Below are positions 1 through 64,000 of a stretch of 64,000 bases of DNA, in pieces. A program made the position numbers and the translations under genes. Numbering within the stretch: the stretch's first letter is position 1; each line of letters starts with the position of its first letter. The notes beneath the pieces were generated by a model. It ran no database searches. It saw nothing but the letters and a program-made list of their open reading frames with translations, and was not told where the DNA came from. Source of the stretch: Petroclostridium xylanilyticum (lineage in GTDB: Bacteria; Bacillota; Clostridia; SK-Y3); contig NZ_NPML01000019.1 in assembly GCF_002252565.1 (NCBI RefSeq), positions 558,001-622,000 on the forward strand. The letters run 5' to 3'.

Positions 1-762
1 TATTTGCTCTTTTGACATGGTGAATAATCCTGAGTTCGATAATGCATTCACCAGTGTCTTTCTTCTTTGCCCAAACGCAGCTTTTACGACATTGAAAAAC
101 TTTTTTTCATCTTCCACCTCAACAGGAGGTTGTCTAAGTATATCAAGCTTTATTACTACTGATTCCACCTTTGGCTGCGGCATGAAACAATGGGGAGGCA
201 CTGTGGCAATAATACAAGGTTTTGTAAAATACTGCACAGCAACACTTAATGCTCCATAGTCTTTTTCCCCTGCTTTCGCTGCCATCCTCTCGGCAACTTC
301 CTTTTGTACCATCACAATAATACTATCTATGTTTAGCTTTTTTTCCAATAGTCCCATAATAATTGGTGTAGTGATATAATACGGTAAATTAGCCGCCACT
401 TTTACATCCATATTGGGAAATTCATTATTTATTATTGCATTCATATCTACTTTCAATGCGTCAGCATTTATTATTTTCACATTTTTATATTCACCAAGCG
501 TTTCGTTTAAAATAGGTAAAAGGTGAGAATCCAATTCTATCGCTACCACTTTTCCAGCTTTTTCCGCAAGCGCCTGCGTTAGAACACCTATCCCTGGCCC
601 AATCTCTATAACGCCGGTATTTTCTCCTATTTCTGCCGAACTTACAATTTTATCAAGGACATTTGAATCTATAAGAAAATTTTGCCCCAGGTTTTTATTA
701 AAACGAAAACCGTATTTAGTGATAATTTCTTTTAGAACTTTTGGTGATGAAAGTTTATCCAT
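1..762 (-). CDS. ksgA: 16S rRNA dimethyladenosine transferase KsgA/RsmA (3' end outside window)
   Basis: Dimethylates two adjacent adenines in the 3'-terminal hairpin of 16S rRNA during 30S maturation. The 254 visible codons begin MDKLSSPKVLKEI and carry NLGQNFLID near the start, the SAM-binding IEIGPGIGVLT, and the catalytic NLPYYITTPI, in family order; the C-terminal domain has started (FGQRRKTLVNAL) when the window ends. The start at 762 follows a GGAGG about ten bases upstream. It is the last gene of the conserved yaaO-to-ksgA block. The ribonuclease M5 gene rnmV, which normally precedes ksgA, is not in the roughly 400-base gap to yabE. Confidence 0.95.
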   Translation of the reverse strand, partial: MDKLSSPKVLKEIITKYGFRFNKNLGQNFLIDSNVLDKIVSSAEIGENTGVIEIGPGIGVLTQALAEKAGKVVAIELDSHLLPILNETLGEYKNVKIINADALKVDMNAIINNEFPNMDVKVAANLPYYITTPIIMGLLEKKLNIDSIIVMVQKEVAERMAAKAGEKDYGALSVAVQYFTKPCIIATVPPHCFMPQPKVESVVIKLDILRQPPVEVEDEKKFFNVVKAAFGQRRKTLVNALSNSGLFTMSKEQI

Positions 763-855
763 ATATAAAACCTCCTTTGCATTATTTTTTGTGCCGGGAC
801 TATCCGGCGTGGCAGTTAGTATGAAAGTAGCGTTGATTGGTCAGGGCTTCGACAT

Positions 856-908
856 GGGGACAGTTCCTCAGTCGCATGAAAACCACATGCGACAGACGAA
901 CCGTCCCC
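856..908. repeat. REP-type GGGGACRGTTC hairpin
   Basis: GGGGACAGTTC (856-866) pairs with GAACCGTCCCC (898-908), and inside them GTCGCATG (871-878) pairs with CATGCGAC (886-893), leaving a short loop. The GGGACGGTTC core is the same as that flanking the REP-associated transposase at 20.3-21.2 kb, so this is probably a dispersed product of that transposase family. Confidence 0.7.
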
Positions 909-1130
909 AAGCCGCATCCCTTCTACCTGCTAAATCGGATGTTTAGAGCGGCGAAAGAGAGTGAGACTTGTGGCCATTCCACGCCGAAAAGCACTATTTG
1001 CGAGGTTTGCACTAACAAGTGGTGTGTTCCCATGTCTCGCCCGAACAACCAAGCGCATTTTCATCATTATTTGTGCTGGATGTGCCCGGCGTGGGGGTTA
1101 ATAAGAAAATGCTCCAAACTAAATATAAAA

Positions 1131-1149
1131 CGCCGGGCAGAACCCGGCG
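1131..1149 (-). terminator. Intrinsic terminator of yabE
   Basis: CGCCGGG and CCCGGCG form a 7-bp GC stem with a 5-base loop. On the minus strand it is followed by TTTTATATTT, as expected just after the yabE stop codon. Confidence 0.8.
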
Positions 1150-1160
1150 ACCTTGGTACT

Positions 1161-2207
1161 CTATTCTAATATGTACACTTTAACTTTCCTTATTCCAAAC
1201 TTTTTAACAAAAGCAGGATCATCATAGAAAAGGTCTATAATATCACCTTTGACTCCTCCTCCTATGTCGCCTGCCACAGCAAACCCATAGGACCAGGAGC
1301 CGTTAGCTCCTTCTATATATAACCTTGAATACAGCGGTATAGTCTTGGGGTCAACAGCAACTACCCCATGCCTTGCTTTCATTCCCGTATAGGTAACACC
1401 ATAATTGGGATCTCCAGGATTTTTACCACAACTTTCATAGGACAGGTCATAAGCAGTAGCTCTCATATTTAATACTTTTCTATATCTAAAGCTTTCTCCA
1501 CGGGAAGTCTTGTGCATTGCTACTGTACCGTATTCGTTAATTTGATCTACAGGTTGTGATACAATATTATCACTAATAAGCTTTCTTGAAACTTCTTTTC
1601 CGTCATGTAGCACTACAGCATATTTCTTCTCTCTTGTGCCTTCAACACCCTGCTGTACAATTCTGTTTTTCCCTTTATCCATTTTTTCACTTGCACGATT
1701 TACTGTTTTAAATGGGATTTTTTCTTTGATAGTTTCTATATTTTCTACGACTCTTACAATAGAAATTTGCATTTGGGCGGATATTTGATCAGTTAGATTG
1801 TAATTTACCATATCTTTCTCATTTAGTTGAATATTTGCTTGTTCTAAAACCTCTTTTACAGTATCTTTAACAGTTTTTAAAGCTACTTCATTCCCATCAA
1901 CCAGTACTGTCACAGGCACTGCCCTCTTAATGGTAATTTCCTGATGCTTGCTAAGCTTTGTTTCAGGCGAAGGCTGTATTTCATCTCCATCGTATAACTG
2001 TACGCCCTGTTCTTTCAGAAATTCGTCTACAGTAGGTCTGCGTGTTTTTGCATATGTTATTTTCCCATCATCATTTAGAGCTACCTCTTTAGTGCCTGCA
2101 ATAACCGCATTAAATGTTGATGCTACCAATGACACCATAATAAACAACGTAAGAAGAAAAGTACGACCTGACAGGTTGACTTTCTTCAGCATGCCATTCA
2201 GGTGCAT
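1161..2207 (-). CDS. yabE: YabE-like cell-wall protein (DUF348-G5-3D)
   Basis: Secreted or membrane-anchored protein of the YabE/resuscitation-promoting-factor-like group, presumably a lytic transglycosylase-type wall enzyme. From the chosen start: a hydrophobic segment (about residues 12-38), two DUF348 units (about 40-140), a G5 region (about 150-230) and a C-terminal 3D domain with the three aspartates in GDIGGGVKGDIIDLF. The longer reading frame reaches 2270, but ATG at 2207 has AGGAGG seven bases upstream, giving 348 residues. It lies between tatD and ksgA, as in Bacillus. The wall-hydrolase role is known for the family; nothing here fixes the substrate. Confidence 0.9.
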   Translation of the reverse strand: MHLNGMLKKVNLSGRTFLLTLFIMVSLVASTFNAVIAGTKEVALNDDGKITYAKTRRPTVDEFLKEQGVQLYDGDEIQPSPETKLSKHQEITIKRAVPVTVLVDGNEVALKTVKDTVKEVLEQANIQLNEKDMVNYNLTDQISAQMQISIVRVVENIETIKEKIPFKTVNRASEKMDKGKNRIVQQGVEGTREKKYAVVLHDGKEVSRKLISDNIVSQPVDQINEYGTVAMHKTSRGESFRYRKVLNMRATAYDLSYESCGKNPGDPNYGVTYTGMKARHGVVAVDPKTIPLYSRLYIEGANGSWSYGFAVAGDIGGGVKGDIIDLFYDDPAFVKKFGIRKVKVYILE

Positions 2208-2445
2208 TTCTCTACCTCCTATTTTTTTAGACTTGCTGCTAATTTTATTCCATTTTTCCATTTCTGTCAAATGGCAAAATTACCAACCTTGACATAAAAA
2301 TCAGTAATATTATTGACCAATATCACTAATTTTATCCATTATACTTAAATTTTTTATCCATAGCGCCAGTTTATTATACCCTGCTTTAACAAAATTAATT
2401 TTTGCCTGAACTACACAATTCTCTAAATTTTAAATTGAACAAAAC

Positions 2446-2487
2446 AAATGACATTCGTTTTGCTCCAATCCAAAATGAATGTCATTT
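2446..2487. terminator. Hairpin terminator after the Met/Pro/Gly-rich gene
   Basis: A 17-bp inverted repeat with one mismatch (2446-2462 and 2471-2487, cores ATGACATTC and GAATGTCAT) lies 36 bases past the stop of the gene at 2523. Both flanks are T/A-rich, so it could work in either direction. Confidence 0.55.
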
Positions 2488-2522
2488 TATAGTAAGTACG
2501 TTATTTAATTTTTTAATTAAAA

Positions 2523-2906
2523 TTAATCTTTTTCAGGCATTCTCATTCCAGGATATCCCATGCCTGGCATTCCTGGTGTGGGGTAATACATTCCACCCAT
2601 ACCGGGTACATAATACATTCCGCCTGGCATCGGACTGTACATATCTCCCATTCCTGGCATAGGATAGCCGTACATTCCACCGTACATCGGATTATACATT
2701 CCACCATGCATTGGGTCTCCGCATCCCATATCTCCGCCCATCATTGGCATCTGCGGAGGCATCATAGGCATTTGCGGCTGTATCATGGGACAGCCGCCAT
2801 ATTGCATCATTGGACACCATGGCATTGGCTGAGGCATTGGCGGCATTATAGGGGGTGTATATTCCTTTTCAGGTTTTTCAGGTTCATACTTTCTCTTATC
2901 TTCCAT
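2523..2906 (-). CDS. Met/Pro/Gly-rich low-complexity protein, probable spore coat component
   Basis: 127 residues: a charged start (MEDKRKYEPEKPEKE) followed by about 105 residues made almost wholly of Met, Pro, Gly and Tyr in short units such as MPMMPPQMP, GGMYNPMYGGMYG and PGMGGMYYP. Three Cys are present. A good GGAGGAG site precedes the ATG. Upstream there is a sigma-K-like arrangement, AC (2974-2975), 16 bases, CATATACTG (2949-2957). Composition and promoter suggest a late mother-cell coat protein; no named family is recognised and the coat assignment is inference. Confidence 0.6.
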   Translation of the reverse strand: MEDKRKYEPEKPEKEYTPPIMPPMPQPMPWCPMMQYGGCPMIQPQMPMMPPQMPMMGGDMGCGDPMHGGMYNPMYGGMYGYPMPGMGDMYSPMPGGMYYVPGMGGMYYPTPGMPGMGYPGMRMPEKD

Positions 2907-2980
2907 AAAAACTCCTCCTTAACATATGATTGGATTTTCATTCACTATCAGTATATGAGGAGAGGAGGTTTTGGTGATTA

Positions 2981-3013
2981 AAAGTTCGGAGTTTGGAGCT
3001 CGGAGCTTTTTTT
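2981..3013. repeat. Degenerate heptamer repeat (AGTTCGG type)
   Basis: Four tandem 7-base units, AGTTCGG, AGTTTGG, AGCTCGG, AGCTTTT, at the end of the radical-SAM gene. Same unit type as 30313-30371 and 40884-40913. Confidence 0.6.
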
Positions 3014-3611
3014 AAGCGCTGTAATGCCTGACCCTAAATTCTACACCTATATCCTTCGCAATTCTTTCGCACGCTTCTATATCTTCTTTGGGCATCACAT
3101 CTACAACCGTCAGTATAACTTGTGGAATATATCCTTTACATTTTGCTGCAAAATCCAGCATCCCGTGATATGCTTGTTCTCCATAGTCTGACCCGCATAT
3201 TTCTTGATATTCAGCAGCATTCTTAGCATTAAGGCTGATAGAGATGCAATCCACCAATCCTTTTAACATGGGAGTTATATCTTCACCGTGAATTAAATTT
3301 GCATGGCCATTGGTATTAATACGAATGGGTATATTAAATTTTTCTTTGATACTCTTGCAGATCTCAATGATGTCATACGCTCTTACCATAGGTTCACCAT
3401 AGCCGCAAAATACTATTTCTTTATATTTCGAAAGATCGCGCCGTTCAATATCATCAATAACTTCCCTTACAGTCGGTTCCCTCTCCAGCCATAGGTCCAC
3501 CCCTGTCCCTACTCCTTGAGCGGTATTTCTGATGCAAAAGCTACACCTGTTTGTGCAGCGGTTAGTTACGTTAACGTATAGGGCATTACCAAGTTCATAA
3601 GTAATTATCAT
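3012..3611 (-). CDS. TatD-linked radical SAM protein
   Basis: 199-residue radical SAM enzyme of the small family known for its association with tatD. The cluster motif is CTNRCSFC (CX3CX2C, about residues 18-25), and GYGEP follows at about residue 70. The core continues with NTNGHANLI and ISLNAKN. It ends without the C-terminal iron-sulfur domain of SPASM proteins. ATG at 3611 has AGGAGGG upstream. It lies 89 bases after tatD on the same strand, with a hexamer-repeat hairpin between. The reaction is not known; tatD proximity suggests nucleic-acid or quality-control chemistry but proves nothing. Confidence 0.88.
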   Translation of the reverse strand: MIITYELGNALYVNVTNRCTNRCSFCIRNTAQGVGTGVDLWLEREPTVREVIDDIERRDLSKYKEIVFCGYGEPMVRAYDIIEICKSIKEKFNIPIRINTNGHANLIHGEDITPMLKGLVDCISISLNAKNAAEYQEICGSDYGEQAYHGMLDFAAKCKGYIPQVILTVVDVMPKEDIEACERIAKDIGVEFRVRHYSA

Positions 3612-3633
3612 CTCATTTACCCTCCTTCTATAG

Positions 3634-3703
3634 AGATAAAGATAAAGATACAGACACAGATGAACAATAGCGCAATCTAAATCTGTATCTTTATCTTATC
3701 TCA
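3634..3703. repeat. Hexamer-repeat hairpin (GATAAA type)
   Basis: Arms are runs of AGATAAAGATAAAGATACAG and its complement (about 3681-3703). The right arm reaches the TGA of tatD. Related hairpins occur at 16577, 38494 and 61389. Confidence 0.7.
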
Positions 3704-4471
3704 ATCTAGTATCCTAAACAACCTTTTAGTATTCTCCATCGTCCTCTCCGCTACCTCTTCTACAGTAATACCTTTAATCTCTGCTATTTTTTCAGCTGTA
3801 TATCTTATATATGTGGAGTCATTTCGTTTCCCCCTGTGCGGTATAGGAGTCAAGTAAGGACAATCGGTTTCTATCAATAGCTTGTCTATGGGTAGATTTT
3901 TTACTACCTCTATGGATTTTACTGCATTATTAAAAGTGATAGGTCCTGCAATAGATATATAAATCCCCATCTCTAAAAGTTTCTTAGCCATCTCCCAGCT
4001 TCCTGAAAAACAATGAAATACTCCTCCAATAGAAGAGATGTCCTCTGACGTTACAATCTCCATAGAGTCAGCATGGGCATCACGGTTATGTATTATAACG
4101 GGAAGGTCTAATTCTTTTGCCAGTTGAATCTGCCTTCGGAACCAGTATCTTTGCACCTCTCTAGGCGAGTGGTCATAATAATAATCCAGCCCTATCTCAC
4201 CTACTGCCACCACTCTTGGATTTTTAGCCAAATCAGCAAGTAAACCCATGGCGTTCTCACTTATATCTCCTACATCATGGGGATGCACACCTACCGAAGC
4301 ATAGATAAAATCGTAATTTTCAGCTAAGTTTATACACTCCAGGGATGTAGCAATATTAGAAGCGGCATTCAGGATATAAGACACACCTTTTTGCTTCATG
4401 CTTTCAAGCAATATCTCCCTATCTACATCAAAGCGTCTGTCATCGTAATGGGCATGAGAGTCAAAAAACAT
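3701..4471 (-). CDS. tatD: TatD family metal-dependent hydrolase
   Basis: 256-residue TIM-barrel metallohydrolase, a 3'-5' DNase family member of typical length. Visible metal-site motifs: FDSHAHYDD at residues 3-11, GEIGLDYYY near 92-100, VIIHNRDAH near 125, and ETDCPYLTP near 202. GAGGT lies before the ATG. Gene order metG-tatD-rSAM-yabE matches the conserved origin-proximal block. The TGA stop coincides with the edge of a hexamer-repeat hairpin. Confidence 0.93.
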   Translation of the reverse strand: MFFDSHAHYDDRRFDVDREILLESMKQKGVSYILNAASNIATSLECINLAENYDFIYASVGVHPHDVGDISENAMGLLADLAKNPRVVAVGEIGLDYYYDHSPREVQRYWFRRQIQLAKELDLPVIIHNRDAHADSMEIVTSEDISSIGGVFHCFSGSWEMAKKLLEMGIYISIAGPITFNNAVKSIEVVKNLPIDKLLIETDCPYLTPIPHRGKRNDSTYIRYTAEKIAEIKGITVEEVAERTMENTKRLFRILD

Positions 4472-4526
4472 AGTTTTACCTCTTTCTTAAATACAAGTTA
4501 TCATCTTAAGTTTGCAATAAATACAA

Positions 4527-4606
4527 AAGATTGAGATTGAAATTAAGATTGAGTATAGGACAGCCATACTCACAATCTTAACCTTAATCTCAATCTTAAT
4601 CTTTCT
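4527..4606. repeat. Hexamer-repeat hairpin (AGATTG/AGATTA type)
   Basis: The left arm is tandem AGATTG, AGATTG, AAATTA, AGATTG units and the right arm their complement, closing on the loop GGACAGCC. It lies upstream of tatD, next to the ATCGATAAC element at 4614. Confidence 0.7.
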
Positions 4607-4613
4607 TATAATA

Positions 4614-4707
4614 AACCAACTTTAAAGCTAAATATTTAATTTTAAAGTTGGTTCATTTCATCGATAACTACATTAATTTATTTATAATTTTGATATTAGT
4701 TATCGAT
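4614..4707. repeat. ATCGATAAC element, copy 1
   Basis: Two adjacent palindromes: AACCAACTTTAAA paired with TTTAAAGTTGGTT, then ATCGATAACTA paired with TAGTTATCGAT. It starts one base past the TAG of metG. Copies 2, 3 and 4 are at 6970, 44229 and 55216. Confidence 0.8.
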
Positions 4708-4708
4708 A

Positions 4709-6694
4709 CTATCTAACTTTAGAACCGGAATCAATGTCCCCATCTACTGTAGCCAAGACAAGCTTCTCATCACCGGGTGTAGATGCGGCAAGGATCATGC
4801 CGTGGGATTCAACCCCTCTAAGTTTTACAGGCTGAAGATTCGCTATTACTATAAGATTCTTACCTACTAATTCTTCAGGAGTATAGTATTTTGCTATCCC
4901 CGAAACTACCTGACGAGTTTCATTACCTACTTGTAACTGAAGCTTTAGCAGTTTATCTGCGCCTTTGATCTTTTCAGCTGAAATTACTTTCGCTACTCTC
5001 AGATCTAGTTTGGCAAAATCATCTATGGAAATTAACTGTTGTTCTTCCTTTACATCTGCAACCTTTTTCTCTGCTTTTGCTGCAGTTTTATCTTCCGGCT
5101 TTACAGTTTGCTTTTGTACCTGCTGCTGTATTGTTTCCAATTCTTCAAGTTCTTTTTTAACATCAATTCTCGGGAATATGATTTCACCTTTATTTACTTT
5201 AAAATTTGCTTTTAATTTACCCCATATCTTTGAGCTTTCCCACTCGGTTTCCATACCTTTTTCAATGCCTATCTGCTGCCATATCACTGGAGAAGTATTT
5301 GGCATAAAAGGTTGAATAAGTATGGATATTATCCTTATACTTTCTGCCAGATTGTACAAAACAGCTGCCAGTCTTGGTTTTTGAGCTTCATCCTTGGCCA
5401 GTGCCCATGGCATGGTTTCATCTATATATTTGTTTGTTCTGGATACAAGCTTCCATATCTCTGTTAATGCACTGCTGAACTGCAGTTTATCCATTAATTC
5501 TTCCACTTTTGCCGTAGTGGATGCCGCAAGATTCTTCAGGTCTTCATCATAATCTCCTGCTTGTCTGTTTTCAGGCAGTTGCCCGCCAAAGTACTTGTCA
5601 ATCATTGCAACAGTCCTGCTTACCAGATTTCCGAGATCATTGGCAAGATCTGCATTAATCCTGTTGATTAGTGCTTCGTTAGAGAATATACCGTCTGCAC
5701 CAAAGGGAACTTCTCTTAATAGGAAATACCTGATCGCATCTACTCCATATTTATTCACCAATATAACCGGATCTACTACATTTCCTTTGGATTTAGACAT
5801 TTTACCGCCTTCAAGAAGCAGCCAGCCATGTCCGAATACCTGTTTTGGTAAGGGCTCACCTAATGCCATCAACATTGCAGGCCATATAATAGTGTGGAAA
5901 CGCACTATTTCCTTACCTACAAGATGAACATCGGCAGGCCAGTATTTTTTGTAATCCGAATCATCATCCGTTAAATATCCTAAAGCAGTGATATAGTTCG
6001 ACAATGCATCTACCCATACATATACCACATGCTTATCGTCAAAATTTACAGGAATTCCCCAGTTAAATGTTGTCCTGGATACGCACAGGTCTTCCAATCC
6101 TGGCCTTAAAAAATTATTCAACATCTCGTTTTGCCGGGACACAGGTTGAATAAATTCGGGATTTTCTTCTATAAGCTTTATCAGCTTATCCTGGTATTTT
6201 GATAAGCGGAAAAAATAGCTTTCCTCCTTGGTTAATTCTACCTCCCGTTCACAATCGGGACACTTGCCGTCTTTTAGCTGACGCTCGGTCCAGAAAGCTT
6301 CGCAGGGCGTACAATACCACCCTTCATATTCACTCTTATAGATATCACCACTATCATATAACTTTTTGAATATTTTTTGTACAACTTCTTCATGCTGTTT
6401 GTCAGTTGTTCTTATAAACCTATCATTAGAAATATCTAAAAGCTTCCACAATTCTTTTATACCTGCAACAATTTCATCTACATAGGCTTTAGGCGTCATT
6501 CCCTTTGCTTCAGCCTTTCTTTGAATCTTCTGTCCATGTTCATCTGTTCCGGTCAAGAACATGACGTCATAGCCTCTTAATCTTTTATATCGCGCCATAG
6601 CGTCAGCTGCCACAGTAGTATAAGAATGACCTATATGCAGTTTATCACTGGGATAGTATATAGGCGTTGTTATGTAAAAAGTTTTGCTGCTCAT
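4709..6694 (-). CDS. metG: Methionyl-tRNA synthetase
   Basis: Charges tRNA-Met with methionine. Class I synthetase of 661 residues: HIGH at residues 20-23, a zinc-knuckle pair (CTPC and CPDC, about residues 128-147), KMSKSKGN near 300, an anticodon-binding helical domain, a charged linker rich in K, E and Q, and a C-terminal OB-fold tRNA-binding domain (ISIDDFAKLDLRVAKV onward). GGAGGG precedes the ATG. No T-box leader is visible in the repeat-filled 330 bases upstream. A dispersed repeat abuts its stop codon. Confidence 0.96.
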   Translation of the reverse strand: MSSKTFYITTPIYYPSDKLHIGHSYTTVAADAMARYKRLRGYDVMFLTGTDEHGQKIQRKAEAKGMTPKAYVDEIVAGIKELWKLLDISNDRFIRTTDKQHEEVVQKIFKKLYDSGDIYKSEYEGWYCTPCEAFWTERQLKDGKCPDCEREVELTKEESYFFRLSKYQDKLIKLIEENPEFIQPVSRQNEMLNNFLRPGLEDLCVSRTTFNWGIPVNFDDKHVVYVWVDALSNYITALGYLTDDDSDYKKYWPADVHLVGKEIVRFHTIIWPAMLMALGEPLPKQVFGHGWLLLEGGKMSKSKGNVVDPVILVNKYGVDAIRYFLLREVPFGADGIFSNEALINRINADLANDLGNLVSRTVAMIDKYFGGQLPENRQAGDYDEDLKNLAASTTAKVEELMDKLQFSSALTEIWKLVSRTNKYIDETMPWALAKDEAQKPRLAAVLYNLAESIRIISILIQPFMPNTSPVIWQQIGIEKGMETEWESSKIWGKLKANFKVNKGEIIFPRIDVKKELEELETIQQQVQKQTVKPEDKTAAKAEKKVADVKEEQQLISIDDFAKLDLRVAKVISAEKIKGADKLLKLQLQVGNETRQVVSGIAKYYTPEELVGKNLIVIANLQPVKLRGVESHGMILAASTPGDEKLVLATVDGDIDSGSKVR

Positions 6695-6804
6695 GATTTA
6701 CCCTCCCCGATTTTATGAATTGAAACTTGAGGTATGCTTAATATTTTAAATATATATTATAATATCATTAATTTAGGTTTTTTCAAGGCCTTTGTTGTCT
6801 TATG

Positions 6805-6902
6805 GGTGCATTTTCCGAATTTGAAGAATATTATTCTAACAGGCTCTAAGCCTTTCCGCAACGTTCTTTCCATAATATTCTTCAAATATAAAATATACGC
6901 CC
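6805..6902. repeat. TIR element (GAATATTATGGAAAG family), copy 1
   Basis: About 98 bases with imperfect terminal inverted repeats; both ends carry TTTGAAGAATATTAT inward of a GGGTGTAT- or GGCGTATA-like tip. The centre holds AGGCTCTAAGCCT. A full copy is at 30774 (opposite orientation) and a truncated one at 49498. Confidence 0.75.
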
Positions 6903-6912
6903 TTGTCCTATT

Positions 6913-6965
6913 GTTTTCAATTCTCCATTCTCCATTCTCAATTGTCAATTCTCAATTCTTTTTAT
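6913..6965. repeat. Degenerate heptamer repeat (CAATTCT type)
   Basis: About seven tandem 7-base units varying around CAATTCT/CCATTCT/CAATTGT, directly beside two other dispersed elements. The same unit recurs at 16671-16700. Confidence 0.65.
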
Positions 6966-6969
6966 AATT

Positions 6970-7064
6970 AACCAACTGTAAAACTAAATATTGTGATTTT
7001 AAAGTTGGTTAATTTCATCGATAACTACATTAATTTATTTTTAGCTTTAATATTGGTTATCGAT
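6970..7064. repeat. ATCGATAAC element, copy 2, overlapping the end of comB
   Basis: Same two-palindrome layout as copy 1. Its last 40 bases lie inside comB and encode roughly the final 13 residues (ISITNIKAKNKLM) and the TAG stop. Confidence 0.8.
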
Positions 7065-7774
7065 ATTATTCCATCGATAAATATTGGTACTAGTTGAAAA
7101 ACGTCTTGCTGCATACAAAATTCCACATCTTTCTCAAAATTCAACGAAATTAGCCTGCTGTAATGAAAAGTACCTTGTAATAACTGGTGCATGTCATCCT
7201 TGTTATGCTTATATAAATTTTCAGCTGCAATCCCTAGGTCATTCAAGCTAATATCGTTGCCCAAACTTTTTAGTTCATAAATTATTTTTCCTGCACATAA
7301 AATATCTTCTAAAGAAAAATGCCCCTCTGTACCGGCGCAAATAATTGTAATATCTTCTAAATAATTCTTATGTATATACTGTACAACAGCTTGTCCATTC
7401 AGAAAACTTGCTATAACAATATCAACCGCCTCTTTTGCATGATGAATCGCTCTTGTTCCATTTGTAGTTGTTATAATCACATACTTATTTTGCACTCTTT
7501 CAGCAGTGTATTCCAGCGGAGAATTTCCATGGTGGAATCCCTCAATAATTACAGCATTTCTTTCTCCTCCCAACAAACATTGTTCTGGATCCAATTCACA
7601 AGCCTTTGCTTTTGCCTGATCAACATCGCAGACAGGTATCACCCCTTTGCAACCATTTGAAAGAGCCGTCACAATGGTGCTTGTTGCTCTTAATACATCA
7701 ATAACAACAGCTAGTTTTCCCTTTACCATTTGGTCTTTTACCTCATCGGCTGTAGCAATAACATCGATTCGCAT
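7025..7774 (-). CDS. comB: 2-phosphosulfolactate phosphatase family protein ComB
   Basis: 249 residues of the ComB family, Mg-dependent phosphatases that act on 2-phosphosulfolactate in coenzyme M synthesis. Family motifs: VVIDVLRATSTIVTAL near residue 25, LLGGERN near 70, GFHHGNSP near 80, TTTNGTRAI near 102 and CAGTEGHFSLED near 145. In Clostridia no other coenzyme M genes are expected, so the true substrate is unknown. The C-terminal 13 residues are encoded by a dispersed repeat and are probably not ancestral. Confidence 0.85.
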   Translation of the reverse strand: MRIDVIATADEVKDQMVKGKLAVVIDVLRATSTIVTALSNGCKGVIPVCDVDQAKAKACELDPEQCLLGGERNAVIIEGFHHGNSPLEYTAERVQNKYVIITTTNGTRAIHHAKEAVDIVIASFLNGQAVVQYIHKNYLEDITIICAGTEGHFSLEDILCAGKIIYELKSLGNDISLNDLGIAAENLYKHNKDDMHQLLQGTFHYSRLISLNFEKDVEFCMQQDVFQLVPIFIDGIISITNIKAKNKLM

Positions 7775-7827
7775 GTATCCCTATCCTTTCATATTTTAGT
7801 TCACGGAGGTCCAGTCCCCGAGTCTTG

Positions 7828-7871
7828 TCCCTTCTTCCTGCTAAATCGGACTTTTTCAGTAGTTGCGGACG
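7828..7871. repeat. Decayed REP-like segment
   Basis: CCTGCTAAATCGGA matches 930-943, and CTTTTTCAGTAGTT next to GGACGGTTC is shared in inverted orientation with 46126-46153. Probably remnants of the GGGGACGGTTC family. Confidence 0.5.
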
Positions 7872-7983
7872 GTTCTATAGTCACACATCTATATATTCAT
7901 TATATTGCTAGTTGCCACGCTTTCTCAATCCAAATCTTAAAATTGGGCATATATTTTTTAATTGATGAATATTATTCCTACAC

Positions 7984-8520
7984 TTAATTCCACCCAAATA
8001 CCATTCCGCACACCCACACACTTGCTATTATTCCCGTTAAATCGGCCAGCAATGCAGCAGCAATTGTATGGCGCACGTTTTTTATTCCCACTGAACCAAA
8101 ATATATGGCAATGGTATAAAATGTCGTTTCTGTAGAACCCATCATTGTTGAGGTAACTCTTCCAATAAACGAATCAGGGCCATAACTTTTAATCAAGTCA
8201 GTTACAATGGCCAGTGCAGCACTTCCTGATATAGGCCTCATAAGAGCAAGGGGTACAACCTCTGGAGGCATTCTAATGACAGATGTCACGGGCCTTAGTG
8301 CATAGGTAATCAAATCCAAGGCACCGGAGGCACGGAATACTCCTACAGCAACCAAAAGCCCTATAAGAGGCGGCAAAACTCTAATAACAGTATCTATCCC
8401 GTCCTTGGCGCCCTCAATAAAGCAGTCATATACCTTTACATCTTTTGTCAAACCGTAGGATATGATTAGGAAAAACATCAAGGGAATTGCCAAATTAGAT
8501 AATAACTTTATTAACTCCAT
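7984..8520 (-). CDS. spmB: Spore maturation protein B
   Basis: 178-residue membrane protein with nucleoside-recognition (Gate) domain, acting with SpmA in spore-core dehydration and heat resistance. It has several hydrophobic segments and motifs such as RVLPPLIGLLVAVGVFRASGA and RPISGSAALAI in part. The open frame extends to 8544, but AGGAGG lies seven bases before ATG 8520, which also gives the usual SpmB length. It follows spmA with a 20-base gap, so the two are co-transcribed. Confidence 0.92.
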   Translation of the reverse strand: MELIKLLSNLAIPLMFFLIISYGLTKDVKVYDCFIEGAKDGIDTVIRVLPPLIGLLVAVGVFRASGALDLITYALRPVTSVIRMPPEVVPLALMRPISGSAALAIVTDLIKSYGPDSFIGRVTSTMMGSTETTFYTIAIYFGSVGIKNVRHTIAAALLADLTGIIASVWVCGMVFGWN

Positions 8521-8540
8521 CATAACACCTCCTCTCAAAA

Positions 8541-9155
8541 TCATCCTGCTTTTCTATATCTCGAATAATTGCGTAAATCTCGTTCTTTCCCTTGCATTAT
8601 TTTTGCTGCAGTTACACCAACTACTACGGCACATATACTCGCTATCCATGTTGTAGCAATTATTTCAAAAGGGTTGTTAGAACCTGCCGAAGAACGAACA
8701 GCAAGTACCGTAGCAGGAATAAGCTGTATGGATGCAGTATTAATTACTACAAACATACACATAGCATTAGATGCTGTATCCTTGTCGCCATTCAGTTTTT
8801 GAAGTTCCTTTATTGCTTTCAATCCTAATGGTGTAGCTGCATTACCCAATCCTAATATATTCGCTACCATGTTGAGTACAATGGCACCCATTGCCGGCGA
8901 CCATGGTGGAATCTGAGGAAATAATAGTTTGGTTATGGGCTTAATAGCTCTGGCAATTACTTTGACTAGTCCGGACTTTTCTGCAATATTCATAAACCCC
9001 GTCCACAGACACATTACTCCTAACAATCCAATACTCATTTCCACAGCTGTGCCGGCAGAATCCAGTGCAGCCTGTGTGGTTTGTTCTATTTTTCCTGTAA
9101 ATGCGGCAATAGTAAATGCAATTAATATCATACCCGACCAAATATAATTTAACAT
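8541..9155 (-). CDS. spmA: Spore maturation protein A
   Basis: 204-residue polytopic membrane protein of the SpmA/nucleoside-recognition family. Motifs: GLLGVMCLWTGFMNIAEKSG, NMVANILGLGNAATPLG and MCMFVVINTASIQLIP (family hallmarks). AAGGAG precedes the ATG. First gene of the spmAB pair; together they are needed for the dehydrated spore core. It is divergent from abrB across about 500 AT-rich bases with several Spo0A-box-like sites. Confidence 0.93.
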   Translation of the reverse strand: MLNYIWSGMILIAFTIAAFTGKIEQTTQAALDSAGTAVEMSIGLLGVMCLWTGFMNIAEKSGLVKVIARAIKPITKLLFPQIPPWSPAMGAIVLNMVANILGLGNAATPLGLKAIKELQKLNGDKDTASNAMCMFVVINTASIQLIPATVLAVRSSAGSNNPFEIIATTWIASICAVVVGVTAAKIMQGKERDLRNYSRYRKAG

Positions 9156-9309
9156 AGCAACTCCTTCAATAAATGAAATTAAAATTTAGATTAAAATTAT
9201 GAAAGCAGGTAACTTAATCTTAATCTCTCTTATATATATATATGCCTGATCTAAATATCAAATTACAATTGGTTAGTTCAATCTATTTTCCCAATTAATG
9301 CATCATCGG

Positions 9310-9347
9310 TGTCGAATTTTGTCTATTATTTTTCGACTTTTGTCGAA
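9310..9347. promoter_or_regulatory. Cluster of Spo0A-box-like sites between spmA and abrB
   Basis: TGTCGAA (9310-9316) and a perfect TTTGTCGAA (9339-9347) lie 155-190 bases upstream of spmA; a TTCGAC on the other strand lies between them. The consensus is TTTGTCRAA. Function inferred from match only. Confidence 0.45.
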
Positions 9348-9587
9348 TTTCCTTTTCCAGTTATAATTTTACATATTATAAAGGTATTGACTTCACATTA
9401 TAATTTTTTAAAATTATAAAGGTATAATTTATAATTATATTTTTATTATCTCACATTTTTCTATAATATTTGAATTGTTTTTTGAGATTTGCCACATATT
9501 GTTAAATTTTTAACTTTCAATTTTAATATATTATGTATTTATTTCCACAGCTAGAAAAAATTTTTTCCGAATATAATTATTTTAGTA

Positions 9588-9637
9588 TTGACGTTTATTT
9601 ACAATTATGGTATTATAGTTTCGTAAAGTTTGTCGAA
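9588..9637 (+). promoter_or_regulatory. abrB promoter with downstream Spo0A box
   Basis: Sigma-A type promoter TTGACG (9588-9593), 17-base spacer, TATTAT (9611-9616). A perfect Spo0A box TTTGTCGAA sits at 9629-9637, a few bases past the expected start site, the arrangement through which Spo0A~P represses abrB in Bacillus. Confidence 0.75.
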
Positions 9638-9664
9638 TATTGTAAATTTAGGAGGAATTTTATC

Positions 9665-9904
9665 ATGAAATCAACTGGTATTGTAAGAAAAGTAGATGAG
9701 TTAGGAAGAGTTGTACTTCCTATTGAGTTGAGAAGAACACTTGATATTGCTGAGAAAGATGCTTTAGAAATCTATGTAGATGGAAATACCATTATCCTTA
9801 AGAAATATGAACCTGCATGTATTTTCTGCGGAAATGCAAAAGATGTTCATGTTTATAAAGGCAAAAATATTTGTCCACAATGTATGGATGAATTAAAGAA
9901 GTAA
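9665..9904 (+). CDS. abrB: AbrB-type transition-state regulator
   Basis: 79-residue DNA-binding protein with the swapped-hairpin AbrB fold at the N-terminus (MKSTGIVRKVDELGRVVLP then LRRTLDIAEKDALEIYVDG). The C-terminal half has two CxxC pairs (CIFC and CPQC), as in clostridial AbrB homologues, possibly a zinc site. The ATG at 9665 follows AGGAGG; the longer upstream frame has no ribosome site. It is expected to repress stationary-phase genes until Spo0A~P shuts it off, consistent with the Spo0A box in its leader. It is the only plus-strand gene in the first 30 kb. Confidence 0.93.
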   Translation: MKSTGIVRKVDELGRVVLPIELRRTLDIAEKDALEIYVDGNTIILKKYEPACIFCGNAKDVHVYKGKNICPQCMDELKK

Positions 9905-9920
9905 TTTAATATTAAAAAAT

Positions 9921-9950
9921 AAGAAAGGAAGGAACCTCCCTTCCTTTCTT
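9921..9950. terminator. Bidirectional terminator between abrB and rsmI
   Basis: Perfect 12-bp stem (AAGAAAGGAAGG with CCTTCCTTTCTT) with a 6-base loop, T-rich on both sides, serving the two convergent genes. Confidence 0.88.
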
Positions 9951-9963
9951 TATTATTTCTCAC

Positions 9964-10821
9964 CTATGCTTCCTTATTTTCTAATTGAAGTGCATATACC
10001 TCCCGTTTACTAAGCCCCCTGTCCTTTGCTACCTTTTTAAGTGCTTCTTTGCGGTCTATTCCCTGGGATATATACATATTGATATGGTCATATATTGAAA
10101 TCTCCGCCCATTCTCTTTGTTTTTCTTCTTCTACTTGCTGTTTATTTGCTCCCTCAATGATTAGAACAAATTCACCCTTTGGCATATTTTGCTCAAACTT
10201 CTGTATAGCTTCTTCAATAGTACAGCGAATTACCTCTTCAAATTTCTTTGTGAGTTCCCTAGCTATTGCTATATTTCTATTTCCTAAAATCTGCAGCATA
10301 TCTTTTAGTGTATTGGTGAGCTTATGAGGAGCCTCATAAAATATTAATGTCCTTGTGTCATTTTTTATTGCCTCGAGGTGCTCTCTTCTGTTGCGCTTGT
10401 TTACTGCAAGAAAGCCTTCAAAACAAAACCTGCCGGTAGACAGACCGGACAAAATAAGACCTGTTATAGCTGCTACGGGTCCAGGTAGTGCTGAAACTGT
10501 GATACCATTCTGGATACAAAGCTTGACCAGGTCTTCTCCTGGATCCGAAATTCCCGGAGTTCCGGCATCAGATACCAGAGCAATATCTTTACCCTGCAAT
10601 AATTGCTCTACAATATATTTGCCCTTTTCTACCTTATTGTGTTCATAATAGCTTGTTAAAGGTTTATTGATTTCAAAATGATTAAGTAACTTTATGGTTT
10701 GGCGTGTATCTTCTGCCGCAATCAAATCCACTTCTCTCAATATCCTTAAAGCTCTTAAGGTAATATCTTCAAGGTTTCCGATAGGAGTAGCACACAAATA
10801 TAATGTGCCCTTTTCGTTCAT
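9964..10821 (-). CDS. rsmI: 16S rRNA (cytidine-1402-2'-O)-methyltransferase RsmI
   Basis: Tetrapyrrole-methylase-fold enzyme that 2'-O-methylates C1402 in the ribosomal P site. 285 residues with YLCATPIGNLEDIT at the N-terminus, AAEDTRQT near 36 and VSDAGTPGISDPGE near 85, then the C-terminal GEFVLIIEG and a helical tail. GGAGG precedes ATG 10821. Position next to trmN6 is conserved in Bacillus (yabC). Confidence 0.95.
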   Translation of the reverse strand: MNEKGTLYLCATPIGNLEDITLRALRILREVDLIAAEDTRQTIKLLNHFEINKPLTSYYEHNKVEKGKYIVEQLLQGKDIALVSDAGTPGISDPGEDLVKLCIQNGITVSALPGPVAAITGLILSGLSTGRFCFEGFLAVNKRNRREHLEAIKNDTRTLIFYEAPHKLTNTLKDMLQILGNRNIAIARELTKKFEEVIRCTIEEAIQKFEQNMPKGEFVLIIEGANKQQVEEEKQREWAEISIYDHINMYISQGIDRKEALKKVAKDRGLSKREVYALQLENKEA

Positions 10822-10864
10822 GTTTGCTAACCTCCAGTGCTTTTTAATCTTAATATGTACATTG

Positions 10865-10989
10865 GGGCAAGTCGCATCATATATTTCATGTTTTGCCGCT
10901 TATACCGGCATCCGTGCCGGGATAATCCTAAAATCACCCTCCATGGTGATTTTCCGGCTGCAACATTCCATATATGATGCGACTTGCCC
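10865..10989. repeat. Structured three-way-junction element, copy 1
   Basis: Closed by a perfect 20-bp inverted repeat (10865-10884 with 10970-10989), then an inner stem (GCCG with CGGC), then hairpin CCGGCA-TCCG-TGCCGG (10905-10920) and hairpin AAATCACC/GGTGATTT (10931-10952). A second copy with different stem sequences but the same layout is at 39604. No known RNA family recognised. Confidence 0.65.
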
Positions 10990-11044
10990 GTCACAATGCA
11001 TGTAACGTATTTAGCGTTTTTTATATAAATTAAATGCACCTAAC

Positions 11045-11800
11045 TTATATATAGGAATTTCTATTATAAATGGCATTAATCTCCTCACTATACTCCCCTT
11101 CATCATTATAGACATACAGGGGCTCCATCATCTTGAGCTGAGGATTTCCTCCTCTTGCTCCTTCAATTAGAATCAAATTTGCTTTTTTTCCGGGAGATGG
11201 ATGCACAAATCTAAGCCTTTTAGGTTCCAGTTTATGATTCCTCATTAACCATATAATATCTACCAGCCGCTCAGGACGATGTACCATATTAAATTTACCG
11301 CCAATTTTTAAAAGCTTACTGCTAACCGTTATTACATCTTCAAGAGTGCACTTAATTTCATGCCGTGATATGGCTTTTGCATCATTTGGATTTGTTAATC
11401 CCCCTCCAGAGTTCATATAGGGCGGATTGCAGGTTATTACGTCGAAGGCTGCTGCACCAAATAGGGCTACACCCTCCCGCAAATCTCCCTCTACGATCTG
11501 CACCCTGTCCTGTAGATTGTTTAATATGACACTCCTAGCGCTCATTTCCGCCATATGCGCCTGAATTTCCAATCCAACAATCCGGCTTACATCACTTTTA
11601 CCTGCAATAAGTATAGGTATGATCCCCGTGCCGGTACCCATATCTAACACAATATTGCCTTTTTTTACATCAGCAAAGTTGGCTAATAACACTGCATCTA
11701 TCCCAAAGCAAAACCCTCTTGTATCCTGAATTATCTTTAGACCTTTATATTGCAGATCGTCAACTCTTTCCCATTCATTCAAAGGTACATTACTCAACAT
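11045..11800 (-). CDS. trmN6: tRNA1(Val) adenine-37 N6-methyltransferase-like protein
   Basis: 251-residue class I SAM methyltransferase: LDMGTGTGIIPIL (SAM site), VGLEIQAHMAEMSARSV, and the NPPY catalytic motif (CNPPYMNSGGG) typical of N6-adenine methylation. Bacillus YabB is the equivalent neighbour of rsmI. The frame extends to 11818, but GGAGG six bases before ATG 11800 favours MLSNVPLNEW as the start. The exact tRNA target is inferred from family. Confidence 0.88.
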   Translation of the reverse strand: MLSNVPLNEWERVDDLQYKGLKIIQDTRGFCFGIDAVLLANFADVKKGNIVLDMGTGTGIIPILIAGKSDVSRIVGLEIQAHMAEMSARSVILNNLQDRVQIVEGDLREGVALFGAAAFDVITCNPPYMNSGGGLTNPNDAKAISRHEIKCTLEDVITVSSKLLKIGGKFNMVHRPERLVDIIWLMRNHKLEPKRLRFVHPSPGKKANLILIEGARGGNPQLKMMEPLYVYNDEGEYSEEINAIYNRNSYI

Positions 11801-11837
11801 TAGTCGCCTCCATGGCATATAGATGTAGATATATATA

Positions 11838-11869
11838 AAAAAAACCCGGGATAAACCTCAGGTTTTTTT
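11838..11869 (-). terminator. Terminator after the ferredoxin gene
   Basis: AAAAAAACC (11838-11846) pairs with GGTTTTTTT (11861-11869); on the minus strand the stem ends in a T run. Confidence 0.7.
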
Positions 11870-11883
11870 AATAATTTAGTTAA

Positions 11884-12054
11884 TTATTTAGGTTGTGGAG
11901 CATCTACTGGACAAACATTTGCACAAGCACCGCACTCTATGCAAACTTCTGCATCAATAACATATACGTCATCGCCAGGTGAAATACAAGATACAGGACA
12001 TTCTGGCTCACAAGCTCCACAGCTTACGCAAGCGTCTGTAATAAAATATGCCAT
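11884..12054 (-). CDS. 2[4Fe-4S] ferredoxin
   Basis: 56-residue clostridial-type ferredoxin starting MAYFITDACVSCGACEPECP. Two CX2CX2CX3C motifs, CVSCGACEPECP and CIECGACANVCP, bind two [4Fe-4S] clusters. GGAGG precedes the ATG. It sits between ricT and trmN6, where Bacillus has yabA. It is a low-potential electron carrier; its partner is unknown, though RicT belongs to a complex that carries iron-sulfur clusters in Bacillus. Confidence 0.95.
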   Translation of the reverse strand: MAYFITDACVSCGACEPECPVSCISPGDDVYVIDAEVCIECGACANVCPVDAPQPK

Positions 12055-12142
12055 TAAAAACACCTCCTTAAATTATCGTTTCTATTTTACCACTATAATA
12101 CTAAATTGAAAACATTTTTTACTGAAATTTTTAAATTAAAAA

Positions 12143-13012
12143 TTAAATACCTTCCAGATGTTTTAATTCATCCAAATCCACATCATCATTTTCAGTCTCT
12201 ACATTCTTTATAATTTTCACTTCAGAGGTTTTAAAAGTTTGCAAAACATTTTCATCATCTTTATCCAACTTAACCTTTACAAGCTCTTTTAACAGGTTAA
12301 CACTCATTACCGTACCCTGTCCTTGAGGCGTAGACACAATTGCATTGACTTTTGGTGTCCTTCCGAGCACTTCCTCATAAGTATCCTGTTCATATTTTAA
12401 GCAGCACATAAGCCTTCCGCATGTCCCTGAAATCTTGCTGGGATTTAAGGATAAGCTTTGCTCTTTCGCCATCTTTATAGATACCGGCTCAAATTCACCA
12501 AGATGAGTGGAACAGCACAGGGTACGTCCGCAAATCCCTAAACCACCCAACATTTTTGCCTCATCCCGGACACCAATCTGCCTCAATTCAATTCGTGTCT
12601 TGAAAATCGCTGCAAGGTCTTTGACCAATTCACGAAAATCTACTCTCCCGTCAGCAGTAAAGTAAAATAAGACTTTATTTCCGTCAAAGGTATATTCAAC
12701 ATCAATTAACTTCATCTCTAGATTGTGGTCTTTTATTTTTTCCAGACAAATTTTAAAAGCTTCTTTTTCCCTTCTTTTGTTTTCTTCTGATTGTTGAACA
12801 TCTTCATCGGTAGCAATACGTATTACCTTTTTTAATGGGGCAATGATCTCTTCTTCATTCACCTCTCTATTACCTACTACTGCTTCACCAAATTCTATTC
12901 CCCTTGCTGTCTCAACGATTACCTTCGTTCCTTTCTCTATGTTTAAACCATCAGGATCAAAATAGTATATCTTCCCTGCTCTTTTAAACCGCACTCCTAC
13001 TACTGTTACCAT
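12143..13012 (-). CDS. ricT: RicT/YaaT (PSP1 domain) regulatory iron-sulfur protein
   Basis: 289-residue PSP1-domain protein, homologue of Bacillus RicT, which with RicA and RicF forms a complex that modulates RNase Y cleavage and speeds Spo0A phosphorylation. Two cysteine motifs, CGRTLCC and CGRLMCC, are intact. The ATG at 13012 has GGAGG six bases upstream and overlaps the end of holB by 29 bases. A C-terminal acidic tail (ENDDVDLDELKHLE) is variable in the family. Confidence 0.93.
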   Translation of the reverse strand: MVTVVGVRFKRAGKIYYFDPDGLNIEKGTKVIVETARGIEFGEAVVGNREVNEEEIIAPLKKVIRIATDEDVQQSEENKRREKEAFKICLEKIKDHNLEMKLIDVEYTFDGNKVLFYFTADGRVDFRELVKDLAAIFKTRIELRQIGVRDEAKMLGGLGICGRTLCCSTHLGEFEPVSIKMAKEQSLSLNPSKISGTCGRLMCCLKYEQDTYEEVLGRTPKVNAIVSTPQGQGTVMSVNLLKELVKVKLDKDDENVLQTFKTSEVKIIKNVETENDDVDLDELKHLEGI

Positions 13013-13994
13013 GTACTTCCTCCCAACTTTGTATCAGCATTGTTTCTATAGCTAAAGTATAATTTGCATTCATACTAATTTTTTTCTTTATATCAATGAT
13101 AATATCTATAATTTTGCATGCCGCACGGCTGGAAACTCTTCTCGAAAACTCCTTTAATCTGCCCAGCATATCTATATTTATTACCATATTCTCATTGTGC
13201 AATTCTTTTATAAACAAAATATCCCTAAACCATAATAACAGCAAGTCTAGTATAGACTCAATCATATTTTTGTGATCATTAAAATAATTCACTGCCTCGA
13301 GGATGTCTAATTCACTATGATTTAATAACTTTGTGATAATCTCAATAATATCCCGCCTCATATCTCTAAATTCCTGCGATGCGGCAATATCTTTCGCCCT
13401 TCCGATAATTCCACCCGAAAGCATCACTAAAAAAGGAATTTCATCAGTCAATTCCAAATATTCCTTCCTTAAAAAATCCTCTATTTCTTTATATGGATGT
13501 GTCTTAAATCTAACCAATATTGTCCTTGACAAAATAGTATTTAATAGCAGGGAAGAATTTATTGTAGTAAGAATAATTACCCCATATTCCGGAGGTTCTT
13601 CTAAAATCTTCAACAAACCATTTTGTGCCTGAACTGTCATTCTATCAGCCCGGGGAATAATGTATATCTTTCTACCAGCCTCATATGGCTTTATATACAT
13701 GTCTTTTTGAAGTTCTCTTATCACATCAACACCAATACTGCTGGCAGAACCCTCTATCACTTTTACATCAGGATGATTGTTACTCTCATTTTTTATACAA
13801 TTTCTACAAGTTCCACAGGGTTCAGCCTGTCCTTTTTCACATGTTAAGGCAGCCGCAAAAATCGAAGCCATGGTCTGTTTTCCAATTCCTTCTGGGCCCT
13901 CAAATATATATGCATGGCTGACCATATTATTCACTATACTGTTTTTTAGACTTTCTACAACTTTCGTTTGTCCAATAATATCACTAAAATTCAT
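12984..13994 (-). CDS. holB: DNA polymerase III delta' subunit
   Basis: 336-residue clamp-loader subunit. AAA+ features: Walker A-like GPEGIGKQTMA near residue 39, a zinc module with four cysteines (CEKGQAEPCGTCRNC), and DRMTVQAQNGLLKILEEPP (sensor/Walker B region). The frame extends to 14063, but ATG 13994 follows AGAGG and gives the usual MNFSDIIGQ start. Fixed neighbour of ricT and yaaR in Firmicutes. Confidence 0.93.
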   Translation of the reverse strand: MNFSDIIGQTKVVESLKNSIVNNMVSHAYIFEGPEGIGKQTMASIFAAALTCEKGQAEPCGTCRNCIKNESNNHPDVKVIEGSASSIGVDVIRELQKDMYIKPYEAGRKIYIIPRADRMTVQAQNGLLKILEEPPEYGVIILTTINSSLLLNTILSRTILVRFKTHPYKEIEDFLRKEYLELTDEIPFLVMLSGGIIGRAKDIAASQEFRDMRRDIIEIITKLLNHSELDILEAVNYFNDHKNMIESILDLLLLWFRDILFIKELHNENMVINIDMLGRLKEFSRRVSSRAACKIIDIIIDIKKKISMNANYTLAIETMLIQSWEEVHGNSSRSAV

Positions 13995-14108
13995 ACCAAC
14001 CTCTTTGTATATAAACCATAAACCGTATTTTACATTCACCCAAACGTACCAAACGTATCTCATCAGGTATTATATGATTGCTGCATAACATATTTATGAT
14101 GTGTCATA

Positions 14109-14180
14109 GTGGGGAGTGGACAGTGGGGAGTGTTTTTTGAACTTGATCGGCAATTTACTCCCCACTCCTCACTCCCCACT
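14109..14180. repeat. Heptamer-repeat hairpin (GGGGAGT type)
   Basis: 24-base arms AGTGGGGAGTGGACAGTGGG... and their complement (14157-14180), 22 of 24 pairing, built from GGGGAGT-like units. Half-copies occur near 38241 and 58190. Confidence 0.7.
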
Positions 14181-14253
14181 ACTTCGCACTTTAAATATAT
14201 TGTTTGCCTTACCATTCATTCAGGAGTAATAAATTTTTGTGAAGTAATAATTC

Positions 14254-14706
14254 CTACATCATGATGTCCAGTAATAACCCCCTAATATCATCCAACCTTT
14301 GTAGAACTTTAATATTATCCTTCTGTTCTTTTAATACTTCACAAGTAAGCTGTTCAAGATGGTCATTTACTTTGCTGATGATAGCGTATACCCTATGCCG
14401 CCCTCTACGGTCCAACATACTTTCCTTATAGAATTTATGAGAGTTATTGGTTGCTTCATATAAAAATTCTGAAATAAGCTTTTTATAACGTTTAAGTTCT
14501 TTTATGTCAATGTTCTTGGATAATCTCTCACCCTGTTTATTAATTTGATCTAATAATGACGCCAAACGTGCTTCATAATTCTGTCCATCAATTCTCTTAA
14601 GCTGCTTATCAAACGTTGATTCCTGTGGCTCGGTCGACCTTTTATCGTCTACACCTAACCTGCCTTGCATACCTGAAAGCTGGTTAAGGGTATCTTGTAT
14701 TTTCAT
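14254..14706 (-). CDS. yaaR: YaaR family protein (DUF327)
   Basis: 150-residue soluble, mostly helical protein. Family features are the central LKRYKKLISEFLYEATNNSHKF and the C-terminal VNDHLEQLTCEVLKEQKDNIKVLQRLDDIRGLL in part. AAGGAG precedes the ATG; 12 bases separate it from darA, so the two are co-transcribed. Function is unknown in the family; the fixed link to holB and darA is the main clue. Confidence 0.88.
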   Translation of the reverse strand: MKIQDTLNQLSGMQGRLGVDDKRSTEPQESTFDKQLKRIDGQNYEARLASLLDQINKQGERLSKNIDIKELKRYKKLISEFLYEATNNSHKFYKESMLDRRGRHRVYAIISKVNDHLEQLTCEVLKEQKDNIKVLQRLDDIRGLLLDIMM

Positions 14707-14718
14707 ATTAACAGCTCC

Positions 14719-15048
14719 TTAAACTTTTTCAAACCGTTCAACATCAACAACAAATATCGTAGCTCCTCCTACTTCAACTTCAACAGGATAAGGTACATAG
14801 ACCCCCGCTGCCCCGGTGGCCGGTGTAGGTGAAGTTACAACCTGTTTTCTGCTCATACATTTCGCTTTGATAATATCGATTACCGTTTGCACATTTTCCT
14901 TACTGGTACCAACAAGAAGGGTGGTATTACCCGCTCTCAGAAATCCCCCTGTAGTGGCCAGCTTGGTTACGCTAAAGCCCTCTTTATTTAGTTCACCCAT
15001 TACCCGATTTCCATCGTCATCATGTACAATAGCAAGTACAATCTTCAT
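14719..15048 (-). CDS. darA: PII-like cyclic-di-AMP receptor DarA/PstA (YaaQ)
   Basis: 109-residue PII-fold protein that binds cyclic di-AMP as a trimer. Visible family segments: MKIVLAIVHDDDGNRVMGEL, VTKLATTGGFLRAGNTTLLVG (ligand loop region), and the C-terminal GGATIFVVDVERFEKV. Length matches the family. The downstream effector is not known. It heads the yaaR-holB-ricT string. Confidence 0.93.
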   Translation of the reverse strand: MKIVLAIVHDDDGNRVMGELNKEGFSVTKLATTGGFLRAGNTTLLVGTSKENVQTVIDIIKAKCMSRKQVVTSPTPATGAAGVYVPYPVEVEVGGATIFVVDVERFEKV

Positions 15049-15123
15049 ACTGTATCCTCTCCCTTCTTTACTTTAATAATAACTTATTAATATCATTATA
15101 CCGTTTTCTTTCCAAAAGCGCTA

Positions 15124-16551
15124 CTAATTTTTTACTACTCGTATATATAATTCATCTGTTAGTCCTATTACCTTCCCTCCGCACGCTTTGATGTTTAACA
15201 TATATTTTACTATATCGCCAGATATTACTTCTCCAGGACATAAAATGGGTATGCCGGGAGGAAAGGAAGTAATAGTATCGCAGCAAACTCTTCCTTCCGA
15301 TTTTTCTATGTGGATACTCTCACTTTCCGTATAAAATGCTTTTGTTGGGGCCATTGCATACCGAGGAATGCAGGGTGCCGCAAATATTGTTTTTATATCT
15401 TTTTCAACAGCGGTTGGTGCAATGCCGTTTATAGCTTTTCCTAAATATTTTAACTGTTTTTCACTATCTGCAACAGAAGTAATGCACACGACATTACTCA
15501 AATCAGCCATTTCCACCTGAATATTATATCTAATATTCAGCTCCATAGCTGCCCGGTAGCCTGTTAAACCCAGTTTCCCTGTATTAATTACGATACGGGT
15601 CAGATCAATGTCTTTGATATGGTATTTGCCTATTAACTCTTTTCCTAAGCAATATAATTTATTATTTCTGTTGATCTGGCATCGCAATCTATCTACCCAA
15701 TCTATTAAATTACTTAATAATGCTTGACCACTATTTTGCATAATACCTCTGGCTACGTCGAGGTATGCCATCAAAACAAAAGACGGGCTGCTGCTCTGGA
15801 AAAGCTTTAAGCAGTTTTTTAAGCGATTTAACTCTATTCTGTCAGAATTAACATGCAGCAGTGAACTCTGTGTAAGGGCAGGCAATGTTTTGTGAACGCT
15901 TTGCACACATATATCTGCCCCTGCCTGCAACGCACCTTGGGGCAATCTCTCATGAAAGCAAAAATGAGCGCCATGTGCCTCATCTACCAGAAGTATCTTG
16001 CCGTACCGATGAGCAATTTGTGCTATTATTTCCAGGTCAGAACACACTCCATAGTAAGTTGGACAGGTTATGAGGATCCCTTTTGCTTCGGGATACTGAA
16101 TGAAAGCTTCATCAACTTTACGCGGATCCATCCCCCCAACCAGGCCTAATTCAGTAATATAGTCAGGATAAATATATCGCGGGATAACACCACACAGTAT
16201 TAAAGAATAGATTACAGAACTGTGACAGTTTCTGTCCACAAGCAACATATCACCAGGATTACAGACAGTTGCTACCATCGCTTGAATACCGCAGGTTGAA
16301 CCGTTTACCAGGAAAAAGCTGTATTTTGCCCCAAAAGCAGTTGCCGCCAGCTCCTGGGCCTTTTGTACAGGTCCCTCCGGAGCATGAAGATTATCGGTTT
16401 CCGGAAGCTCAGTAAGGTCAATGTCAAATATATGTTTTTTAAATTGATCGGGGATACCCTGCCCCTGTTTATGTCCAGGCATGTGGAAAGGTACTTTCTG
16501 CTGCCTGCTATAATTTATCAAAGCATCGAATAAAGGTGTATCATAATGCAT
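15124..16551 (-). CDS. Orn/Lys/Arg decarboxylase family protein (YaaO-like)
   Basis: 475-residue fold-type I PLP enzyme of the aminotransferase-like decarboxylase family. Motifs: VPFHMPGHKQG near residue 22, LVDEAHGAH (PLP-pyridine Asp), and the Schiff-base Lys in QSVHKTLPALTQSS. ATG 16551 has GGAGG upstream; the frame itself extends to 16578. In Bacillus yaaO is followed by tmk and yaaQ; here darA follows at once and tmk is missing. A paralogue lies at 55925. Substrate (Arg, Lys or Orn) cannot be set from sequence alone. Confidence 0.88.
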   Translation of the reverse strand: MHYDTPLFDALINYSRQQKVPFHMPGHKQGQGIPDQFKKHIFDIDLTELPETDNLHAPEGPVQKAQELAATAFGAKYSFFLVNGSTCGIQAMVATVCNPGDMLLVDRNCHSSVIYSLILCGVIPRYIYPDYITELGLVGGMDPRKVDEAFIQYPEAKGILITCPTYYGVCSDLEIIAQIAHRYGKILLVDEAHGAHFCFHERLPQGALQAGADICVQSVHKTLPALTQSSLLHVNSDRIELNRLKNCLKLFQSSSPSFVLMAYLDVARGIMQNSGQALLSNLIDWVDRLRCQINRNNKLYCLGKELIGKYHIKDIDLTRIVINTGKLGLTGYRAAMELNIRYNIQVEMADLSNVVCITSVADSEKQLKYLGKAINGIAPTAVEKDIKTIFAAPCIPRYAMAPTKAFYTESESIHIEKSEGRVCCDTITSFPPGIPILCPGEVISGDIVKYMLNIKACGGKVIGLTDELYIRVVKN

Positions 16552-16576
16552 ATTGTTCCTCCGCAAAATATAAGAC

Positions 16577-16650
16577 AAAGATACAGATAAAGATATAGTA
16601 TAGATTTTTGTAGTGAGTCTTATTGTATCCTTATCTTTATCTGTATCTTT
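16577..16650. repeat. Hexamer-repeat hairpin (GATAAA type)
   Basis: AAAGATACAGATAAAGATAT faces a complementary ATCTTTATCTGTATCTTT across a loop, 25 bases upstream of the decarboxylase start. Confidence 0.7.
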
Positions 16651-16670
16651 ATATCTGCACCTACTTTATA

Positions 16671-16700
16671 GCTCTCAATTGTCAATTCTCAATTCAAAAA
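16671..16700. repeat. Degenerate heptamer repeat (CAATTCT type)
   Basis: CTCAATTGTCAATTCTCAAT: tandem units as at 6913-6965, after the stop of the racemase gene. Confidence 0.55.
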
Positions 16701-16731
16701 ATTCTCCATAATGCACTTTTCAAGCGTACCA

Positions 16732-17823
16732 TTATAAATACTCCCGCTCGATCGAACTCTCTATCAAAATAGGATTCGCTTCCAATATTACTTCATCACC
16801 TATTTGTGCTTCTATGCCAGTAATGTCAACAACAATATTATACATACTGATTCTTCCAAGTATTTTTACTCTTTTGCCATTAACTCTGACATAAATATAT
16901 CTGCTGCCCCAAAATAACTTCAGGTCATGGTATATATACCTTAAAATATCTATAAATCTAAATATGTCCTTTGATTTTTCAATTCCAAATCCATCTTTAT
17001 AACCTACAGGGACAATGGCAATTCTTGTTCTCTTGTTGGTCTTATAAGTGTTGGCATATCCAATATAGTGGTTTTCTGGCAGATACTTGATTTCCGATAT
17101 ATTTGACTTTAAGTAACCAATTTTCTTGAGCCCAAATGTATTTTCAAAAGGTATTCGGCCTAAAAAAGCAGAGCCTATTCTTACCGCATCAAGATGCATA
17201 TCGCTAAAGCGTAAAAATGCACTGGAATTTGCTATATGAAGCATTCCTGGTTCAATACCATTGCGCTTCAATATTTCAATGCACTTTAAGAATTTATCAA
17301 ATTGAACCTGTACATTTTTACGTTTCTTTGCAAACGAAAAGGAAAAATGAGAAAATGTACCAGCAATCTTTATGTTCTCAAGAGATTTAAACAAAGAGGA
17401 TACACTGTCCATCTCGTCAGGCAAAAAACCAAATCTTCCAAAGCCTGTATCAATCTTTAAGTGCACATCAACAATCAAATTATGCTTCTTTGCTATTTCA
17501 TTCACTACTATTGCAGCACTTTCGGAACCGATTGTGGGTATAATATTATTTTGTATAATAAGCTCTACTTCATTTTCTACACCTGTTGATGATAAAAGCA
17601 GAATTTTATTTTCAAAGCCATCATCCCGCAGTAATATTGCTTCTTGGAGCTCAGACACTGCAAAGTAATCTATACCGTTTTCTATTAAAAAACGTGCAAA
17701 TTTTAATATACCCAGACCATAGCCATTGCCCTTCAAAACTGCTATGATCTTTGCATTGGTCATACTTTTTATAATATCAATATTATTTTTAAGTTTATCT
17801 CTTTCAACTACCAGTTTCTTCAT
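16732..17823 (-). CDS. Alanine racemase family protein
   Basis: 363-residue PLP racemase. The PLP lysine lies in IAVLKGNGYGLG near residue 32; KIDTGFGRFGF and MLHIANSSAFL follow; the second catalytic Tyr region is YANTYKTNKRTRIAIVPVGYKDGF in part, all family hallmarks. ATG 17823 has GTGGGG upstream. It ends an operon M1 peptidase-FemAB-racemase. Sequence is rather divergent from housekeeping Alr (KGNGYG rather than KANAYG), so it may serve a special wall-modification step or use another amino acid. Confidence 0.85.
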   Translation of the reverse strand: MKKLVVERDKLKNNIDIIKSMTNAKIIAVLKGNGYGLGILKFARFLIENGIDYFAVSELQEAILLRDDGFENKILLLSSTGVENEVELIIQNNIIPTIGSESAAIVVNEIAKKHNLIVDVHLKIDTGFGRFGFLPDEMDSVSSLFKSLENIKIAGTFSHFSFSFAKKRKNVQVQFDKFLKCIEILKRNGIEPGMLHIANSSAFLRFSDMHLDAVRIGSAFLGRIPFENTFGLKKIGYLKSNISEIKYLPENHYIGYANTYKTNKRTRIAIVPVGYKDGFGIEKSKDIFRFIDILRYIYHDLKLFWGSRYIYVRVNGKRVKILGRISMYNIVVDITGIEAQIGDEVILEANPILIESSIEREYL

Positions 17824-17853
17824 ATAGTACCCCACATGTCTATTCTTTCGTTA

Positions 17854-18927
17854 TCATTTTTTTTCACCCTTAATCGCAGTCTTTAACATAAATAACTTTC
17901 TTCTCATTTCTCTAAATGTCTTTTCTCCCTTTTCTACTGCAAAATGAACTAAAGGATTAAAAACCAGATCAAGCTCTCCTATAAATTCGGTAAATTTGCC
18001 GCTGAATCCTTTTTTAAATTTATAAAGTCCATACAGCGGATTATTTTCATCAAGGTCCCCCGATACTCCTCTAAAATCATAGATATCACAGCCATTTTCC
18101 AAGGCCCACTTGATCATTTCCCATTGTAAAAGGTAATTGGGCATTACATTCCTGTAGTCGTTACTACTCGCACCATATAAATACCAAACCTTATTGCCAT
18201 ACAATATTGCAATAGTTCCTGCAATAAGCTTTCCTTCGTAATATGCAAGATACAACCTGAGGTGTTCCGGTGCCAAACAGTCATACATTTTTTCAAAGTA
18301 TTCAAGGCTTCTTATTACAAATTCATCCCTGACACCCGTTTCAACCATTATTTTGTGAAACTCCGGCAGGTCATCTCTTTCACCAATTTTTACCTCAACA
18401 CCTTTTCTAGCAGCAAGCCTTATATTATACCTCGTTTTATGATGAAAGGCTTCCATCAGCTGCTCTTCGGTTTTATCCTTTATATCCAGGCGAAATACAA
18501 ATCTCGGCTGAATCCCCTCGAAATTTTTAGAAGTATTCTTTACTTTAAACCCCAACTTTGATATGATCTTTTCGAATTCTTCATCTTCTCTTTCAATATC
18601 CGGGTCTATCTTCAACACGTAACCCTTATACTTTTTTGCCAGCTGTTTTGCACTATCCACCAAAGCTTTCATCGTATTAAAATCATGGATATCGCATACA
18701 GGACCGCGGGGCGAATACATAATTGTATAATTTAAAAACGGAATCTTTCTAATAAGTACGCTCATAGAACCTTTTATATTTCCGTTACCATCTTCTATAA
18801 TAATTACTTCATTTTTCCAGTTGGATTTAACTTCTGCCCATTCCGGAGACTGCATAAAATGGCCTTTAGGATGGCTTTGCAGAAATGATCTGTATTTTTC
18901 TATATTTTCCTTTGTAACTGTCTTCAA
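17854..18927 (-). CDS. FemAB/FmhB-type peptidoglycan bridge aminoacyltransferase
   Basis: 357 residues with two GNAT-like halves, as in FemX/lipid II:amino-acid transferases that use aminoacyl-tRNA. Motifs: HPKGHFMQSPEWAEVK near the N-terminus, MYSPRGPVCD, YNIRLAARKGVEVKIG, and the C-terminal YDFRGVSGDLDENNPLYGLYKFKKGF in part. The start is TTG (18927) with AGGGGG upstream. Its ribosome site overlaps the end of the M1 peptidase gene, so the two are coupled. The added amino acid is unknown; an adjacent racemase is suggestive. Confidence 0.88.
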   Translation of the reverse strand: MKTVTKENIEKYRSFLQSHPKGHFMQSPEWAEVKSNWKNEVIIIEDGNGNIKGSMSVLIRKIPFLNYTIMYSPRGPVCDIHDFNTMKALVDSAKQLAKKYKGYVLKIDPDIEREDEEFEKIISKLGFKVKNTSKNFEGIQPRFVFRLDIKDKTEEQLMEAFHHKTRYNIRLAARKGVEVKIGERDDLPEFHKIMVETGVRDEFVIRSLEYFEKMYDCLAPEHLRLYLAYYEGKLIAGTIAILYGNKVWYLYGASSNDYRNVMPNYLLQWEMIKWALENGCDIYDFRGVSGDLDENNPLYGLYKFKKGFSGKFTEFIGELDLVFNPLVHFAVEKGEKTFREMRRKLFMLKTAIKGEKK

Positions 18928-18929
18928 AA

Positions 18930-20249
18930 TTAATTACCCCCTAAAAAATCCTTTGTGTATTCTAAAAACTCATTAAAGTAAATAATGGAAAATTTCTTTT
19001 CTTCGTATATTTTCTGGAGCAGCTTAAAAAAATCATCTCCAAGTTTTTTATGAAGCGTACGAAAATATACGGCTGATTCATTATAAGCCAGGTTATAATA
19101 CTGCTCCTTTGAATTATAATCCTTAAGGTGCAACTGAAATAATCTTTGGTTATAATACTTACTCATCTCATTGTTACTTAACATTAAAGAAAGGTAATTT
19201 ACAAGGCCTTCATCAAAAAAAGGTTCATTTAATTGGTCAGTACCTATTATACCATAAAACCACTGATGAAATACCTCATGATATGCTACTCTTTTTAAAA
19301 TTTCAGTATCATTAAAGTTATCTTCCGATAGCAAAATCATGTTTGAAAGTTCCATTCCTTTTTGAGAAAGAGGGACTTTTACAACAAAAAAATCCTTATA
19401 AGGATATGGCCCTATGTTATTTATTCCAAATTCTAAAGCTTGTCCTACATACTCCCTTGCCTTGTAAGAATTAATATAATAGATATTTGTTTCTCCGTAT
19501 TTCTCAACTTTTACATCTGCACTTTTAAATATTACAACAGGAAAATCCCTTAGATTTTCAGCTTGAAATACAGCAATTTTATCATCGTCTATAATCTCTT
19601 CTTCTTTTTTTCCTGGTGCATATATGCTTAAATCTTTATCAGTTTTTACTTTTATAGAATAACTGTTTATGTCATATATATATGGGTCGCCAAAAGATGA
19701 TTTATATAAAAAAACAGGACTCCCATCCTTGTACACAGCAGGCGTTATAAGGAAATTTGTAAGCAGGATAAAATCTTTCGAGTATGTAAGAGGCTCCGGC
19801 TTGCTGTCTAAAATAATTTCGTATTCTAAATAAATTCTATCCTGCTTTCCTTCAAAATCAACTCTTAAGTTGTTATCCGCCGTTATAATATTTTTAAATC
19901 CTTTTTCGGACAATACGTTCTTTATTGCGGTCTTTGAAGTGTTACAAGAGGGAATATAAAGATGTATAGCATCTACAGCTTCTTTTAAAACAAGTTTTTG
20001 TTTTATGTTAACTACATTTTTTGTAATCTTAATATCAGCTTCAATATTAGGAGAAATTTCACTTTCTGCCCTGTTCCCTTCATATGCATGATCGCTATTA
20101 TCCTTTTCAATCTTGCTCCTATCACTTATACCAGTACTTCTGCTTTCTGTTCCCCATAGATTTCCCCAGAATATAAAATAATAGCATACTAGGATAAAGA
20201 ATATAATAGTACACTCAACAGCGATGATGATTATTCTTTTTCTTTTCAT
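18930..20249 (-). CDS. Membrane-anchored M1-like (gluzincin) metallopeptidase
   Basis: 439 residues with an N-terminal membrane segment (about 5-27) and a large outside domain. The zinc site is intact: HEVFH at 324-328 and the third ligand Glu347 in FFDEG, exactly 18 residues after the second His, as in family M1. The GAMEN-type exopeptidase motif is not obvious. First gene of a three-gene operon with a FemAB transferase and a racemase, so a cell-surface role is likely. Substrate unknown. Confidence 0.78.
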   Translation of the reverse strand: MKRKRIIIIAVECTIIFFILVCYYFIFWGNLWGTESRSTGISDRSKIEKDNSDHAYEGNRAESEISPNIEADIKITKNVVNIKQKLVLKEAVDAIHLYIPSCNTSKTAIKNVLSEKGFKNIITADNNLRVDFEGKQDRIYLEYEIILDSKPEPLTYSKDFILLTNFLITPAVYKDGSPVFLYKSSFGDPYIYDINSYSIKVKTDKDLSIYAPGKKEEEIIDDDKIAVFQAENLRDFPVVIFKSADVKVEKYGETNIYYINSYKAREYVGQALEFGINNIGPYPYKDFFVVKVPLSQKGMELSNMILLSEDNFNDTEILKRVAYHEVFHQWFYGIIGTDQLNEPFFDEGLVNYLSLMLSNNEMSKYYNQRLFQLHLKDYNSKEQYYNLAYNESAVYFRTLHKKLGDDFFKLLQKIYEEKKFSIIYFNEFLEYTKDFLGGN

Positions 20250-20349
20250 TTACTGATACCTCTAGCCACAGATACTGACAAAATTATATCATACCGTTTT
20301 AGATACTGTCAAAATAAAAATCAATAGTGAAATCAAGAGTAAATCAATA

Positions 20350-20369
20350 GGGACGGTTCTCATTGTCAA
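20350..20369. repeat. Left REP end of the transposase unit
   Basis: GGGACGGTTCTCATTGTCAA; its inverted partner is at 21171-21192. It abuts and overlaps the transposase stop codon. Confidence 0.7.
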
Positions 20370-21130
20370 GATTTCCTAACAGCAGTTCTATTAATACCCG
20401 TTACTCTTGATATCTGCAGAACAGACATGCCTTCTATTTCCTTGGCTTTTTTCAAAATACTATTTCTTTTTTCGATATCTAATCTTTGTATATCCGATAT
20501 GTTTTTTAAATTACCTATTTCTTTTATAATATCTCTTGTTTTCTCATCGGTTAATTTAACTTTATTTTCTATTTCCAGGCATTTATCATCGTTAGGCTCG
20601 TTCATGTAATCAATATACCTTTTTATCGCTAGGTCTTTATTCTTTGATAGTATTCCTAGAAAAAATTCCGTATCAATGATTGTTTGGCCGTTTTTATGTA
20701 TATAACTATTGTAGCTACTCCATTTATAATCTTCCATACTCGATAATCCGGCTTTTACAGGGTTTTGGTGTATATACCTTATTACCGTACAAAAATAGCT
20801 ATCACTTTCCACCGTTTCGCTCTTATACCTATCTTGAAATAAATGTCCGTTCCTTTCATACTTCCAATTAAAATAATAGACATAACTTGTACCAATCTTT
20901 TTCAATATTTTTGATATTTCTACTTCCTTTTCTCTTATGAGCAAATGGACATGATTATTCATTAAGCAATACGCATAAATTTCAAAATTAGTTTCCTTTT
21001 TAAATCTCTCTAATGTTTCTATATATCTTTGTCTATCTTCATCATCTTCAAAAATGTCTTGTTGATTGATTCCTCTTACCATAATATGATATATCCCCGA
21101 ACTGCTTTTCTCTCTTGCTACTCTTGGCAC
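20366..21130 (-). mobile_element. REP-associated tyrosine (Y1, IS200-like) transposase gene
   Basis: 254-residue RAYT/TnpA_REP protein: single-strand DNA transposase with an HUH pair in NNHVHLLIRE near residue 62 and the tyrosine region further on (RYIHQNPVKAG is a family hallmark). A C-terminal helical part ends with an HTH-like SVLQISRVTGINRTAVRKS. GTG at 21130 has GAGGTG six bases upstream; an in-frame GTG at 21139 is the alternative. Inverted GGGACGGTTCT repeats flank the gene, and the same core recurs elsewhere in the window. Appears intact. Confidence 0.88.
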
Positions 21131-21170
21131 ATAAATCACCTCAAACTAATTTTATAATAGCTCTAGGCGA

Positions 21171-21192
21171 TTTGTCAATAAGAACCGTCCCC
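21171..21192. repeat. Right REP end of the transposase unit
   Basis: TTTGTCAATAAGAACCGTCC followed by CC; inverted match to 20350-20369. Confidence 0.7.
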
Positions 21193-21218
21193 ATTGTTCT
21201 AAATGGTCAATTGACATA

Positions 21219-21258
21219 AAAATAAACCCTGAAAACGCAAAAATTCAGGGTTTATTTT
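21219..21258 (-). terminator. Strong terminator after the membrane protein gene
   Basis: Perfect 15-bp stem (AAAATAAACCCTGAA with TTCAGGGTTTATTTT) and a 10-base loop, downstream of the gene at 21286. Confidence 0.85.
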
Positions 21259-21285
21259 GTTGAGTCTTATTAGTCCATCTTTTAA

Positions 21286-21780
21286 TTACTCTATAACTTT
21301 ATCCGGTATGCTTCTCTTTAGAAGCCTTATAAGCTTTTCACTTGGCTCAAAAACGATTTTATAGTTTTTACCATCTTTAGCAAAGATTCCGCAATATTTT
21401 CTTTTTCCAAACAACGTTGCACACAAGTTATAAGTTTTTTCCACTTTATCTATGTTCTTTAAAGCCTTGCTAGTAATAGGAGCGATAATAACCACATCTT
21501 CAGTGTTTATATTCAGTACAACCGTTTCACGGTTCCCTAAAACCTTTTGAAAAATCAGGTCCGTATCTATCAGCAGATATTTAAAGTCTATCACCATATA
21601 TCTTAAAACCATATATCCAAAAGCTGTAATTATACCGATACTAATCAGGTCAATAATAAATGAATACTTTGAGACAGCTAAAATTGCATCTAATATACTC
21701 ATACAGGCAAACACCAAAACAACCAGCCCTATCACTGTAAGGAAAGTGTTGCCTTGTCTCTTAACCACTTCTTTGTGCAT
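21286..21780 (-). CDS. Hypothetical membrane protein, two TM segments
   Basis: 164 residues from the ATG at 21780. Two hydrophobic segments (about residues 12-30 and 40-62) precede a soluble C-terminal domain (FKYLLIDTDLIFQKVLG, then VVLNINTEDVVIIAP). The layout resembles small bacterial PH-like membrane proteins, but I do not recognise a family. An AAGGGGG lies 12 bases before this ATG; the open frame extends to 21819 without a ribosome site. It stands alone between the transposase and malic enzyme and has its own terminator. Confidence 0.6.
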   Translation of the reverse strand: MHKEVVKRQGNTFLTVIGLVVLVFACMSILDAILAVSKYSFIIDLISIGIITAFGYMVLRYMVIDFKYLLIDTDLIFQKVLGNRETVVLNINTEDVVIIAPITSKALKNIDKVEKTYNLCATLFGKRKYCGIFAKDGKNYKIVFEPSEKLIRLLKRSIPDKVIE

Positions 21781-21920
21781 TTTTAAAAAAGTCCCCCTTA
21801 AACATACATGGCTTATCATTTTTCAATTAAATATTTAAAATCTATACGATAAACATTGACTAACGTCAATGCAATTTTCACTATCACTATTTTAATTATA
21901 CATTTATCCGTAAAACAGAT

Positions 21921-21954
21921 AAAGAATGCAACATTTCTGCATGTTACATTCTTT
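21921..21954 (-). terminator. Putative terminator after malic enzyme
   Basis: AAAGAATGCAACAT pairs with ATGTTACATTCTTT (one mismatch). About 115 bases beyond the malic-enzyme stop. Confidence 0.5.
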
Positions 21955-22068
21955 GGTCCAAACAAATTCATTATATACTATAATTTATATAATCACAATC
22001 CCTGTATACAGCTAAATTCGCTTGTTTTTGTGTTTAAGAGTATATTTAATAACATATATTAAGATGAT

Positions 22069-23241
22069 TTACAGTCTTGCTACTCCGGTTTCCTTCGCTG
22101 CCCTTTTAACAGCTTCTGCTACTGCTGCTGCTACCCTGGGATCAAGCGCTTTAGGCAGAACATATTCCGCATTTAATTCTTCGCCGGAAATCAAGTCTGC
22201 AATAGCATAAGCAGCAGCTATCTTCATTTCATTGTTGATATCTTTGGCTCTGACATCCAGCGCTCCTCTGAATATCCCCGGAAAAGCAAGAACATTGTTA
22301 ACCTGGTTTGGAAAGTCGGAACGCCCTGTTCCTACCACCTTTGCGCCGGCTGCCTTGGCTTCGTCAGGATGAATCTCAGGTACGGGATTAGCCATCGCAA
22401 ATACGATAGCGTCCTTGTTCATGGATTGTACCATTTCTCTTGTAACAATATTGGGAGCTGAAACACCAATAAAAATATCCGCTCCAACCATTACATCCTT
22501 TAGGGTACCTTTTTTAAATTCTCTATTGGTAACTTTAGCCATTTCCGCTTGTACATCATTTAGATTGTCGGCACCTTCATAAATTGCACCGTTCTTATCA
22601 CATAGCATAATATTTTTAAGCCCCACGCTCATCAGCAGCTTGGCAATTGCAATCCCCGCAGAGCCTGCACCATTAATAACTGCGGATACGGCCTCAATCT
22701 TTTTATTTACGATTTTTAATGCATTAATAATTCCCGCAAGAACCACAACTGCGGTGCCATGCTGGTCATCATGGAATACAGGGATATCAAGCTCTTCTTT
22801 GAGTCTTCGCTCAATTTCAAAGCATCGCGGCGCAGATATGTCTTCCAAGTTGATTCCGCCAAAAGTGGGGGCAAGGTACTTTACTGTTTTAATTATCTCT
22901 TCAGGGTCCTTAGTATCAAGACAAATGGGGAAAGCATCAACACCGGCAAAAGTTTTGAATAACACTGCCTTCCCTTCCATTACCGGCATACCTGCCTCCG
23001 GACCAATATCTCCAAGGCCTAAAACCGCCGTACCGTCGGTTACTACAGCTACAAGATTCCATTTCCTGGTATATTCATAGGCCTTGTCTTTATCTTTATG
23101 TATTTCCTTACATGGCTCAGCTACCCCCGGAGTATATGCAAGGGATAGGTCTCTCGTACTGCTAACTTCTACAGTACTTCTTACTTCAATTTTTCCCCTC
23201 AATTCTTTATGAAGCTGTAACGCTTCTTCTTGTATATTCAC
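22069..23241 (-). CDS. NAD(P)-dependent malic enzyme
   Basis: Oxidative decarboxylation of malate to pyruvate. 390 residues, the short bacterial type without phosphotransacetylase domain. Motifs: SLAYTPGVAEPC near residue 33, GDIGPEAGMPVMEGKAVLFK with the catalytic Lys, FHDDQHGTAVV (metal site), and the nucleotide-binding INGAGSAGIAIAKLL. GTG start at 23241 with GGAGG upstream. Monocistronic by spacing. Confidence 0.94.
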   Translation of the reverse strand: MNIQEEALQLHKELRGKIEVRSTVEVSSTRDLSLAYTPGVAEPCKEIHKDKDKAYEYTRKWNLVAVVTDGTAVLGLGDIGPEAGMPVMEGKAVLFKTFAGVDAFPICLDTKDPEEIIKTVKYLAPTFGGINLEDISAPRCFEIERRLKEELDIPVFHDDQHGTAVVVLAGIINALKIVNKKIEAVSAVINGAGSAGIAIAKLLMSVGLKNIMLCDKNGAIYEGADNLNDVQAEMAKVTNREFKKGTLKDVMVGADIFIGVSAPNIVTREMVQSMNKDAIVFAMANPVPEIHPDEAKAAGAKVVGTGRSDFPNQVNNVLAFPGIFRGALDVRAKDINNEMKIAAAYAIADLISGEELNAEYVLPKALDPRVAAAVAEAVKRAAKETGVARL

Positions 23242-23301
23242 TATGTATTCCTCCTACTTATTTGAATGCAGAATGATTATTCTGTCCGCAGTTAACGGTA
23301 T

Positions 23302-24072
23302 TTAATTTTTATTTCTCTCATATATAATCCTCAGTCCTTCAAGCGTAAGCAACGAGTTAATCTCATTAATCGTAGAGGATTCAGAGGCTATCATTCGGGC
23401 TAATCCACCTGTTGCTATGACTTTAATGGAGCCTCCGCCCATTTCTTCTTTCATTCGGTTTACAATATAATCTACTTTGCCTACATAACCATATATCGCT
23501 CCTGCTTGCATACTGCTTACAGTATTTTTTCCGATAACCTTTTCCGGTTTTACAAGTTCTACCCTTGGAAGCTTGGCAGCTTTTTCAAACAATGCCTCGA
23601 TAGAAATTTTTATACCGGGGCAGATTACCCCTCCAAGATATTCGCCTTTTTCAGTAATAGCACAAAAAGTAGTGGCAGTACCAAAATCTACAATAATTAA
23701 TGGTCCGCCATATATCTCATAGCCTGCTACGGCATTCACAATCCTATCTGCGCCTACTTCCCTTGGATTGTCATATCTGATATTGATTCCCGTCTTAATC
23801 CCCGGGCCTACGATAAGAGGCTCCACTTTTATATATTTCTTTATTGCATGTTCAAGAGAGTACATTATCGGCGGAACTACTGAAGATATAATAACTGCCT
23901 CAACATCTGATATTTTTAATCCTTCGCTGTTAAAAAACTGGATGAAAAGCATACCCATTTCATCAGCTGTCCGATCCTTGCTTGTCGCCATCCTCCAGTA
24001 AGTTACCAGCTTTTTCTCATCATAAACCCCTAAGACAATATTGGTATTACCTACGTCAACTACAAGTATCAT
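23302..24072 (-). CDS. coaX: Type III pantothenate kinase
   Basis: First step of coenzyme A synthesis. 256 residues of the ASKHA-fold CoaX family: [15 protein letters not shown] at the N-terminus (phosphate loop), ISSVVPP near 65, [18 protein letters not shown] near 107, [13 protein letters not shown] and [11 protein letters not shown] further on. Adjacent to birA on the same strand with a 41-base gap, as in many Firmicutes. Confidence 0.95.
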
Positions 24073-24113
24073 TACAATCTCTCCTGATTCAGATTAAATT
24101 TTATAGATAAGAA

Positions 24114-25103
24114 CTATACATACCCATAAATTCCCCGCACCGACACTTCCCCGGAAAAGATAGTTTGCCTTACACCATCTTCTGTTTCTATAATCAGTTC
24201 CCCATTATCCGTAATTTCAACAGCAGTACCTTCTATTTCCTGTGTCTGGTAGACTGCCTTTACCTTACTGCCTAAGGTCAGTGAATATTTCCTGTATTCA
24301 TCCATCAAACTACTTCTCACATTCATATCCTTCGCCCCGGTATACACTTCTTCAAAGTTTTCCAGTATCTTGACCACCAGGCTTTTTCTGTCTACTGCTT
24401 GTCCTGTTATCATTTTTACAGATGCTGCGGTTTTCTGAAGATCGGCCGGAAAATCTTCAATATCAGTATTTACGTTAATACCTATTCCTACCACGATATA
24501 ATTTACCCGTTCAATCTCGGCACTCATTTCGGTTAATATTCCACACACCTTCCTTTTATCCAGGACAATGTCGTTAGGCCATTTAATTCCTGGGCTGACC
24601 TGTGTCACCTGTTCTAACGAACGGGCCACTGCCAGTGCGGCAAGAATAGTGATAAACGGAGCTTGCGCAGGGATAATATCCGGGCGCAAAACGATAGACA
24701 TCCATATTCCTGTATGGGGTGGGGAATCCCAGTTCCTTCCCAATCTACCTTTGCCCGCTGTCTGCTGGTCTGCAATTACTACAGTGCCATCTTGACACCC
24801 TTCAGCTGCGATTTCCTTTGCAATAGTATTCGTTGATGTAACAGTATCGAAATAGACAATTTGTTTCCCAAAGAAACGCGTGGACAACTCTGCCTGTATT
24901 TCTTCCGAAGATAGGATTTCAGGTGATGAGACCAGTCTATATCCTTTTCTCGAGGAAGATTCGATGTCATAACCGTCTTCTCGCAGAGCCATGATATACT
25001 TCCATACTGCTGTTCTTGAAACACCTAAATGGTTGCTAAGTTCTTCTCCAGATATATATTGCTCTCTGTTTTCTTTAAGTGCTTTAAGAATTTGCGCTTT
25101 CAT
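24114..25103 (-). CDS. birA: Biotin-[acetyl-CoA-carboxylase] ligase / biotin repressor
   Basis: 329 residues: N-terminal winged HTH (GEELSNHLGVSRTAVWKYI, residues about 18-37) and a catalytic domain with TNTIAKEIA, the biotinyl-adenylate loop GKGRLGRNWDSPPHTGIWMS and KWPNDIVLDKRKVCGIL, then a small SH3-like C-terminal domain. It both attaches biotin to carrier proteins and probably represses biotin genes. Confidence 0.95.
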   Translation of the reverse strand: MKAQILKALKENREQYISGEELSNHLGVSRTAVWKYIMALREDGYDIESSSRKGYRLVSSPEILSSEEIQAELSTRFFGKQIVYFDTVTSTNTIAKEIAAEGCQDGTVVIADQQTAGKGRLGRNWDSPPHTGIWMSIVLRPDIIPAQAPFITILAALAVARSLEQVTQVSPGIKWPNDIVLDKRKVCGILTEMSAEIERVNYIVVGIGINVNTDIEDFPADLQKTAASVKMITGQAVDRKSLVVKILENFEEVYTGAKDMNVRSSLMDEYRKYSLTLGSKVKAVYQTQEIEGTAVEITDNGELIIETEDGVRQTIFSGEVSVRGIYGYV

Positions 25104-25118
25104 AATTATACTCCTACG

Positions 25119-25382
25119 TTATTTTTTAATCCAATAATACACTAGTATAATATCCACAACTAGAAATCCAAATACTACCACCCAGGTAAGGAAGTGTGTA
25201 ATGTGAGCCGGTGTTCTCCCATTGGCTTTTAGATACTGTATACCAATAAAAAGTCCTATAAAAATAGTGCCTGCCGCATACGGATTGTACGGGTTTAATT
25301 TTAAAGCACTAAAACCACCTAAAAAACACAATACACTCAGTATAAACATTCCATTTGTATAAGTAAGATTATTTTTTTTCAT
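25119..25382 (-). CDS. Small membrane protein, three predicted TM segments
   Basis: 87 residues, mostly hydrophobic: segments at about 12-26, 36-50 and 63-84, with NPYNPYAAGT and KANGRTPAH between. Fifteen bases upstream of birA and 11 bases after the next gene, so in the same operon. No family recognised. Confidence 0.65.
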   Translation of the reverse strand: MKKNNLTYTNGMFILSVLCFLGGFSALKLNPYNPYAAGTIFIGLFIGIQYLKANGRTPAHITHFLTWVVVFGFLVVDIILVYYWIKK

Positions 25383-25393
25383 TGCTCACATCC

Positions 25394-25756
25394 TTACCGC
25401 AATGTTTTAAGAATATCCTCAATCTGTTTTGCTATTTCCTTAAGCCCAAAAGGCTGGATGTTTAATTTTCTTACCAGTTTGTTATACTGTGCAACAGTAC
25501 CTAACAATAATACATCGGAAAACTCCACCGAATGATTGATTACACCGCGATTTACCGCCGCATCTCCCCCCTGGGCCAACATTTCTTGTTTTAAAATATT
25601 TGCAGGAACAGGTTCGATGCTTTCCAACTTAATAGCCAGGTGCACAGCCTTTGGTACCAAAAATGGCATTCCTCCCTCATCTACACCTATCTTTCTTAAT
25701 TCTTCTCTTGCTTCACTTATTGAATTTATACGGATAATGGTCGCCTTCTTTGCCAA
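25394..25756 (-). CDS. Stand-alone homologue of the N-terminal extension of clostridial dihydropteroate synthases
   Basis: 120 residues. The pattern RINSISEAREELRKIGVDEGG, PKAVHLAIKLESIEPVPANILKQEMLAQGGDAAVNRG and FSDVLLLGTVAQYNKLVRKL in part resembles, from memory, the extra N-terminal domain on dihydropteroate synthase-like proteins of some Clostridia. Here it is alone, with no pterin-binding barrel following. It heads the birA-coaX string by spacing. Function unknown; identification rests on recall of the pattern, not on a search. Confidence 0.55.
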   Translation of the reverse strand: MAKKATIIRINSISEAREELRKIGVDEGGMPFLVPKAVHLAIKLESIEPVPANILKQEMLAQGGDAAVNRGVINHSVEFSDVLLLGTVAQYNKLVRKLNIQPFGLKEIAKQIEDILKTLR

Positions 25757-25819
25757 GATAGTACTCCCCTATCATTCTTTTACATCAATTATACACCAAA
25801 AATATTTTTTTTCAATAAC

Positions 25820-25946
25820 TATATATTTACTGATAATGATTTTACATGGCAGATAAAGTCAATAAGTTCACAGTTCACGGTTCACAGTAAAAGCTATTAA
25901 ATCGTTTACTACTGTGAACTGAGAACTGTTAACCGTGAACTATATA
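25820..25946. mobile_element. 127-bp MITE-like element with TATATA ends, copy 1
   Basis: Begins TATATATTTACTGATAATG and ends GTGAACTATATA; the inner part is a hairpin of GTTCACA-type heptamers with the loop AAGCTATTAAATCGTTTA. Copy 2 (55273-55399, opposite orientation) has the same length and differs at five positions by my alignment. No coding capacity. Confidence 0.82.
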
Positions 25947-26032
25947 GGTAGTTTTTACTATATCAAATAAGACCATAGACCGATATATATTGTTCAGACA
26001 AAATAATATAATCGTTACAGCATAAAAATATA

Positions 26033-26061
26033 GGTGGACTTTTATATTCTAAAAATCCACC
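26033..26061 (-). terminator. Terminator after the 80-residue protein gene
   Basis: GGTGGA and TCCACC close a hairpin with further A/T pairing inside; a T-rich stretch follows on the minus strand. Confidence 0.65.
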
Positions 26062-26100
26062 CTTTTCTAATATACAGGATTTCAAACCATGAACTGCTAA

Positions 26101-26343
26101 CTAATTTACAATATTGTCATTATGAGATATCCTTAAAATCATTCCTTCTTCCAGGGGTATTAATACTTCCCCTTTTTTTTCTAATAGTTTGTCCTCTATA
26201 GACGTCCATATAGGAACATCTACTTTTAGTTCATCGCATATATTTACAAGAGCCACAAAAAATCCCTTGATGTCATTGTATGCCATCTGTACAGCATTAA
26301 TAACAGTGTCATCTTGAATAATTTCTCCTGCCAGGACCCTCAC
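26101..26343 (-). CDS. Hypothetical protein, 80 residues
   Basis: Small soluble protein starting RVLAGEIIQDDTVINAVQMAY after an initiator GTG (26343); the in-frame start is supported by GGAGGCG upstream, since the overlapping ATG is followed directly by a stop. The middle is amphipathic helical (FFVALVNICDELKVDVPIW) and the C-terminus strand-rich (GEVLIPLEEGMILRI). No family recognised. It has its own terminator. Confidence 0.65.
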   Translation of the reverse strand: MRVLAGEIIQDDTVINAVQMAYNDIKGFFVALVNICDELKVDVPIWTSIEDKLLEKKGEVLIPLEEGMILRISHNDNIVN

Positions 26344-26472
26344 ATATCTCGCCTCCTTTTCATAAACTTCTTTCTTAGAAAGGACACTAATTAAAATAAC
26401 ATTACCGCCGCTATAGTACCAGGATGAAGGACAAAAAACCGGAACATTCTATCATCCGACAACTTATTTATA

Positions 26473-26561
26473 TTATATAAGGAAAGTGATTATACTAAAA
26501 AATAATAAAGCTCCTGGTACAAATAAGGCATATTTCGAATAAATTCTACAATTTTGTGTAT
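26473..26561 (-). pseudogene. Decayed second agrD copy
   Basis: Aligned with the intact agrD at 28595-28738, the leader and first codons match closely (KIVEF shared), but the start ATG has become ATA, a one-base deletion shifts frame after about eight codons, and the shifted frame reads KYALFVPGALLFFSIITFLI then stop, resembling the AgrD hydrophobic leader. The AIP and C-terminal part are absent. Its promoter region also resembles that of agrD. Confidence 0.7.
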
Positions 26562-26591
26562 AAAAATCCTCTTTCTCTAACGGACAAGTAT

Positions 26592-26634
26592 ATTTTAACA
26601 TAAATAATTTGAGAAATATGTAAAAATATGTCGA
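26592..26634 (-). promoter_or_regulatory. Duplicate of the agrD promoter motif
   Basis: TCGACATATTTTTACAT (26618-26634, minus strand), 20 bases, TAAAAT (26592-26597). The intact agrD has TCGACACATTTCTACAT, 20 bases, TATAAT: 15 of 17 bases and the exact spacing are kept. Confidence 0.65.
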
Positions 26635-27210
26635 TTAAAAATTTTTTTTACGCTTTTTTTTTGCAAATTCTCCTATAGGGAGGGATATGGATTCAAAAAA
26701 TATCGCTGCCACTGCGGTACCGGAATAAAGAGACGGTAACAAAAGACTAGCTCCCCCCATCAATACAACAGCACCTACGGAAAGGTATTTGAAACGTTTT
26801 CTCCTGTCCACGCTGACAATAGGTTTGTTAGGATGATCCACGGGTGCATAAATCCATGCCAGTATAATGGATATCAGCAGCATGGATGCTTTTATATATA
26901 TGGAAAGAGGGATCTGGGTCCCTATGCTGATAATGGCAGTAAAAATTAGAAAAGATGTAAAAAAGCATCTCCAGTATGTTTCTTCATGGTAACCGCCGGC
27001 AATGATCCGTAACGTACAGAAAAAAATAACAGCAATAAAAAAATGTTGTGTTAATGAAAATATAGAAAATATAATAAAATACATTAACAACTTGGAAAGT
27101 TCTCCAAGTAAACATTCCAGTCCAAACTTAATTGTCTTAACCTGTAGTTCTGTTAAACCGGAATTTTCACGCTGTATTGCGTTGGTAAGTATTTGAGCTA
27201 ATTTCTCCAT
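26635..27210 (-). CDS. agrB: AgrB-type autoinducer-peptide processing membrane protease
   Basis: 191-residue polytopic membrane cysteine endopeptidase that trims the C-terminal part of AgrD and forms the (thio)lactone. Catalytic His75 (RIIAGGYHEETYW) and Cys82 (RCFFTS) are present with the family spacing. Several TM segments. AGGGG precedes the ATG; the start overlaps agrC by 44 bases. Third gene of agrD-agrC-agrB. Confidence 0.92.
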   Translation of the reverse strand: MEKLAQILTNAIQRENSGLTELQVKTIKFGLECLLGELSKLLMYFIIFSIFSLTQHFFIAVIFFCTLRIIAGGYHEETYWRCFFTSFLIFTAIISIGTQIPLSIYIKASMLLISIILAWIYAPVDHPNKPIVSVDRRKRFKYLSVGAVVLMGGASLLLPSLYSGTAVAAIFFESISLPIGEFAKKKRKKNF

Positions 27211-28543
27211 TTTTATGTCCCCTCACATTAAATCGTATTAAAAATTCCGTTTCATCTTCGGAGCTTGAAACGGTAATCTCCCCATTGTTTTGAGCGACAA
27301 GCTGTTTGACGATATAAAGTCCAAACCCATGCTCTTCTTTTTTATCTGACTTGGTTGAAAAGCCATTCTCAAAAATCCTGTCTTTATGTTCTTCCGGGAT
27401 CATGGGTCCGTTGTCCGAAATAGATAGACAGTACTTATTATTTTCTATATATGTACAAATGGATACTACCTTTCCGTCTCTATCCTGTCCTGTCTGGATA
27501 GCTTCAAAGGCATTATCCACGATGTTTCCTATAATACTGGTTAAATGGCTGTCATTTACCTCTGCTTCACTTAACGGAGTCTCTATGTCCACTTCCAGGT
27601 GGATATCATTTTCAAACGCAAAGTTACTTTTTACTGCCAGAAGTCCATCTACATAATCATTTCCTGTATCAAAAAAGTGATAGGAGGATTTCAGGCTATT
27701 GGTCAATTTCCTGATATATGTTTCAATTCTTCCCAAACTATCAGGTTTATTTAATACACACATTGCAAGAATTGTATTCAAATGATTGGCAAAATCGTGT
27801 TTCTCCCTTCGAATAACATTCATCATTATCTCCATATTTTTTACGTATTCTTCCTGCGCTTCAAATTTGTATTGTATTTTTAACAATCGCTCTCTTTCTT
27901 TATAGTCAAGAAAACCAAGCAAAATAAATAATAAATAGATTATAAATAGCAAAATATTGTATAACATAATATCAGTTTGGTGAGAAACTACAAAGTTCAC
28001 ACTCATCATAAACATTGTCATCATAAAAATTTGAAGAATGGAAAAAGAAAGAGTTGAGTTTTCTTTTTTTAACATATCAAACCAATTTATTTTAATATTA
28101 AAACGATATAAAAAAGCAGCTACTCCTAATTGAGCAACTTTACATAGAGCGCTATGAAGTACCTTTACTTTTGGTATACTTAACATTGTAGCCATATCAA
28201 TTTTTAAAAATATCATTTCAATAATTAATACAATAGATTCAGTAACAATTATTAATATTCCGATTATTCCAACTGTAATAATAGAAGCATATATATTAGA
28301 TTGTGTAACGAAGCTTAAAATTACAACCATAAATACTGCAATACAAATAGTATGAAATACTGGCGGAATATAAGTAGATGCCCAATAGGAAAAAATCATA
28401 TATAGCATAAAAAAAACAAAGGATTTAAACTTATTATATCGAATAAATTGTTTTTTATCATTTAAAAATATAAATAATAATAATATAATAACTGCCTCCA
28501 AAAAGGAAAATACTACCTCATTAACAAACTGCATAAGATCCAT
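27167..28543 (-). CDS. agrC: AgrC-like sensor histidine kinase (GHKL)
   Basis: 458 residues: six to seven TM segments in the first ~220 residues form the peptide sensor; the kinase part has the H-box RREKHDFANHLNTI, N-box IGNIVDNAFEA, SISDNGPMIP and HGFGLYIVKQL. This is the AgrC/SpoOB-like GHKL type. ATG 28543 has AAGGAG nine bases upstream; the longer frame to 28591 would run through the palindrome after agrD. No LytTR response regulator (AgrA) is present in the window, so its partner lies elsewhere. Confidence 0.9.
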   Translation of the reverse strand: MDLMQFVNEVVFSFLEAVIILLLFIFLNDKKQFIRYNKFKSFVFFMLYMIFSYWASTYIPPVFHTICIAVFMVVILSFVTQSNIYASIITVGIIGILIIVTESIVLIIEMIFLKIDMATMLSIPKVKVLHSALCKVAQLGVAAFLYRFNIKINWFDMLKKENSTLSFSILQIFMMTMFMMSVNFVVSHQTDIMLYNILLFIIYLLFILLGFLDYKERERLLKIQYKFEAQEEYVKNMEIMMNVIRREKHDFANHLNTILAMCVLNKPDSLGRIETYIRKLTNSLKSSYHFFDTGNDYVDGLLAVKSNFAFENDIHLEVDIETPLSEAEVNDSHLTSIIGNIVDNAFEAIQTGQDRDGKVVSICTYIENNKYCLSISDNGPMIPEEHKDRIFENGFSTKSDKKEEHGFGLYIVKQLVAQNNGEITVSSSEDETEFLIRFNVRGHKNGEISSNTYQRNTA

Positions 28544-28570
28544 ACTAAATAACTCCTTTATTATAGAATC

Positions 28571-28600
28571 AAATAAAGGATGCATATGCATCCTTTATTT
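28571..28600 (-). terminator. Perfect 30-base palindrome at the end of agrD
   Basis: AAATAAAGGATGC-ATAT-GCATCCTTTATTT, 13-bp stem with a 4-base loop, covering the agrD stop codon and lying before the agrC ribosome site. It could be a partial terminator or an mRNA-stabilising hairpin that sets agrD above agrC-agrB. Confidence 0.6.
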
Positions 28601-28738
28601 GAGAAGCTCTTTAGGGCACTCTGGTTGATACGATGTGAAAAAAGTTGCAGTTGACACACTGGCTATTCCTACAACAAATGCTAGAGCAGCTAATACCGAT
28701 AAGGAGTTTTTTTGAACAAATTCTACAATTTTCTTCAT
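28595..28738 (-). CDS. agrD: AgrD-like cyclic lactone autoinducer precursor
   Basis: 47 residues: amphipathic leader MKKIVEFVQKNSLSVLA, then ASVSTATFFTS and the C-terminal YQPECPKELLK, the QPxxPxxL tail typical of clostridial AgrD. Aligning the tail with clostridial relatives puts Thr32 where the ring-forming Cys normally sits; the only Cys (41) lies in the tail. If processed the usual way the signal would be TFFTS with an ester ring through Thr or Ser. GGAGATG is upstream. First gene of agrD-agrC-agrB. Confidence 0.85.
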   Translation of the reverse strand: MKKIVEFVQKNSLSVLAALAFVVGIASVSTATFFTSYQPECPKELLK

Positions 28739-28769
28739 AAAAACATCTCCTTTCTTAAATGATGTGTAA

Positions 28770-28812
28770 ATTATATCATATTAAATCTAAAATGGATGTA
28801 GAAATGTGTCGA
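28770..28812 (-). promoter_or_regulatory. agrD promoter with upstream motif
   Basis: TATAAT (28770-28775) has no recognisable -35; 20 bases upstream is TCGACACATTTCTACAT (28796-28812), with a TGTCGAA-like Spo0A match on the other strand. The same arrangement occurs before the decayed agrD. Likely needs an activator. Confidence 0.5.
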
Positions 28813-28837
28813 AAATAAAAAAATTTTTTACATTTTT

Positions 28838-29311
28838 CTATACATTACAGATACAAGTCCCTATTTTCCCATCTTGAATTTCAATTACCCCATACGAAGC
28901 CTTCCCCCATTTTGGCAGGCTGATGCTGCCGGGATTTAATATAAACATACCATCCTTATATGCTTCATAACCTTCATGGGTATGTCCAAACAATATCACG
29001 TCTGCTTTTAAAGATTTGCCCTTTTGGACGATGGTGTCATATTCATACTTTACGCGATATAAGTGTCCATGGGTAATAAATATTTTTTTGCCTTCTATCT
29101 CCAAAACCCTGTTATAAGGTGCAGTATTCCTGAATTCGTTATTGCCTGCAACATATTCTATCGTGATGTTGGGATAGAGCAGCTCCAAAGCTTCAACATC
29201 TTTTAGAATATCACCAAGATGAATAATCATATCCACATCTTTTATACGTTCTATAGCTTCTGCACAATGCCTGATATTCCCGTGTGAATCGCTAAAAACG
29301 ACTATACGCAT
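28838..29311 (-). CDS. YfcE/MJ0936-type metallophosphodiesterase
   Basis: 157-residue calcineurin-like phosphoesterase. Metal-binding motifs: VFSDSHGN at residues 5-12, HLGDI near 31, AGNNEF near 55, ITHGHLY near 78 and LFGHTHEG near 108, all in order. The ATG at 29311 gives MRIVVFSDSHGN, the family start; the reading frame continues upstream to 29497 through a terminator hairpin. Family members hydrolyse simple phosphodiesters; the cellular substrate is unknown. Confidence 0.9.
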   Translation of the reverse strand: MRIVVFSDSHGNIRHCAEAIERIKDVDMIIHLGDILKDVEALELLYPNITIEYVAGNNEFRNTAPYNRVLEIEGKKIFITHGHLYRVKYEYDTIVQKGKSLKADVILFGHTHEGYEAYKDGMFILNPGSISLPKWGKASYGVIEIQDGKIGTCICNV

Positions 29312-29404
29312 ATGTCTACACTTCCTTGCTATTTGTAATAAAAAAATTATATCATGCTGCTTTTTGATGTCAATACGTGTTGTGTGCCCTTGCGCCTGCT
29401 TTCC

Positions 29405-29462
29405 CAGTAAAAATAAAAAGATAGGGCAAAGTAAGGCTTGCCCTATCTTTTTATTTTTACTG
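29405..29462 (-). terminator. Long terminator after the holin-like gene
   Basis: 25-bp perfect stem (core AAGATAGGGCAA with TTGCCCTATCTT) and an 8-base loop, directly at the 3' end of the gene at 29466. Confidence 0.88.
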
Positions 29463-29465
29463 TTT

Positions 29466-29837
29466 TTACATTCCTCTTCCCGGGATAATGGCATCAATTA
29501 TTCCAAAAATGATTGCCGCGATTATTGCCCCAAATAGTGTTACGTTATACCCTGGTACAATAAAACTTGTTACATAGATAATCGCCACTGCAAGTATAAA
29601 ACCTGTGATACCCCTACCGAAAGGCGAAGCATCGGTCCTGAATATTTTTGCAATTGCGTAGTCCAATATTGATAATACTACTGCTGCAACAATGAGTGTC
29701 CATATATTTGCAATGGTAAATCCCGGTGTGAAAAATGCAGTTATTGCTAATACAATTGCAGCCGCCACCAATCGTCCCACAATTGCACCAAAAGTACTTC
29801 TTGTCTCTGTACCTTGTACATTTTCTCTTGTAGCCAT
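29466..29837 (-). CDS. Phage-holin-4 superfamily (YvlD-like) membrane protein
   Basis: 123 residues with four TM segments (about 20-37, 43-60, 76-94 and 99-117) and the family pattern FTPGFTIANIW and FIVPGYNVTLFGAI. Such proteins are chromosomal in many Firmicutes and are not themselves evidence of prophage. Role unknown, possibly envelope-stress related as in YvlD. Own terminator. Confidence 0.78.
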   Translation of the reverse strand: MATRENVQGTETRSTFGAIVGRLVAAAIVLAITAFFTPGFTIANIWTLIVAAVVLSILDYAIAKIFRTDASPFGRGITGFILAVAIIYVTSFIVPGYNVTLFGAIIAAIIFGIIDAIIPGRGM

Positions 29838-30038
29838 ATTATTATCTTCCTTTCACTAATAAAAGTGGTTCCAATAATATTGTGCATTTAAATTGTAAAA
29901 GTATTCTTCCAATTTTTTGATTTGAAATATTTTTAATTTTTTTGTATGATAAGTTTTAATAATAAGGTTCACAATTCACGGTTTACAGCTCACAGCAATC
30001 CAAATCGTGGAATTCTCAATCAGTAAAGGAGTGTTAAA

Positions 30039-30218
30039 ATGTTACCAAAGGATAAGATAGATCGGATTAACGCTTTAGCAAAAAAATCAAAAACTGTTGG
30101 GCTTACTGATGCAGAAAAAGTCGAACAGCAGGCATTAAGACAGGAATATTTGGAAGCTTTTCGAAGAGACTTTAGAAAAACTTTAGATTCTATTGAAATT
30201 GTGGATATGAAACATTAA
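30039..30218 (+). CDS. DUF896 family protein (YnzC-like)
   Basis: 59-residue helical protein starting [18 protein letters not shown] and continuing [20 protein letters not shown], the signature of DUF896, then [15 protein letters not shown]. Two-helix hairpin fold in solved homologues; SOS-regulated in Bacillus, otherwise of unknown function. GTAAAGGAG precedes the ATG. Confidence 0.9.
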
Positions 30219-30312
30219 AGTTGAGATTGAGATATGGGCAACTTTTAAGTAGAATCAAATTGCGGGAATATATTGCCTTCATAAAAATACTCCTGTGACA
30301 AAAACTATGAAT

Positions 30313-30371
30313 AGTTCGTAGTTTGGAGCAAATAAATCTGTCTTGTAATATGTTTCTCTGAACTCCGAACT
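30313..30371. repeat. Heptamer hairpin (AGTTCGG type)
   Basis: AGTTCGTAGTTTGGAG faces CTCTGAACTCCGAACT across a 27-base loop, with 12 of 16 positions paired. Confidence 0.55.
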
Positions 30372-30398
30372 AATTTTAGATAGTAAAGGAGAGAAATT

Positions 30399-30695
30399 AT
30401 GCCCATTTTAGAAATCAGTGTAATTCCTGTAGGAACAAATAATGCGAGTATAGGCGATATGGTTACCAAGGCATGCCAGGTGGTTAAAAACAAAGGTTTG
30501 GAATACCAGGTTACAGCAACATCTACCATCGTTGAGGGAGATTTTAACCAACTGATGGCTGTTGCGCAGGAAATGCATTCCATGCCCTTTAAAGCCGGAG
30601 CCCAGAGGGTAATTACCAACATCACTATTGACGAAAGACATGATAAGAATGACAGCATGGATGACAAGGTAGAGGAAGTTATAGACCGCATGTAA
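30399..30695 (+). CDS. MTH1187/YkoF-like thiamine-binding protein
   Basis: 98-residue ferredoxin-like-fold protein (old DUF77), MPILEISVIPVGTNNASIG at the N-terminus, YQVTATSTIVEGD in the middle and AQRVITNITIDERHD near the end, matching the family length and pattern. Members bind thiamine or HMP-like ligands, often near transporters; none lies beside it here. AAAGGAG precedes the ATG. Confidence 0.88.
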   Translation: MPILEISVIPVGTNNASIGDMVTKACQVVKNKGLEYQVTATSTIVEGDFNQLMAVAQEMHSMPFKAGAQRVITNITIDERHDKNDSMDDKVEEVIDRM

Positions 30696-30697
30696 TC

Positions 30698-30773
30698 AGA
30701 GAAGAGAGAACAGAGATCAGAAATGAACGAACGCATTGTTCTCTGTGACCTGCTCTCTCATCTCTGTTCACAG
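30698..30773. repeat. Heptamer-repeat hairpin (AGAGAACAG type)
   Basis: TCAGAGA, AGAGAGA, ACAGAGA, TCAGAAA units face TGTTCTCTGTGACCTGCTCT and CATCTCTGTTCACA, directly joined to the TIR element at 30774. Confidence 0.6.
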
Positions 30774-30868
30774 GCGTATATTTTATATTTGAAGAATATT
30801 ATGGAAAGAACGTTGCGGAAAGGCTTAGAGCTTGTTAATAATATTCTTCAAATTCAGAGAATACACCC
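30774..30868. repeat. TIR element (GAATATTATGGAAAG family), copy 2
   Basis: Full-length copy, opposite in orientation to that at 6805; core AGAACGTTGCGGAAAGGC is identical. Confidence 0.75.
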
Positions 30869-30882
30869 TCTGTTCACTATTC

Positions 30883-31095
30883 TTATACAAGTAACCTAAC
30901 TATAATATACAACCCAATTCCTCCAAATATATACGCCCATCCTCCATACTTTGCTACTGCTGCTTCTTTTTTAAAGCCTCCGCTTTTAATGTAGGGACTG
31001 ACAAAAAGGATACATGCCGCGCCTGCGTACACCGTCAGCAATAAAAAATAAATTGACACAATTCCCGAAGTAATTTTAAGAGCCACTTGAATCAT
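30883..31095 (-). CDS. Small membrane protein (CLC_0170-like)
   Basis: 70 residues with two TM segments (about 10-32 and 50-68) around SPYIKSGGFKKEAAVAKYGG. It lies 15 bases after gerAC and so is the last gene of the germination operon. It resembles small clostridial proteins known only as CLC_0170 family; a role in germination is inferred from position alone. Confidence 0.65.
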   Translation of the reverse strand: MIQVALKITSGIVSIYFLLLTVYAGAACILFVSPYIKSGGFKKEAAVAKYGGWAYIFGGIGLYIIVRLLV

Positions 31096-31110
31096 TGATT
31101 CACCTTCTTT

Positions 31111-32310
31111 TTATTTCACCAAACCTACTCTTCGTATATTTACATCCACTTTAATATTCATCCTGGATTTTTTAAAAATATCTCTCCACTGGTCTTCGTG
31201 CTGCTTCATCCATCGAAAGTTATAGTCTTTGACCAGGTGTCCAAAATCCAAGAAATCTGTTTCAAACTCCCGCTGGGCCTTATCCATAATCTCATTACAC
31301 CGTTTTCCAATTTCTTCTTCTATTGCTTTTTCAAACATATTGATAAAATCGCCTGTCACTGTACGTTTAAAATTTAGAACTTTCATCTCGGCAATATCAC
31401 CTTCCACACGTATACTAACATCAAAATTAACATCTTCCCCCTGTATACGTGGCTTAACCTTGGTACGACCTTCACTAATTTCAAACACATTTTCATCTTT
31501 TGCCCCGTCAATATTTTTTAATGTAATGGTTCCTTTAGATATATCACTTTTCAGCCATCTTGTTGCCATCACCTCTTCAGCACCAAGTACTCCAATTAAT
31601 TTATCCTTTCTGAAAACTCCCGCCCCTGACATAACTATGTCTTTTTCCCCACGTGCCACCTTTGCCAGAATAAAGTCGGTTCCCCTTCTAAGATTTTTTG
31701 TCATTTCTACCATATCTGCCTTAGAACTAATATGCCCTGTACGTTTCTCATTCTGGGAAATGATATCCGCGAGATAATCTGAAGTACTGTTGGCCGTAGG
31801 AGGCATAATATTGAAAAAGTCCTGTGCCTTATCTTGTGCAACCAGTACATCTGTCCTCCTTCTCATATTAATATCCCGGAAAAAAAAATCCATATGCTTG
31901 CTGATACCTTCTCTGGCCAGTTCTTCTCCTATCAGCAAAACACGCGTATGTTCGAGATTAATAACCCTGTTAAGCCTTGTCAATAATTCTTTGTGCGCAC
32001 CTATTACCGTTGAAGAACTGGTAGCCAGGTTCCAAACCTTCTTCTCTCCTTTTCCCCCCCCTTCTCCAAACATGGCAGAAGGTAGGGCAAACTGGTAAGT
32101 AAGCGTAATCTCCCCCTCTTTTTCTCCTTTATCCAGTCCAATTCCCAGTACAAAAGCCCTTTCCTCCAATTCTACCATATCCCAGCATCCGGTTAAAAAA
32201 ACCACTTGAAAACAAATCACCAGCATTAAGCCTAGCTTTATAATTTGTTTTATCAAGTTTCTTCTCGTCACTTTCTTCTCCCCGTCCCTCATGATTCTAC
32301 ACTTCCTCAT
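31111..32310 (-). CDS. gerAC: Spore germination lipoprotein GerAC/GerKC
   Basis: C subunit of the nutrient germinant receptor in the spore inner membrane. 399 residues from ATG 32310 (GGAGGG upstream): charged N-terminus, hydrophobic stretch, lipobox FLTGC, then CWDMVELEERAFVLGIGLDKG in part (family hallmark), and C-terminal DFGHLVKDYNFRWMKQHEDQW in part. It overlaps gerAB by 14 bases. Confidence 0.95.
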   Translation of the reverse strand: MRKCRIMRDGEKKVTRRNLIKQIIKLGLMLVICFQVVFLTGCWDMVELEERAFVLGIGLDKGEKEGEITLTYQFALPSAMFGEGGGKGEKKVWNLATSSSTVIGAHKELLTRLNRVINLEHTRVLLIGEELAREGISKHMDFFFRDINMRRRTDVLVAQDKAQDFFNIMPPTANSTSDYLADIISQNEKRTGHISSKADMVEMTKNLRRGTDFILAKVARGEKDIVMSGAGVFRKDKLIGVLGAEEVMATRWLKSDISKGTITLKNIDGAKDENVFEISEGRTKVKPRIQGEDVNFDVSIRVEGDIAEMKVLNFKRTVTGDFINMFEKAIEEEIGKRCNEIMDKAQREFETDFLDFGHLVKDYNFRWMKQHEDQWRDIFKKSRMNIKVDVNIRRVGLVK

Positions 32311-33403
32311 TCTTTGTCCCTCCTTTTTTTCGAATGAGTGCTGCAATAAGGAGCAATCCGGAAATAAATGCTATTACAACTCCTCCAAAATAAGATGCCC
32401 ATATGCTAAAAAGACTGGACTGATATATGTTTTGAGGGACTAGAGATATAAAATATATTATCGGTAGAAGCATATAACAAAAAGGTCTGTAATTTTTTAG
32501 CCCTATTAATTTTGTCACATTATATGCGGCAAGATAATAATATATTGAAACAGTGGTAAAAACGGCTAATATCCAAAATATAGCAAAAAATACATCTACC
32601 CTTTCTGCAAAAGCACCCGGAAAAATAATAGATTTTGCCATTTCCAATGTAGGATACATCAGATACTTTAATACATCAATTGAAAAAACACCAATACATA
32701 TGGCTACAGTTGCCACATATAGCAATACAGGTATTGATATTCCAATTATTCCATACTTTATTGTTTTCTGGGGTTCGGCCATGAAAGCCCCCGCAAACAG
32801 CAGTACTTCAAACCCTAAGTATGATAGCAGGGTAACTGGTACTGCCTTTACTAAATCAAACAAATCTATCTGCCAAAACGAATAAAGTTCCTTTATATCC
32901 AAATTCTGCAAAGATAATAAAAAAAGTATGGAAATCGAAATAATTACAATAGGAAAGAAAGCCTCACATATTCTTGCAATGGGATTAATCCCATTTTGCA
33001 CAAGATAAACGGTTAATACCAGCATACTAACCATGATAACTTCTAATGGTGTGTTTTCCAATAAGAAAACTTTTACGATATCAGCAAAATTTCTAAAAAT
33101 TACCGCTGTTAAAACAATAAAATGTATAGTTAAAATGATATTGATAATTTTGGAGACAATGGTGCCTAATAGACTGTTACTATACTGTATTACTGTCTGG
33201 CGTGGAAATCTGCTACCAAGATAAGCGATTATAAATGTAAGTATTAAAGCACCAATTCCTGCAACTATAGTTACTAGTACACTTCCTGATTCTGCTTGGG
33301 CGGCAACCTGCCGAGGAAGTGTCATAATTCCCGTACCTATAATTGCTGAAGCAACCAAAATGGTTATCTGTAATCCGCTTAGCATATCACTGTTTCTACT
33401 CAT
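32297..33403 (-). CDS. gerAB: Spore germination permease GerAB/GerKB
   Basis: B subunit, an APC-superfamily transporter-like protein of 368 residues with about ten TM segments; it forms the germinant-binding pocket. Starts LSGLQITILVASAIIGTGIM, with the unwound-helix type glycine motif GTGIMTLP. Middle gene of gerAA-gerAB-gerAC-orf70. Confidence 0.95.
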   Translation of the reverse strand: MSRNSDMLSGLQITILVASAIIGTGIMTLPRQVAAQAESGSVLVTIVAGIGALILTFIIAYLGSRFPRQTVIQYSNSLLGTIVSKIINIILTIHFIVLTAVIFRNFADIVKVFLLENTPLEVIMVSMLVLTVYLVQNGINPIARICEAFFPIVIISISILFLLSLQNLDIKELYSFWQIDLFDLVKAVPVTLLSYLGFEVLLFAGAFMAEPQKTIKYGIIGISIPVLLYVATVAICIGVFSIDVLKYLMYPTLEMAKSIIFPGAFAERVDVFFAIFWILAVFTTVSIYYYLAAYNVTKLIGLKNYRPFCYMLLPIIYFISLVPQNIYQSSLFSIWASYFGGVVIAFISGLLLIAALIRKKGGTKNEEV

Positions 33404-33410
33404 TAACCCA

Positions 33411-35000
33411 TCACATCTCCTTTATAGAGTCCTGTTCATACCTATCGATATCTATAGGATTAATATACTCAGGACGTCTCCTCATTAGTTGAAGAGGCAT
33501 ACGACCAAAAACGTCCTTCCAGTCCCTAATCTGAACAGGTGCAACAGGCGATATATAATTGGTGCCAAAACTTTTTAGCAGTACCATATGAATATTGATA
33601 AGTATAAATCCCAAAATCAATCCATATAATCCTAAAACAGCTGCTAACAGCATGATTGGAAACCGGATAATCCGAAAGGCAATTGCCACATTATAGGAAG
33701 GGATAATAAAGGAAGCTATGGCGGTAACCGCTACAATAATCACCATGAACGGGCTGGTAATTCCCGCTCTGACCGCAGCATCGCCCATAATAATACCGCC
33801 TACGATTCCTATTGTTTGTCCTATGGCCTTGGGCAGCCTTGCTCCTGCTTCCCTCAATAATTCTAACGTTATCTCCATTAATAGTGCTTCTATAAAAGCA
33901 GGAAAGGGAACCGGTTCACGGGTGGCAGCCACCGACAACATCAGGGACGTGGGCAGCATTCCCGGATGGTAGGATACAATTGCTATATACAAAGCCGGTG
34001 CAAAGGTGGCTACAAAAGATCCTATCCATCTTAGTGTCCTTAGCAACGTACCAATAATCCACCGTTCATAAAAATCTTCCGGGCTTTGAAAAAACTGATA
34101 CAGGCTGCTCGGAGCAATCAGTGCAAAGGGAGTACCGTCTACCAGTACTACTACACGCCCCTCTGTCATGGCGGATGCAGCTTTATCCGGGCGTTCAGTA
34201 TTCTGTATTTGAGGAAATGGGCTTAAACTGTTATCCTCAATGAATTGCTCAATCTCTCCTGATTCAGTTATATCATCTATGTCAATCTCTTTAATTCTTT
34301 TTTCCACTTGTGCTACCAAGTCAGGATTTGCAATACCCTTTATATAGCTGATCACCACATTGGTTTTAGAACGTCTCCCCACCGTTAAATTCTTTATTAC
34401 CATATTGGGGTCGCGTACTCTTCTTCGCAGCAATACAGTATTAAAACGTATAGTCTCTGTAAAACCATCCTTGGGGCCTCTCACCACCGATTCGGTAGAA
34501 GGTTCCTGTACTCCTCTGGCTTCCCACTGCCGGGTGCCAATTACGATCACCTTATCATATCCATCAATAACTAAAATGGTCTCCCCTGACATAAGAGGTA
34601 ACATTGCTTTATCAAGGTCTTCCGCTTCCTTGACTTCAGCTGCTGAAACAATATGCTCCAGCATTATTTTAGCTGCGTTCTCCTTATTAATTTCCTTTTG
34701 TTTGTCACTTTCAACCTGCCCTGCCTCTAAAATAAGGGGTAGGATCACGTGCCTCTGCACCCAATCCTTACTTACCATTCCGTCAATAAAAATCACGCCG
34801 CACTTAATATTCCCCACTGCCGAAACAAACTGGCGGAATACAATATCGTCACTATCTTGTAAATAAGCCTTAAACTTATTAAAATTTTCTTCAAAATTTT
34901 TTGAAAATTCCGGTGTTACCCTCTCTTCAGGAGGCAGCTGTTGCTCTTGATTATTTTCATTATTATTTCCATTTTTGTTTTTCTTAATGATTTTTACCAT
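33411..35000 (-). CDS. gerAA: Spore germination protein GerAA/GerKA
   Basis: A subunit of the germinant receptor, 529 residues: an N-terminal soluble domain of about 300 residues, then four to five TM segments (RTLRWIGSFVATFAPALYIA; MLLAAVLGLYGLILGF). Motifs GRRSKTNVVISYIKGIANP and RVVVLVDGTPFALIAPS in part are typical. ATG 35000 has GGGAGG upstream; the frame opens at 35051. First gene of the operon. Asn-rich stretch NGNNNENNQEQQ near the N-terminus. Confidence 0.95.
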   Translation of the reverse strand: MVKIIKKNKNGNNNENNQEQQLPPEERVTPEFSKNFEENFNKFKAYLQDSDDIVFRQFVSAVGNIKCGVIFIDGMVSKDWVQRHVILPLILEAGQVESDKQKEINKENAAKIMLEHIVSAAEVKEAEDLDKAMLPLMSGETILVIDGYDKVIVIGTRQWEARGVQEPSTESVVRGPKDGFTETIRFNTVLLRRRVRDPNMVIKNLTVGRRSKTNVVISYIKGIANPDLVAQVEKRIKEIDIDDITESGEIEQFIEDNSLSPFPQIQNTERPDKAASAMTEGRVVVLVDGTPFALIAPSSLYQFFQSPEDFYERWIIGTLLRTLRWIGSFVATFAPALYIAIVSYHPGMLPTSLMLSVAATREPVPFPAFIEALLMEITLELLREAGARLPKAIGQTIGIVGGIIMGDAAVRAGITSPFMVIIVAVTAIASFIIPSYNVAIAFRIIRFPIMLLAAVLGLYGLILGFILINIHMVLLKSFGTNYISPVAPVQIRDWKDVFGRMPLQLMRRRPEYINPIDIDRYEQDSIKEM

Positions 35001-35063
35001 AAAACACACCTCCCGGTAATCATTGCATAAAATCAGTTTTATGGTTAGCAAAAGAAAATGAAA

Positions 35064-36242
35064 TTATACATGCATTTTGTGAATTGTGGATGGTATCAAA
35101 CGAGACCGGAGAATATTTCTATACGCATGAGGTTCCTGCATAATATATATAATGTCATCTAGCATTTTCTTTGCCTTTGGTGTATCTGCATGGATTGATT
35201 TCTTTGTACCGTTTAGAAGAGTAAGAAGCATGGAATAATGAAAATCGTGATAAAATTCCTGTTTGCATCTTTGGGTATAAAGTTTATCAAGAAGATAATC
35301 TTTTATTTGAAGGCTTTTTACCACTTCCTCTGCAGCTATTTCACCGCTTCTAATGGCATAATAAATCCCTTCCCCGGAAAAGGGGTCTACAAATCCTCCA
35401 CTATCTCCGGTAAAAATAATATCCTGTTCACCGAGACATCTGCGAAAGCCTCCCGCAGGTATATAGCTCCCTCTGGGTTGTATAGGTTGCATAGTTTTCC
35501 GGGAAATATTTTTTATTCTTAATACTCCAGCTACGAAAGAAGAAAAATACTGCTTAAGCTTTACCGAGCAGCACGCCCAACACCCTATCCCGATATTATA
35601 GCCGTTCTTTATAGGGAAAGCCCATCCGAACCCTCCTAAAAAAGGTATACAATATAGTTCAACATATTGTTCAACTTGCAGCGGCAGTTCTTGTTTATAT
35701 TTTATAGTTGCAGCAAGTGTAAAGCCCTTCTGCCATTTTTCCCATTTTTTTACGACTCCAGTCCTTCTCGCTATAGAGTTATTGACTCCATCAGCTACTA
35801 TTATTTTTTTTGCACAAAAAATCTGATCACTAGTATATACATTCACTATTTGTTTACCTTCCACTTTAGCAATGTTCAGTGCTTTATAAGGGGCAGCAAA
35901 CAGTGCTCCCGCCTGCAAAGCCTGCTGAACAAGGAAATAGTCGAAATTGGACCGCTGTATTGTCACGCCTAGTAAATGGGAAGTGAGTTTTTCATTCCAT
36001 CTATATTGTCCATCATACAATCTTGCACCATAAATTCGGTGCTCAATAATACTTTCAGGCAATCTTCCTTTTAACAATCCAAGTGTCTTATAAGATAAAT
36101 ACCCCCCGCATACTTTCTCCCGCGGAAACTTTTCTTTATCTATCAATAAAACCTTAAGCCCCTTCTCTGCTGCAAGTCTTGCAGCCGTACTGCCAGCCGG
36201 CCCGGCACCGATTACTATCACATCATATATACTATCGTTCAT
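35064..36242 (-). CDS. Geranylgeranyl-reductase family FAD-dependent oxidoreductase
   Basis: 392 residues with the Rossmann FAD motif VIGAGPAGSTAARLAAEKG at the N-terminus, KVCGGYLS near 45, and the second FAD motif FTGDSGGFVDPFSGEGIYYA near 270. Such proteins reduce isoprenoid double bonds or act on quinones/lipids; which is unknown here. ATG 36242 follows GGAGGG; the frame extends to 36287. It stands alone between the ger operon and the mini-protein cluster. Confidence 0.85.
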   Translation of the reverse strand: MNDSIYDVIVIGAGPAGSTAARLAAEKGLKVLLIDKEKFPREKVCGGYLSYKTLGLLKGRLPESIIEHRIYGARLYDGQYRWNEKLTSHLLGVTIQRSNFDYFLVQQALQAGALFAAPYKALNIAKVEGKQIVNVYTSDQIFCAKKIIVADGVNNSIARRTGVVKKWEKWQKGFTLAATIKYKQELPLQVEQYVELYCIPFLGGFGWAFPIKNGYNIGIGCWACCSVKLKQYFSSFVAGVLRIKNISRKTMQPIQPRGSYIPAGGFRRCLGEQDIIFTGDSGGFVDPFSGEGIYYAIRSGEIAAEEVVKSLQIKDYLLDKLYTQRCKQEFYHDFHYSMLLTLLNGTKKSIHADTPKAKKMLDDIIYIMQEPHAYRNILRSRLIPSTIHKMHV

Positions 36243-36278
36243 AATACCCTCCAACCCAAAAACAATTAAGAATTGAGC

Positions 36279-36310
36279 ATGTAACACTTCATAAATTTAT
36301 TCATATTATG
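36279..36310 (+). promoter_or_regulatory. Sigma-K-like promoter of the first mini-gene
   Basis: ATGTAAC (36279-36285), 16 bases, CATATTATG (36302-36310). Matches the layout AC-N16/17-CATANNNTA; the same ATGTAAC word precedes two other mini-genes. Confidence 0.6.
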
Positions 36311-36388
36311 TAACTATAGGGATAATCTAATACTCTCAACCTTTTAAGTTGTATAAAATTATCCTAAACCAGAAGGGAGGTTTGCTAA

Positions 36389-36598
36389 ATGAGTGTTCCT
36401 GTAACAGACTATCCTCGCAAAGACAGTACCATACTATTTTTTATACTGCTATTTCTTCTTTTGTTCTATGATAATAGCCCCCTTTACAGATATCCTAGCG
36501 TTGTGGGGCAAGTAGAAGTAAAACGCGATAGCTCTATACTTTTCTTCATTTTGATTTTCTTGCTACTATTTTACGATAATGGATACTACGCTACGTAA
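36389..36598 (+). CDS. Duplicated hydrophobic mini-protein (spore-associated type)
   Basis: 69 residues built from two copies of one unit: DSTILFFILLFLLLFYDN (residues 12-29) and DSSILFFILIFLLLFYDN (47-64), separated by a short linker. Each unit is one TM helix ending in an acidic-Asn cap. GGGAGG precedes the ATG. It is related to the single-unit proteins at 36800 and 55557 and shares their promoter motif. The tiny size and promoter recall YjcZ-type spore proteins, but family identity is not certain. Confidence 0.75.
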   Translation: MSVPVTDYPRKDSTILFFILLFLLLFYDNSPLYRYPSVVGQVEVKRDSSILFFILIFLLLFYDNGYYAT

Positions 36599-36609
36599 CA
36601 AACCGTGTT

Positions 36610-36662
36610 AAGTTAAGATTGAGATTAAGAGCTGTATAACTTATCTTAATCTCAATCTTAAT
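36610..36662. repeat. Hexamer-repeat hairpin (AGATTG/AGATTA type)
   Basis: AGTTAAGATTGAGATTAAGA faces TCTTAATCTCAATCTTAATT; it lies just past the first mini-gene and may terminate it. Confidence 0.7.
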
Positions 36663-36677
36663 TTTTCTTTTAAAAAG

Positions 36678-36710
36678 ATGTAACACAGTGGGAGCCTTAT
36701 TCATACTATA
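36678..36710 (+). promoter_or_regulatory. Sigma-K-like promoter of the 34-residue gene
   Basis: ATGTAAC (36678-36684), 17 bases, CATACTATA (36702-36710), an exact CATANNNTA. Confidence 0.65.
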
Positions 36711-36799
36711 AAAGTGAAAGCACCGATTTACATGATTTTCAAATTAACAATTGCCACCAGGCATTATCAAAATCCTTATATGTGAAAGGGGGTATAAGC

Positions 36800-36904
36800 A
36801 TGGGATTCTTCGGATTTAATGGTGATGATGAAATTTTGTTCTTCATTATTCTCTTCTTGCTTTTGTTCTTCAACGGAAGATACGGATATGTTGACAAGAA
36901 ATAA
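36800..36904 (+). CDS. Hydrophobic mini-protein, 34 residues
   Basis: MGFFGFNGDDEILFFIILFL followed by LLFFNGRYGYVDKK: one TM helix with a DDE start cap and an aromatic, basic tail. AAGGGGG is upstream. Near-identical in plan to the frameshifted copy at 55730 and to the unit in the gene at 36389. Likely a forespore- or coat-associated peptide, inferred from its promoter. Confidence 0.75.
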   Translation: MGFFGFNGDDEILFFIILFLLLFFNGRYGYVDKK

Positions 36905-36985
36905 CCAGTGATTAAGCAATAATAGATATTACATAACCTATCTAAAGAAAAATGTACTCTTTTTAGTGATAATTGTCTTCATTGC

Positions 36986-37007
36986 ACCATACATATAAAT
37001 GTATGGT
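36986..37007 (+). terminator. Terminator after the 34-residue gene
   Basis: ACCATACAT-ATAA-ATGTATGGT, a perfect 9-bp stem followed by TATTTTTG. Confidence 0.8.
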
Positions 37008-37033
37008 TATTTTTGTGAACAGGAGGTCTTTAA

Positions 37034-37363
37034 ATGTTTCCAAATCTAAATAAAAAATTTCAACAGATAATTTCTAATATGGATCCGAAAGTACTAGAAA
37101 AAGGTCTTAAGACGATGGCAGAATTTATGAGTACTGAAGAAGGAAAAAAATTGGCTGATCAATTCAAAAATATCGATAAGCAAAAACTGATGGAACAGGT
37201 TAAAGGAATAGATGAAAAATTGCTTACAGAGAAATTAGAAAGTGTAGATGTAAATGAACTTTCTAAGAAAATGAATGATGTAGATAAAGAAAAACTAATC
37301 AGGGAATTAACCAGCAATCCTGATTTAATCAAAAAAATGCGTGAGCTCATGGATACAAAATAA
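37034..37363 (+). CDS. Helical repeat protein, 109 residues, unknown function
   Basis: A short N-terminal helix (FPNLNKKFQQIISNMDP) is followed by four 12-residue repeats of the form x-x-I/V-D-x-x-x-L-x-x-x-L/M/V: KNIDKQKLMEQV, KGIDEKLLTEKL, ESVDVNELSKKM, NDVDKEKLIREL. Highly charged, no TM or signal. AGGAGG precedes the ATG. First of three closely spaced genes after the mini-proteins. No family recognised. Confidence 0.7.
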   Translation: MFPNLNKKFQQIISNMDPKVLEKGLKTMAEFMSTEEGKKLADQFKNIDKQKLMEQVKGIDEKLLTEKLESVDVNELSKKMNDVDKEKLIRELTSNPDLIKKMRELMDTK

Positions 37364-37414
37364 AGAGTGTAATAATGATCTGACAGTTCACCAACTTTAA
37401 AGGGGGGGTTACAA

Positions 37415-37831
37415 GTGGCGGACGATTTTAGCAAAAAAATGGAGCAGTTTAAAAGCCTTTTGGAAAACGAGAATATGGCTGAAAATATCAAGATGTTCAT
37501 GAATATGTTAGCCAATAGCAGCCAAAACGATAACAAAAATCCTTCAGGAGATTCCAGTACTGAAAATAACTATGGTAAAACACCTGTAAAAGAGATGCCT
37601 CCATTAGGCGCTCCAGCTTCAAAGGTATCCATGGATGATACAATGGATACAATTATCAAAATCAAAAGAATATATGATAGAGTAACAAGTACTGACGATC
37701 CTCGAATAAACCTGCTTTTGGCTCTCAAACCATATCTTAATCCAAAAAGAAAAGCAAAGCTTGATACCGCTGTTAAAGTAGTCAATCTTACCAGACTATC
37801 AAGTGTTTTTAATGAAATAGATAAATGGTAA
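37415..37831 (+). CDS. Hypothetical protein, 138 residues, two small domains
   Basis: Starts at GTG with AAAGGGGGGG upstream. N-terminal helical part (DDFSKKMEQFKSLLENENMAE), a polar linker rich in Asn and Ser (about 45-70), and a C-terminal helical module with DPRINLLLALKPYLNPKRKAK and the tail VVNLTRLSSVFNEIDKW, a pattern I have seen in clostridial proteins without function. Ends 13 bases before the next gene. Confidence 0.68.
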   Translation: MADDFSKKMEQFKSLLENENMAENIKMFMNMLANSSQNDNKNPSGDSSTENNYGKTPVKEMPPLGAPASKVSMDDTMDTIIKIKRIYDRVTSTDDPRINLLLALKPYLNPKRKAKLDTAVKVVNLTRLSSVFNEIDKW

Positions 37832-37844
37832 GGAGGAAATTTAA

Positions 37845-38228
37845 GTGTATCGAAGGTATTATCAAAGATATGACAGGTTTGGTGAAGCCCCGCAGAGACC
37901 TATTGGTGAAAATCCTGATATAGATGTCCATAAGGAAGGAAATGAAATCAAAAATGAGGTAAGTGTAACTGCTGAACCTGAAATAATCATTCCTGAAAAG
38001 CCTTCTCCAAAAGATGAAGCACACAAGTCAGCATCTGAACCGGTACCACTTAGGACTGCTTCTCATCCAAAACCTATCGGGCAACGTGCAGGTCTACCAA
38101 GATTATTTAGCAGGTTTGGAATAGACGACTTAATTTTACTTGGGCTAATTTTTATTATTTTACAAGAAGAAGTGGATGATGATTTGCTTTTAATCGTTTT
38201 AATATTCCTATTATTTACCGGACTTTAA
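37845..38228 (+). CDS. Tail-anchored hypothetical protein with mini-protein-like C-terminus
   Basis: 127 residues from GTG 37845 (AGGAGG upstream). The first 85 residues are charged and Pro-rich (PEIIIPEKPSPKDEAHK); the C-terminus has two hydrophobic helices, IDDLILLGLIFIIL and DDDLLLIVLIFLLFTGL, separated by QEEVD. The acidic-cap-plus-Leu/Ile/Phe helix recalls the mini-proteins at 36389 and 36800, so the cluster may act at one membrane. Function unknown. Confidence 0.68.
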   Translation: MYRRYYQRYDRFGEAPQRPIGENPDIDVHKEGNEIKNEVSVTAEPEIIIPEKPSPKDEAHKSASEPVPLRTASHPKPIGQRAGLPRLFSRFGIDDLILLGLIFIILQEEVDDDLLLIVLIFLLFTGL

Positions 38229-38240
38229 TATAAAAATAGC

Positions 38241-38560
38241 GGGGAGTGGGGAGTAAAATCCACACAGTCGCTGCTCATGCGATTTTCATCATCATTTGTG
38301 ACCTGTTGTGGAAGGTTACAGTGGTTAATAGTTAATACATAAAGATATATATAAATAACACTAAGTATGTCACATTATTGTTATTTTGTTCACGGTTCAC
38401 AGTTCTCAGTTCACAGAAATTAGCCAAGAAAATACCGTGAACTGTGAACTGTGAACTAAAATAGACAATGTAAAGTACTTAGTAATACTTATATAGATAT
38501 AGAAATAGATAAAGATACAGATAAAGATTTGGGTATAGTCTTTATCTATATCTTTATCTT
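38241..38560. repeat. Intergenic stretch with three types of short-unit repeat
   Basis: GGGGAGTGGGGAGT (about 38241-38255, one arm only); a GTTCACG hairpin (38388-38457) whose inverted flanks (ACTAAGTA left, TACTTAGT right) lengthen the arms; and a GATAAA hairpin (38494-38560) whose right arm contains the stop codon of the next gene. No gene seen. Confidence 0.7.
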
Positions 38561-39507
38561 GATTCTTTCAACTCATCACCATTTAATACCACTTCCGCTA
38601 CTACAGGCATATGATCTGAAGCCTGGCTTTCGATAGGCTTGCTGCTTTTTATATCTATTTCATCTGATACGAAAATATAATCTATTCTTACATTTGGTTT
38701 ATTTGCAGGAAATGTATTATATTCTTTACCAGCAGAATCTTTCATCACTTTAGAAATCCTTCTGACTTCATCAGACAATGGCCGAGCATTAAAATCCCCC
38801 ATCAATATTTTAGGACCCTTTGTTTCTTTCAGTTTTTTTTCTATAAATTCTACCTGCCTGGGGCGTTCCTGATCTTGGGTAGATAAATGTGTAACCATTA
38901 CCTTGATAGTCTTCCCATCAATATCTAATTCCGCTTCAATTAAACCTCTAGGTTCTGTCGTCCTATCGCCCGGCAGTTGGTGGTTGGTTGAGGATTTTAC
39001 AGGATACTTTGTTACAAGGGCATTTCCATATTTGCTGCCCCTGCTTATAGTATATCCATACACTACGTTATATCCTAAACTTTCAGCAATCATTTGATCC
39101 TGTTTTTGCATTTGAGAGCGCAGCATTAGGTGATCTACCTCGTTTAACGCAATAATATCAGGGCCAGCTCTTTTTATAGTATCGATTACTCTTCCCAGGT
39201 CTAATTTATTATCAATACCTACACCATGTCTTATATTATAAGTCATAAGCTTTAATGTTTTTTCTCTCGCTGCAACAGGAACAGGCATCGCAGCAGACTT
39301 CGCTTGTACAATAGGTATATTTTTAACCGGTAGAACTTCTATCTCTTTTTTTACGGCCGTACAAGATGTTAGAAATAAGAGTATAATGAACAGGATAGGG
39401 ATAAAAGCAGCACTCTTTTTACAGTCATATGGTACAGTTGTTAGTCTGGATATTAATTTAGTAATAATGGTTCCCATCTCCCTAAACTTATCTTGATTAA
39501 CTAGCAC
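38554..39507 (-). CDS. Endonuclease/exonuclease/phosphatase family lipoprotein
   Basis: 317 residues with an internal lipoprotein-type signal (FIPILFIILLFLTSC) and an EEP domain: MTYNIRHGVG near residue 88, ALNEVDHLM near 118, LMGDFNARP near 235 and the catalytic ASDHMPVVAEV near the end. A surface-anchored Mg-dependent phosphoesterase or nuclease. Start is uncertain: GTG 39507 has no clear ribosome site, and ATG at residue 11 has AGGGAG right against it. Its last Arg codon and TAA stop lie inside a hexamer-repeat hairpin. Confidence 0.82.
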   Translation of the reverse strand: MLVNQDKFREMGTIITKLISRLTTVPYDCKKSAAFIPILFIILLFLTSCTAVKKEIEVLPVKNIPIVQAKSAAMPVPVAAREKTLKLMTYNIRHGVGIDNKLDLGRVIDTIKRAGPDIIALNEVDHLMLRSQMQKQDQMIAESLGYNVVYGYTISRGSKYGNALVTKYPVKSSTNHQLPGDRTTEPRGLIEAELDIDGKTIKVMVTHLSTQDQERPRQVEFIEKKLKETKGPKILMGDFNARPLSDEVRRISKVMKDSAGKEYNTFPANKPNVRIDYIFVSDEIDIKSSKPIESQASDHMPVVAEVVLNGDELKESR

Positions 39508-39603
39508 AATGCATCGATTAAATATTTATGTAAACCTATCAATATTATAACATATACTGGTTGAATGTCCTACAGGTATAAATTTACTTTGCTTAAAACA
39601 AGC

Positions 39604-39745
39604 AACTATTCAGCAATTGATCAACATCCTTCCAATTGAAGCCGTCGGCGTCAACCGGTATCCGTGCCGGATTAGACTTACAACGCCGCCCAAGCGTTTT
39701 TACAGCTTCAATTTCCAGGATTGGTTTGTAAACCGCTGAATAGTT
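39604..39745. repeat. Structured three-way-junction element, copy 2
   Basis: Outer stem AACTATTCAGC/GCTGAATAGTT, then ATCCT/AGGAT, AATTGAAGC/GCTTCAATT, then hairpin CCGGTA-TCCG-TGCCGG (39655-39670) and hairpin AACGC/GCGTT (39682-39698). Same layout as 10865-10989, with different bases in most stems. Confidence 0.65.
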
Positions 39746-39753
39746 ACCAAAAT

Positions 39754-39816
39754 AATTTAAGGCCCGCAGTTCATAGGGGGCAACAGATAAACCCTCTGAA
39801 CTGCGGGCCTTAAATT
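39754..39816 (-). terminator. Terminator of the leu operon
   Basis: Perfect 20-bp stem (39754-39773 with 39797-39816; core GGCCCGCAGTTCA) immediately after the leuB stop; a T-rich tail follows on the minus strand. Confidence 0.85.
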
Positions 39817-39821
39817 AATTG

Positions 39822-40880
39822 TTATAGTTCGCTAATAATTAATTCTCCCATTTCTCTTGTACCAACTAAATTCATACCTTTACTCATGATATCCCCTGTC
39901 CTGTAGCCTTTGTCCAGCACATTGCCAACCGCTCTTTCTATTGCATCAGCTTCTTTTCCAAGGTTAAAAGAATACCTCAGCATCATTGCTACGGACACTA
40001 TGGTGGCAATAGGGTTGGCTTTGTCCTGCCCTGCTATATCGGGTGCTGAACCATGTACCGGTTCATACATTCCCAGTTTGCCTGTCCCCAGGCTTGCGGA
40101 AGGCAGCATACCGATAGAACCGGTAATCATAGAAGCCTCATCGGATAATATATCGCCAAACATATTGCTGGTTACAATAACATCAAATTGCCTTGGATTC
40201 TTAACCAGCTGCATTGCCGCATTATCTACATACATATGACTGACTTCTACTTCAGGATATTCCTGGGCCAATCCTGTAACAACTTCGCGCCACAATCTCG
40301 AACTCTCCAGGATATTTGCCTTATCTACCGATACCAGTTTCTTATTTCTTTTCATCGCAATTTCAAACGCCACCCGTGCAATTCGTTCTATCTCTCCAAC
40401 ACTATACTTTTCAGTATCAAAAGCCGAATCATTGTCCCTACCTCTTTCACCAAAATAAATTCCACCGGTCAATTCCCTTACTACCATTACATCCAGGCCT
40501 TCTCCAATAATTTCCGGTTTTAAAGGTGACGCATCTTTTAAAGCACTATGCAGTACGGCAGGGCGAAGGTTGGCAAACAGCCCGAGTCCTTTTCTAAGAC
40601 CCAGCAGTGCCTGCTCAGGCCTTTGACTTCCGGGCAGCGTATCCCATTTGGGACCTCCTACAGCACCCAATAATACCGAGTCACTATTTTTACAAACCTC
40701 TAATGTTTTTGCAGGTAAAGGTTCTCCATATTTATCAATTGCACAACCACCGGCGTCTACTTCTTTTAACTCAAATATATGCCCGAATTTTTCTCCTACA
40801 GCCTTTAGTACATTGACAGCCTGCTCAGTTACTTCCCTGCCAATCCCGTCACCAGGAATTACGGCTATTTTATAAGTCAT
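39822..40880 (-). CDS. leuB: 3-isopropylmalate dehydrogenase
   Basis: Third step of leucine synthesis. 352 residues: [13 protein letters not shown] at the N-terminus, [26 protein letters not shown], then the NAD-site [19 protein letters not shown]. The family-type start is ATG 40880, but a 30-base tandem AACTCCG repeat lies directly upstream in place of a ribosome site. An in-frame GTG at 40925 follows GAGGAG and would add 15 residues encoded mostly by the repeat. Last gene of leuC-leuD-leuB. Confidence 0.94.
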
Positions 40881-40883
40881 ATA

Positions 40884-40913
40884 ATTCGGAGTTTGGAGTT
40901 CGGAGTTTGGAGT
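40884..40913. repeat. Degenerate heptamer repeat (AGTTCGG type) at the leuB start
   Basis: ATTCGG, AGTTTGG, AGTTCGG, AGTTTGG in tandem, free of stop codons in the leuB frame. Confidence 0.7.
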
Positions 40914-41049
40914 GTATACTTGCACCCTTTATCATCTCCTCTTTTCCATCCTCCCTGCCTCCTTCCATAACATAATATGTTGCAAGGGCAAACTTGTGTG
41001 TTCGCCCTGTGTGATATATGCACTCTTCTATTACTTTTCATTTGACGTT

Positions 41050-41541
41050 TTACTTTAAGTTATCTTTAATATATTCAATTAACCCATTCTTTTTAATAAT
41101 CTCCTGCATAAACTCAGGAAATGGGGCACTTTTATATACTTTATTCTTGGTTATATTTGTAATCTCCCCAGTATCGAAGTCCACCTTTACTTCATCACCG
41201 TCTTCTATATCTCTTGAGGCTTCAGGGCACTCTAAAATAGGTAATCCGATATTAATTGCATTTCTGTAAAAAATTCTTGCAAAGGTTTCTGCAATTACAC
41301 AGGATATTCCTGAAGCCTTAATAGCGATAGGTGCATGTTCCCGTGAAGAACCGCATCCAAAATTTTTGGCGGCAACCATGATGTCACCGGCTTTTACTTT
41401 TTTCACAAAGTCTGCATCCAGATCCTCCATACAGTGTTTCGCCAATTCCGCCGGGTCTGAGGTGTTTAAATATCTTGCAGGAATGATTACATCGGTGTCA
41501 ACATTATCTCCGTATTTGATCACTTTACCATGTGCCAGCAT
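41050..41541 (-). CDS. leuD: 3-isopropylmalate dehydratase small subunit
   Basis: 163-residue swivel subunit of isopropylmalate isomerase, of the short (bacterial/archaeal HacB-like) type. [10 protein letters not shown] near residue 57 is the hallmark; [20 protein letters not shown] at the N-terminus fits. GGAGG precedes the ATG. It starts one base after leuC ends, so the two are translated together. Confidence 0.95.
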
Positions 41542-41542
41542 C

Positions 41543-42805
41543 TTACATTACCTCCTCTGGTGAAACAATTTTGCCTGCAACCGCAGAAGCTGCCGCAACT
41601 GCCGGACTGGATAGATATACTTCGCTCTCAGGGTGTCCCATTCTGCCCACAAAGTTTCTATTGGTGGTTGCAACCGCCCTTTCCCCTTTTGCCAGAATTC
41701 CCATGTGTCCACCGAGACATGGTCCGCAGGTAGGGGTACTCACAACGGCTCCCGCTTCAATAAATATTTTTAGCAGTCCTTCTTCCATCGCTTGAAGATA
41801 GATTTTCTGTGTTGCAGGGAAAATGATCGTTCTGACATGGGGATGGACTTTTTTCCCTTTCAGAATGCTTGCCGCAACTCTTAAGTCTTCTATTCTGCCA
41901 TTCGTACATGATCCTATGACAACCTGGTCAATTGTAACTTCTCCAACCTCATCAATGGTTCTCGTATTCTCAGGAAGATGCGGAAATGCAACAGTCGGTT
42001 TGATTTGTCCCAGATCAATAATGTAAGTTTCGCTATACTCTGCGTCCTCATCAGCTTTATAAATCTTGTATTCTTTTGTAGAGTGCTCTTTTACATAGGC
42101 CAGGGTCTTATCATCCACTTCAAATATTCCATTTTTGGCCCCCGCCTCAATCGCCATGTTAGCCATGGCAAAACGGTCATCCATGGACAGCTCCTTTACT
42201 CCTTCGCCTACAAATTCCATGGATTTATAAAGAGCACCATCCACTCCTATCATCCCAATAATATGAAGGATTACATCTTTACCGCTCACCCATTTGTTTA
42301 ACTTACCCTTCAGCTCAAACTTAATAGCTTCAGGTACCTTGAACCAGGCTTCTCCCGTTGCCATTCCGGCTGCCATGTCAGTACTGCCTATTCCTGTAGA
42401 AAATGCGCCTAAGGCTCCATAAGTGCAGGTATGAGAATCCGCTCCTATTACAACATCTCCTGGAACTACCAGTCCTTTTTCAGGGATAAGGGCGTGCTCA
42501 ATGCCCATCTGTCCTATTTCGAAATAATTCATAATTTTCATCTTTCTTGCAAATTCACGGATATATTTGCATTGTTCTGCCGATTTGATATCCTTATTAG
42601 GAGTAAAGTGATCAGGAACAATTGCAATTTTATTTACATCAAATACTTTGTCTACGCCAATTTTTTCAAACTCCTTTACTGCTACCGGCGTAGTAACATC
42701 ATTTCCCAGTACCAAATCCAATTTAGCTTTTATTAACTGGCCTGGAACAACTTTATCCAATCCCGCATGATCTGCCAAAATCTTTTGCGTCATTGTCATG
42801 CCCAT
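41543..42805 (-). CDS. leuC: 3-isopropylmalate dehydratase large subunit
   Basis: 420-residue aconitase-family subunit with a [4Fe-4S] cluster bound by cysteines in GSCTNGR and in [25 protein letters not shown] at the N-terminus is typical. GGAGG precedes the ATG. First visible gene of the operon; leuA is not in the window. The leader shows no T-box that I could find. Confidence 0.95.
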
Positions 42806-43179
42806 AAATATTCCTCCCTCTTAGATAACTCTATTATTCATATTCCCTATCACGAATTCGTCTTGACTAAGTTTTAGATTAAGATTAATATATCTCTCAA
42901 AATTAAACTTTTTAATTCAACTTTAGTACCGCGCTTATTGTAGATGCTTTGTTAGAAAAAGATTAGTTTATTTATTTCTATTGTAACCTAAATAAATATA
43001 AATTTCTTCTTAATTACTATTAAAAACAAGCACAAAAAAATAACGTTTCTTGTTATAGAAACATTATTTTATATAAATTTGAATTTTTAAATTATTATTA
43101 ATTTCCCAACTTATTTATACTCAACATATATCATCAATACTATGTTTCTTAATCTCAATCTATATTTTTATCTGCATCT
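42806..43179. other. leuC upstream region
   Basis: AT-rich, 374 bases. Contains an AGATTA-type fragment (about 42873-42895) and the terminator of the AraC gene. No T-box specifier or antiterminator sequence and no leader peptide rich in Leu codons was recognised. Confidence 0.45.
43038..43069 (-). terminator. Terminator of the AraC-type regulator
   Basis: AAATAACGTTTC pairs with GAAACATTATTT (one mismatch); on the minus strand it runs into TTTTTTTGTG. Confidence 0.78.
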
Positions 43180-44085
43180 TTATTTATTCATCCTCGCCGC
43201 TTTCATCCTTTTCTTGTACTTTAACGGGGTCATGCCTACATATTTCTTAAAAATATCATTATATCTTTGCTGGCTTGAAAACCCTACACTAAGTGCTACA
43301 TCGCTTACTTTCAAATCTGTTTTTTCCAGTAATTCCTTTGATTTTTCCACCCTCACTTTGAGTAAATAACTCTTAGGGCTTATATCAAATTCTTCTTTAA
43401 AAGCATGAGCAAAATAACTTTGACTTAAGAATATATACCTTGCCACATCAGTAAGAGTTAAATCCTTTTCATAATTTTTTTCCATGTACTCCTTCGCAAT
43501 TTGCATCAGTTCTTTTACTTTTAAGCTTTTATTTTTTATACTTTCTTCCCATTCCATTTTGAGTGCACGGGAAATAAGCACAAACAGCTCCATAATTAAA
43601 AGATAGCTTAAAAAGTCACCCCATAAATCCTGTTTTTCCTTTTCCCTTAAAATTCTGTTCATTACATACACAATATCATTTTTTCGGCTCACCTTAAGTG
43701 TAATAAAAGGACCGCTTTCCTTATTCTTGACAAATTCTATAAAGTCATTAAGCGATATATCGGAATATTCATCATCATGTTGATTGCGAAATTTAAACCT
43801 TAAAACTATGAATTCACAGCCTGATTGAGATTTTACAATAAACTTGTGTGGCTGATACGGCTTAATAATTACAATATCATTAGGACCCAAATGTACATCC
43901 TGCCCGGAAATTTGAAATATTGCATTTCCCCGTTTTATATAAACCATTTCAAAATGGTCATGAACGTTGGTTTCCATTGACCAGCTCGGGTCATGAATCC
44001 TTTCCAGTGTTTTTACGATTACAGGTAAAAATGATCCATTATTAATTAACCCTTCCCAGGCTTTAGGCAGCATTGCCTCAGACAT
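43180..44085 (-). CDS. AraC family transcriptional regulator
   Basis: 301 residues: N-terminal cupin sensor (HDHFEMVYIKRGNAIFQISG) and C-terminal double HTH (DLTLTDVARYIFLSQSYFAHAFK then VSDVALSVGFSSQQRYNDIFKKYVGMTPLKYKK in part). The last residues are rich in Lys/Arg. ATG 44085 has AAGGA eight bases upstream; the frame extends to 44163. The regulated genes are not obvious; flanking genes are leucine synthesis and coat proteins. Confidence 0.85.
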   Translation of the reverse strand: MSEAMLPKAWEGLINNGSFLPVIVKTLERIHDPSWSMETNVHDHFEMVYIKRGNAIFQISGQDVHLGPNDIVIIKPYQPHKFIVKSQSGCEFIVLRFKFRNQHDDEYSDISLNDFIEFVKNKESGPFITLKVSRKNDIVYVMNRILREKEKQDLWGDFLSYLLIMELFVLISRALKMEWEESIKNKSLKVKELMQIAKEYMEKNYEKDLTLTDVARYIFLSQSYFAHAFKEEFDISPKSYLLKVRVEKSKELLEKTDLKVSDVALSVGFSSQQRYNDIFKKYVGMTPLKYKKRMKAARMNK

Positions 44086-44228
44086 GTCACTCATCCTTTT
44101 TGTTAAATATTTATACTTATTATAACATAAAACATTAAAAATGAGGAGTAGACGTTGCATCATTATGTATAGGTAAAAAAAGTAAAGACTATTGCCGATG
44201 TATCAACAATAGCCTTCCTCTTATAATT

Positions 44229-44317
44229 AACCGACTCTAAAACTAAAAATTATCATTTTAAAGTTGGTTAATTTCATCGATAACTACATTCATTTATTTT
44301 TAATATAGGGTATAGAT
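44229..44317. repeat. ATCGATAAC element, copy 3 (right end decayed)
   Basis: AACCGACTCTAAAACTAAAA to AAAGTTGGTTAATTTCATCG and ATAACTACATT match copies 1 and 2, but the closing GGTTATCGAT has been lost. It lies past the stop of the coat gene at 44344. Confidence 0.7.
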
Positions 44318-44343
44318 ATAAATTATTTAACTTTTATTATATC

Positions 44344-44589
44344 TCAACCAACAAATTGGTTTTTTACTTGCATAATATCAGTTTGATCAGCCGGTGCAGC
44401 AGGTTTATAATAGCCTTTCTGCTCTGCAATTTTATATAAATTGTATTGGAATGTCTCATCACCAGCTCTCAGCTGGGCAATTGTTTGTCTAAGCTGCTCA
44501 TTGCCAGCCTGTACGAGAACATTGGAATAACCAACTATACTGCTATTTAACATCGAAAGTACGTCATTTACCATATCTCTCTCTTGCAT
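44344..44589 (-). CDS. CotF-like spore coat protein, C-terminal-half type
   Basis: 81 residues: MQERDMVNDVLSMLNSSIVG is the hallmark of CotF C-terminal halves (DKDIANDML type), followed by helical NEQLRQTIAQLRAGDETFQ and YKIAEQKGYYKP, the usual ending. Ferritin-like two-helix unit. With the preceding 60-residue gene it would make one CotF. Both are in one operon, 13 bases apart. Confidence 0.82.
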   Translation of the reverse strand: MQERDMVNDVLSMLNSSIVGYSNVLVQAGNEQLRQTIAQLRAGDETFQYNLYKIAEQKGYYKPAAPADQTDIMQVKNQFVG

Positions 44590-44602
44590 TTTTTTTCCTC
44601 CT

Positions 44603-44785
44603 TTAGCTTAAGAATGACATTAGTTTTTGTTTAGTATTTTTCGCATCCTGCGCAGATTTCTCAAACATTTGTTTAATCTGCGGATCAGTAGCTTGTTGCG
44701 CATAGGTACTCAACTTCTGATATGCTGTTTCATGAGCACCAATAAGATGTCGTAGGTTTTGAAGTTCTAATTGATTTAATTGCAT
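44603..44785 (-). CDS. CotF-like spore coat protein, N-terminal-half type
   Basis: 60 residues from ATG 44785 (AAGGAG upstream; frame to 44815): LNQLELQNLRHLIGAHETAY then TDPQIKQMFEKSAQDAKNTKQKL, two helices as in the N-terminal half of CotF/ferritin-like coat proteins. Upstream, GAATA-N18-GATACTA resembles a sigma-G promoter (one or two mismatches). Spore-related by family. Confidence 0.8.
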   Translation of the reverse strand: MQLNQLELQNLRHLIGAHETAYQKLSTYAQQATDPQIKQMFEKSAQDAKNTKQKLMSFLS

Positions 44786-44979
44786 TATAAACAACACTCC
44801 TTTCTTGATTTTCAAGTATAGTATCTTTAATTAAATTGTAAATTATTCATATATTTTTATTCTACAAGAGACCGCCGCCTCTATGTAATAAATTTCAAGC
44901 AAACCTATCATAACAATAATACATGCTGCCAAGCAGCAACCGCAAATATTGGGCTAGCCTCACACATATACTTTTTAAC

Positions 44980-45609
44980 TTATACAAAACGAAGTAAGGC
45001 TATAATTACTAAAATAAACCCCGGCAATAAAGTAAGCTTTTCTCCAACGTGGTTAATTATGCTTTGCCTTGCAGTTATATTGCCTAGCCCTATTAAAATA
45101 AAATGTGTCAGTCCAAATAAAAATGGTGTTGTAAAAGGATTTAATCCAAAAAGGGATAGCGTAAAAGCCGCAATAGAAGCGTCCATTGCCACCGCCAGGC
45201 CAAGGATGGTTCCTTCCGCAGGTTTAATATCATTTTCCTTATCTACATCTGCCAGCAAGGGGTTACGCAAAACTTTTATCAGGTCTTTTATTGAAATATT
45301 TAATTTAGGTGAAGCCTTTTGTTGTTCACACATCTCATTTTTTTGATTGTATCCCTCTTTTAATGTAAACAATCCAAGTAAGAGTAAAAGTGCAGCCCCG
45401 ATGTATTTAGCCATTTCCAGGGATATGTAATGCTTTAAATTAGAACCTACCAGCATTGTAATCATTGAACACACTACTGACCAGAATGAGATTACCAATA
45501 AAGATGGTAAGGATATTTTAATTTTTCGTAATCCAAAAGCAAAACCACCCCAGAAACCGTCTAAACTTACTGCAATTGCAATTAAAAGTACACTGATAAT
45601 GCCATTCAT
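44980..45609 (-). CDS. ytaF: Sporulation membrane protein YtaF (MntP-like)
   Basis: 209 residues, six TM segments in two inverted halves, each starting with a conserved acidic motif (VSLDGFWGGFAFGLRKIKI and VAMDASIAAFTLSLFGL), as in MntP/YtaF cation exporters. A hydrophilic loop (KEGYNQKNEMCEQQKASP) links the halves. ATG 45609 has GGAGTGAG upstream; the frame extends to 45678. The substrate is unknown; YtaF is produced during sporulation in Bacillus. Confidence 0.85.
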   Translation of the reverse strand: MNGIISVLLIAIAVSLDGFWGGFAFGLRKIKISLPSLLVISFWSVVCSMITMLVGSNLKHYISLEMAKYIGAALLLLLGLFTLKEGYNQKNEMCEQQKASPKLNISIKDLIKVLRNPLLADVDKENDIKPAEGTILGLAVAMDASIAAFTLSLFGLNPFTTPFLFGLTHFILIGLGNITARQSIINHVGEKLTLLPGFILVIIALLRFV

Positions 45610-45722
45610 AAGTAACTCACTCCATTTCTTAATTCTTAACTCATAATTAGAATATGAAATGGAGCATACAATTGACACACCTGCTTAGCACAATAGGTTA
45701 AATGGTAATTTCATAAAAATAC

Positions 45723-46085
45723 CTATAGTATCTCTTGTATTCTTTTCTCAAGTAAACCTATTAATAAATCATCATCCTCCAATGCTTTTCCCATCCTAAT
45801 TGTTATATGCGGATAATCCTGATTCACTTCTTTCAGGATCTGCGGGATATCCTCTTGGATATGGATCCCGCTGTATATGAATAGAGGTACAACCAGTATA
45901 GTGTCGACGCCTTTTTCAGCCAGCTTGCTGATTGCCTTGCGAATATTGGGCTCCGCCAGCTCCATATGCGCTCCTTCTACATCTTTATACCCTCTTGCCT
46001 TTAACTTGTCAATGATGCTTTTAAAAGTTTGCTGAGCCTCCTGTGCCCTACTACCATGTCCAATCACCAAAATTCCTTGGTTCAT
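45723..46085 (-). CDS. cbiX: Sirohydrochlorin cobaltochelatase-like protein (short CbiX)
   Basis: 120-residue single-domain chelatase (CbiX-S type): MNQGILVIGHGSRAQEAQQTF with the metal-binding His near residue 10, and VPLFIYSGIHIQEDIP with the second His. It would insert cobalt (or nickel/iron) into sirohydrochlorin. It follows the cobalt transport genes, which supports cobalt. Confidence 0.9.
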   Translation of the reverse strand: MNQGILVIGHGSRAQEAQQTFKSIIDKLKARGYKDVEGAHMELAEPNIRKAISKLAEKGVDTILVVPLFIYSGIHIQEDIPQILKEVNQDYPHITIRMGKALEDDDLLIGLLEKRIQEIL

Positions 46086-46125
46086 ATTTATCGCTCCTTG
46101 TTTAAGTATATCTATTTGGTCAACC

Positions 46126-46153
46126 CGGGGACGGTTCGAAACTACTGAAAAAG
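46126..46153. repeat. REP-like fragment
   Basis: GGGGACGGTTCGAAACTACT then GAAAAAGT; inverted match to the segment at 7850-7871. Lies between cbiO and cbiX. Confidence 0.55.
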
Positions 46154-46161
46154 TGCTTATT

Positions 46162-46992
46162 TTATATTAATTGAAATAATTCTTCCTTATTTCTCGGCAC
46201 CTTGGCATTCTTCCCTATTAAACCCTTATCTTTCAACTGTTCATATACCTCAATCACCCAAGGTTTCTGTAAATCAGATTTCTCTAATAAGTTGCTATCC
46301 AAAAATATCTCCTGTGGCGGTCCTTCCTTCAGTAATTTCCCATCTTTTAGAATAAATATATAGTCAGCCCAGGAGTAGGCCTTGTCTATATCATGAGTAG
46401 AAAGTATAACGGTTTTTCCCTGTTTGTTTAATTCGTCAAAAAGATTCATCATCTGTTGCGTATGTTTAGGGTCCAGACTATCAGTAGGTTCATCAAATAT
46501 GATAACTTTAGGCTCCATTGCCAATATACCGGCAATGCACACCCTCTTTTTTTGTCCATAACTTAAAAAATGGGTAGGCTTGTCCTTTAGAAAGATAATT
46601 CCCGTCTCATTCATTACCTTTTCCACCCTTTTTTGGACTTCAAAAAGATCCAGCTTCAGGTTCATAGGACCAAAGGAAATCTCTTGAAATACACTTGCAG
46701 AAAAGAGCTGAGAATCAGCATCTTGAAACACAATTCCTATATTTTTACGTAACTCAACCAGTGAAGAGCGTTTATACGTAAGCTCTTTTCCTTCATATTT
46801 CACTTTACCCTTTGTAGGCTGATAAATGCCGTTAAAATGTAAAAAAAGTGTAGACTTACCTGCACCATTACCACCTAGTACGGCAATCTTTTTTCCCTGT
46901 TCAATTCTTATACTCAGTCCCTTTAACCCATAGGTACCGTCAGGATATTGAAATTCTAAATCTTCAGTTTCCAATATATATTTGTCCAGCAT
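46162..46992 (-). CDS. cbiO: Cobalt ECF transporter ATPase CbiO
   Basis: 276-residue ABC ATPase: Walker A GGNGAGKSTLF, Q-loop FQDADSQLFSASV (ECF type), signature LSYGQKKRV, Walker B VIIFDEPTDSLD, H-loop LSTHDID, plus a C-terminal extension. Energises cobalt uptake by CbiMNQ. ATG 46992 has GGAG five bases upstream; GTG at 46998 is the alternative. Confidence 0.94.
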   Translation of the reverse strand: MLDKYILETEDLEFQYPDGTYGLKGLSIRIEQGKKIAVLGGNGAGKSTLFLHFNGIYQPTKGKVKYEGKELTYKRSSLVELRKNIGIVFQDADSQLFSASVFQEISFGPMNLKLDLFEVQKRVEKVMNETGIIFLKDKPTHFLSYGQKKRVCIAGILAMEPKVIIFDEPTDSLDPKHTQQMMNLFDELNKQGKTVILSTHDIDKAYSWADYIFILKDGKLLKEGPPQEIFLDSNLLEKSDLQKPWVIEVYEQLKDKGLIGKNAKVPRNKEELFQLI

Positions 46993-47133
46993 CCTCACTC
47001 CATTTGCTCAATTAAGAATTAAAAGTTAAAAACGATTTGGAACGCACTAAAAATCTTGTATTAATTTTTGTATTTTGCATGCGCATCACAATTGCAACTC
47101 CAATGTAAAATCATTATTGCGTTATATAAATCT

Positions 47134-47901
47134 CTATTTATAGAACAAAGCTAATATAATAAGTAACATATCTATAATAACTATAGAAAAAACATTAACT
47201 ATAGAATTTTTATACCGCGGCTCAAGAACATTCAATGCTCCATCATATCCCCTGGATTCCAAACTTGTATAAAGCGCTTGAGACCGGTACAAAGACCTTA
47301 TAAACAGGGCTGAAATCAATTGTGCAAAAGAATGATAGCCTCTTTTAACTGAACAATACCCCAAACGTGCATCCTGGGAAATATATATGCGGTTTGCAGT
47401 TTCCAACATAACAAAAGTGAATTTATATATTAGCCCCATTAATTCAAGCAGGATTACAGGGCACTTCAGTTTCCTTAATACCGAAATAAGTTGTATCATA
47501 GGCGTGGTAAGTGCCAGGAAATAAAGGCAAGAAACTGCTCCAAGGGATTTGAATACCAATCTCATGGCAGTTTCCATGCTCTCATAAGTAATCCCTATAT
47601 TATATCTAAAAAAATTATGACTAACAATTATGTTCTCTTCTCCCCTCACTCCTACTACAACAATAGTCATTACACTAAGTATTAAAAATGACAGCGGTAG
47701 AAGCATTATTTTTATGTAAAATCCAGCAGGAATTTTAGCTTTAAAAATGACAATCAAGGCTGGAACAAATATTGTTATAAGGGATACAGTGATTGATTTA
47801 CTTAAAAGACATATTGCCATGGTTAGAAAAGCAAATGTAAATTTTTCCATAGGGCTCGCCTTTAACTTATTTACATAAGCATATTTATCTATATAAATCA
47901 T
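47134..47901 (-). CDS. cbiQ: Cobalt ECF transporter T component CbiQ
   Basis: 255 residues with five to six TM segments and the coupling motifs ARLGYCSVKRGYHSF (first Ala-Arg-Gly-type) and SLESRGYDGALN (second), which dock on CbiO. Overlaps cbiN by 4 bases. Confidence 0.92.
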   Translation of the reverse strand: MIYIDKYAYVNKLKASPMEKFTFAFLTMAICLLSKSITVSLITIFVPALIVIFKAKIPAGFYIKIMLLPLSFLILSVMTIVVVGVRGEENIIVSHNFFRYNIGITYESMETAMRLVFKSLGAVSCLYFLALTTPMIQLISVLRKLKCPVILLELMGLIYKFTFVMLETANRIYISQDARLGYCSVKRGYHSFAQLISALFIRSLYRSQALYTSLESRGYDGALNVLEPRYKNSIVNVFSIVIIDMLLIILALFYK

Positions 47902-48203
47902 GTCGTTTGACTCATTCCTTTTTTCTTACCTACAGTATACCCAATGTAATAGAAGATAAAACCCGCTCCTATTGCTGCCTGCAGTGCAAATAACAGGCTT
48001 TCAATTTCTCCGCTGGCAGGTTCTAAAATTGGCTCAAACCATGGTTTATAATCAGGTTTTATAGTTTCTATTACCGCCTGTGCTTTTCCATCAGCACCTC
48101 CGAATTCTGCATCCTGAATTAGAAAAAGCGGAATAACAGACAATATCACCACTAATAAAATAAGTAAAAAATTTTTTGCCAGTAACCTGTTACCCTGTAT
48201 CAT
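47898..48203 (-). CDS. cbiN: CbiN-like (PDGLE domain) cobalt transporter subunit
   Basis: 101 residues, two TM segments with a short outside loop between ([16 protein letters not shown], the PDGLE/CbiN-like loop). Auxiliary subunit of the cobalt transporter, overlapping cbiM and cbiQ by 4 bases on either side. Confidence 0.87.
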
Positions 48204-48949
48204 ACTTTTACCTCCTTGGTTAGGACATTTAATTGTTGGAGTTCTCTGGTATTATAGGCATATAATATATTAAAAATAACAACAGTTAATATTCCTTCAC
48301 TGATTGCCAAAGGAATTTGAGTAACTGCAAAAATAGCCATAAATTTGCCAAGTGACGCCATGACCCCCCCTACAGGATCAGGGAAAGCCAATGCAAGCTG
48401 TATGGCTGTTACCATGTAAGTAACTAAATCACCTAGAGTAGCTGCTAAAAAGACAGCAAGCCAGAGTGGTCCGTTCCATTTTCTTACTCCTTTATATATC
48501 AGGAAAGCCACAATAGGGCCGGCAATTGCCATAGAAAATACATTTGCCCCTAAAGTAGTAAGACCTCCGTGGGCTAAAAGAATAGCCTGGAATATAAGTA
48601 CAATAAGACCTAACACTGATGTTACTGCCGGTCCAAAAAGTATTGCGCCTAACCCTACTCCTGTTGGATGAGAACAACTACCGGTAACAGAGGGAATTTT
48701 TAAAGCTGATAATACGAAAACAAAGGCTCCAGCCAAAGCCAGAAGCATCTTTAGATTAGGCCTTTCCTTTGTTAATTTGGAAATTTTTCCTATACCAAAT
48801 ATAACAAAAGGAAGGGATATTATCCCCCAGAAAACAGCCCAGCCCACAGGTAAAAAACCTTCCATAATATGCATGGCGTAGGCTGACATAGGAATCAGTA
48901 ATAACATAAGAAGTACATAAGACATTTTTAATAATACTTTGTTTTTCAT
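48200..48949 (-). CDS. cbiM: Cobalt ECF transporter S component CbiM
   Basis: 249 residues. After a cleavable-looking N-terminal helix comes [17 protein letters not shown]: the Met-x-His that follows signal removal is the cobalt-binding site of Cbi[17 protein letters not shown] is the second hallmark. First gene of cbiMNQO and controlled by the cobalamin riboswitch upstream. Confidence 0.94.
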
Positions 48950-49022
48950 TAACCTGACCTCCTCATAAAATGTTATTTAAATAAGGACTAAACTTAACGC
49001 ACTTCTGATAAGAAACAAAAAT

Positions 49023-49040
49023 CCTCTTTATAAAGAGAGG
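49023..49040 (-). terminator. Attenuator hairpin of the cbi operon
   Basis: CTCTTTATAAAGAG self-pairs and on the minus strand is followed by GATTTTTG. It lies between the riboswitch and cbiM, where a regulated terminator is expected. Confidence 0.5.
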
Positions 49041-49109
49041 GTCAGGTTGTATCATATACTTTATTAACGTTCACGTTAATCTACCCCCCCTATCACTCGT
49101 AAGGTTTGT

Positions 49110-49265
49110 AGCATCTACGATACAGGCAGGTCTCCTGGCTCAGAATCATCACAGCTTTACGCCTTCCCAGTTACTCCAGTGGCATTATGCAAAACCGCTC
49201 CTCTTTACAGTGGCGTGACCGCGCAGGATTTACACCTGCTTCCCTATTATGCATTGCTGCACCTA
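49110..49265 (-). ncRNA. Cobalamin (B12) riboswitch
   Basis: On the minus strand, in order: GGGAAGCAGGTG, AAATCCTGCGCGGTCACGCC, ACTGTAA, the B12-box part GCCACTG, GGGAAGGCG and the 3' CTGAGCCAGGAGACCTGCC. These are the conserved pieces of the cobalamin element. It controls cbiMNQO, shutting cobalt uptake when B12 is plentiful. Confidence 0.95.
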
Positions 49266-49398
49266 TATCTGGTTTTATTATATCTTTTAAAATCCTTTTC
49301 GTCTATAAAATATCTTTATTTATTTTGTAATTTATTTCACAACAAAAAAACAGCTCACTGATCTACAAGGCTAAGAGCCTGTAAACTTGCGTCTAAGG

Positions 49399-49450
49399 TC
49401 AGGGGACACACCTCTCCTTCGTCGAGGAATGTCCCCAATAAAGGCATCAA
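49399..49450. repeat. 52-bp dispersed repeat, copy 1
   Basis: Runs from TCAGGGGACACACC to CCAATAAAGGCATCAA; GGGGACA pairs with TGTCCCC and CCTC with GAGG inside. Copy 2 is at 53060-53111, same strand, four to five differences. Confidence 0.7.
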
Positions 49451-49497
49451 ACTCGCTACCGCTCAGACAAGTGATGCGGTTTTTCCTCCGCTGCGTT

Positions 49498-49561
49498 AAC
49501 AGGCTCTAAGCCTTTCCGCAACGTTCTTTCCATAATATTCTTCAAATATAAAATATACACT
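49498..49561. repeat. TIR element (GAATATTATGGAAAG family), copy 3, truncated
   Basis: Matches 6838-6898 nearly base for base, but the other half is missing; the break falls at the central hairpin. Confidence 0.7.
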
Positions 49562-49570
49562 CCAAGCGCA

Positions 49571-51892
49571 TTACACAGTGATGGAAATCTTATCCGATTC
49601 AGCGGTAATGGTAATAAAACCACCGTTTTTCTGAACTCTGCCCCCGATCACTTTCTGAACAGCGTTAATTGCCAGCAACCTAACCTGCCATGGTATATTG
49701 GACTTGTTAATTGCAATGGTGACAGTATCATGTTCTCTGCCAGTCAAAGCAGTTAGTGCAATCTCTCCTTTTGTATCATATATGTTGGTCTCGATTTTTA
49801 TCCCATTGCTTATTTCAAAAAGATTAAAAGTAATATTTTCAGCATAATTATAGTCCGGCCTTGAATCATTACTTCCCGTCGCAATAACAGAATTCTCTTT
49901 TACCATTAACGGCAGGCTCATAAAACCATGTTTTTCTCTAACCCATTTTCCACCTTGCTTTATTTCCCCTGTTATAAAGTTGAGCCATTTCCCTTCAGGA
50001 AGGTAGTAATCTACTTCTCCCGATGCTGAGAAAATCGGGGCAACCAACAGGGAATCTCCCAGCATGTACTGTCTGTCCAGATAATCGCAGGCAGGATCAA
50101 ACGGAAACTCCATCTGCATCGGCCTTAGGACAGGGACTCCTTCCTTGTGTGCTTCACAAGCTTTTTGATAAATATAGGGCATGAGTGTACATTTTAATTT
50201 TGTAAAAAACCTCAACACGTCTACAGATTCCTCGTCAAACAGCCACGGCACCCTGTAGGATTGGCTTCCGTGGAGCCGGCTGTGTGAAGAAAGAAGTCCA
50301 AATGCACACCAACGTTTGTATAAATCGGGTGTCGCTGTTTTTTCAAAGCCGCCGATATCATGGCTCCAAAAACCAAACCCTGACATGGCCAATGACAATC
50401 CGCCCCTTAATGTTTCTGCCATTGATTCATAGGTCGCCCAGCAGTCACCGCCCCAGTGCACAGGAAACTGCTGGCTGCCGGCTGTCGCTGACCGTGCAAA
50501 CACTACGGCATTGTTTTTACCCATTTTTTCCTCCAGCACTTCAAAGACAGCTTTATTATAAAGATAGGTATAATAATTATGCATTTTAACCGGATGGGCG
50601 CCGTTATAATAAACGACATCCGTTGGAATCCTTTCTCCAAAGTCTGTCTTGAAACAGTCAACCCCCATGTCAATAAGCGCTCTTAGTTGGTCTTTATACC
50701 ATTCATATGCAGCCGGATTGGTAAAATCAACAATTCCCATCCCTGCCTGCCATAAATCGGTCTGCCATATGTCGCCATTTGCTTTTTTTAGGAGATATCC
50801 ATTTTTCATCCCTTCATCAAATAAACAGGAATTCTGGGCAATATACGGATTTATCCATAAACATATTTTAAGCCCTTTATCCTTAAGCCTTTTTAGCATT
50901 TCTTCCGGTTTAGGGAACACCCGTTCATCCCATTTAAAATCACACCATTGATATTCTTTCATCCAGAAGCAATCAAAATGGAAAACATGCAGCGGAATAC
51001 CGCGTTCCGCCATTCCGTCAATAAATTGGTTGACAGTTTGTTCATCATAGCTTGTTGTAAAAGAAGTTGTAAGCCAGAGCCCGAAGGACCATGCGGGAGG
51101 AAGTGCGGGTTTGCCGGTCAAATGGGTATACTTTCTGATAATTTCCTTAGGCGTTGGTCCGTAAATGAGCATATATTCGAGCTCTTCGCCCTGTACACTG
51201 AACTGGATACGGGATACCTTTTCCGAAGCAACTTCAAAAGATACTTTGTCCGTGCTGTTTACAAACACCCCGTAGCCCCGGTTTGTCATATAGAAAGGGA
51301 TGTTTTTATATGCCTGCTCGCTATTTGTTCCACCATCCTGATTCCAGATATCCACCACCTGGCCGTTTTTAACAAAAGGCGTAAATCGTTCGCCAAGACC
51401 ATATACACACTCGCCTACCGATAGAAGCAGTTGTTCATGGACATATGTGCAGCTGCTGTTCTGTTCTATGATATACCCCATGTTTCTAAAGCTGCTTTCA
51501 GTAAGGATCCGGTTATCCGCTATAAATTGAAGTGCCCATTTCTGAGGGCGCTTGTCAATCTTTGCCGTTAACGCACCGCTTGTAAAGCATACGTGATCCC
51601 CGCGGTCTTCTATGTGTGTTTTTGTATCAGGATTTTTATAGAGTTCAAAGGACGGCCCGGTATCACGAACGCCTTTGAAATGTGTAAGTTTTACGCTGAT
51701 TACATCTTCCATGGGTGATGACAGCTGTACAGTTAATACCGGTGCATTAACGGTACCGCTCCTATCTTGTATATGTCTGGTTGAAGCAAATACAGTTAAT
51801 TCATTATTCTTAATCTTTACATTATTTACTTCCACCGGATGAATGTTTTTTATACCTTCTTTCACAAGCCACTGACCATTTGTAAATTTCAA
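49571..51892 (-). CDS. Alpha-xylosidase-like glycoside hydrolase GH31
   Basis: 773 residues, the length of E. coli YicI. Layout: N-terminal beta-sandwich, (beta/alpha)8 barrel with nucleophile Asp in FKTDFGERIP and acid/base Asp in HWGGDCWATYESM, then two beta domains. KTDFGE is the form seen in alpha-xylosidases (alpha-glucosidases have WxDMNE). TTG 51892 has GAGGTGA six bases upstream; the open frame extends to 51958. No signal peptide, so it is cytoplasmic and probably acts on imported isoprimeverose-type sugars. Divergent from an AraC regulator. Confidence 0.92.
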   Translation of the reverse strand: MKFTNGQWLVKEGIKNIHPVEVNNVKIKNNELTVFASTRHIQDRSGTVNAPVLTVQLSSPMEDVISVKLTHFKGVRDTGPSFELYKNPDTKTHIEDRGDHVCFTSGALTAKIDKRPQKWALQFIADNRILTESSFRNMGYIIEQNSSCTYVHEQLLLSVGECVYGLGERFTPFVKNGQVVDIWNQDGGTNSEQAYKNIPFYMTNRGYGVFVNSTDKVSFEVASEKVSRIQFSVQGEELEYMLIYGPTPKEIIRKYTHLTGKPALPPAWSFGLWLTTSFTTSYDEQTVNQFIDGMAERGIPLHVFHFDCFWMKEYQWCDFKWDERVFPKPEEMLKRLKDKGLKICLWINPYIAQNSCLFDEGMKNGYLLKKANGDIWQTDLWQAGMGIVDFTNPAAYEWYKDQLRALIDMGVDCFKTDFGERIPTDVVYYNGAHPVKMHNYYTYLYNKAVFEVLEEKMGKNNAVVFARSATAGSQQFPVHWGGDCWATYESMAETLRGGLSLAMSGFGFWSHDIGGFEKTATPDLYKRWCAFGLLSSHSRLHGSQSYRVPWLFDEESVDVLRFFTKLKCTLMPYIYQKACEAHKEGVPVLRPMQMEFPFDPACDYLDRQYMLGDSLLVAPIFSASGEVDYYLPEGKWLNFITGEIKQGGKWVREKHGFMSLPLMVKENSVIATGSNDSRPDYNYAENITFNLFEISNGIKIETNIYDTKGEIALTALTGREHDTVTIAINKSNIPWQVRLLAINAVQKVIGGRVQKNGGFITITAESDKISITV

Positions 51893-52041
51893 AATAATCA
51901 CCTCTGATTTTTTATTAATTTCATTATAGTGAAAAAATATCCCTAAAATCTTTAACAATACCTGAAATTTTGATACAATTCCGGGATTTTGTGATATAAT
52001 ACAAATAATGAAAGAGATACATTTATTTGAGGTAGATCGGC

Positions 52042-52929
52042 ATGAAATTTGAAAAGAAGGAGTTATATAAAGAACAGTCGGTTCACGGAAATGTTTTATT
52101 TCCCTTGCACGTGTATAGGAATGAATATGGCAGTAAGCATGATTTTCTGCACTATCACTGGCATGACGAGCTGGAATTTATTTTTATGCATGAAGGCTGC
52201 TATAAATTTCTCATTGGCAGCGAAACAGTGACTTTAACGCAAGGACAGGCTGCAGTCGTTAACTCGGCAGATATTCATTCCGGGCTTGGCGGTATTACAG
52301 AAACAGGTATATACTATTCAATTGTTTTTGCCATCAATATGCTGAAAGGAGCATACCAGGATTTATGCTACCAGGATTACATTCAGCCTCTGGAAGCCGG
52401 AATCTATAGGTTCCCTCTGCTGATTGAAGGAAAGGAAGCATGGCAGGAAAGGGTCCTTAAGGAAATACGTGAAATCATCAACTGCTTTGAAACCAGGCCA
52501 AAAGCTTACCCCCTTTTTATCAAATCCTCACTTTTCCGGATTTGTTCCGAACTTCTATCGAACAGTGTCATAAAAACAGAGGAAGAAACGGATAGGGATA
52601 AAAAATTGTATTTTTCAAGATTTAAAAAGATAATAGAATTTATTGAGAAAAATTATCCGCAAAAAATATTAATCAAGGACCTTGCCGGACAAATAAATGT
52701 TAGCGAAGACTATTTTTATCAACTGTTCAGAAATATGACGGGCAAGACGCCAGTCCAGTATATTAATCAGGTTAGAGTTAACAAAGCCGCTTTCTTGCTG
52801 AATGACACAGATTTAAGCATTACTCAGGTCGCTGAAAAAACCGGGTTCGATAATGTGAGCTATTTTATAAGGATATTTAAGAAATATAAAAATTGTACTC
52901 CATTAAAATACAGAAAAAATCTTCCGTGA
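52042..52929 (+). CDS. AraC family regulator, probable control of the GH31 gene
   Basis: 295 residues: cupin sensor with HYHWHDELEFIFMHEGCYKF and, at the C-terminus, ILIKDLAGQINVSEDYFYQLFR and ITQVAEKTGFDNVSYFIRIFKKY in part, ending CTPLKYRK. It is divergent from the GH31 gene across 149 bases, the usual position of a sugar-responsive activator. GAGGTAG precedes the ATG. Confidence 0.88.
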   Translation: MKFEKKELYKEQSVHGNVLFPLHVYRNEYGSKHDFLHYHWHDELEFIFMHEGCYKFLIGSETVTLTQGQAAVVNSADIHSGLGGITETGIYYSIVFAINMLKGAYQDLCYQDYIQPLEAGIYRFPLLIEGKEAWQERVLKEIREIINCFETRPKAYPLFIKSSLFRICSELLSNSVIKTEEETDRDKKLYFSRFKKIIEFIEKNYPQKILIKDLAGQINVSEDYFYQLFRNMTGKTPVQYINQVRVNKAAFLLNDTDLSITQVAEKTGFDNVSYFIRIFKKYKNCTPLKYRKNLP

Positions 52930-53059
52930 GCAATAGATTTTCCCATTTTTATCCGGCGTGCGGCCGTGTATGCCTCCATCAGCCGCACTGCTTCCTATTT
53001 TTTATGTTCTTATCCCTGTATTCGGTTGGAGATACCCCATGTTCGTAAATATTTTAAGA

Positions 53060-53111
53060 TCAGGGGACATACCTCTCCCTGGTCGAGGAAAGTCCCCAAT
53101 AAAGGCATCAA
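53060..53111. repeat. 52-bp dispersed repeat, copy 2
   Basis: TCAGGGGACATACCTCTCCC onward to AAAGGCATCAA; hairpin potential preserved as in copy 1 at 49399. Confidence 0.7.
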
Positions 53112-53229
53112 CCCCCCCGGCACTTAATACAATAATTATATAATATGCAAAAGTCATTCGCAAAGACAAATATCCCCAAGTTTCGTCCCTTCTGTGCTAT
53201 AATAATATATTTCCCGGGAAATAAAAAAC

Positions 53230-53267
53230 GGCAACCGAGAAATTTGTCATTAAAATTCTCGGTTGCC
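53230..53267 (-). terminator. Terminator of hcp
   Basis: GGCAACCGAGAA pairs perfectly with TTCTCGGTTGCC; the minus-strand 3' side reads GTTTTTTATTT. Confidence 0.88.
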
Positions 53268-53330
53268 CCTTGTGCTTTTAAACGCTATTGACGGATGGTT
53301 GAAATAATGATTTCCCTTTTGCCAATGATC

Positions 53331-54977
53331 TTATGCCATGAACATTTTAATATCGTCTTCTACATTAGTTATTCCACCTATACCGAACTTTTCCACCAAT
53401 ACTTTTGCTACATTTGGTGACAGGAAGGCAGGTAATGTAGGTCCCAGATGAATATTCTTGACTCCTAAATACAGTAATGCTAATAATACAATGACGGCCT
53501 TCTGTTCATACCATGCAATATTGTATGATACAGGCAATTCATTAATATCATTCAATCCAAATGCTTCTTTTAATTTCAGTGCGATTACAGCCAGAGAATA
53601 TGAGTCATTACATTGTCCTGCATCTAATACTCTCGGTATTCCACCAATGTCTCCCAGATCCAGCTTGTTATATTTGTACTTTGCACATCCTGCTGTAAGT
53701 ATCACAGTATCCTTTGGCAATTCTTTTGCAAATTCTGTATAATATTCCCTGTTCTTCATTCTTCCATCACATCCGGCCATTACAAAGAATCTTTTTATGG
53801 CTCCTGTTTTTACTGCTTCTACTACCTTATCTGCAAGACTTAGCACTTGATGATGTGCAAATCCTCCGATGATTTCTCCTTTTTCTATTTCAACCGGTGG
53901 TTTGCATCTCTTGGCATGTTCAATGATTTCTGTAAAATCTTTTGCTTTGCCGTCTTCTCTTGCCGGGATATGTTTCAAACCTTCAAATCCAACTACTCCT
54001 GTTGTATAAACCCTATCTTTATAAGAATCCTTGGGTGGCACCAGACAGTTGGTTGTCATTAAAATAGGTCCATTAAAGCTTTCAAATTCCTTGTCCTGCT
54101 GCCACCATGCATTTCCATAATTTCCTACAAAGTGAGGGTATTTTTTAAATGCAGGATAATAATGTGCAGGCAGCATTTCACCGTGAGTATACACATCTAC
54201 GCCTGTCCCTTCTGTCTGCTTTAACAACTCTTCCATATCTTTCAGATCATGTCCGCTTATTAGTATTCCCGGATTATTTCTTACTCCTATATTTACTTTT
54301 GTAATTTCCGGATTTCCATAAGTAGATGTGTTCGCCTTGTCTAATAAAGCCATAACATCTACTCCAAATTTACCGCATTCCATTATCAAAGCAACCAGTT
54401 CATCTGCGGTTAAAGTATCATCAACAGTTGCTGCCAATGCCTTCTGGGTAAATGCAAATATATTTTCATCTTCATATCCTAAAACATAAGCATGCTCCGC
54501 ATAGGCTGCCATACCTTTTAAACCGTATGTTAAAAGCTCTCTTAAAGATCTCACATCTTCATTTTCTGTTGCCAATATTCCTACTTTTTCTGCTTTCTTC
54601 TCGAATTCATCTGCCGAATCCGCATACCATGTGGCAGAATCATGCAGATTATTCTCTATCTTCCCGCCTGCTTTTATAAACTGTTCTTTGATATCATCGC
54701 GTAATGCCAATCCTTCTTTTACTTTTTGAATAAAGTAATTTCTGTCAAAATTTACATTTGTAATGGTTGAAAATAAACTCTCCATTATGAATTTGTTGGC
54801 TTCTTTACTGCTAATACCTGCTTCCCTTGCTTTTGTGCTGTAAATGGAAATTCCTTTCAATACATAAATTAATAAATCCTGTAGTTTGGCAACGTCATCC
54901 GTTTTTCCACATACACCTCTTACTGTACAGCCTGTCCCCTTGGCTGCCTCTTGGCATTGATAACAAAACATACTCAT
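53331..54977 (-). CDS. hcp: Hybrid-cluster protein (hydroxylamine reductase), class I
   Basis: 548 residues. The N-terminal [19 protein letters not shown] is CX2CX8CX5C, the class I pattern for a [4Fe-4S] cluster in strict anaerobes. Hybrid-cluster ligands appear in [16 protein letters not shown] and DAGQCNDS. It reduces hydroxylamine or NO-derived species and guards against nitrosative stress. GGAGG precedes ATG 54977. Single gene with a strong terminator; a CCGGGG/CCCCGG inverted repeat lies just upstream (about 55010-55046). Confidence 0.95.
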
Positions 54978-55215
54978 TTGAACATACCTCCATTATATTT
55001 ATATTTTGTCCGGGGTTTATGGTTTAGAATTCACTCTCACCCCGGTACGACCGACTATTTAATGCACATTAACATATATACTATTTCTACCTGAATAATA
55101 TGTTTTTGTGTGGCTCACCCTTTGACATCTTAATAATACAGGAAAATGAGTTTTTAATCTGTGACTCCAGTTACGATTTTTAAAGTCATTTAAAAAATTT
55201 AAAACTTTATAATGA

Positions 55216-55437
55216 GCGAAGTTTAAAATTCAATATTTCCTTAATACAAACTTCGCGAATTTCATCGATAACTATATAGTTCACAGTTAACAGCTCTCAG
55301 TTCACAGTAATAAACGATTTAATAGCTTTTACTGTGAACCGTGAACTGTGAACTTATTTACTTTATCTTCCATGTAAAATCATTATCAGTAAATATATAC
55401 TTTAATTTATTTTTAACTTTAATACTGGTTATCGATG
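55216..55437. repeat. ATCGATAAC element, copy 4, split by a 127-bp insertion
   Basis: Left part 55216-55272 (arms GCGAAGTTTAAAA and AACTTCGC, then TTTCATCGATAACTA) and right part 55400-55437 (CTTTAATTTATTTTTAAC to TGGTTATCGAT) rejoin into the consensus when 55273-55399 is removed less one TA. The outer arm sequence differs from copies 1-3 but is still palindromic. Confidence 0.78.
55273..55399. mobile_element. 127-bp MITE-like element with TATATA ends, copy 2
   Basis: Reverse complement of 25820-25946 with five mismatches by hand alignment and no gaps. It interrupts an ATCGATAAC element at a TA. Confidence 0.85.
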
Positions 55438-55490
55438 TTTTTGCAGGTAAACGGAGCAAAAATTACATTCCGTAAAGATATTTGCACAAG

Positions 55491-55523
55491 ATGTAACTTT
55501 TTTATCATGAAAAGCATAGTATG
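55491..55523 (+). promoter_or_regulatory. Sigma-K-like promoter of the 38-residue mini-gene
   Basis: ATGTAAC (55491-55497), 17 bases, CATAGTATG (55515-55523), preceded by AAG as at 36675. Confidence 0.6.
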
Positions 55524-55556
55524 TTATTGAAATACCTGTAAAGGAGGGGTGGTAAA

Positions 55557-55673
55557 ATGGCTGAAACAAAAGGATATTATGGCTTCGGTTATGATTGGGT
55601 CTGGATTATCATCATTCTATTCTTCTTCCTGTTCTTCTGCAATGGCTATGGCCCATATTATAAAAACTATTAG
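55557..55673 (+). CDS. Hydrophobic mini-protein, 38 residues
   Basis: MAETKGYYGFGYDWVWIIII then LFFFLFFCNGYGPYYKNY: a Gly/Tyr-rich head, one TM helix and an aromatic tail, similar to YjcZ-type sporulation mini-proteins. AAAGGAGGGG upstream. It shares its promoter motif with the mini-genes at 36389 and 36800. Confidence 0.78.
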   Translation: MAETKGYYGFGYDWVWIIIILFFFLFFCNGYGPYYKNY

Positions 55674-55729
55674 TTAAAGCCTGCTACTTAAAATTTATCA
55701 CCTGATACTTATGAAAGACATACGTATTT

Positions 55730-55847
55730 GTGGGATTCCTAGGAAACTTTTTTTAATGATGATGATAAATTATTGTGGTTTATTATTCTATTCTTACTGT
55801 TATTCTGTGGCTGCAGATACGGATATGGCTATGTAAATAAAGAATAA
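55730..55847 (+). pseudogene. Frameshifted hydrophobic mini-gene
   Basis: GTG 55730 reads MGFLGNFF and then hits a stop; one base fewer in the seven-T run at 55748-55754 would continue NDDDKLLWFIILFLLLFCGC and RYGYGYVNKE, closely matching the intact 34-residue protein at 36800. No good ribosome site. Either a decayed copy or a slippage-controlled one. Confidence 0.68.
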
Positions 55848-55924
55848 TCTGTTAAACAGAAAACAGGGGAGTAATAATGCCGGCATTATTACTCCCCTGT
55901 TAACCTTATTCACAACCCGAATTA

Positions 55925-57382
55925 CTATTCGGTTCCCAACACCCTGATATAATCCACATAAGGGTCTGCAGTTCCCTGTAACTGACAATGCTCTGACTTC
56001 AAAATGTTCACATATTCAATGATATCTTTCGTAATCCTTTCCCCGGGACAGATTACAGGAATACCCGGCGGGTATGCCATGATCATTTCTGCTGATATTT
56101 CACCAGCCGCATCTTCCAGCCTGATACTCTTTTTATGGCTGTAAAACGCATCTCTCGGGCTTACAATCAATTTAGGCTTATAAGGAATTCTGGTAGCATT
56201 TTTTACTTCTTTTATTTCAGTTTTAGATGAAATATCTTTAAGTGCATTCACAAGGGCTTGAAGATCTTCCTTTGAATCGCCTATGGTTACAATCGCAAGT
56301 ATATTATAGAGGTCAGAGAGTTCAATTTGTATGTTATATTCCGCCCTTAATTTTTTCTCTATTTCATAGCCGGTATATCCCAATTTCCTTACATTTATCC
56401 CTAGCTTTGTTTCATCAAAATCATAACATCCTGGTGTACCAATCAATTCTTTTCCAAAAGCATACAATCCATCAATTTTGTTAATTTCCCCTCTGGCCCA
56501 CCTTACCAGTTCCAATGTCTCTTCCAACATATCTGCACCTTGCGTCGCCATTTGCTTTCTGGCTACATCCAATGAAGCCATTAATACATAAGACGCACTT
56601 GTAGTGTAGGTTAGGTTAATAACCTGTTTTACCGCTTCTGGTGATACAATATTTCCACGCGTCAACAGCACTGAGCTTTGAGTCATGGAACCTCCGGTTT
56701 TATGCAAGCTTACTGCACTCATGTCTGCACCTACTTCCATGGCTGTAAGAGGAAAATCATCATGGAAAGACATATGCGCCCCATGTGCTTCATCTACCAG
56801 AACTGCCATGCCATGCCTGTGGGCAATCCGCACGATTGCTTTTAAGTCCGAAATGGCTCCATAATAGGTGGGGTTAATTACAAAAACAGCTTTCGCGTGG
56901 GGGTGGTCTTTTATAGCTTTTTTTACCGCCTCCTCGGTAATTCCCATCGCTATTCCCAAGTCCTCATTAATTTCAGGTTGAACGTACACCGGTACTGCAC
57001 CACTTAGTATAATTCCACCAATAGTAGATTTGTGTGCATTCCTTGGTATGATGATTTCATCTCCCGGCTCACACATACTCATAATCATTGCCTGCACACC
57101 GGCTGTTGTGCCATTTACCAAAAAATATGCATTTTGTGCTCCAAAGGCCTGAGCACAAAGCTTTTCAGACTCCAGAATAACACCTATAGGATTGCTGGCA
57201 TTATCCAAATCCTCCATACCATTTACATCCATTTCCAATACTCTATGTCCAACGTATTCCCTAAATTCCTGAATGCCTTTACCTTGCTTGTGGCCAGGCA
57301 CATGAAAGGGAATAACCTTGCTGTCTACGTAGTTTTTTAACGCATCAAAAAGCGGTGTTTTTGATTGATCAAGTCTCTTCAT
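55925..57382 (-). CDS. Orn/Lys/Arg decarboxylase family protein (SpeA-like)
   Basis: 485 residues, fold-type I PLP enzyme, paralogue of the gene at 15124. VIPFHVPGHKQGKG, LVDEAHGAHMSFH and the PLP Lys in SLHKTGGSMTQSS are present; C-terminal AYPPGIPVICPGE is typical of arginine decarboxylases of the Bacillus SpeA type. ATG 57382 has GGGGGTG upstream. Single gene. Likely polyamine synthesis from arginine, inferred from family. Confidence 0.9.
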   Translation of the reverse strand: MKRLDQSKTPLFDALKNYVDSKVIPFHVPGHKQGKGIQEFREYVGHRVLEMDVNGMEDLDNASNPIGVILESEKLCAQAFGAQNAYFLVNGTTAGVQAMIMSMCEPGDEIIIPRNAHKSTIGGIILSGAVPVYVQPEINEDLGIAMGITEEAVKKAIKDHPHAKAVFVINPTYYGAISDLKAIVRIAHRHGMAVLVDEAHGAHMSFHDDFPLTAMEVGADMSAVSLHKTGGSMTQSSVLLTRGNIVSPEAVKQVINLTYTTSASYVLMASLDVARKQMATQGADMLEETLELVRWARGEINKIDGLYAFGKELIGTPGCYDFDETKLGINVRKLGYTGYEIEKKLRAEYNIQIELSDLYNILAIVTIGDSKEDLQALVNALKDISSKTEIKEVKNATRIPYKPKLIVSPRDAFYSHKKSIRLEDAAGEISAEMIMAYPPGIPVICPGERITKDIIEYVNILKSEHCQLQGTADPYVDYIRVLGTE

Positions 57383-57492
57383 TTGTTTCACCCCCAAATT
57401 TCTAGGCTTTTTTAATTTTTTGCATGATAAATATATTAATGCATATTAGGTTAAATTTCAAGTATTTTATTTTCAAAAACAACTAAATAAAT

Positions 57493-58164
57493 TTATATCT
57501 CTTCAACCCTGCTAACTCCTTGAATACGTGCTACTTCTTTAATAACCCTTTCATGGGTCAGACCGTGAGGCAACTTGAGTCGTAATCTTAACAGTATCTC
57601 ACTATCATCATCTGCTGTCTCGGTATCTACGAATTCTATGCTCCTGATGTTTACATCGTACCTGCCCAATAGCAAGCCAATTTCTCCAATTTTCCCCGGT
57701 TTGTTTTCCATTTCTACAAAAATACTGAGATGTGAAGCTTTACTTTGCAGGACTTTTCCGAATTTACTGAGCAAAATTAGCGTAAAATAGATAATGGCTG
57801 CTCCAGCAATTGCACCCTCGTAAAATCCGATTCCGGCAGCTAATCCTACACATGCTACAGCCCAAAGGCTTGCTGCTGTTGTAAGTCCTTTTACACTCAT
57901 GCCCTGCCTTATAATAGTTCCAGCTCCCAGAAAGCCTATCCCGCTGATTACCTGTGCTCCCAATCTTGCAGGGTCTATATCGGTAATTTCTTGATATTTG
58001 TGAAAAATATATTCGGAAGTAGTCATTACGATAGCTGAGCCTACACAAACTAATATATGTGTTCTGAATCCGGCAGGCCGGTTCTTATCCTCTCTTTCCA
58101 ATCCTATCAAACCACTTAGCATTACTGCCAACCCCAATCTAATAAAAATCGTCTGCAAATCCAC
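57493..58164 (-). CDS. MgtC/SapB family membrane protein
   Basis: 223 residues: four to five TM segments in the first ~140 residues with the MgtC core GLIGLEREDKNRPAGFRTHILVC in part and VISGIGFLGAGTIIRQG, then a C-terminal ACT-like domain (LSIFVEMENKPGKIGEIGLLLG in part). Linked in other bacteria to magnesium limitation and acid stress; role here unproven. Confidence 0.9.
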   Translation of the reverse strand: MDLQTIFIRLGLAVMLSGLIGLEREDKNRPAGFRTHILVCVGSAIVMTTSEYIFHKYQEITDIDPARLGAQVISGIGFLGAGTIIRQGMSVKGLTTAASLWAVACVGLAAGIGFYEGAIAGAAIIYFTLILLSKFGKVLQSKASHLSIFVEMENKPGKIGEIGLLLGRYDVNIRSIEFVDTETADDDSEILLRLRLKLPHGLTHERVIKEVARIQGVSRVEEI

Positions 58165-58263
58165 AACATCTTCCTCCTTATATTATACACTTCCCACTAC
58201 TCATTCCTCACTTATTCTATATAATTATATACTATGCTATAACAGAATAGAAAGAACAAAAAA

Positions 58264-58285
58264 AGTGCCCCCAATATAGAGCACT
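58264..58285 (-). terminator. Terminator of spoIIR
   Basis: AGTGC and GCACT close a hairpin that on the minus strand runs into seven T, right at the spoIIR stop. Confidence 0.72.
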
Positions 58286-58286
58286 C

Positions 58287-58937
58287 TTAATATATCCTGT
58301 TAAATGCAGTTTGAACCTTTAACTTCGAATTTTGCCACCATTCAACAATCTTGAATTTGATCTGAACAGGAATCTCATCATCTGTATTTGCTGTAGTAAT
58401 AATTTTGTATTCCTCTTCAGTAAGTACGTTTTTAAGTTTTTGCTTTGAACTTTCAGGTACTACACCATGGGTTGCATCTACAAAGCATAATGGCGGGAAG
58501 AGGACGCACCACCAGTTGGCACCTTTTCCCTCTCCAATAACTACTCTCAACGCCTCATAATTGCCAGCCGGTAATGTTATATCACCATATACCTTGGTAG
58601 GAAAAGGGTAAATACCTAAAGATGCCTTAACGTCATAATCTTTATTCCATTTTTTAATTTCATCTTTTGCAATTTCTTCTATTCTCGCAATATTTCTTTG
58701 TATTAATTCTTTTGTTGCATCGACGTTATCCGATTCATCAAAATACTCTTTCATCTCATTAATAATTCTATCCCTGACACTCCTTTTTAGCGCCTGGTCT
58801 TCCTCTGAATCACTATTCGCTACAACATGAAAACGTACCAGGTTGTGGGCTAAATCAGCTTGTACACTATTTGAATAGTTGCTTATAAAAATTGTACATA
58901 TCATTCCAATAATTACTGCCAATATTACTTTGTTCAT
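58287..58937 (-). CDS. spoIIR: Stage II sporulation protein R
   Basis: 216-residue secreted signalling protein made in the forespore that activates SpoIIGA to process pro-sigma-E in the mother cell. N-terminal signal helix (about 4-22), then LVRFHVVANSDSEEDQALK, the family hallmark, and C-terminal VDATHGVVPESSKQK. A sigma-F-like promoter lies upstream. GGGGGAATG-type ribosome site. Confidence 0.94.
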   Translation of the reverse strand: MNKVILAVIIGMICTIFISNYSNSVQADLAHNLVRFHVVANSDSEEDQALKRSVRDRIINEMKEYFDESDNVDATKELIQRNIARIEEIAKDEIKKWNKDYDVKASLGIYPFPTKVYGDITLPAGNYEALRVVIGEGKGANWWCVLFPPLCFVDATHGVVPESSKQKLKNVLTEEEYKIITTANTDDEIPVQIKFKIVEWWQNSKLKVQTAFNRIY

Positions 58938-58968
58938 TAATCATTCCCCCTATTTTTGTCTCTACTTA

Positions 58969-58998
58969 GAGTATTGACATAAATAAGGGAAAACATAC
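58969..58998 (-). promoter_or_regulatory. Sigma-F-like promoter of spoIIR
   Basis: GTATG (58994-58998), 15 bases, GTCAATACTC (58969-58978): four of five -35 and eight of ten -10 positions fit GYWTA/GGNRANAMTR. Confidence 0.5.
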
Positions 58999-59006
58999 AT
59001 AAAAAT

Positions 59007-59750
59007 TCAATTAATCTTTAATTGCGCCTTTACAAACGCTAAGTCTGATGGTTTATCTACATCGTTTGCCAGTTCCGGATAGTCGCTTATAATTGCCCTT
59101 GCCTTAATATCAAATATTTTTGAAAATCTTTTTTCAGCCTGGCTTATAGTTAGCTGTTTTGTTAAAAGCAAAATTAGTGTTCCCAAGCCCAGGACACTTG
59201 CCATTTTTAGTACGTTTTTTCTGTATACAATTAACTGCTGCGCCTTGATACAGCATTTGTCAATAACATTTGGATTAATATAAAACAAGTTTCCGCCGGT
59301 AAAGGTTCCTTCTTTTATCGTAGTATAAGTCCGTTCTATTCCTGGAAATCTTATATCGTTAACAGTTTTATCGACAATGGGATAACATAAATCTGCCCCA
59401 GTTTCCCGCGATTTGCCAATAAAGTCATTAACGCATTCAACTGTTAACATGGGAATATCCGATGTACAAATGATCAGGTGCTTTTCTTTTCCCAGAAATT
59501 TTACCCCTTCTGCCACATTATCTATAATGAGCCCTTTTCCATCTATAATGTAGTCTACCTGCCCATTTAACAAATCATAAAGTTTCTCATAGGGGCCTAT
59601 CACTCCTATTTTATCTACTAATTCACATTTTTTTAATACTTCTATTACATATTGCACCATGGGTTTCCCATGAATGTCTATAAGGGCTTTTACCTGTGTC
59701 CCTAATTTATTATTACTGTCTTCCCCAGCAAGGATAAGTGCATTCAGCAA
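59007..59750 (-). CDS. MobA/GlmU-like nucleotidyltransferase family protein
   Basis: 247 residues with the NTP-transferase start LNALILAGEDSNN, KALIDIHGKPMVQYVIEVLKK in part (substrate lysine) and metal Asp in ICTSDIPMLT. The G-rich loop is GED rather than the usual GGxG, so the nucleotide site is unusual. TTG 59750 with GGGGGA upstream is the likeliest start; it begins four bases after gntR ends. The gntR-ispE neighbourhood is common in Clostridia. Substrate unknown. Confidence 0.8.
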   Translation of the reverse strand: MLNALILAGEDSNNKLGTQVKALIDIHGKPMVQYVIEVLKKCELVDKIGVIGPYEKLYDLLNGQVDYIIDGKGLIIDNVAEGVKFLGKEKHLIICTSDIPMLTVECVNDFIGKSRETGADLCYPIVDKTVNDIRFPGIERTYTTIKEGTFTGGNLFYINPNVIDKCCIKAQQLIVYRKNVLKMASVLGLGTLILLLTKQLTISQAEKRFSKIFDIKARAIISDYPELANDVDKPSDLAFVKAQLKIN

Positions 59751-59754
59751 TCCC

Positions 59755-60432
59755 CTATTCCCCCGTCCCCAAAGAATCAATCATAGTTTTTTCTTGGTGC
59801 TTTATATGAATAGAAGCCAGCTCTTGTGCAAGTTTTCCATCTCCATTTTCAATCGCCTGATAAATATCATTGTGTTCCTTCACAAGTTCCTTTGGACTGC
59901 TGTAATCTTTAAGGTAAACTACCCTGAAACGGTGAATCTGTTCTTTTAAATTGGTAGCAATTTGTACCAGCTTATCATTTCTTGAAGCTTTGTAAATCAG
60001 CTCATGAAATTCTACGTCTTTTTTTATCAGTCCCTGTACATTATTTTTTTCCATATATTGCACAAACTGATTTACGATATTCTTCAATTCTTTTAATTCA
60101 TCCTTGTTAATCCTTTTTGCTGCAAGAGCAGATGCCAAACCGTCCAGAGAACTCCGGACCTCCAAAACATCCATTATATCCTTTACAGAAAGTTCGGCAA
60201 CATGGGCACCTTTTCGAGGAACCATTACCACCAGGCCTTCTAATTCCAGCTTCCTTATAGCTTCTCTTACAGGTGTCCTGCTTACGCCCATTTTTTCCGC
60301 AAACTGAATTTCCATTAACCGTTCTCCCGGCTTTAATTCTCCCATGATAATAGCTTCTCTTAAAGAGTCAAATATTACTTCTCTCAGCGGTTTATAATCA
60401 TTTAAATTTATTTTTGACAATTTACCTGCCAT
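59755..60432 (-). CDS. GntR family regulator with FCD domain
   Basis: 225 residues: winged HTH (FAEKMGVSRTPVREAIRKLE) and an all-helical FCD ligand domain with the metal-binding pattern including VEFHELIYKASRND and HIKHQEKT at the end. Between ispE (5-base gap) and the nucleotidyltransferase in one operon. Effector unknown. Confidence 0.9.
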   Translation of the reverse strand: MAGKLSKINLNDYKPLREVIFDSLREAIIMGELKPGERLMEIQFAEKMGVSRTPVREAIRKLELEGLVVMVPRKGAHVAELSVKDIMDVLEVRSSLDGLASALAAKRINKDELKELKNIVNQFVQYMEKNNVQGLIKKDVEFHELIYKASRNDKLVQIATNLKEQIHRFRVVYLKDYSSPKELVKEHNDIYQAIENGDGKLAQELASIHIKHQEKTMIDSLGTGE

Positions 60433-60437
60433 AAGCT

Positions 60438-61313
60438 TTATCTCTCCCCGTAATTACTATTATACGTATTAACCACAAAAATATCGCTTGCTATGGTCCT
60501 TAGTTTATTTACTGCTTTTCTGGCACTTACCTCATGTTCAAAGATTCCAAAAACGGTTGGACCGCTGCCACTCATAATAGAACCCAAGGCTCCGCTTCCC
60601 AACATAATGTTTTTAATCCGGTTTATTACCCTATATTCTTTTGCAGTGACAGCCTCCAGGACATTATACATTCCTCTGGCAATTGCTATAATATCCTGGT
60701 TGTATATCGCATTAATTATAGCTTCAGTATCGGGGCGCATCGTTATATTTTCTACTTTTAGTTTACCATATATATGTGCTGTTGAAACACTGATAGGTGG
60801 CTTAGCTAACACAACAATCGCAGTAGGCATAGGTGGCAACAAAGTTAGAATATCCCCTATCCCTTCGGCTAATGCAGTCCCTCCTAATATACAATAGGGA
60901 ACATCAGCCCCCAACTTTTTACCCATTTGCATTAGTTGATCGGTATTTAAGCTTGTTTTAAACATCTTATTCATAGCAATAAGAACAGCTGCCGCATTAG
61001 TACTACCACCAGCCAAGCCTGCTGCTACAGGAATATTTTTTTGAATATTGATCTTAATTCCTGCATCATTGATATCAAGTGTATTAAAAAAAAGCTGGGC
61101 TGCTTTATATGCAATATTTTTCTCATCTGTGGGTAAATAAGGCAGATTGGTCTTAATTTCTATACCATTTTCTATTTTTTCCAAGTGCAGCACATCATAT
61201 AAGTCGACAGTCTGCATAATCATCTTCACATTATGATAGCCATCTTCTCTTTTATTTAATACATCTAAAGTGATATTAATCTTTGCTCTGGATTTTATTT
61301 CCATTTTATTCAT
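60438..61313 (-). CDS. ispE: 4-diphosphocytidyl-2-C-methyl-D-erythritol kinase
   Basis: MEP-pathway GHMP kinase for isoprenoid synthesis. 291 residues: AKINITLDVLNKREDGYHNV at the N-terminus, ATP loop PVAAGLAGGSTNAAAVL, and C-terminal MSGSGPTVFG. ATG 61313 has GGCGGTG upstream; the frame runs to 61367. Confidence 0.95.
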   Translation of the reverse strand: MNKMEIKSRAKINITLDVLNKREDGYHNVKMIMQTVDLYDVLHLEKIENGIEIKTNLPYLPTDEKNIAYKAAQLFFNTLDINDAGIKINIQKNIPVAAGLAGGSTNAAAVLIAMNKMFKTSLNTDQLMQMGKKLGADVPYCILGGTALAEGIGDILTLLPPMPTAIVVLAKPPISVSTAHIYGKLKVENITMRPDTEAIINAIYNQDIIAIARGMYNVLEAVTAKEYRVINRIKNIMLGSGALGSIMSGSGPTVFGIFEHEVSARKAVNKLRTIASDIFVVNTYNSNYGER

Positions 61314-61388
61314 TTTTTCACCGCCCTGTCTTGAAAATATTATATACAAAATACTGTATACTTTCAAATATTTTTTACAGCAATAGAC

Positions 61389-61487
61389 AGGAAGAATATA
61401 GATAAAGATAGAAATAAAGGACGATGAAACCTCGCCCCTATATAAATTCTGAATCTATATCTATGTCTTTATCTGTGTCTAATTCTT
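61389..61487. repeat. Hexamer-repeat hairpin (GATAAA type)
   Basis: AATATAGATAAAGATAGAAA faces TCTATATCTATGTCTTTATC and TGTGTCT across about 35 bases, just after metH. Confidence 0.6.
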
Positions 61488-61510
61488 AATTTTTTATTAT
61501 TATTTCAACA

Positions 61511-63922
61511 CTATTCCGACAGTTTCCGGGCCAGCTTTACCGCATCATGGGCATCTTTGGAATAACCATCTGCCCCTATTTCCTGGGCATATTGTTCGTT
61601 TACTACAGCCCCGCCAATCATGAACTTGCAGTTCAGTTCTTCTTTTTTAGCCAGTGCTATGACCTCTTTCATTTCCAACATAGTAGTGGTCATTAGTGCT
61701 GACAAGCCGACGATACGGGCACCAATCTTTTTTGCCTTTTGTACGATTTCCTGTGCACTTACATCCTTCCCCAGGTCATATACATCAAAACCATAGTTTT
61801 TCAGCATCAATCCTACAATATTCTTTCCTATATCGTGGATATCTCCCTTTACTGTCGCCAGTACAAGTTTAACCTTATTTTGCTGGTTTTCTCCATTTTC
61901 TGTTTTTAATAGAGGTTCTATGTGCTCAAAGGCATTTTTCATTGTTTCTGCGCTCTGGATCAATTGGGGAAGAAAATATTTTTTCTGTTCAAATAAATCT
62001 CCCACGTAATTAATAGCCGGAATGAGTGTTTCATCCACCAGATTTCCCGGGTTAACGCCTTCTTTTAACGCAGTATCTATAAGTCCCTTAATACTTTCTT
62101 TATTCCCTTTTACCACAGCATCATAAATTTGCTCTGCTATTGTTGAGGAAGGCTTGCTGTCCTTAGCAGCTGACTGTACCTGCTTGTTCCCTCCAAAACG
62201 GGCAATATAATCTTTGCTGTGAATGTCCCTGGCTGCCAACACATCACAAGCCATCTTAATATTCATAAGCATTTCGCTGGACGGGTTAGCAATTGCCATG
62301 GTCAAGCCCCTGCCTATTGCCATCGCCATAAAAGCTGTGTTAATCCAGCTCCTCTCGGGTAACCCAAAGGATACATTGGACAATCCCATAATGGAATTGC
62401 ATCCGAAGGTATGGGTACACCAGTCAATCACCTTTAATGTCTCCATGGCAGCCTTTTGGTCTGAAGATACAGTTAGAACCAAGCCATCCACTACTATATC
62501 CTGTTTAGTAAAACCATATTTTCGTGCTTGGTCATAGATCTTCTCCACAAGAGTACATCTTTCTTCTGCAGTTTCGGGAATTCCTGCATCATTTAATGGA
62601 AGAAGTATAAACATTGCACCATACTTTGCAGCAATGGGAAGCAGTCTTTCCATCTTTGCTTTTTCTGCAGATATGGAATTAATAAGGGCCCTTCCGGGAT
62701 AAATACGCAAAGCTGCTTCAATAACCTCCGGAGAAGATGAATCTATACACAATGGTACATGCACCATGCTGCTCAACTGCTCCACCACCCGGAGCATGGT
62801 TTCTTTTTCATCAATTCCAGGCATTCCCACATTTACATCCAGGATACCTGCTCCACTCTCCACCTGATCCATCGCAAGATCCAGTACTTCTTCCATCCTT
62901 CCTTCCCTTAGCTCTGCCTGCAACTGCTTTTTACCGGTAGGATTGATTCTCTCTCCCACGATAACCGTCGGACGCTCAGCCCCAATATACACGGTTTTTC
63001 TTGTTGACGTCAGGGCACCTACTGCTTCTGCCTTAGGGGGTACAGGCTTAAGTCCGGCAGTATTTTGACGGATTTGCTCAATATATTCGGGAGAAGTACC
63101 GCAGCATCCACCGATAAGATTAACCCCCAGGTCTATGAATGGTTTTACATATTTCCCAAATGTGCCTGCATCCATGTCGAACACCGTCTTACCATCCACC
63201 AGCTTAGGCAACCCGGCATTAGGCTTTGCAAGAAGCGGTACTTTTGCATTAGCTCTCATTGCTGCAATAACATCAAGCATTGCCTGAGGTCCGGTAGAAC
63301 AGTTGCAGCCTACCGCATCTGCACCGAGACTCTGCAGTGTGATTAATGCCGTAACAGGGTCTGTACCTGTTAGTGTCCTGCCATCCTCATTAAATGTCAT
63401 GCTTACGCATACCGGTAAATCACAGCTTTCTTTAACAGCCAGCAGGGCAGCCCGGGCTTCCTGGATATCCATCATGGTTTCAATGACAAAAAAGTCCACC
63501 CCACCTTCAAGCAGCCCCTGCACCTGTTCTTTATAAATATCAACCAGCTCTTCAAAAGACATTTCTCCTATAGGTCGCACAAATTCACCCGTAGGTGCAA
63601 GATCTCCCGCTACAAAGCCCTTTGGCCCTACCGCTTCTCTCGAAAGCTGCGCCAATTTTCTATTCATCTCTATAACCTTATCGCCTAAACCGAATTCGTT
63701 CAACTTGATTCTATTTCCTCCAAAAGTGCAGGTGTACACCGCATTGGAACCAGCCTTCACATACTCCTTTTGTACTTCTACGATCACTTCGGGGTGTTCT
63801 ATTACCCATTGTTCAGGACACACACCACGAGGCATTCCCTTCTTTTGAAGCTGGGTCCCGGTAGCGCCATCCAGTATCATGATATTCTCCCGAAGATATT
63901 TTCTAAAATCTTCTCTATTCAT
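61511..63922 (-). CDS. metH: Cobalamin-dependent methionine synthase, short form without reactivation domain
   Basis: 803 residues in the order homocysteine-binding barrel (LDGATGTQLQKKG; zinc Cys in GCNCSTG and GGCCGT), pterin-binding barrel (VGERINPTGKKQL; DVNVGMPG), B12 cap helices and the B12 domain with cobalt ligand His in GDIHDIGKNIV. It ends after the B12 domain (ARKLSE), lacking the AdoMet-dependent reactivation domain of E. coli MetH. ATG 63922 has AAGGGA upstream and overlaps the preceding gene. Confidence 0.95.
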   Translation of the reverse strand: MNREDFRKYLRENIMILDGATGTQLQKKGMPRGVCPEQWVIEHPEVIVEVQKEYVKAGSNAVYTCTFGGNRIKLNEFGLGDKVIEMNRKLAQLSREAVGPKGFVAGDLAPTGEFVRPIGEMSFEELVDIYKEQVQGLLEGGVDFFVIETMMDIQEARAALLAVKESCDLPVCVSMTFNEDGRTLTGTDPVTALITLQSLGADAVGCNCSTGPQAMLDVIAAMRANAKVPLLAKPNAGLPKLVDGKTVFDMDAGTFGKYVKPFIDLGVNLIGGCCGTSPEYIEQIRQNTAGLKPVPPKAEAVGALTSTRKTVYIGAERPTVIVGERINPTGKKQLQAELREGRMEEVLDLAMDQVESGAGILDVNVGMPGIDEKETMLRVVEQLSSMVHVPLCIDSSSPEVIEAALRIYPGRALINSISAEKAKMERLLPIAAKYGAMFILLPLNDAGIPETAEERCTLVEKIYDQARKYGFTKQDIVVDGLVLTVSSDQKAAMETLKVIDWCTHTFGCNSIMGLSNVSFGLPERSWINTAFMAMAIGRGLTMAIANPSSEMLMNIKMACDVLAARDIHSKDYIARFGGNKQVQSAAKDSKPSSTIAEQIYDAVVKGNKESIKGLIDTALKEGVNPGNLVDETLIPAINYVGDLFEQKKYFLPQLIQSAETMKNAFEHIEPLLKTENGENQQNKVKLVLATVKGDIHDIGKNIVGLMLKNYGFDVYDLGKDVSAQEIVQKAKKIGARIVGLSALMTTTMLEMKEVIALAKKEELNCKFMIGGAVVNEQYAQEIGADGYSKDAHDAVKLARKLSE

Positions 63923-64000
63923 CTTCTTCAATCCCTTCTATTCCTGCAATAGCCAGCACTGACTTTTCAGGAATCAACATATATTTTTCAGTAAGCTTAA
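63915..64000 (-). CDS. C-terminal end of an upstream gene, possibly the MetH reactivation protein
   Basis: Only the last 28 residues are visible: KLTEKYMLIPEKSVLAIAGI then EGIEEDE and stop, overlapping the metH start by 8 bases. PEKSVxAIxGI resembles the closing motif of the vitamin-B12-dependent methionine synthase activation domain (NPEKSV-A-IGI), found as a separate gene beside short MetH in other anaerobes. Too short for a firm call. Confidence 0.5.
   Translation of the reverse strand, partial: KLTEKYMLIPEKSVLAIAGIEGIEEDE

Follow-up and report, generated by a model that had tools for sequence, protein, structure and literature searches.

How did a 127-bp sequence that occurs twice in a 64,000-nucleotide stretch of Petroclostridium xylanilyticum DNA (the window) come to lie inside an older dispersed repeat, and from what kind of element does it descend? 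In the following, we refer to the family of this sequence as M1 and to the interrupted repeat by its motif, ATCGATAAC.

A 127-bp element inside an older repeat

The initial annotation had described two 127-bp copies in opposite orientation with five differences and TATATA ends (Table 1), and direct alignment reproduced all of this. When 55273-55399 was compared with the reverse complement of 25820-25946, exactly five mismatches were found (positions 13, 22, 38, 87 and 97), and TATATA was present at both termini of each copy. It had also been claimed that the former copy splits an older repeat, which excision together with one TA would rebuild. Joining position 55272 via one TA to position 55400 indeed yields ...TTTCATCGATAACTACTTTAATTTATTTTTAACTTTAATACTGGTTATCGAT, while the intact repeat copy at 6957-7073 reads TTTCATCGATAACTACATTAATTTATTTTTAGCTTTAATATTGGTTATCGAT.

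The motif ATCGATAAC occurs seven times in the window vs 0.34 expected occurrences. The repeats, of which 40 places out of 95 candidates were scored, are about 113 bp long, start with TATAATTAACCAACTTTAA, finish with TTAATATTGGTTATCGATATA and comprise two or more subtypes that differ in their hairpin. They carry TATA at both termini and weak inverted ends (AACCAAnnTTAA), and the repeat probably represents a MITE with TA ends in its own right. Because the ends of a different IS630 in a family member (G004), which are of the type TATAGATAACCAAAAT, look alike by eye, the repeat is plausibly another IS630-type MITE.

Six M1 copies reside within ATCGATAAC repeats (L001, L003, L055, L059, L065 and L088), where they occupy several different TAs. 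Uninterrupted ATCGATAAC repeats of the same genome served as paralogous empty sites. In all six cases, removal of the element and one TA brings back the repeat consensus, as judged by eye against the alignment, and this fixes the TA duplication with no need for a second strain. The same boundaries emerged from all six nested insertions, in keeping with the element ends and TA target duplication proposed at the outset, and the suggested order of events, with M1 arriving after the older repeat, was borne out as well. Six nested copies compare with a rough expectation of about 0.5, calculated on the assumption that the intergenic 15% alone is available; a preference for A+T-rich targets could explain part of this excess.

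Table 1. Positions of M1, its parts and related features (window coordinates unless a contig is given)
Feature	Position	Strand	Remarks
M1 copy, 127 bp (locus L001)	55273..55399	+	heptad end left, TTACTG (IS630 3'-end-like) end right
Further M1 copy	25820..25946	-	5 differences from 55273-55399
TA target duplication, left copy	55273..55274	.	empty-site reconstruction; one of the two TAs is that of the restored target
TA target duplication, right copy	55398..55399	.	empty-site reconstruction
Heptad-side end TATATAGTTCACAGTTAA	55273..55290	+	weaker match to ISBs2-group IS630 5' end (TATATAGATTACGATAA); 7/1000 shuffles
Hairpin arm 1, four heptads	55279..55306	+	GTTCACA GTTAACA GCTCTCA GTTCACA
Hairpin arm 2, three heptads	55332..55354	+	CTGTGAA CCGTGAA CTGTGAA CT
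Tail ATGTAAAATCATTATCAGTAAATATATA	55372..55399	+	matches ISBs2-group IS630 3' end; ATGTAA is transposase gene end; 0/1000 shuffles
Interrupted ATCGATAAC repeat, left part	55216..55274	+	subtype with hairpin GCGAAGTTT...AAACTTCGCG, common to locus L003
Interrupted ATCGATAAC repeat, right part	55398..55437	+	
Uninterrupted ATCGATAAC repeat	4600..4712	+	paralogous empty site
Uninterrupted ATCGATAAC repeat	6957..7069	+	paralogous empty site
ATCGATAAC repeat, diverged copy	44216..44328	+	
M3 MITE copy	38348..38495	+	TATATA ends resemble those of another ISBs2-group IS630 subtype; GTTCACR core, different loop
Decayed IS630 fragments, host genome	C29:263514-263872 and 265519-265746		

Copy number, placement and target sites

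A search of the whole genome with the element had been proposed as a check. Using 22 bases of the conserved end as a pattern, with up to three mismatches allowed, we found 52 copies of M1 in the 3.86-Mb genome vs none for the reversed-pattern control; copies were flanked by TA, and empty sites were recovered in repeats. At least two additional copies (L284 and L294) bear a one-base deletion within the 22-base stretch. The length of M1 varies from 106 to 157 bp, mostly in 7-bp steps, and is too small for a transposase gene. M1 is short, multi-copy and free of a transposase gene, as expected of a MITE.

Almost all copies are intergenic and often lie less than 50 bp from an open frame; an open frame of at least 100 codons is hit by three of 35 copies, in two cases close to the 5' end of the frame. 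Relative to tandem genes no orientation bias was detected (13 vs 12). The mean divergence from the consensus is 4-6%, which suggests that the amplification is not very old and need not be ongoing. Full-length M1 was absent from all 40 other genomes searched, all of other genera, no exact match to its end was found in genome_contigs or viral_contigs, and plasmids and phages gave no match. A genome from the same family as the host (G001) contains a 73-bp M1 remnant with 95% identity (L031).

At the 35 clean-ended copies, C immediately precedes the TA in 16 (p = 1.6e-7) and G immediately follows it in 23 (p = 1e-13), with CTAG at eight (p = 1.2e-8) and a C/G background of 11-12% in the flanks. 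IS630 reportedly prefers CTAG as target (Tenzen and Ohtsubo 1991, cited in PMC2170065), a trait that does not define all members, and the C-TA-G preference at M1 sites agrees with this. Palindromic targets wider than C-TA-G were not in excess (p = 0.5 over 12 positions). Outside the C-TA-G base the flanks share only local A+T richness, and thus the similarity between copies stops at TATATA. Similarity running past these ends, which the first reading had named as evidence against itself, was looked for among the copies and is absent.

Relationship to IS630 elements of the ISBs2 group

The TTACTG-side 28 bp or so of M1 correspond to the 3' terminus of ISBs2-group IS630, including the transposase stop codon. 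The group name derives from the annotation of relatives on Geobacillus plasmids; further relatives were found in Bacillota Ch29, Clostridium and Anoxybacillus. The IS630 used for comparison is that of G135, a Bacillota MAG which the genome_contigs scan matched to isolate Ch29, and in an end-anchored comparison with its 3' end none of 1000 shuffles scored as high. The Ch29 IS was also the best match among 28 ends of ISBs2-group elements of named genomes (score 47 vs a shuffle maximum of 40). The Ch29 elements, intact or nearly so, terminate in CTGCGAATGTAAAATCATTATCGTAATCTATATA, the M1 equivalent being CTGCCATGTAAAATCATTATCAGTAAATATATA; with ATGTAA the transposase gene of the IS comes to its end. 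The Ch29 copies are also bounded by TATATA...TATATA, mostly with C on the left and G on the right. The heptad-side end of M1 resembles the 5' end of the Ch29 IS more than the 3' end; here, 7 of 1000 shuffles scored equally well. Both M1 termini show TATATA and, imperfectly, TATATA.TT.AC.G.TAA, but as inverted repeats of one another they match poorly, 393 of 2000 shuffles being equally good.

The C-TA-G flanks and the match of the TTACTG-side end to the ISBs2-group 3' terminus favor the IS630/Tc1-mariner-type origin that had been suggested. From these sequence comparisons we conclude that M1 is an internal-deletion derivative of an ISBs2-group IS. The 127-bp element is very probably a non-autonomous MITE derived from ISBs2-group IS630 (Tc1/mariner superfamily) and presumably mobilized in trans.

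As noted before, the window encodes no transposase for the element: tblastn with an intact IS630 relative gave no match there. A search for an IS630-type transposase gene with matching ends, another check proposed initially, succeeded in Ch29 and yielded fragments only in the host. Here, the DDE_3 profile detected just two sub-threshold fragments, in an assembly of 41 contigs from which multi-copy IS may be missing. The host IS630 pieces share 92-94% DNA identity with the Ch29 IS, and GAATGTAAAATCTTTATTGTAATATATATA, a sequence downstream of one of them, resembles the M1 tail. With nothing but broken pieces of IS630 in the host genome, the transposase that moved M1 would have been lost, have decayed or be unassembled. 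The lack of an autonomous partner in the host weakens the claim of present mobility, not that of the origin of M1. An IS630 transposase acting in trans would bind both M1 ends, excise the element and join it to a TA; in this way M1 may have spread to its approximately 50, nearly all intergenic sites, some of which lie in the older repeat.

Some other features of the window were recorded. At 47098-47130, a 16-base identity to an IS630 3' end (AATGTAAAATCATTAT) is followed by TTATATA, possibly a relic of an IS630 end or due to chance. Positions 49108-49281 and 10852-11005 (minus strand) correspond to a Cobalamin riboswitch and, just above the cut-off, a TwoAYGGAY RNA, respectively. A Y1 (IS200-type) transposase domain, one of 12 such matches in the genome, is encoded at 20762-21103 (minus strand) in a 259-codon open frame.

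The heptad hairpin, a second family and apparent hybrids

Read from its conserved end, M1 consists of TATATATTTACTGATAATGATTTTACATGGCAGATAAAGT(A/C)AATAA, heptads GTTCAC(A/G), the loop AAAAGCTATTAAATCGTTTACTAC, heptads in the facing arm and GTGAACTATATA. Its central part forms a hairpin with arms of tandem heptads, and a strong fold is predicted for both strands (z -5.0 to -6.3). In all 46 measurable copies the arm lengths are 3 mod 7 and 6 mod 7, an arm having between one and six units, and the length of one arm does not follow that of the other (rho 0.02). Compensatory co-variation of the arms was ruled out, there being no correlation. Change by whole units in arms that vary independently suggests slippage or recombination instead of selection that keeps the arms matched, and we infer that 7-bp units are gained and lost by replication slippage or by recombination inside the arrays.

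In the host genome, 257 occurrences of the heptad pair GTTCACRGTTCAC were counted (control 0). Of 46 heptad clusters drawn from the first 100 of these places, about half are M1, six belong to a second family, M3, and the remainder are neither or are truncated copies. Hairpins or arrays of heptads that have other loops and lack IS630 ends occur at host loci L279-L296 and also in G001 and G003; by eye, consistent flanks were not seen around stand-alone arrays. Facing GTTCACR arrays lie in the 16S rRNA leader at L282, L292 and L296 and beside 5S rRNA at L283 and L295. At L280 and L281, heptad arrays are followed by a common downstream sequence with a third unit, AATTGAG/AATTGAC. A hairpin at 14087-14201 of the window has a like architecture, with the unrelated heptad AGTGGGG/AGTGGAC in each arm. 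A text search of the literature for the heptad sequence returned nothing relevant.

M3 comprises about 17 genome copies in which heptads surround another loop between the ends TATATAAATAACACTAAGTATGTTACATT and TATATAAGTATTACTAAGTACTTTACATT. The best match to TATATAAATAACACTAAGTATGTTACATT is an ISBs2-group IS of Clostridiaceae UBA7994 (score 42 vs a shuffle maximum of 39). One M3 copy (L172) lies inside a ATCGATAAC repeat, which is rebuilt when the copy is removed and one TA is left. Three loci appear to combine parts of different families: L187 has the inner tail of M1 with the loop and end of M3, L188 (L297) the hairpin of M1 with the inner tail of M3, and L091 the tail of M1 with a loop otherwise found at L298. 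By inspection, the switch points of all of these lie within or adjoin the heptads, and the loci look like chimeras that join parts of different families through heptads. Recombination via heptad arrays would now and then join parts of different MITE families. As a tentative and somewhat doubtful extension, the heptad hairpin may be an exchangeable module, in which recombination at GTTCACR swaps loops and IS630-type ends and creates hybrid MITEs that different IS630 subgroups can spread.

Alternative explanations

The strong hairpin could also belong to an HUH element of the IS200/IS605 or RAYT/REP-like kind, a single strand of which is moved by a Y1 transposase with no target duplication. The 12 Y1_Tnp matches of the genome, of which several lie in open frames of roughly 255 aa and one in the window, and the hairpin predicted on either strand would suit such an element. 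However, TA is duplicated at both M1 ends in six nested insertions, the flanks are C-TA-G and otherwise variable instead of presenting a fixed left target of 4-5 bases, the surroundings of ten Y1 matches contained heptads or TTACTG ends only as stray matches, and the M1 end matches an IS630 end. We therefore consider this explanation extremely unlikely. Equally improbable is an immobile M1, in which case recombination would have multiplied a conserved hairpin that acts between genes as a regulator or terminator. Its nearly exclusive intergenic location, often within 50 bp of an open frame, and its predicted RNA hairpin would be expected of such a sequence, but exact, TA-bounded insertions in another repeat would not; in addition, M1 has no orientation bias relative to tandem genes, no Rfam match at gathering scores, and no full-length counterpart in any other genus searched.

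It is likewise very unlikely that mobility resides in the heptad hairpin, with the IS630-like ends carried along as passengers. The abundance of the exact heptad pair and the hairpins and arrays that lack IS630 ends in the host, G001 and G003 argue for this reading, whereas the exact TATATA ends and TA duplications of M1 are not expected from a heptad-only mechanism, and the stand-alone arrays showed no consistent flanks by eye.

Discussion

A close counterpart of M1 as an IS630-derived MITE is RUP of Streptococcus pneumoniae, a gene-free element of about 107 bp with about 108 copies, for which mobilization by IS630-Spn1 has been proposed (PMC2229807). Like M1, RUP has IS630-like ends, targets TA and sits inside other mobile elements, and according to a 2007 review it was the only bacterial repeat then linked in this way to a parent transposase (PMC2229807). 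The passages on RUP in that source describe neither a heptad array nor arm-length variation, which sets it apart from M1 by description, and unlike RUP, M1 has its presumed parent IS in the host as fragments only. With the ISBs2 group of IS630, M1 shares the 3' terminal 28 bp or so, TATATA ends and the TA target, but it lacks the transposase gene and its heptad-side end is weakly similar. BrickBuilt of Porphyromonas gingivalis is also an intergenic MITE holding a tandem-repeat array; by description, its unit has 23 bp, in contrast to the 7-bp unit of M1 in two facing arms (PMC4596501). Intergenic 7-bp tandem units are known as TAACTGA heptamers from Beggiatoaceae, Cyanobacteria and Bacteroidetes (PMC4679880), and the unit type AACTGAG/AACTGTT seen here resembles them. 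Those repeats form direct arrays, mostly just upstream of genes, and not hairpins inside MITEs (PMC4679880).

M1 is mostly a known kind of element and leaves the general view of bacterial transposition unchanged; the unusual part is the seemingly swappable seven-base hairpin. The origin of M1 was identified from similarity that extends across the end of the transposase gene of the parent element, and six nested insertions settle the target duplication without another strain. From the heptad arms one can read how units of 7 bp were gained and lost within a transposable hairpin, and the loci that look like hybrids hint at a route by which MITE families may swap their ends.
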